From a virus, in the IMG/VR virus record IMGVR_UViG_3300039191_000018, positions 1 to 20,506 of that record: 20,506 nt of DNA; one strand, written 5' to 3'. The notes beneath the pieces were generated by a model. The model saw only the letters and a program-made list of their open reading frames with translations, was not told the DNA's origin and did not search any database. The position numbers were made by a program, and so were the translations under genes. This document shows, one piece after another, positions 1 to 20,506 of this stretch. How positions within the stretch are numbered: position 1 is the first letter of the stretch; every line of letters begins with the position of its first letter.

Positions 1-15
1 ATCGTTGCTAAATAA
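1..15 (+). CDS. 3' end of an upstream gene (possible)
   Basis: The first five codons read I-V-A-K-stop in frame 1 and may be the tail of a gene lying outside the window. A second frame also stays open across the window edge to about position 104, overlapping the reductase start, so the frame cannot be fixed. Nothing about function can be said. Confidence 0.25.
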   Translation: MVAK

Positions 16-53
16 ACCCGAACAAACAATCCTCCAAAATAGAGAGAGAGAAC

Positions 54-2051
54 ATGAACGCACCGACTACACGCGCCCGAGTTGTAACGCGGAGAACATA
101 TAACCGTCCGAAGGATGAAACTGGCACAGTATTTGAAACATGGGAAGAAACCGTAGATCGCGTGATCGATCACCAGCGGTGGCTTTGGGAACGCGCCAAG
201 GGTGATCGCCTGACCAACGCCGAACGCGAAGAACTCCACGAACTTCACCAACTCATGCTTGACCGCAAGGCAACCGTATCAGGGCGCACCCTGTGGCTCG
301 GTGGTACAAAGATCGCCCAGACCCGCGAAGCCTCGCAATTCAACTGCAGCTTCGGAAAGCAGACAACCGTCCATGATGTGGTCGATAGCTTCTGGCTGCT
401 CCTACAGGGATGCGGCGTTGGCTTCGAGCCTGTCGTGGGTACGCTGTCGGGTTTCACCGAGCCGGTCGAGGTTTGTATTGTTAACTCCGAGAAGGTTATC
501 TATGACCACAAGGGCGCTGAGACGAACCTCTCATATTCCTACACAGATACGGACACAAATGAGCGAATCTATCTACTTGAGGTAGGGGATAGTGCAGAAG
601 CATGGGCCAAGGCCGCTGGTAAATTGCTGGCTTGCAAGGAACCTGTGGATCGCATTGTGATCAACTTCAAGCAGGTCCGTGCCGCCGGTATCCGTCTCAA
701 GGGGTACGGCTGGATCAGCTCAGGTGACGAGACCATAAGTAAAGCCTTCGAGGCTATCTGTGCGATCCTCTCGAAACGCGCTGGGCAGCTCCTGACACGT
801 ATGGATATCCTCGATGTGTTGAACTGGTTGGGCACCACGTTGTCCTCGCGTCGATCCGCAGAGATCGCTGTGATGCCCATGACTGACCCAGAGGCTGACG
901 CCTTCATCGACGCCAAGAAGGACTTCTGGCTCTATGGCAACGAGCATCGCCAGCAATCCAACAACTCGCTCATGTTCTACTCTAAGCCCTCAAAGTGGGA
1001 ACTCTCGCATATCTTCCAAAAGATGATGGATGCAGGTGGTTCCGAGCCGGGTTTCATCAACGCGGAAGCAGCCAAACGTCGCGCCCCATGGTTCAAGGGT
1101 GTGAACCCCTGTGCTGAAATCCTCTTGGGTGACAAGTCGTTCTGCAACCTCGTTGAGATCGACATGGGTAAGTTCGTGTCTGACGAGCCGGGTCTTCAAA
1201 GGGCCGTCCAACTGGCAGCGCGGGCGAACTACCGGCAGACCTGTGTGAACCTCAGAGATGGAGTTCTCCAGGACACATGGCACGAACTGAATGAGTTCCT
1301 CCGCCTGTGTGGTGTTGGTCTCACTGGCATCGTGAATTGGCTCGACCAATACGATCTGCATGAGCAGAAAGAGTGGCTTGGTGAGTTCCGCATGTTTGCT
1401 CACGATGGAGCTATCTCGATGGCAGAAGATCTTGGCTTACCACTACCCAAGGCTGTCACCACGGTGAAGCCCTCGGGCACACTCTCGAAGATCATGGACA
1501 CGACCGAAGGCGTACACCGCCCGCTGGGTCGCTATATCTTCAACAACATCACCTTCTCGAAGTACGATCCTATCGTCCCTGTCATGCAGGACGCTGGGTA
1601 CAAGGTGATTGAGAAGCCGTTTGAGAGTGAAAGCGTCCTAATTACGTTCCCCGTCGCATACGAGGACGTGGAGTTTGATGAGGTCGATGGCAAGCACGTC
1701 AACCTAGAGTCCGCTGTCGAGCAACTCGAGCGTTACAAGCTGATGATGGACAACTACGTCGATCACAACTGCTCGGTGACGATCTCATACGACCCTGAGG
1801 AAGTACCCGAGATCATCGAGTGGATTCTGACGAACTGGGACACCTACGTTGGTGTGTCGTTCATCTACCGCAACGATCCCACGAAGACCGCAAAAGACCT
1901 TGGATACGCCTACCTGCCACAGGAAGTCGTGACCGAGGAAACCTATCGGAAATACGTCGCCACACTTGGTGAGGTAGACCTCGATGGGACCAACACCTTC
2001 GATGAACTCACCGACGAAGAATGTGGAACAGGAGCATGTCCAATCCGATGA
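54..2051 (+). CDS. nrdJ: Class II (adenosylcobalamin-dependent) ribonucleoside-triphosphate reductase
   Basis: Reduces ribonucleotides to deoxyribonucleotides using a thiyl radical generated from adenosylcobalamin, feeding phage DNA synthesis in the host cytoplasm. The 665 residues carry the full class II cysteine set. C353 in the NPCAEI motif corresponds to the thiyl-radical cysteine (C408 of the Lactobacillus leichmannii enzyme). C98 (FNCSF) and C364 (SFCNL) form the active-site redox pair, and the 353-364 spacing of 11 matches 408-419. C657 and C662 at the extreme C-terminus (CGTGAC) form the shuttle dithiol with the family's CxxxxC spacing. The length is somewhat below the about 739 residues of the Lactobacillus monomer. 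The start follows a GA-repeat purine tract (42-51) acting as ribosome binding site. The last codons overlap the next gene (ATGA). Thymidylate synthase follows downstream, so this is a deoxynucleotide-synthesis cluster. The enzyme depends on cobalamin made or imported by the host. Confidence 0.95.
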   Translation: MNAPTTRARVVTRRTYNRPKDETGTVFETWEETVDRVIDHQRWLWERAKGDRLTNAEREELHELHQLMLDRKATVSGRTLWLGGTKIAQTREASQFNCSFGKQTTVHDVVDSFWLLLQGCGVGFEPVVGTLSGFTEPVEVCIVNSEKVIYDHKGAETNLSYSYTDTDTNERIYLLEVGDSAEAWAKAAGKLLACKEPVDRIVINFKQVRAAGIRLKGYGWISSGDETISKAFEAICAILSKRAGQLLTRMDILDVLNWLGTTLSSRRSAEIAVMPMTDPEADAFIDAKKDFWLYGNEHRQQSNNSLMFYSKPSKWELSHIFQKMMDAGGSEPGFINAEAAKRRAPWFKGVNPCAEILLGDKSFCNLVEIDMGKFVSDEPGLQRAVQLAARANYRQTCVNLRDGVLQDTWHELNEFLRLCGVGLTGIVNWLDQYDLHEQKEWLGEFRMFAHDGAISMAEDLGLPLPKAVTTVKPSGTLSKIMDTTEGVHRPLGRYIFNNITFSKYDPIVPVMQDAGYKVIEKPFESESVLITFPVAYEDVEFDEVDGKHVNLESAVEQLERYKLMMDNYVDHNCSVTISYDPEEVPEIIEWILTNWDTYVGVSFIYRNDPTKTAKDLGYAYLPQEVVTEETYRKYVATLGEVDLDGTNTFDELTDEECGTGACPIR

Positions 2052-2176
2052 AGAAAACGCGCGATCCGATGGCACGGGAACTGAGAACACCAAAGTACCG
2101 GCCTCGGGTCGTGCCCGATAAAACCAAGAAACTCCCTCGCAAAAGGAAACACCAAGCCCCGGCCACGCGCCGGTGA
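2048..2176 (+). CDS. Small basic protein overlapping the reductase stop
   Basis: A 42-residue, lysine/arginine-rich protein beginning MKKTRDPMARELR. Its ATG overlaps the reductase stop as ATGA, a classic translational coupling arrangement. Very short basic proteins with a similar start (K-N-P-x-A-K-x-L-R like) are, from memory, common in tailed phages beside nucleotide-metabolism or structural genes; their role is unknown. Residues 24-35 are encoded by the first copy of the 34-bp direct repeat at 2119-2152, so the repeat is coding here. The stop is TGA at 2174-2176. Nucleic-acid binding is plausible from charge alone, but no domain is visible. Confidence 0.6.
   Translation: MKKTRDPMARELRTPKYRPRVVPDKTKKLPRKRKHQAPATRR
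2119..2152 (+). repeat. 34-bp direct repeat, copy 1
   Basis: A perfect 34-bp match to 2597-2630, beginning TAAAACCAAG and ending GGAAACAC. This copy lies inside the 42-residue basic gene and is translated. The bases flanking the two copies differ on both sides. Confidence 0.95.
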
Positions 2177-2204
2177 CCACACACCAACAAAAGGAACCAA
2201 CCAA

Positions 2205-2585
2205 ATGAAAAACCTAACACAAGCAGATGTCGTCCGCCTTTTTGAGGATGCAGGTCTTACGATAGACATTCGAGGATCGCTCCGAGTTACCCACAAAACA
2301 GGCACATTTCTTTACGATACTGAGGACGAGGACGACCGCGGCGTTTATATCGCAATGCACCAAGACACCATTGACGCCGATGAAAAATACCGTGTAGAAG
2401 AAGAGAGGCGCGTAGCGAAAGAAGAGGAATTAAAGGCCGCGTTCCTGAAAACGGATGAAGGAAAGGAGTGGGCGGAGAAAAGAGCATTCCCTACCATTGA
2501 CTTTTCTGGCGGGTCTGAGATGGATTTTACGGGCATGTTCGCCAACTGTGCCGACCTTAGCGGCGGCAAACCTTGGCTGAAATAG
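2205..2585 (+). CDS. Hypothetical protein (repeat-bracketed insert)
   Basis: A 126-residue protein I do not recognise. The N-terminal 50 residues look like a small folded domain (starting MKNLTQADVVRLFEDAG). Residues about 58-85 are a charged Glu/Lys/Arg stretch likely to form a helix or coiled coil, and the C-terminus is short and glycine-containing (SGGSEMDF). No signal peptide or membrane segment is seen. The ATG has a good AAGGAA ribosome binding site about 9 bases upstream. The gene lies between two perfect copies of a 34-bp repeat (2119-2152 and 2597-2630), which suggests it was inserted between the small basic gene and thyX. Its DNA looks more A/T-rich than the neighbours, which would fit a separate origin. 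Function unknown. Confidence 0.75.
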   Translation: MKNLTQADVVRLFEDAGLTIDIRGSLRVTHKTGTFLYDTEDEDDRGVYIAMHQDTIDADEKYRVEEERRVAKEEELKAAFLKTDEGKEWAEKRAFPTIDFSGGSEMDFTGMFANCADLSGGKPWLK

Positions 2586-2596
2586 CTAAGTCCATT

Positions 2597-2630
2597 TAAA
2601 ACCAAGAAACTCCCTCGCAAAAGGAAACAC
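2597..2630 (+). repeat. 34-bp direct repeat, copy 2 (thyX leader)
   Basis: The second perfect copy of the 34-bp repeat. Here it is non-coding and supplies the AAAAGGAAA ribosome binding site for the GTG start of thyX at 2635. Confidence 0.95.
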
Positions 2631-2634
2631 AACA

Positions 2635-3438
2635 GTGAAAGCAACCTATATCGACCACATGGGGACCGACCTGAGCGTAGTTAATGCCGCTCGGGTCTCC
2701 TTTGGGAAGATCTCACAGTGGGATAATGTTGACCGATTGATTGAGTACCCTGATATCACGCCAACCCTCTCCAAGTCCGACCAAGGGCTGATCGCTTTCC
2801 TGGCTCGGGGTTGTACCTCGGGTGATTGGGATAATATCATCGAAGATGTAATCGGAACATCCATGTGTGATCTCGTTGATCCCGATCTCGATCCTCGGGA
2901 TGAACTCCTGCCTCTCCTCAAGCACATCCGTAAGATGCCCGACCACTGGACACCCTTTGGTCACACAGCGATCACACTGCACATGAAGGCACCAATCTTC
3001 GTGGCTCGCCAGCTAGGCAAGCATCAGGTGGGCATGGTGTGGAACGAGGTAAGCCGCAGGTACATCTCAGATGACCCTGAGTTCCACTTCCCCTCGGAGT
3101 GGCGTGGGGCTGCTGACAACGCCAAACAAGGCTCCAGTGATGGACCCTGTGCTCAAGACGAGTGGGCACAGAGCAAGTATCTGGACCTGATAGAGGAGGC
3201 TGAGGCCACCTACAAAGGCATGATCGCAGCGGGAGTATGCGCCGAGCAGGCTCGTATGGTCCTCCCACAAGCCATGGAAACTGAATGGTACTGGACGGGG
3301 AACCTATACAGCTTCGCCAACGTGTTCGTTCAGCGATCCGACAATCATGCCCAGCGCGAAGTCCAAGAGATCGCTAGGCAGATCGGTAAGATCATCCAAC
3401 CCCTTTATCCGGTCTCATGGGATGCACTGACCAAATGA
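2635..3438 (+). CDS. thyX: Flavin-dependent thymidylate synthase ThyX
   Basis: Makes dTMP from dUMP using methylene-tetrahydrofolate, FAD and NADPH, complementing the reductase just upstream. The 267 residues begin at GTG, chosen because of the ribosome binding site in the repeat and because the N-terminus (DLSVVNAARVSF) matches the family start. The signature region is residues 125-143 (RQLGKHQ..., WNEVSRRY). It keeps the N-E-x-S-x-R-Y half of the ThyX motif, but the usual RHR triad reads KHQ and the motif serine position is V135. The C-terminal part (QARMVLPQAMETEW, then NLYSFANVFVQRS and AQREVQEIA) matches the ThyX dUMP/FAD-binding helices. Length is slightly above the bacterial 220-250. 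The stop overlaps the following glutaredoxin-like start (ATGA). Confidence 0.93.
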   Translation: MKATYIDHMGTDLSVVNAARVSFGKISQWDNVDRLIEYPDITPTLSKSDQGLIAFLARGCTSGDWDNIIEDVIGTSMCDLVDPDLDPRDELLPLLKHIRKMPDHWTPFGHTAITLHMKAPIFVARQLGKHQVGMVWNEVSRRYISDDPEFHFPSEWRGAADNAKQGSSDGPCAQDEWAQSKYLDLIEEAEATYKGMIAAGVCAEQARMVLPQAMETEWYWTGNLYSFANVFVQRSDNHAQREVQEIARQIGKIIQPLYPVSWDALTK

Positions 3439-3527
3439 AATACACCGTCTATGGCACACCGGGTTGCAACTATTGCACCCGCGCCATGGACCTCCTCAAG
3501 GTCCACAGGAAATACCCGACACCCTAG
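3435..3527 (+). pseudogene. Truncated glutaredoxin (N-terminal remnant)
   Basis: A 30-codon reading frame overlapping the thyX stop (ATGA). It begins MKYTVYGTPGCNYCTRAMDLL, the classic first strand, CxxC active site (C11, C14) and first helix of glutaredoxin. Phage glutaredoxins are normally about 70-85 residues. Here the frame closes at TAG 3525-3527, and no cis-proline (TVP) or GG motif appears in any frame before the next gene at 3554. The second half is therefore missing by deletion, not by a simple point stop. A functional protein would supply electrons to ribonucleotide reductase; the remnant probably cannot fold. A very short CxxC peptide that is still translated is possible but less likely. 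Confidence 0.75.
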
Positions 3528-3553
3528 AGAATAACACCCAAAGGATTTCCCCT

Positions 3554-3739
3554 ATGAAGCATATCCCAGAGATCACTAAAGAACTCGTTGAGTACCTTGA
3601 AGGTATCTGCCCCGATGCTTCTCCCTCTTTGAAATCAGGGGAGAGGGAAATCTGGTGGAACGCTGGCAAGGTCGATCTAGTGAGACACCTTCGAAGCATT
3701 CACGCCGAGCAAAATCAAACAATCCTTCAAGGAGACTAA
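3554..3739 (+). CDS. Conserved-looking small protein of unknown function
   Basis: A 61-residue protein starting MKHIPEITKELVEYLEGICPD. The ATG at 3554 has an AAAGGA ribosome binding site 8 bases upstream and is preferred over the in-frame ATG at 3464, which would run across the glutaredoxin remnant. The pattern of a LVEYLE helix, P-D-x-x-P-S-L-K, E-R-E-I-W, A-G and V-x-x-L resembles short proteins I recall in many marine T7-like and other phages near head genes; no function is known for them. There are no membrane or zinc motifs (one Cys only). It sits 4 bases before the proline-rich protein, so both are probably expressed with the head genes. Confidence 0.7.
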   Translation: MKHIPEITKELVEYLEGICPDASPSLKSGEREIWWNAGKVDLVRHLRSIHAEQNQTILQGD

Positions 3740-3743
3740 AACC

Positions 3744-3956
3744 ATGTGTGGATCATCTAACGCTCCCCCGCCGCCGCCACCGCCTCCACCAGCACCCCCA
3801 GTTCTCGAACAGATCGCACCTAAGTCTGCGGACAGCGACAAAGAGAGCAAGACCAAGAAGAAGGCCAAAGGTTTGAGCCGCTACAAATATGATGACAAAG
3901 GCTCAAGTTCCAGCTCCTCTAGTCTCGGTGGCATCCCCAAGAAGACCGGCGTATAA
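3744..3956 (+). CDS. Proline-rich small protein, gp7.3-like virion/tail-assembly candidate
   Basis: A 70-residue low-complexity protein: MCGSSNA, nine consecutive prolines (residues 8-16), a lysine-rich segment (KTKKKAK, about 36-42), a serine run (SSSSSSS) and a C-terminus GGIPKKTGV. The layout of a basic middle followed by L-S-R and a Ser/Gly-rich end resembles T7 gp7.3, a small tail-assembly protein encoded immediately before the portal gene, which is the position here. This is inferred from position and composition, not clear sequence identity. The ribosome binding site is CAAGGAGA. Cys2 is too close to the start for a lipoprotein signal. Confidence 0.65.
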   Translation: MCGSSNAPPPPPPPPPAPPVLEQIAPKSADSDKESKTKKKAKGLSRYKYDDKGSSSSSSSLGGIPKKTGV

Positions 3957-3984
3957 ACACCCGATAAATCCCTGAGAGGAACCC

Positions 3985-5565
3985 ATGGAAAACCAAGGCA
4001 CATGCCAAGCCCGGTACGAGCTGCTTGCGACCAACCGTGAGGTGTACCTCGAGAGGGCGCGGGAAGGCTCGAAGCTGACAATCCCAACGCTAATCCCTGC
4101 ATCAGGGACAGGCAAGCATACCAACTATCCCACCCCCTATCAAGGCGTAGGTGCGCGTGGGGTAAACAACCTAGCGTCCAAGCTCCTGTTGTCTTTATTC
4201 CCGCCCAACTCTCCATTCTTCGCTATGCGAGTGGATGACTTCATGGCGGACGAACTGGCACAGGAAGATGGCGCTAGGGCGAAGGTTGATGAACAGCTCG
4301 GGAAGTACGAGCGGTCAGTCATGCAGTCCATCGAGGACAGCGGTGACCGGTCTGCCCACTTCGAAGCCCTCAAACATCTTATCGTTGGCGGCAACGTCCT
4401 CCTATACCTCCCAAAGGATGGTGGAACCAGAGTGTTCCCATTGTCCCGCTATGTCGTCACTCGTGATGCCATGGGCGAAATGATCGAATGTATCATCGAA
4501 GAAGAGATGGCGTTTGCATCAGTGGCCGAGGATATACGTGAGCTTATCGCTGATGAACTCAATGCTGCAGAAGCTGATAATGGTCCTGATCCTAAGGCCA
4601 CCGTCAAGCTGCACACCAAGTTCTACCTCGAGAACGACAAGATTAAGTCGTACCAAGAAGCGAATGGCGTCCGTGTCCCTAAATCAGAAGGAACATGGCC
4701 TAAGCTAAAGTCGCCTGTCATTGCTCTCCGGTGGACGCGTATCGACGGCGAAGATTACGGTCGTGGTTACGTCGAAGAATACCTCGGTGACCTAATATCC
4801 CTCGAGGGTCTCTCAAAGGCCCTACTCGAAGGATCGGCAGCGGCTGCTCGCCTCGTGTTCCTCGTGCGCCCAAATGGTGTCACCAGAGCCAGGGACGTGA
4901 TGTCCGCTGAGAACGGCGCTGCTGTCTCAGGTGCTATGGACGACGTTCAGGCCCTACAAGTCAACAAACAGGCCGACATGAGCGTTGCTGAAAGGCAGAT
5001 CGGTCAACTGATCGAGCGTCTCAGCTTTGCGTTCCTCATGAACAGCGCAGTGCAGCGCCAAGGTGAACGAGTCACGGCAGAGGAAGTCCGCTACATGGCG
5101 GGTGAACTCGAGGATGCCCTAGGTGGTGTCTACTCGATCCTCTCGCAAGAGTATCAGTTGCCCTACGTCATGCGTGTTATTGACCGCCTGACAAAGCAGA
5201 AGAAGCTCCCCTCGCTGCCCGATGGTGTCGCCAAGCCAACTATTGTTACTGGTCTGGAAGCACTGGGACGTGGTCATGATCTTACCAAATACGACATGCT
5301 GCTCAAAGCACTCGCGCCCCTCGGGCCTGAGGTTCTGGGCCAGTACATGAACGTGGGTGATTACATTACCCGTATCGGCACCGCCCTCGGTATCGACCTC
5401 GACGGTCTCGTGAAGACCCAAGAGCAACTCGAGAAAGAACGGGCAGAAGCTCAACAACAACAACAGCAACAGATGATGGCTCAGATGGCTGAGAAAGCTG
5501 TCCCCGCCGTAGCCAAAGAAGGCTCCGAGGCAGTCCGTCAGGCTGTACAACCTCAAGAAGGCTAA
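3985..5565 (+). CDS. Portal / head-to-tail connector protein (T7 gp8-like)
   Basis: Forms the dodecameric portal ring at one capsid vertex through which DNA is packaged and ejected. The 526 residues compare with 536 in T7 gp8 and align with it along the whole length. Clear blocks are YQGVGARGVNNLASKLL, an EALKHLIVGGNVLLYLP-type segment, a DGEDYGRGYVEEYLGDL-type segment, LSFAFLMNSAVQRQGERVTA, the ELEDALGGVYSILSQEYQLP block, and a GLEALGRGHDL-type block near the C-terminus. The tail ends in a polyglutamine run (about residues 489-495) and a charged, alanine-rich segment. The start has a GAGAGGA ribosome binding site. Only 6 bases separate it from the scaffold gene, as expected for a co-translated head operon. 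Confidence 0.95.
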   Translation: MENQGTCQARYELLATNREVYLERAREGSKLTIPTLIPASGTGKHTNYPTPYQGVGARGVNNLASKLLLSLFPPNSPFFAMRVDDFMADELAQEDGARAKVDEQLGKYERSVMQSIEDSGDRSAHFEALKHLIVGGNVLLYLPKDGGTRVFPLSRYVVTRDAMGEMIECIIEEEMAFASVAEDIRELIADELNAAEADNGPDPKATVKLHTKFYLENDKIKSYQEANGVRVPKSEGTWPKLKSPVIALRWTRIDGEDYGRGYVEEYLGDLISLEGLSKALLEGSAAAARLVFLVRPNGVTRARDVMSAENGAAVSGAMDDVQALQVNKQADMSVAERQIGQLIERLSFAFLMNSAVQRQGERVTAEEVRYMAGELEDALGGVYSILSQEYQLPYVMRVIDRLTKQKKLPSLPDGVAKPTIVTGLEALGRGHDLTKYDMLLKALAPLGPEVLGQYMNVGDYITRIGTALGIDLDGLVKTQEQLEKERAEAQQQQQQQMMAQMAEKAVPAVAKEGSEAVRQAVQPQEG

Positions 5566-5571
5566 ATCAAC

Positions 5572-6342
5572 ATGGTAGAACAAGTAACCATTAAAGCAGA
5601 CGAGAAAGACGATAGTCTGGAAGCTGCTGCCGCCGCACAAGATGCTGACAAGGCGGTTAAGGATGAACCAAAGCTGACCGGTGAAGATGAAACCCCAGAG
5701 CGCCCTGAGTGGCTCCCTGAGAAGTTCAAGACACCTGAGGACATGGCTAAGGCATATGCTGAACTCGAGAAGGCCAAGAGTAAAGGCGAGGCACCTGACG
5801 ACAAAGACACTGACGCTACCGCTGAGAAGGCTGTCGATGAAGCTGGTCTCGATATGGATGCCCTTAGCAAGGAGTACTCTGAGAGCGGTGAGCTGTCCAA
5901 GGAAAGCCTTGAGGCACTCTCTAAGGTTGGCATCACTGAGGACATGGTTCAGTCCTACATCACAGGTCAGGAAGCTCAGGCCGCAGCGGCCCAGAAGGAG
6001 CTGCTCGAGCCTATCGGTGGTGACATCGAGGCGTACAATAAGCTGACCGCGTGGGCCGGTGATAACCTGTCAGATGCTGAGGTTGACGAGTTCAACTCGG
6101 TCCTCGAGACGGGTAACCCCTCGGCGGTCAAGATGGCCATTCGTGATCTCTCGGCCAAGTACGAGAGTGTCAATGGTACTGAACCCGGTCGTCAACTCTC
6201 GGGTAAGCCGAATACCTCAGGTGCTGCCGTGTACGAAAGCACTGCTGATCTAATGAAAGATATGCAGAATCCTGAGTACGCCAAGAACCCCGCGTTCCGC
6301 GCCAAGGTCGAGGCCAAGCTGGGCCGCTCGAATATCCTGTAA
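5572..6342 (+). CDS. Capsid assembly scaffolding protein (T7 gp9-like)
   Basis: Directs procapsid assembly around the portal and leaves before DNA filling. A 256-residue, strongly acidic, helix-rich protein. The PERPEWLPEKFKTPEDMAKAY motif near residue 43 is typical of podovirus scaffolds, and the basic end (FRAKVEAKLGRSNIL) fits the capsid-binding tail of this family. It lies between portal and capsid genes as in T7. The stop TAA overlaps the next ATG by one base (TAATG). Confidence 0.9.
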   Translation: MVEQVTIKADEKDDSLEAAAAAQDADKAVKDEPKLTGEDETPERPEWLPEKFKTPEDMAKAYAELEKAKSKGEAPDDKDTDATAEKAVDEAGLDMDALSKEYSESGELSKESLEALSKVGITEDMVQSYITGQEAQAAAAQKELLEPIGGDIEAYNKLTAWAGDNLSDAEVDEFNSVLETGNPSAVKMAIRDLSAKYESVNGTEPGRQLSGKPNTSGAAVYESTADLMKDMQNPEYAKNPAFRAKVEAKLGRSNIL

Positions 6343-6812
6343 TGAAGCCCTGCAAGAACTGCCAAACGCCGTTCACGCCTGTCAACGGAAACCAGATCAT
6401 CTGCTCACAGCGGTGCAAGGATATCCACAAGAGCAGGAAGTGGAGGGCCGAGAACAAGGAACAGCGCAAGGAGATCGCTAGGAAGTGGAGGGCCGAGAAC
6501 AAGGAGATCGCTAGAAAGAACTGGCACGCTCGAAAGCACCAGATCGAGTGGACCGAGGAAAGACGTGAGAAGAGCCGAGAGGCTTCCCGCCGGTGGCGAG
6601 CGAAGAATAAAGCACACCTCCGTCGATACCGAGGCTACAACTGGATGAACCGGGCATGCATCCCCGCGCAGCGCATCCTAGCTCTGGCTGATAAAATGAA
6701 CGATCATCAAAAAAGGAGGTTTGCGGATTGGATACTCAAGGTTGGACACGAGGCGTTGAGGCACCACGAGGTGGATTACTTCGTGAGCGACTTCAACACT
6801 CAAGAAATATGA
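6342..6812 (+). CDS. Zinc-ribbon, Arg/Lys-rich protein; possible degenerate homing endonuclease
   Basis: A 156-residue, very basic protein with no counterpart between scaffold and capsid in T7. The N-terminus carries a treble-clef/zinc-ribbon pattern C4-x2-C7-x13-C21-x3-C25. This is followed by repeated helical segments with the core RKWRAENKE (residues 32-40 and 47-55) and a weaker third copy (83-91, RRWRAKNKA). The C-terminal 55 residues contain several histidines (H137, H141, H142), but I cannot identify an HNH or GIY-YIG active site. Cys4 knuckle plus tandem WRAENKE-type repeats are, from memory, common at the front of phage HNH-type homing endonucleases. A DNA-binding selfish or regulatory protein is therefore the best guess. 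It starts by one-base overlap with the scaffold stop and lacks a strong ribosome binding site, so translation is probably coupled. Confidence 0.7.
   Translation: MKPCKNCQTPFTPVNGNQIICSQRCKDIHKSRKWRAENKEQRKEIARKWRAENKEIARKNWHARKHQIEWTEERREKSREASRRWRAKNKAHLRRYRGYNWMNRACIPAQRILALADKMNDHQKRRFADWILKVGHEALRHHEVDYFVSDFNTQEI
6435..6505 (+). repeat. Intragenic direct repeat in the zinc-ribbon gene
   Basis: A 26-bp segment starting AGGAAGTGGAG occurs identically at 6435-6460 and 6480-6505, 45 bp apart. A 13-bp AAGGAGATCGCTA segment also repeats at 6468-6480 and 6501-6513. Both encode the RKWRAENKE-type helical repeats and indicate recent tandem duplication. Confidence 0.9.
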
Positions 6813-6934
6813 AAGGTTGGTGATCCGTAAATCTCCCTGATGGAGGGACAGGGTTACTCTTCCCTCTGCAAGGTACATTAAACCTCAAGATCATGTCCAG
6901 ATAAAAGAACTGCTCCAAGAGATAAATAACGACC

Positions 6935-6963
6935 CGCTGGGGGCCTTATAAGGGTCCCCGGCG
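6935..6963 (+). promoter_or_regulatory. Stable 11-bp hairpin (RNase III site or terminator-like)
   Basis: The arms 6935-6945 (CGCTGGGGGCC) and 6953-6963 (GGGTCCCCGGCG less its first base) pair over 11 bp, including two G-U pairs, around a TTATAAG loop. No T-run follows, so it does not look like a standard intrinsic terminator. T7-like phages use such intergenic hairpins as RNase III processing sites, which fits a site ahead of the capsid gene. Confidence 0.6.
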
Positions 6964-6972
6964 CATTCCTGA

Positions 6973-7029
6973 AGACACCAGTAGAGGGCCGACATCTTAA
7001 ATCGGTACGCCGCCGTGCTGCTGGTGTCT
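6973..7029 (+). ncRNA. Three-way-junction RNA element (candidate)
   Basis: A perfect 9-bp outer stem joins 6973-6981 (AGACACCAG) and 7021-7029 (CTGGTGTCT). Inside are a hairpin CCGA/TCGG (6989-6992 with 7002-7005; loop CATCTTAAA) and a GTACG/CGTGC hairpin (7005-7009 with 7014-7018); these share base 7005, so at the junction one pair must yield. The outline resembles a tRNA without a D-arm and CCA follows the outer stem, but the T-loop consensus is missing and the length is too short for a normal tRNA. It may be a structured leader or a degenerate tRNA-like element. Confidence 0.4.
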
Positions 7030-7120
7030 CCACGAGTGCGTCTAGCTAACCACTCTATCCCACCAAACAAGACAAGAACAACGAACTCACAACCGTGAGG
7101 CCCTCTGCGGAGGATAACCC

Positions 7121-7147
7121 ATGAGACGTGGCGCTGTGAAGTCCTGA
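7121..7147 (+). CDS. Possible 8-codon leader peptide
   Basis: The frame MRRGAVKS-stop is preceded by GGAGG at near-ideal spacing (7109-7113), a stronger ribosome binding site than most genes here. It ends 64 bases before the capsid ATG. It could be a translational leader for the capsid mRNA or a chance occurrence. Confidence 0.3.
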   Translation: MRRGAVKS

Positions 7148-7189
7148 GGTGAACCGCGCAATTCGCGCAAATACCCCTTCAAAACTTCA

Positions 7190-7206
7190 AATCCTAAGAA
7201 AGGATT
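7190..7206 (+). promoter_or_regulatory. Hairpin overlapping the capsid ribosome binding site
   Basis: AATCC (7190-7194) can pair with GGATT (7202-7206) around a TAAGAAA loop, partly burying the AAAGGA ribosome binding site of the capsid gene. The stem is only 5 bp, so any effect on translation would be modest. Confidence 0.35.
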
Positions 7207-7211
7207 ACCCT

Positions 7212-8159
7212 ATGACTGCTTCTAATCCAAGCCGCCTCGGTCAGGCCAATCTTACTGGTACGTCCGACGATCTTTTCCTCAAGGTGTTCTCGGGCGAGGT
7301 TATGTCCTCGTTCAACGCGAACACCGTAATGGCCGACAAGACCCGCGTTCGTAACATCACGAGCGGTAAGTCGGCACAATTCCCTGCCATCGGTCGCATC
7401 GGTGCTGAGTACCACACTCCCGGCGCTGAAATCCTTGGCAGCAACGTCGAACACGGCGAGAAAGTCGTGACCATTGATGACCTTCTGGTCTCCAACAGCT
7501 TCATCGCCAACATTGACGAAGCCAAGAACCACTATGAGGTTCGCTCGGAATACTCTCTGCAGATGGGTGCTGCCCTCGCGCAAACCTATGACCGCTCGCT
7601 GATCTCGTTGGCTGTCAAGACCGCAGCCGCTGCTGACGCTGGTGCCGTTGCTGACCAAGGTACTGCGTACAACACCAACATTGGTGCAACCCCCACAGTC
7701 TCTACCATCGTTGAAGCTATTTACCAAGAAGCTGCTGCCATGGATGAACTGTACCTGCCAGCCGATGATCGCTTTGTGATCGTCTCGCCTTCGACATACT
7801 GGAATCTCGTACAGAGCGACAAGCTGGTTGACCGTGACTTCGGTGACAACGGTTCGTACTCCGCTGGTACTATCATGAAGGTTGCAGGCATGTCCATCGT
7901 GAAGTCGCCCAACCTCGGCATCGACCACACATCGAACACCGCTGAATACCCTGACTTCAACACGAAGTACATGACGGACACGACGGGCGTCTCCGCTCTG
8001 GTCATGCAGCGCACCGCGCTCGCCACCGTCAAGCTGATGGAGCTGGCTTCCGAGAGCGAGTACGACATCCGCCGTCAGGGCACCCTGATGGTCTCCAAGA
8101 TGGCTTGCGGCCACGGCGCTGTCCGTCCCGAAGGTATCCGTACGCTGACCGCCGCCTAA
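7212..8159 (+). CDS. Major capsid protein (T7 gp10-like)
   Basis: Builds the icosahedral head (HK97-type fold). The 315 residues from ATG 7212 begin MTASNPSRLGQ. Blocks shared with T7 gp10A include DLFLKVFSGEV, the SGKSAQFPAIGR segment, EKVVTIDDLL and NHYEVRSEYSLQ, followed by the YDRSLI and LAVKTAAAA region. The C-terminal half carries FVIVSPSTYWNL and the conserved capsid end (REG-type: GAVRPEGIRTL). An in-frame GTG at 7149 would add 21 residues but lacks a properly spaced ribosome binding site, whereas 7212 has AAAGGA 8 bases upstream and matches the family N-terminus. No gp10B-type frameshift product is evident. The long structured leader and downstream terminator suggest separate control and high expression. 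Confidence 0.95.
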   Translation: MTASNPSRLGQANLTGTSDDLFLKVFSGEVMSSFNANTVMADKTRVRNITSGKSAQFPAIGRIGAEYHTPGAEILGSNVEHGEKVVTIDDLLVSNSFIANIDEAKNHYEVRSEYSLQMGAALAQTYDRSLISLAVKTAAAADAGAVADQGTAYNTNIGATPTVSTIVEAIYQEAAAMDELYLPADDRFVIVSPSTYWNLVQSDKLVDRDFGDNGSYSAGTIMKVAGMSIVKSPNLGIDHTSNTAEYPDFNTKYMTDTTGVSALVMQRTALATVKLMELASESEYDIRRQGTLMVSKMACGHGAVRPEGIRTLTAA

Positions 8160-8195
8160 TCCTTCCTGTATGGTAGCGATTACCTAAACGACTAC

Positions 8196-8229
8196 ACCCT
8201 CTCTCGTATCGCACGAGAGGGGGTATTTT
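8196..8229 (+). terminator. Intrinsic terminator after the capsid gene
   Basis: A 12-bp stem (8196-8207 with 8213-8224, one G-T pair) with an ATCGC loop is followed by ATTTT. It lies 37 bases after the capsid stop, the same position as the T-phi terminator after T7 gene 10. It would lower transcription of tail genes relative to capsid. Because tail genes follow directly on the same strand, it is probably leaky. Confidence 0.85.
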
Positions 8230-8254
8230 CAGCCTACCCGAGAAAGGATCGCTG

Positions 8255-8857
8255 ATGGCGTATCTCATTACACCAACGACGGAACTCGAAGCCGTCAATG
8301 AGTGCCTCGAGAACATCGGACAGGCGCCCGTGAATTCAATCTCAGGTGACATCAGTGTAGATGCTCAGATTGCGCTCAACTTTGTACGCAAGGTGAACCG
8401 TGAGCTGCAATCCCGAGGTTGGCACTGGAACACCGATAAGAATTACCCCCTGACGCCTAACAACTATGGGGACATTGTACTCCCGTCTGGCACGATGGCC
8501 GTCCGTAGCTATGGGGAAGACGAGGGGCGAGACGTGGTCCTTCGAGGGCCTGCTCTCTACGACCGTGATAACCGCACATACCGGTTCACTGAGGTTGTGA
8601 AGACTCAGATCACTATTGCCATGACATTCGAAGAACTCCCCGAGACAGCCCGTCGGTACATCTCGTTGAAAGCGGCAAGGGTCTTCCAAAACAGAGTGGA
8701 AGGTCGCGAGGACGGAAGTGACATGCGCGACGAGATGCAGGCCATGGCAATCCTCATGGCTGACGAGCTTCAAAGTGAACGCAACAACGCACTCACTGAT
8801 AACTGGACCACTACTGGCACCATACGTCGCCACCCGTTCGGTTACCTAGAACGATAA
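8255..8857 (+). CDS. Tail tubular protein A / adaptor (T7 gp11-like)
   Basis: Forms the dodecameric gatekeeper ring connecting the portal to the tail nozzle. The 200 residues match T7 gp11 (196) in length and order: an N-terminal ELEAVNECLENIGQAPVNS helix pair, the INxxLQSRGWHWN-type region (here ELQSRGWHWNTD), the YPLTPNN strand, YDRDNRTYRF, and the C-terminal helices (LPETARRYISLKAARVFQ). The ATG has an AAAGGA ribosome binding site and lies about 25 bases past the terminator. Confidence 0.93.
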   Translation: MAYLITPTTELEAVNECLENIGQAPVNSISGDISVDAQIALNFVRKVNRELQSRGWHWNTDKNYPLTPNNYGDIVLPSGTMAVRSYGEDEGRDVVLRGPALYDRDNRTYRFTEVVKTQITIAMTFEELPETARRYISLKAARVFQNRVEGREDGSDMRDEMQAMAILMADELQSERNNALTDNWTTTGTIRRHPFGYLER

Positions 8858-8886
8858 TTAATATCTAAAATGGAGTAATCCCCACC

Positions 8887-11556
8887 ATGGCATTCGTGGC
8901 AAACACGATCCCCAACCTCGTGTCTGGGGTTTCTCAACAGCCATCGTCTTCACGCCTAAAAACATCAGGTGAGCAGATGGTGAACGCGTTCCCCTCAGTG
9001 GTCTCAGGGTTGATCAAGAGACCGCCCTCGGAGTTCGTCCGTGAGCTATCCCCAAACATGGCCGTGAGTGACACCGCAGCGGTCCACATGATTAACCGTG
9101 ACGCAAACGAGAAGTATATCCTCGTGTGTGGCGATGGGGACCTAGAGTTGTATGACGAGGAAGGGACAAAGCAGACCGTATCGTTCCCCTATGGGAAGGA
9201 TTACCTGCCCACCGCCGATATCTGGCGCAAGATGCGCTTTGTCACAGTGGCTGATACCACGTTCATGCTCAACACGGATATTATGGTTCAGGCAACAGAC
9301 ATCCCTGAGGCATCTCCAACCCTAATGACCGTGGGGCAGGTAACCATCAATCAGGTCGTGGACAGCTTCACGTACACCATTACAGTCGATGGGACGACCT
9401 ACGCGGAGTACACATCTGCCACACCGCAGGCTCCGAGCTATGGGCAAGAGGGCGTGCTTATCCAAGAGGGCATCCCCTCAGACACTCTCGTAGACATCGC
9501 TACAGGTCTATTCTTCGACCATGTCGCCCGGGGGTTCGACTCCGCTGAACTAGCGTACAACACGATCACCTTTGATGTCCCTAACGATGCTACCGTCTCA
9601 GGACCCACCTACGTCACCACCAGCACGTCGCAAATACCGGTCACGGGTGTTGGCAGCTTTCGTCAGAACCCGGCACTGAAAGGCTCCGTGTTCATCAAGA
9701 AGGCTGTGGCCGCAGTGAACTATGCGGTCTACGTGGGAGACACCTTGGCTGGATCGACGGCCACAAGCTCCAACACAACTGCAAATACTGCCCTCGAGGG
9801 CACCGCAGAGATCGCTCGAAATCTGGCAGCGGACATGCGGACCAATGGTTTCTTAAGCGCAGAGGCCGTGGGCACAACCGTCACGCTGGACATTGCAGCT
9901 GGAGAGAAGCTCACCGTTCTCGATGAGTTTGGTGGTGGCTCTATGGAAGCCTATACGGACACCATTCAGGCGTTCGATGATCTGCCTCCGAGTGAACTCA
10001 ATGGTCGCTTGGTGAAAATTCAAGGTGACTTGGAGGGAGACGGCAGTAGCTATTGGGTCGAGTTCAAGGATGGTATCTGGACCGAGAGTGTTGGCTATGA
10101 GGCCAAGCGCGGTCTGGACGCGGCAACCATGCCCCACGTCCTCGTGAAGGTAGGGACCAACCAGTTCGAGTTCCGTCAAAACGATTGGAAGGACCGCTTG
10201 GTTGGGGACGAAGATAGTAACCCAGACCCCAGCTTCGTCGGTCAAAAGATCAACAATATGTTTCTTTTCAAAGGTCGCCTAGGTCTTCTGTCAGGTGAGA
10301 ATGTTATCCTGTCTGAAGTGGCAAAACTTGAGAACTTCTATAGAACCACCGTGGTTCAGCTCCTGTCCACAGACTTGATTGATATTGCATCCACGACAGG
10401 CCGAGTTTCAACTCTGTATCACGCAGCGTCGTTCTCTGACGAATTGATCCTCTTCTCGGACAAGCAACAGTTCCGTTTGTCCTCGGCCAACGTCCTATCC
10501 GCTGAAACTGTGGGCATCACCAACTCGACAGGATACCCATGTTCAACTCTGGTCGCCCCTGTGACCGTTGGGTCAAGCGCATATTTCATCGCGGAGGGTG
10601 CCACGAACTCGCTCGCACGGGAAATCTTCATCGACGGTGATCGTGAGACAGTGAGTGGCGAAGACATCGCTGTTCAGGTTCCCAGCTACATTCCCTTGAA
10701 CATTCGAGGGCTGGCCGCATCCACAACGGCTGACGTGTTCTTGGCCCTTTCTGAGGACAAGCCCAACGAACTCTACGTCTACAAGTGGTACATCACGGAG
10801 CGGAAGAAAATCCAATCCGCATGGTGCAAGTGGACCTTCGATGAGAATGTGAACATCGTGGGAATGGGGTTCCTCGAGGGATACCTCTACCTCGTCTACA
10901 AGGTGGGCGATAATGTGCGTATTGACCGTATCTTGATAGAGCCTATTCTCGAAAAGGAACTGTTGCTCGATCACCAGATCACCAAGGCAGACTTCACGTC
11001 GATCACCTACGACGGGACCGCCGACGAGACAACCGTTGTGACCCCCTACTACACCCCTGCGATCCTTGAGTTCTACAAGACCGATGCAGGGGCATTTGCG
11101 CCCTACGACGGTGTTACCAAGTCAGCCGCAAACACCTATGTGATCCCCGGTGACGTAACGGCTAACCAAATCACCGCAGGGATCAACTACGAGTTTCTCT
11201 ATGAGTTCTCAAGTCAGTATCTCCGAGAGAAAGGCAGTGAAGGTGAAAGCCCCATCCAAGATGGGCGGCTACAGCTCCGTTATTTCTCTGTGATCTATAC
11301 CAACACGTCTTACTTCGAGGCTCACGTTACCCCCAAGGGCAGCCAAACGTCGGTATCCGTGTTTAACGGTAGGCTCTTAGGTGACCCTGATAACGTGGTC
11401 GATCTCATTCCAAAGGATACAGGAGAGTTCAAGTTTCCAGTGTTTGCTCAGAATGAGGAAGTGATCATCCAACTGAAATCCAACCAACCCTACCCGGTAT
11501 CCATTGGCTCCGTTGAGTGGACGGCTGTTTATAAGCAAAAGGCTAAGAGAGTATAA
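8887..11556 (+). CDS. Tail tubular protein B / nozzle (T7 gp12-like)
   Basis: Forms the hexameric tail nozzle that the fibres and gp11 ring attach to. The 889 residues are longer than T7 gp12 (794). The start (NTIPNLVSGVSQQPSSSRL) is the strongest family signature, followed by EQMVNAFPSVVSGLIKRPP. Later blocks are VKVGTNQFEF, RLGLLSGENVILSE, ELILFSDKQQFRLS, and the TVGSSAYFIAEG and YKWYITERKKIQSAWCKW region typical of the beta-propeller. The extra length relative to T7 may lie in the region around residues 230-350, rich in Thr/Ala/Gly, perhaps an inserted beta domain. The stop overlaps the next ATG by one base. Confidence 0.93.
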   Translation: MAFVANTIPNLVSGVSQQPSSSRLKTSGEQMVNAFPSVVSGLIKRPPSEFVRELSPNMAVSDTAAVHMINRDANEKYILVCGDGDLELYDEEGTKQTVSFPYGKDYLPTADIWRKMRFVTVADTTFMLNTDIMVQATDIPEASPTLMTVGQVTINQVVDSFTYTITVDGTTYAEYTSATPQAPSYGQEGVLIQEGIPSDTLVDIATGLFFDHVARGFDSAELAYNTITFDVPNDATVSGPTYVTTSTSQIPVTGVGSFRQNPALKGSVFIKKAVAAVNYAVYVGDTLAGSTATSSNTTANTALEGTAEIARNLAADMRTNGFLSAEAVGTTVTLDIAAGEKLTVLDEFGGGSMEAYTDTIQAFDDLPPSELNGRLVKIQGDLEGDGSSYWVEFKDGIWTESVGYEAKRGLDAATMPHVLVKVGTNQFEFRQNDWKDRLVGDEDSNPDPSFVGQKINNMFLFKGRLGLLSGENVILSEVAKLENFYRTTVVQLLSTDLIDIASTTGRVSTLYHAASFSDELILFSDKQQFRLSSANVLSAETVGITNSTGYPCSTLVAPVTVGSSAYFIAEGATNSLAREIFIDGDRETVSGEDIAVQVPSYIPLNIRGLAASTTADVFLALSEDKPNELYVYKWYITERKKIQSAWCKWTFDENVNIVGMGFLEGYLYLVYKVGDNVRIDRILIEPILEKELLLDHQITKADFTSITYDGTADETTVVTPYYTPAILEFYKTDAGAFAPYDGVTKSAANTYVIPGDVTANQITAGINYEFLYEFSSQYLREKGSEGESPIQDGRLQLRYFSVIYTNTSYFEAHVTPKGSQTSVSVFNGRLLGDPDNVVDLIPKDTGEFKFPVFAQNEEVIIQLKSNQPYPVSIGSVEWTAVYKQKAKRV

Positions 11557-12044
11557 TGACCAATAAAGGCTACGTCAGAACTGCAAACAGCGCAGACATC
11601 CCTATTGTCGCTCAAGACATGCGGGATGCTGACGTGGCCGAGGTCCAAGCATACTCAGGGCACACCCCCGAGCAGGCACTCAAGCATGGCCTCACATACC
11701 CCGGTTGCACCACGCGGTCGATATGTCTTCCCAATGGTGTCCCCGTCGGTATATTCGGGGTTGTCCCCACAGATCAGCCTAGGGTCGGCGTCATATGGAT
11801 GCTGGCCTCGAAAGGTATAACTCAAATCCAACGGCAGTTCCTAAGGGAAAGCCGAGGTGAGATCAACGGCCTAATTCGAGGATACGATCTCGTATTCAAT
11901 TTCACAGATGCCCGTAACACTACCCACCACAGGTGGATCAAGTGGGCTGGCTTCACGATTATCAAGAAACACGAGAACTTCGGGAAAGAGCAACGACCGT
12001 TCCTCGAGTTCACCCGCATAGTGGAGAAACAAGAATATGTGTGA
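11556..12044 (+). CDS. Internal virion protein gp13-like (GNAT-like fold)
   Basis: A 162-residue protein in the position of T7 gp13, which is needed for assembly of the internal core and has an acetyltransferase-like (GNAT) fold. Matching features are the start with a short strand and A-D-I-P-x-V-A-x-D-M-R, the GHTPEQALKHGL helix, VPVGIFGVVP (strand pair), VGVIWMLAS, a helix with RQFLRESRGEI, and the end segment HRWIKWAGFTI, which parallels the T7 H-x-x-F-L-K-x-x-G-A. T7 gp13 is 138 residues. No acetyl-CoA P-loop (Q-x-x-G-x-G/A) is seen, so catalysis is doubtful. The start TAATG overlaps the nozzle stop, and the end overlaps the gp14-like gene by 8 bases. Confidence 0.8.
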   Translation: MTNKGYVRTANSADIPIVAQDMRDADVAEVQAYSGHTPEQALKHGLTYPGCTTRSICLPNGVPVGIFGVVPTDQPRVGVIWMLASKGITQIQRQFLRESRGEINGLIRGYDLVFNFTDARNTTHHRWIKWAGFTIIKKHENFGKEQRPFLEFTRIVEKQEYV

Positions 12045-12516
12045 TGCACCCACGATTGCGATGGCTGGTCTCTCCGCAGCGAAGAGCATGTCTGCAATCA
12101 ACGACCAGAATGACGCAGCGGCGGCTAACAGAAGAAACGCCATCATCGCGCAGAATAATAAGATCGAGGAACAAGGTCGCCAATACATCGAGCAGAACCG
12201 TTCGTTGATCCAAGGGGGCTTCGATAGCGTCCTAGCGGGCCGAGCGGCTCAGGCCGACGCTTATACCGCTGCTATCGCCAACGGCGTACAGGGTAACTCG
12301 GTTAAGGCCATGCTCTCCGATCAGCGTATGGCCTCCCAGCGGAACACCCAGCGCACTAATCAAGAGATGTCTAGCCTCTCGGATCAAACCGATGCGAACT
12401 TCAGAAATATCCGTGCTGGTACCCAAGGCAAGATCAACTCAGTGTCCACCACCAGTTTCGGATTGGGGGACGCAGCGAAAGCACTCACCCCTATCGTCCG
12501 TTACGAAATGGAGTAA
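12037..12516 (+). CDS. Internal virion protein gp14-like
   Basis: A 159-residue, alanine/glutamine-rich, mostly helical protein in the position of T7 gp14, which is ejected first and forms a pore in the outer membrane. The start MCDAPTIAMAGLSAAKSM resembles the MC...A-x-x-x-G-A-x-x-A-x-S opening of gp14 and related proteins. The middle has several long amphipathic helices with N-R-x-N-A-I-I-A-Q-N and QGNSVKAMLSDQR. T7 gp14 has 196 residues. The ATG overlaps the gp13-like gene's last codons and has GGAG about 10 bases upstream. It ends 6 bases before the gp15-like gene. Confidence 0.8.
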   Translation: MCDAPTIAMAGLSAAKSMSAINDQNDAAAANRRNAIIAQNNKIEEQGRQYIEQNRSLIQGGFDSVLAGRAAQADAYTAAIANGVQGNSVKAMLSDQRMASQRNTQRTNQEMSSLSDQTDANFRNIRAGTQGKINSVSTTSFGLGDAAKALTPIVRYEME

Positions 12517-12522
12517 CACATA

Positions 12523-14886
12523 ATGGCACCTCGCAATACACGGGTAAATCCCGAAGTCGAAGTCCGAAGCCCAGCGCGTAGTTTCGCTAAGGTCCTCGAC
12601 AATTACTATGCCCCTTCGCGGGATCGCCGGGGTGAACAAGCATTCCAACAGGGCTTGAACGCGTTTGGGGGTCTCCTCGAAGAGAAGGCCAACCGGCTCA
12701 AATCCCAACGTCGCGAAGATGAAACCCAACAGGGCGTCGCAGACGCAATGCGTGAACAAGCTGGTGAGGAAATGAAGGGCGTCAAGACAGGCTCCATCTT
12801 CCGCCAGAACTCATCATTCTACATGGCTGGCCTAAATGAAACCCGTGGTAGAGCCGCAGGACAACGCTTTAAGCCGGAAACTTATCGGGCCTACGAAGAG
12901 TGGCCCGGTAAATATACCGACGATGACGGAACTGCCGTCCGCCAGTGGATGAACGACCGCGTCGCCGTCTTCATTGATAGCCTCGGGGACGACCCGAACA
13001 AGATCGCTGGGGCACTCCCGATCATCAACGAGGTCACTCAAAATCTGGCAGCGCGCCACACTGCGTTCACCAATAAGCGCCTCGAACAGGAAAGCATGGA
13101 CGCGTACGACGAGATCGTAGCGGGTATCTTCAATGATGCCAACTCGGGAGAGTTCGTGAACCCTGAGACAGGGGACCTCGATATGGATAAGGTGTCGGAT
13201 GCCATCTCGAACGAAGCCAATATGATGTATGCCACCGACGGTGCCAAAGCTAATGACCGTGTGGTGGCATCCGCTATTCGTTACGCCAACATACATAACG
13301 ATCCATCCAGCCTCGCGATCTTGGCCTATGCTCATACCAATGGAAAGCTAAAGCTGTCCTTGACTAACCGTGAGCGTATCGCAGATGCCGCTGACTCGGT
13401 CGAGGCTGATATTCAGCGTGAGGCCAACCGGGAGAGCGCCAAAGAAACCAAAGAACGCAAGGTGCGAGAACGCGAAGTCACCTCGGCTTGGTATGAGCAG
13501 TTGCAAGATGATCCCTACACTGACATCACTGCATGGACAATGCAGAACGGCGTCGAAGGTATCCACTTCAAGGCCCTCGAGAGCCTGCAATCAGCAATGA
13601 TGCGAGGTGCTGAGGTTACCGATCCTACGATCACCACACAGAAACGTATCGAATTCGAAGAGGACCTGTATAACGCAAAGACACGAACAGAAAAGATCGA
13701 TGAACTTAAAAACTTCACTGCTGCAAATCCAACGGCCCTGACAGGTAATGAAATCTCCAGATATGTAGATCATTCCTTCAAATCCACTGATGAAGGCTCG
13801 ATCATCAACGATCCCATAATCCGTCGGTTTCGTAAGAGCTTCGGGGATACACTCGGGACATTCTCTGAGGGCAGCAATTACCTCAGCACGGACCAAGCTC
13901 CGTTCATCAAGACCCAAGGCATCGAAGCATATAACAGCTTCTTGGTGAACAACAGTAAGAACGTGGATATGTCGGACCCCTCTGCACTAATGGAACTCCA
14001 TGAGCAAGCAGAAGCGGCTGCCATCAAGGAACTCACCAAGGTGTTCCCCGACCAGATGAGTCGGAAGGCGAAAAGCCAGCCAGAAGCTGGTGAAGTCCTA
14101 GGTGTCCCCGATGAACTGGAAGAACGCCAAGAGGAAGAAGATGCGGCTGCTGCGGAAGAGTTCAGAAGGATGCTCGCGGAGATCGAAGCGGAGACCGAAG
14201 GTGTTCCAGGCGAAGAGACACTAATCGAGCCTACTGACGCTGAACCTGTTGAGATCGATCAACAGGCACTGGAAGAAGAGCCAGCGCCGTTCGATGATCC
14301 CAATACTGATCAGGAATACTCTCCAGTTCGTGAAGGTTTCTATGGCGAGATGATCAACCGATTTACCGATGGTGAGGACACTCGGACAACACTGGAATCT
14401 GCTAACCGTGTCCTTCAGGACAACCCCGATTTTAAAGAGGAAGTTAACCGTTTGGCCACGAAGTACAATGTCCCTCCCAATGCTCTCATGGCGATCATGG
14501 ACTTTGAAACAGGTGGTTCATTTGATCCAGCAGAACCAAACCAAGCAGGGTCCGGTGCAATTGGTTTGATCCAGTTCTTGCCTGAGACAGCCCGAAGCCT
14601 TGGTACAACCAATGCTAAACTGGCTCAGATGTCCAAAATTGAGCAACTCGTGTACGTCGAGAAATACTTTGACCAATTCGGGGACCGCCTCTCAGGGGGC
14701 AACTTGGACGACATCTATATGGCCGTCCTATGGCCCAAAGCAATCGGCAAACCCGATGGCTACGTTCTCTTCCGTCGTGGCACCGAGGCATACGGACAGA
14801 ATTCAGGTCTCGATCACAACGAAGACGGAACCATCACGAAGTACGAAGCGGCCACGGAAGTGAGGCGCACGTACTACGGGTATTAA
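12523..14886 (+). CDS. gp15-like internal virion protein with C-terminal lytic transglycosylase
   Basis: Likely part of the ejected periplasmic DNA channel. The 787 residues compare with 747 in T7 gp15. The N-terminal 480 residues are mostly helical and resemble gp15-type proteins by position and composition (FAKVLDNYYAP, then long charged helices). Residues about 520-600 form an acidic Glu-rich linker. The C-terminal 150 residues are a soluble lytic transglycosylase domain: MAIMDFETGGSFDP with probable catalytic E662, and GAIGLIQF at 678-685 as the second motif. T7 carries this cell-wall hydrolase on gp16 instead. At 764-775 a loop D-H-N-E-D-G-T-I-T-K-Y-E fits the EF-hand calcium pattern at every position. 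The domain would cut peptidoglycan locally so DNA can enter. Confidence 0.88.
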   Translation: MAPRNTRVNPEVEVRSPARSFAKVLDNYYAPSRDRRGEQAFQQGLNAFGGLLEEKANRLKSQRREDETQQGVADAMREQAGEEMKGVKTGSIFRQNSSFYMAGLNETRGRAAGQRFKPETYRAYEEWPGKYTDDDGTAVRQWMNDRVAVFIDSLGDDPNKIAGALPIINEVTQNLAARHTAFTNKRLEQESMDAYDEIVAGIFNDANSGEFVNPETGDLDMDKVSDAISNEANMMYATDGAKANDRVVASAIRYANIHNDPSSLAILAYAHTNGKLKLSLTNRERIADAADSVEADIQREANRESAKETKERKVREREVTSAWYEQLQDDPYTDITAWTMQNGVEGIHFKALESLQSAMMRGAEVTDPTITTQKRIEFEEDLYNAKTRTEKIDELKNFTAANPTALTGNEISRYVDHSFKSTDEGSIINDPIIRRFRKSFGDTLGTFSEGSNYLSTDQAPFIKTQGIEAYNSFLVNNSKNVDMSDPSALMELHEQAEAAAIKELTKVFPDQMSRKAKSQPEAGEVLGVPDELEERQEEEDAAAAEEFRRMLAEIEAETEGVPGEETLIEPTDAEPVEIDQQALEEEPAPFDDPNTDQEYSPVREGFYGEMINRFTDGEDTRTTLESANRVLQDNPDFKEEVNRLATKYNVPPNALMAIMDFETGGSFDPAEPNQAGSGAIGLIQFLPETARSLGTTNAKLAQMSKIEQLVYVEKYFDQFGDRLSGGNLDDIYMAVLWPKAIGKPDGYVLFRRGTEAYGQNSGLDHNEDGTITKYEAATEVRRTYYGY

Positions 14887-14903
14887 ACTAAGGAAACCCA
14901 CAA

Positions 14904-15227
14904 ATGGCAGATTATGAAGGAATCCCACAGCAGGCTGTCGATAGCCTGTTAGCCAACCCTGAGAAAGCAGATGGCTTCGATCAGGTGTTTGGTAAGGGAC
15001 GGGCAGCGGAGGTTCTCGCAGGCCGGGACCCTCAGCCCGAACCTAAGGACAATAAGTCCCCTCAAATGGCAGATTATGAAGAAATCCCACAGCAGGCTGT
15101 TGACAGCCTGTTAGCCAACCCTGAGAAAGCCAGTGGCTTCGATCAGGTGTTTGGTAAGGGACGGGCAGAGGAGGTTCTCGCAAGCCGGGACCCCCAGCCC
15201 GAACCTAAGGCCAAGAAGTCCCCTGAG
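14904..15227 (+). repeat. 162-bp in-frame tandem duplication at the gp16-like start
   Basis: Units 14904-15065 and 15066-15227 match at 149 of 162 bases by hand count, encoding 54-residue modules that differ at 7 positions. Both units begin with ATG GCA GAT TAT GAA. Confidence 0.95.
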
Positions 15228-18200
15228 ATAGGGTTCTTCGAGACGATATGGGATGTGTCAGGCCGTGCCGTCAACACCGGTGCCGGACGAGCAATCAACG
15301 AAACCTTTGACGCTTTTGAGAGCTTCGACCGTTGGGCCTCCGCCAATCTTGACTCCATCGGTATTCCTACGCGTATACAACTCGTGGACAAGGACGGCAA
15401 CTTCGACTTAGACCTCAAGTATAGCCATGAGGTTGACATGGATGCCACCGCGTATGGTAATCTGAATATCGGCTCGTTCGATGGCCCTAAAACCACTACA
15501 GGAGGCCTCGTATCTGGTATTGCCCAGTTTGGTGTGGGCTTCTTTGGTGCCGGTAAGTTCACCAAACTGTCCGGTATCCGTGCTATGTTCGTCAACAGTG
15601 CAATCTCTGATGCCTTGGTCTTCGATCCAGACCACAAGAACGTCATGGGCATGCTGGACGGATTGGAAATCGACACAAGTGCCGTACGGGAAATCCTCGC
15701 GACCGACCCAGACGACCCTGAGTTCATCAACAGGTTACGCAACGTGGCCGATCCTGTCGGCGTTATTGATAACTTGGAAGTCATAGACGGGAAAATCGAC
15801 ACAGGTGCCGTAGGGGAAATCTTTGCTACCGACCCCGACGACCCTGAGTACATCAACCGGCTACGCAACGTGGCCGAGGGTGTAATCATTGGTGGTATCT
15901 TGGAAGCCATAGGTTTCGGTATCAAGGCCGCTCGAGCAGAGAAGATGGGAAACCCCACGGAAGCAAGGCGTCTCAGCGCCCTTGAGAAGGAAGCACTTAA
16001 GCCCCTAGATGACGCCCTGCGTGAGCAGGCAGCCAAAGCCAAAGACGAGGCCAAGGAAACTCTCGAGACCGCTAAAGAGATGTTTGGGGACGACTTCGCG
16101 ACACCTAAGGTCGATCCTGATGTACAAGTCAACACGGACCTTGGGGATACACCCTCGGTTCGCCCTGAAACACCCACAGAACCCGGCAAGAACCGCATCT
16201 ACCTGCCGCCTGAGAAGGCTGAGAAGATCAGGTTGCAATCCGCTCTGGCGCGTGACAAGAGCCTCGGTGAGAAGCTTACGGACCTCTCGTGGCGCTCGCC
16301 TGCGACCATGAGGGACCTTGACGCGGTATCCGACGAGATTGCAGGGGTCTCGGCTGTTCTCAAGGAACAGATCATGAAGGCCAAAGGTGGTGACGTACAG
16401 AGTCTGGCAACCATCCAGATGAAAGCCGCAGCGGCCAAGCGTCGTCTCATGGAGCAAGCCTCGGACCCTGAGGCACTCATGAAGACACTCCAGACCACCT
16501 ACAAGGGGGACCCTGAAGGTATGGCAGCTGAGATGATCGCTCGAGAGGACTTCACGATGTCGCTCGGCAATAAGATCACCGAGATGGCTCAGAACATTTC
16601 CAAGGGCCAGTTTCACCCAGAAGCCATGAAGGGTTACGCTTCCTTCGAGGAGTATAAGCTGGCATTTGATACAAACCTCGAGGTTTACGCGAACGCACTA
16701 TCCGGCAACAACGCCAACCGGGCAAACGTCGGTCGCACCATGCGGGCCATGCAGATTGCTCGGAAGTCCACCGAGGGTATCGAGAGAATTCTGAGTGACC
16801 CCAGCATGTTCAAAGACGTTGACGCCAAGGCGAAAGCTATTGCTGATCCGGCGAACGCTGGTAAGCCCATCCTGACGACCACCGAAGCTGCCCTGAAGCA
16901 CCTTCACGGGTATATGGAGCGGCTCAACTCCTACCGGATCAACGCACTGCTGTCTGGTCCAGGTACGCAGGAGGTCAATATCATCTCAAACGCGGTCAAC
17001 GGCTTCGCCATTCCCACAGAGCAGTTCTTGGGTGGCATGTCGACGGGTGACGTAAAAATGATGACACACGCAACTCGTCAAATCCAAGGCTACATGGCTG
17101 GTCTCATGGACAGTGTCAAAGCTGCTGGCCAAGCTGGCTGGTGGGATGATGCGATCCTCGATCCTTATTCTCAGAAGCTGGAAGACCAGAGCGTCATGGG
17201 GCAAATCCTTGAGCCTCCATCGGGCAACTCCTCGCTCGCGAAAGTGGATAAGGGAATGAAGCTGCCCCAGCGTGGTCTCATGACCATGGATGAGTTCTTC
17301 AAGCAGTCCCAATACCGGGGGCGGGTGTTCGCTGATGCTAATGCGATGGCCAACTCGAAGCGTCTCAAGGGCGCTGAGAAGACTGAGTTCATCCAGAAGT
17401 ACCTGAAAGAAAGCTACGATGAAGCAGGTGCAGCAACCCGTGCGGATGCTCTCCTACAAGCCCGTCGTGCCACATTTACTGAACCACTGGAACCTGGCTC
17501 GTTCGCTGCAAGCATCCAACAGAACGCCCTCACGCATCCCGAATTTCGGTTCGTGGTCCCTTTTATCAGGACACCTATCAACCTCACGTCACAGACGTAT
17601 CAACATGCGCCTCTCGTGGGGACATTGTCTAAGCGTTTCCGTGATGACATCGCGGCGGGCGGCGTAAGGGCTGCTCAAGCGCGAGGGCGTCAGATATTAG
17701 GCACCGCGCTTGTGGGCATAGCAGGCACTCTGGCAGCCCAAGGTATGATCACAGGTGCAGGGCCTCAAGACCCTCGTATCCGCAAGGTGTGGATCAAGAA
17801 CAACCAGCCGTACTCTTTCCGCATCCCGCAGGAAGATGGCTCGGTCAGCTTTGTGTCCTACGCACGTCTCGAACCATTGTCCAACGTCTTCTCTATCGCG
17901 GCTGATGCTGTGGAAATTGCAGCAGATGAATATAACGAGTCTGATACCACTCCAATGATTCAGGCCCTGCTTATATCCATCATGGATAACACGATCAACA
18001 AGACGTTCACTAAGAGTCTCTATGAAGCCATGTTGGGGTTAGTTGGGAGACCACATGAACAGGAAGCCGCTCTGCGAAACACGGTGGCCTCGTTTGTGCC
18101 CAACGTGTTGAACCAGACCAACGGCGATAAAGCCCTCAGGGAAACCCGCGATATGGCCGATGCCATATTGGCCCGAACCGGGCTGTACAATGGTATCGAT

Positions 18201-18779
18201 CCCAAGCGGAACGTGTTGGGTGAGCCTATTATCCGAACGCTTCCGAAGTACGATCCCCTAGGATTGACTGATGATGACAATAGAGTGATCGATCCCGTTC
18301 TGAAAGAGATCACTGAGTCTGCAATCCACAACCAATCGGTTGCAGGTCAGCCCTCCAAAAAGATCGCAGGTCCCAACAATATCGACCTAACGGACATAGA
18401 GTCGGAGAACAACCCAAACCAGACACTCTACGACGAGTGGCTGGAGAAGACAGGAACCACAGAGATCGATGGAAAGAACCTAAGGGAAACCCTCACGGAA
18501 CTCATCAAGACCCGAGACTACCTCACTGCCCCACAGGGCAACATAGGCGTGAATGGCCGAGGCACACGAGGCTCGCTCATTCGTTCCAGCATCGAAGCGT
18601 TCAGAACCAAAGCTCGGTCTGAAATCCCTCAGCTTATGGACCTAATCACTGCGGAGAAGAAGGGAACGGGTGAGCTGCTTCAAATACAATCGAAGCGTAA
18701 TCGCGAACTGTTCCCCTCCCAGTCTAATCCACCAAACGTCCTCAAGAAGAAAACAACCTTCGAGGACCTACTCAAATAA
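14904..18779 (+). CDS. gp16-like large internal virion (DNA ejection) protein
   Basis: A 1291-residue protein in the position of T7 gp16 (1318 residues), which is ejected and spans the inner membrane to pull in DNA. No transglycosylase domain is present; that function is on the preceding gene. The N-terminus has a 54-residue module (DYEGIPQQAVDSLLANPEK...) duplicated in tandem (1-54, 55-108), and a 28-residue block is duplicated at 256-283 and 298-325. Hydrophobic stretches at about 200-218 and 930-953 could insert in a membrane. The C-terminal half contains FRFVVPFIRTPINLTSQTY and a PYSFRIPQEDGSVSF strand region that, from memory, recurs in large virion proteins of marine podoviruses. The start has AAGGAA upstream; a second in-frame ATG begins the second module at 15066. 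Confidence 0.85.
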   Translation: MADYEGIPQQAVDSLLANPEKADGFDQVFGKGRAAEVLAGRDPQPEPKDNKSPQMADYEEIPQQAVDSLLANPEKASGFDQVFGKGRAEEVLASRDPQPEPKAKKSPEIGFFETIWDVSGRAVNTGAGRAINETFDAFESFDRWASANLDSIGIPTRIQLVDKDGNFDLDLKYSHEVDMDATAYGNLNIGSFDGPKTTTGGLVSGIAQFGVGFFGAGKFTKLSGIRAMFVNSAISDALVFDPDHKNVMGMLDGLEIDTSAVREILATDPDDPEFINRLRNVADPVGVIDNLEVIDGKIDTGAVGEIFATDPDDPEYINRLRNVAEGVIIGGILEAIGFGIKAARAEKMGNPTEARRLSALEKEALKPLDDALREQAAKAKDEAKETLETAKEMFGDDFATPKVDPDVQVNTDLGDTPSVRPETPTEPGKNRIYLPPEKAEKIRLQSALARDKSLGEKLTDLSWRSPATMRDLDAVSDEIAGVSAVLKEQIMKAKGGDVQSLATIQMKAAAAKRRLMEQASDPEALMKTLQTTYKGDPEGMAAEMIAREDFTMSLGNKITEMAQNISKGQFHPEAMKGYASFEEYKLAFDTNLEVYANALSGNNANRANVGRTMRAMQIARKSTEGIERILSDPSMFKDVDAKAKAIADPANAGKPILTTTEAALKHLHGYMERLNSYRINALLSGPGTQEVNIISNAVNGFAIPTEQFLGGMSTGDVKMMTHATRQIQGYMAGLMDSVKAAGQAGWWDDAILDPYSQKLEDQSVMGQILEPPSGNSSLAKVDKGMKLPQRGLMTMDEFFKQSQYRGRVFADANAMANSKRLKGAEKTEFIQKYLKESYDEAGAATRADALLQARRATFTEPLEPGSFAASIQQNALTHPEFRFVVPFIRTPINLTSQTYQHAPLVGTLSKRFRDDIAAGGVRAAQARGRQILGTALVGIAGTLAAQGMITGAGPQDPRIRKVWIKNNQPYSFRIPQEDGSVSFVSYARLEPLSNVFSIAADAVEIAADEYNESDTTPMIQALLISIMDNTINKTFTKSLYEAMLGLVGRPHEQEAALRNTVASFVPNVLNQTNGDKALRETRDMADAILARTGLYNGIDPKRNVLGEPIIRTLPKYDPLGLTDDDNRVIDPVLKEITESAIHNQSVAGQPSKKIAGPNNIDLTDIESENNPNQTLYDEWLEKTGTTEIDGKNLRETLTELIKTRDYLTAPQGNIGVNGRGTRGSLIRSSIEAFRTKARSEIPQLMDLITAEKKGTGELLQIQSKRNRELFPSQSNPPNVLKKKTTFEDLLK
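15669..15878 (+). repeat. Second in-frame duplication in the gp16-like gene (126-bp period)
   Basis: The blocks 15669-15752 and 15795-15878 match at 74 of 84 bases by hand count. Both encode I-D-T-x-A-V followed by ATDPDDPE and INRLRNVA. The 126-bp spacing keeps the frame. Confidence 0.92.
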
Positions 18780-18791
18780 TAGGAAGGTCCA

Positions 18792-19019
18792 ATGGCAGCT
18801 AATGAAGAACTGCTCGGTCTGCTGCACGAAGCTGTGGCAGGCGACCTCCTCCGGCGTGTCAAGTCGGGGGAGGCAACATCCAGCGAGATGAGCGTTGTCG
18901 TCAAGTTCCTCAAGGACAATGGCATCGAAGCATTACCCACTGAAAACAACAGCCTAGGTAATCTTGTTAAAGAGATGCCTGAATTTAGCGAAGAGGATGG
19001 CCTCTATGCAAAACACTGA
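18792..19019 (+). CDS. Probable small terminase subunit (T7 gp18-like)
   Basis: A 75-residue helical protein. The order of an N-terminal helix (LLGLLHEAVAGDLLRRVKSG), E-A-T-x-x-E-M-S-V, VVKFLKDNGIEALP, and an acidic M-P-E-F-x-E-E-D end is typical of small terminases of T7-like marine phages (helix-turn-helix type, about 70-100 residues). This subunit recognises phage DNA and regulates the large terminase during packaging. The ribosome binding site is AGGAAGG. It overlaps the membrane-protein gene by 14 bases. The large terminase is not in the window. The call is from recall of the family pattern. Confidence 0.7.
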   Translation: MAANEELLGLLHEAVAGDLLRRVKSGEATSSEMSVVVKFLKDNGIEALPTENNSLGNLVKEMPEFSEEDGLYAKH

Positions 19020-19299
19020 CCCTGCGTACCAAGACGACAGCATGTTCGTAGCACAAGGTCAACATATACGCGACCCTATGATCCACGACTTGCACTCTCG
19101 GGTCACCAAGCTCGAACACTCAACCAGCGAGGCCCGTACGAACATCGCGGTTCTCCTGAACGACCTCTCATACGTAAAGCGTGAAGTCACTGGTATCTCC
19201 AAGGGTATCAACAAGGTTCTCTGGTCCATCGGTCTATCCGTTATCGGAGCGATCACCACGTTCATCCTCTCAGGTGGTATCACAATCGTTCAACCCTGA
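19006..19299 (+). CDS. Small membrane protein, holin/XhlA-like
   Basis: A 97-residue protein from ATG 19006, chosen because GAGG lies 8 bases upstream; a longer frame from 18964 would overlap the terminase gene more. Residues about 28-68 form a charged, probably coiled-coil helix (HDLHSRVTKLEHS, then LNDLSYVKREV). This is followed by one membrane segment at 71-94 (VLWSIGLSVIGAITTFILSG) and a very short tail. This layout matches the XhlA/haemolysin-type holin-like family and the gene-17.5-type lysis position near terminase. It is probably involved in membrane permeabilisation at lysis. A structural membrane anchor is the alternative. No endolysin is in the window. Confidence 0.65.
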   Translation: MQNTDPAYQDDSMFVAQGQHIRDPMIHDLHSRVTKLEHSTSEARTNIAVLLNDLSYVKREVTGISKGINKVLWSIGLSVIGAITTFILSGGITIVQP

Positions 19300-19320
19300 C
19301 ATTACACTCAAGGAGGTCTA

Positions 19321-20283
19321 ATGGCCTACTCAGAAGCCCTGTATACGGGCGACGGCACTACCACCGACTTTGTAGTGCCCTTTGACTACCTCGATCAAAG
19401 CCACGTCTATGTGGCCGTCGATAAGGTTCCAACCTCTGCGGCTGGCTCCAACTACAAAGCAGAGTTAATCAACAGTTCGACAATTCGCGTCAACTCGGTG
19501 GTCGCTGGGGACCCCGTACCCGCTGGCATCGAGGTTCGCGTATTTCGGAAAACACCAATCACTAACCCCGCAGTGGTATTTGGTGGAGGCGCTTCCCTTT
19601 CGTCGGAAAACCTAAACAAAAACTCACAGTACCTGACGTTCGCGCTTCAAGAAGCCACGGATACAAACGAGATATTTACCTCTCTGTACTTAGGTGCTTT
19701 CGAGAGTGAACCCCTCACGGATAATGAAGGTGACCCCCTAAAAACGGGTGCGATCTACTACAACTCTGAGGGAGGTATGCTGTTTTACTATACTGGCTCT
19801 ATATGGGAGGACCTTGAGGGACCCCGTGGATTCGATGGTCCCATTGGTCCAACAGGTGCTACAGGACCCGTAGGTCCTCAGGGTGCCCAAGGTGAGACAG
19901 GACCTATTGGTCCCGATGGTCCCCAAGGTGAGACAGGACCTATTGGTCCCGATGGTCCCCAAGGTGAGACAGGACCTATTGGTCCAGTAGGTCCTCAAGG
20001 CGACACCGGACCACAGGGTATCCAAGGGCCAACGGGCGACACCGGCCCACAAGGCGACACCGGACCACAAGGTATCCAAGGGCCAACGGGTGACACCGGC
20101 CCCGCTGGTACAGACGCGACGGTGAACGCCACCAATGTCGTGGCGGCAGGCGGGGTTCTCAGCGACCCGACTGGCGTAACTGGTGCAGACGCAGTGGCGA
20201 ACATCCTGAGCATGACACAAGCAGAATACAACGCAATCGGCACGCCAAACGCAGCGACAATTTACATAATTACGGACGCATAA
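19321..20283 (+). CDS. Tail fibre / adaptor with T7 gp17-type N-terminus and collagen-like shaft
   Basis: The first about 120 residues match the N-terminal fibre domain of T7 gp17 that plugs into the tail nozzle: [17 protein letters not shown], a VEVRVFRKT-type strand (here EVRVFRKTP), and the [21 protein letters not shown] helix. Residues 167-265 are 33 uninterrupted Gly-X-Y triplets, rich in Pro, Gln, Asp and Thr, expected to form a collagen triple helix. The last 55 residues end T-Q-A-E-Y-N-A-I...ATIYIITD, a short motif common at phage tail-protein ends. At 320 residues against 553 in T7 gp17 there is no room for a large receptor-binding tip, so this is probably a shaft or adaptor for the following gene. 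The ribosome binding site is AAGGAGG. Confidence 0.9.
19891..20106 (+). repeat. Tandem repeats in the collagen-like shaft
   Basis: Three 36-bp units (19891-19926, 19927-19962, 19963-19998; the first two identical) are followed by two near-identical 54-bp units (19999-20052, 20053-20106). All keep the 9-base Gly-X-Y codon period. Confidence 0.92.
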
Positions 20284-20284
20284 A

Positions 20285-20506
20285 ATGGCCCTAAAACTTG
20301 GCGCAAACTCAATCAACAAACTATATCTTGGCAGCACGGCAATCAACAAGGCTTACCTTGGCGCGATCGTTTTGTTTTCAGGCGGCGGCGCAGTCCCCTT
20401 CTCCCCTGCTGATCTGTTCACGGGAAGCGAGACAGGGGTCGTCTACGATGTCTCCGATCTGTCCAGCATGAACACGGAGCCGGACCAGTCCGGCAGTGTT
20501 CCCGCA
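20285..20506 (+). CDS. Partial tail/adhesin-like protein (runs off window end)
   Basis: The first 74 residues of a gene open at the right edge. It begins MALKLGANSINKLYLGSTAINKAYLGA, a doubled I-N-K-x-Y-L-G segment. It continues with a GGG linker and DLFTGSETGVVYDVSDLSSM. Similar starts (S-x-x-Y-L-G-S repeats followed by P-A-D-L-F and a W/V-Y-D-x-S-D-L-S block) are, from memory, common in phage tail proteins carrying lectin-like or lipase-like C-terminal domains. It starts 1 base after the fibre stop and is probably co-translated, so it may supply the receptor-binding tip that the short fibre lacks. Only the N-terminus is visible. Confidence 0.65.
   Translation, partial: MALKLGANSINKLYLGSTAINKAYLGAIVLFSGGGAVPFSPADLFTGSETGVVYDVSDLSSMNTEPDQSGSVPA

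Follow-up and report, generated by a model that had tools for sequence, protein, structure and literature searches.

The window is the whole 20,506-nt stretch of DNA analyzed (IMG/VR record IMGVR_UViG_3300039191_000018). Near its left end, an nrdJ-type ribonucleotide reductase gene (54–2051; phrog_367, 1.1e-180), a small basic gene taken from the ORF list (2036–2176), a 126-codon gene (2205–2585), and thyX with a GTG start (2635–3438; PF02511, 7.8e-42) follow one another on the plus strand. Profile scans covered six ORFs of the window, five of them close to the insert, and the two matches confirmed the original prediction, made from the letters alone, that a reductase and thyX are neighbors here.

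Two copies of a direct repeat were located on the plus strand through an exact repeat search and a copy comparison. Copy 1 (2119–2152) lies in the 3′ end of the basic gene, and copy 2 (2597–2630) lies in the thyX leader. The start-to-start distance is 478 nt, with 444 nt in between. Compared with each other, the copies were identical over exactly 34 nt, with zero extension on either side. First-order Markov simulations of the window (n = 100) gave exact direct repeats of at most 16 nt, with a mean of 13.75 nt for the longest. Other exact repeats of at least 34 nt were found at 14972–14973 and 19886–19916, within tandem coding repeats. Copy 1 is contained in the basic ORF and is translated with it. 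Copy 2 stops 4 nt 5′ of the thyX GTG (2635) and includes AAAAGG (2619–2624, plus strand), read from the sequence as the probable thyX ribosome binding site, 10 nt before the start codon. The original prediction had described a perfect 34-bp repeat with different flanks that encloses the complete 126-residue gene, is translated in the basic gene at one end, and supplies the thyX ribosome binding site at the other; it was borne out in each of these respects, the binding site being a probable one.

The basic-gene tail KKLPRKRKH was kept in the related contigs L001–L003, L006, L039, and L041. The residues past it varied freely: QAPATRR in the window, where these last codons after KRKH come from the insert, NSESNLYRPHGDRPERS in L001, and KNA in L039. 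The last codons of the tail coincide with the region of the thyX ribosome binding site. In relatives without the 126-codon gene, the basic ORF overlaps thyX by 50 nt (L001–L003) or 59 nt (L006).

The window is a partial genome. Its nearest isolates by portal protein are CRP-804, CRP-403, and CRP-118 (65–68% aa), and the records of CRP-804 and CRP-118 are labelled Autographiviridae. A cobavirus identity was considered and rejected, as the portal similarity leads to roseophages with the Autographiviridae label instead. Neither a reductase nor thyX is annotated in the approximately 4.5 kb before the portal gene of CRP-804 and CRP-118. The available text of a report on ten such roseophages gives ThyX for all ten (PMC11092137).

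Empty sites among close relatives

An IMG/VR scan with thyX returned 15 loci. In four of them (L001, L002, L003, and L006), close versions of nrdJ, the basic gene, and thyX were present, the 126-codon gene was absent, and the repeat occurred in one copy. The nrdJ of these contigs was 90.1–95.6% identical to that of the window in nucleotides, and the thyX of L001–L003 was 96.5–98.0% identical. The thyX start lies 109 nt past the end of the nrdJ match in the four contigs, compared with 587 nt in the window. Over the portal gene, the window shared 98.7–99.1% nucleotide identity with L001–L004, L006, and L008 (L006 over 890 nt only). The presence of the gene varies among these very close relatives: it is found in the window and L004 and is missing from L001–L003 and L006, while the L008 contig does not reach the site. 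An alignment of the nrdJ–thyX interval across relatives had been put forward as the check for an insertion, and the four gene-free, single-copy intervals in the order reductase–basic gene–thyX are the arrangement that was anticipated.

A scan with nrdJ returned 120 relatives, 80 of which were kept. In the locus count, 84 loci were considered; 82 contained the nrdJ C-terminus, and 76 of these had at least 600 nt downstream. None of the 76 carried the 126-codon gene, the reverse of the pattern that would speak against an insertion, namely the gene and both repeats in all relatives, distant ones included. The 76 include second copies of L001–L003 (three loci); most are 57–82% identical in nrdJ, and many are distant. 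The empty sites with one repeat copy and the 0/76 result support the recent gene gain that had been claimed. Clean loss through recombination between the repeats is possible in principle; the loci compared offered no example of it.

L039 and L041 combine an nrdJ of 79% nucleotide identity with a basic gene ending in KRKHKNA, and showed no thyX match. L012–L014 have a distant nrdJ only, and L005 and L008 start at or within thyX. A search of six related contigs for the gene was negative in all six; these are fragments, there was no positive control, and L005 and L008 lack the site, so the result carries little weight. In the named isolates ICBM1 and CRP-227, the reductase is followed by glutaredoxin or phoH. 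In L009 (59–837; thyX 56% aa), a different 194-codon frame separates nrdJ and thyX, so the interval accepts other genes too.

The 126-codon gene in other phages

IMG/VR scans for the gene gave 14 loci, and a second scan gave 13 loci that form a subset of the same contigs. Besides the window, 11 contigs hold complete or nearly complete copies; seven of these (L019, L021–L026) represent one repeated arrangement. L027, L028, and L029 have partial copies. The protein identity was 89–95% for five aligned homologues, and the coding DNA of the window was 92.9–96.2% identical to that of five others over aligned codons. The dN/dS values were low (0.09–0.47, 15 pairs), which indicates a maintained protein under purifying selection.

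The gene region of the window was 88.7–93.9% identical in nucleotides to L016, L017, L018, and L022, whose backbones are otherwise different. L017, L018, and the left arm of L004 have a DNA polymerase (phrog_1252) and a phrog_93 endonuclease. L016 is GC-rich and encodes a terminase small subunit. L022, with its truncated relative L028, belongs to an AT-richer phage type. L027 has RNA ligase and kinase-like genes, with just 127 nt of the 126-codon gene at the contig end. This occurrence in several different phage backgrounds makes gain likelier than loss.

No copy was found by tblastn in INPHARED phages and PLSDB plasmids or in two scans of genome_contigs, where records very near the window may be omitted. 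Pfam, PHROGs, PADLOC, and PDB yielded no convincing distant homologue. The weak matches, which were not trusted, were phrog_28797 (E = 0.027), phrog_5465 (E = 0.12), DUF7761 (E = 0.11), and PDB 1wh1 (E = 0.0061). The AlphaFold2 model, built with six similar sequences, had a pLDDT of 43.5 and was unusable. Our guess is that the product is a moron-like cargo protein. L022 (4400–5405) contains a 5′ remnant of the gene, then a fragment resembling the endonuclease of another phage, and then a full copy. L028 (4986–5112) has about the first 109 nt of the gene only, fused to downstream sequence. These two arrangements point to repeated breakage at the 126-codon gene.

A scan with the phrog_93 endonuclease gave 39 donor-type loci, and 28 were inspected downstream. 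The complete gene was present in 4/28: L116 (which is L004), L118 (L018), L017, and L144 (the L022 mosaic). The other 24 were without a complete gene, a few of them having little downstream DNA. Five of the remaining 11 loci (L143, L145–L148) are contigs of the L022 arrangement. L117 provided a donor-type empty site at the position of the gene in L017. A pairwise scan of the donor-type group detected many gains and losses of small genes (211 raw, redundant pairs). Downstream of the endonuclease, L116–L149 display a hypervariable small-gene array with recurring hairpin leaders, which looks like modular shuffling of the SAS/ESAS or PeSL kind. Another small gene, at 10100–10340 of L166, distinguishes one relative that has it from another that lacks it, and an alignment overlap of approximately 32 nt falls at the leader and start; this overlap is imperfect (longest exact shared word 8 nt) and lends the idea of a duplication weak support. 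In L018 (621–1325), a homing-endonuclease-like ORF (phrog_314, phrog_5123 GIY-YIG) splits the DNA polymerase frame, which is uninterrupted in L004.

The hairpin leader CCCCGGCCACGCGCCGGGG followed by ACCACACACCAAC was found in 13 distinct contexts among the loci scanned, including that of the window (at most 3 mismatches), among them the 126-codon gene and several others. In 26 donor-type loci (181 kb), the leader pattern gave 7 strand-wise matches, compared with 0 for the reversed and 0.4 for the permuted pattern. It gave 0 matches in 67 kb of nine window relatives. The window leader folded no better than shuffled sequences (z = −0.37), whereas the L134 version folded better than its shuffles (z = −2.37).

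The joints and the proposed route of insertion

Donor-like DNA occupies approximately 2153–2601 of the window and comprises a GC-hairpin leader, the gene, and a trailer. The leader (2153–2204, plus strand) consists of the GC hairpin CCCCGGCCACGCGCCGGTG followed by ACCACACACCAAC and by the gene's own likely ribosome binding site. L016, L019, and L029 have the same leader ahead of their copy of the 126-codon gene, and L119, L120, L123, and L134 have it ahead of other genes. The trailer CTAAGTCCATTTAAAA (2586–2601, plus strand) is identical over 16 nt in L017 and over 15 nt in L019, and its last 5 nt are also part of copy 2. In L017, L018, and L004, the leader has no hairpin, and the trailers differ in L018, L004, and L016.

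At the left joint (2149–2153), ACAC is common to the recipient and the L134-type leader (4 nt), and the L029-type leader shares 1 nt; the donor match starts at 2149 for the former and at 2152 for the latter. The word AAGGAAACAC was weighed as the site of the left crossover and rejected: the actual joint keeps the donor hairpin, and ACAC or a single C fits better. Its enrichment in 30 donor-type loci is mild: 26 occurrences of AAGGAAACAC vs. 9 of its reverse, at most 1 mismatch. At the right joint, the window agrees with the L017 trailer as far as 2601 and with its own copy 1 starting at 2597, which gives five shared letters (TAAAA). Given the overlaps of 4–5 nt at the joints, the certainly duplicated part measures 25–29 nt, and the duplicated recipient DNA 25–34 nt overall. 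The original claim that the repeat was duplicated at the junction thus stands for the core, and the outer 4–5 nt may be letters shared with the donor.

The 28-nt core of the repeat was detected in five viral contigs (L001, L002, L003, L006, and L004) and in no donor-type phage lacking recipient DNA. The repeat belongs to the recipient, its core being confined, among the contigs matched, to the virus type of the window and to L004, which is a hybrid (see below). The window repeat is identical to the single copy of L001–L003 and L006 over 29 nt up to a mismatch, which is at the fifth base (AAAACC in the window copies vs. AAATCC in these relatives). The exact recipient was not found among the relatives: L039 has AAAACC, yet it is different elsewhere.

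We consider it likely that a leader–gene–trailer segment of approximately 445 bp was gained from an unrelated phage through two illegitimate exchanges, which left a duplicated recipient stretch. The recipient would have been a roseophage-like podovirus. Both exchanges, assisted by microhomology, would have occurred within the short segment that the basic gene and the thyX leader share. The left crossover would lie downstream of the conserved tail of the basic gene, and the right crossover 5′ of the thyX ribosome binding site. The DNA between these two points, at most 34 nt, would have been retained on either side of the insert, and its duplication would have left both neighbors working. Insertion without duplicating approximately 12 nt (AAAAGGAAACAC) would mean the loss of one gene's end or the other's start. 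Selection for both neighbors may explain why the duplication was retained. We infer the two-exchange route and the order of its events.

Several observations weigh against this explanation. A single contig shows the left joint, whose 4-nt microhomology was chosen among several donor variants, and the microhomologies are short. When the right joint is measured against L001–L003 and L006, the recipient part begins at 2602 with zero shared letters. In coding sequence the window comes nearest to L017, but the hairpin leader it carries matches the type of L016, L022, and L029. An earlier gain followed by repeat-mediated losses would leave identical sequences.

L004 (which is also L020 and L030) bears on the order of events. 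At 4483–5000, a different phage type with the DNA polymerase, the endonuclease, and the 126-codon gene is joined directly to a window-type thyX. To the left, the contig is colinear with donor-type phages; to the right, it is the virus of the window from ATAAAACC on. The gene allele is 92.9% identical in nucleotides to that of the window over the codons. A strong hairpin (−27.2 kcal/mol) between the gene and thyX resembles one of L018; the L018 hairpin is followed by TTAAAACCC, so that at most seven letters (TAAAACC, read by eye) are common at the L004 joint. The recipient boundaries of L004 and the window agree within 1 nt, with an identity of 34 nt to copy 2 and 35 nt to copy 1. For L004, a hybrid genome or a very recent exchange is likelier than an assembly error. 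The agreeing boundary reflects either one ancestral hybrid or TAAAACC as a preferred joint. For two random exchanges, this agreement would be unexpected unless there was a common ancestor or a hot spot, which also counts against our explanation. An L004-like hybrid with the TAAAACC joint may have come first, followed by recombination with an ordinary relative and a deletion that trimmed the trailer. This course is compatible with the two-exchange gain, and we put it at somewhat under an even chance. The shared boundary, the gene carried by both, and the donor-type left arm of L004 speak for it, whereas L004 and the window differ by 7% of nucleotides in the gene and by 10% in thyX, and their gene–thyX spacers differ.

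The single-copy arrangement of L001–L003 and L006 would also result if the gene and both repeats were ancestral and the relatives had lost the gene by repeat recombination, restoring exactly one copy. We regard this as unlikely: the deep gene-bearing relatives that it predicts were not seen among the nrdJ loci, L039 and L041 included, an unrelated phage has a copy with up to 96.2% identity, and several parallel losses would be required.

The 444 nt between the copies, the occurrence of the gene in several backgrounds, and its presence or absence among relatives resemble an autonomous ultra-small mobile element such as MPME1 (439 bp), with the 34-bp repeat as a target-site duplication. This reading is very improbable. 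The leaders and trailers vary between copies, so the ends are not constant. Five inverted-repeat pairs were found in 2100–2660, none end-to-end, with arms never at both ends of the insert. The 126-codon ORF has no transposase similarity in PHROGs, Pfam, or PADLOC, its best weak matches being families of unknown function (E = 0.027 or worse), and 34 nt is far above the usual target duplications. No insertions sharing identical element ends and the same duplication length were seen among the gene-bearing loci. An integrase att core was rejected, as the repeat core was not found in donor-type loci. An assembly or amplification artefact, which the single sighting of the left joint and the uncultivated origin of the contigs might suggest, is the least credible reading, since usual k-mer joins need longer overlaps than the joint letters (5 and at most 4 nt), the separate record L004 shows the right joint type again, and the reading frames are intact on both sides.

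Known systems and other repeats

The closest published precedent that we found is the mycobacteriophage LRRHood. Relative to Cali, LRRHood has an extra 1.35 kb with four genes, including a repressor, and 29-bp direct repeats (Pope et al. 2011, PMC3029335). In the accessible text of that paper, the 29 bp are single-copy in close relatives and reported absent from phages outside the subcluster, and the authors were unable to reconstruct the insertion route. The window insert likewise lies between perfect repeats with one copy in relatives, at a gene end upstream of the next gene. LRRHood differs in gaining four genes instead of one, and donor-type loci and both joints are in view here.

The duplication may be a selection signature at a dual-use junction, such repeats may mark former gene overlaps, and the thyX joint may be a recurrent landing site; we advance this only tentatively. 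If it is true, a new gene could be fixed at a shared 3′-end/ribosome-binding-site junction only when a second copy of the junction arises in the exchange. The short direct repeats that flank new phage genes, as in LRRHood, would then be marks of former overlaps and not of element activity. The thyX joint (window, L004) would recurrently receive a promiscuous gene common to unrelated phages.

Like the phage morons described in the accessible text of PMC3029335, the window gene is inserted between two genes that are contiguous in L001–L003 and L006. A promoter and terminator consensus scan of 1900–2800, which left other promoter types uncovered, gave 0 and 0 (shuffle means 0.5 and 1.5), and the L004 version has the strong downstream hairpin. 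The same text presents MPME1 and MPME2 as elements of about 440 bp, which are likewise present or absent among close relatives; they are bounded by inverted repeats on the left and right and show a 6-bp addition on one side, whereas the window insert has variable ends, lacks end-to-end inverted repeats, and comes with a duplication of at most 34 bp. The donor leader, a hairpin with start-proximal sequence before different genes, is similar to the SAS/ESAS of Cluster K mycobacteriophages as far as these are covered by the accessible text of PMC3203893, but its sequence is different and its copies are few (7 strand-wise matches in 26 loci). In T4-type phages, PeSL regulatory cassettes (Arbiol 2010, Comeau 2014) contain stem-loops tied to gene shuffling, according to the available portion of PMC4503421. 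Both are stem-loop cassettes with gene shuffling, and the donor leader is likened to PeSLs by its hairpin, not by a promoter.

Our literature searches, which were not aimed at this interval alone, returned no description of the nrdJ–thyX interval. The window insertion is a known kind of phage gene acquisition, unusually well resolved and otherwise ordinary. Small-gene gains are frequent in phages, but a case that shows the empty site together with donor-type DNA and both joints is rare. The repeat is recipient DNA that apparently has a double duty in gene-free relatives, which offers a testable reason for such repeats and a marker of recent gains.

The window contains further repeats. A perfect 26-nt repeat (6435–6505) lies in a 156-aa ORF whose similarity to NinG is weak (E = 0.0088) and does not reach the curated cut-off. 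A 1291-aa ORF has a tandem 162-nt duplication (93%) at its start (14897–15220) and two 120-nt copies (83%) at 15667–15912, 126 nt from start to start. Collagen-like tandem repeats occupy 19836–20102 in a fibre-type gene.
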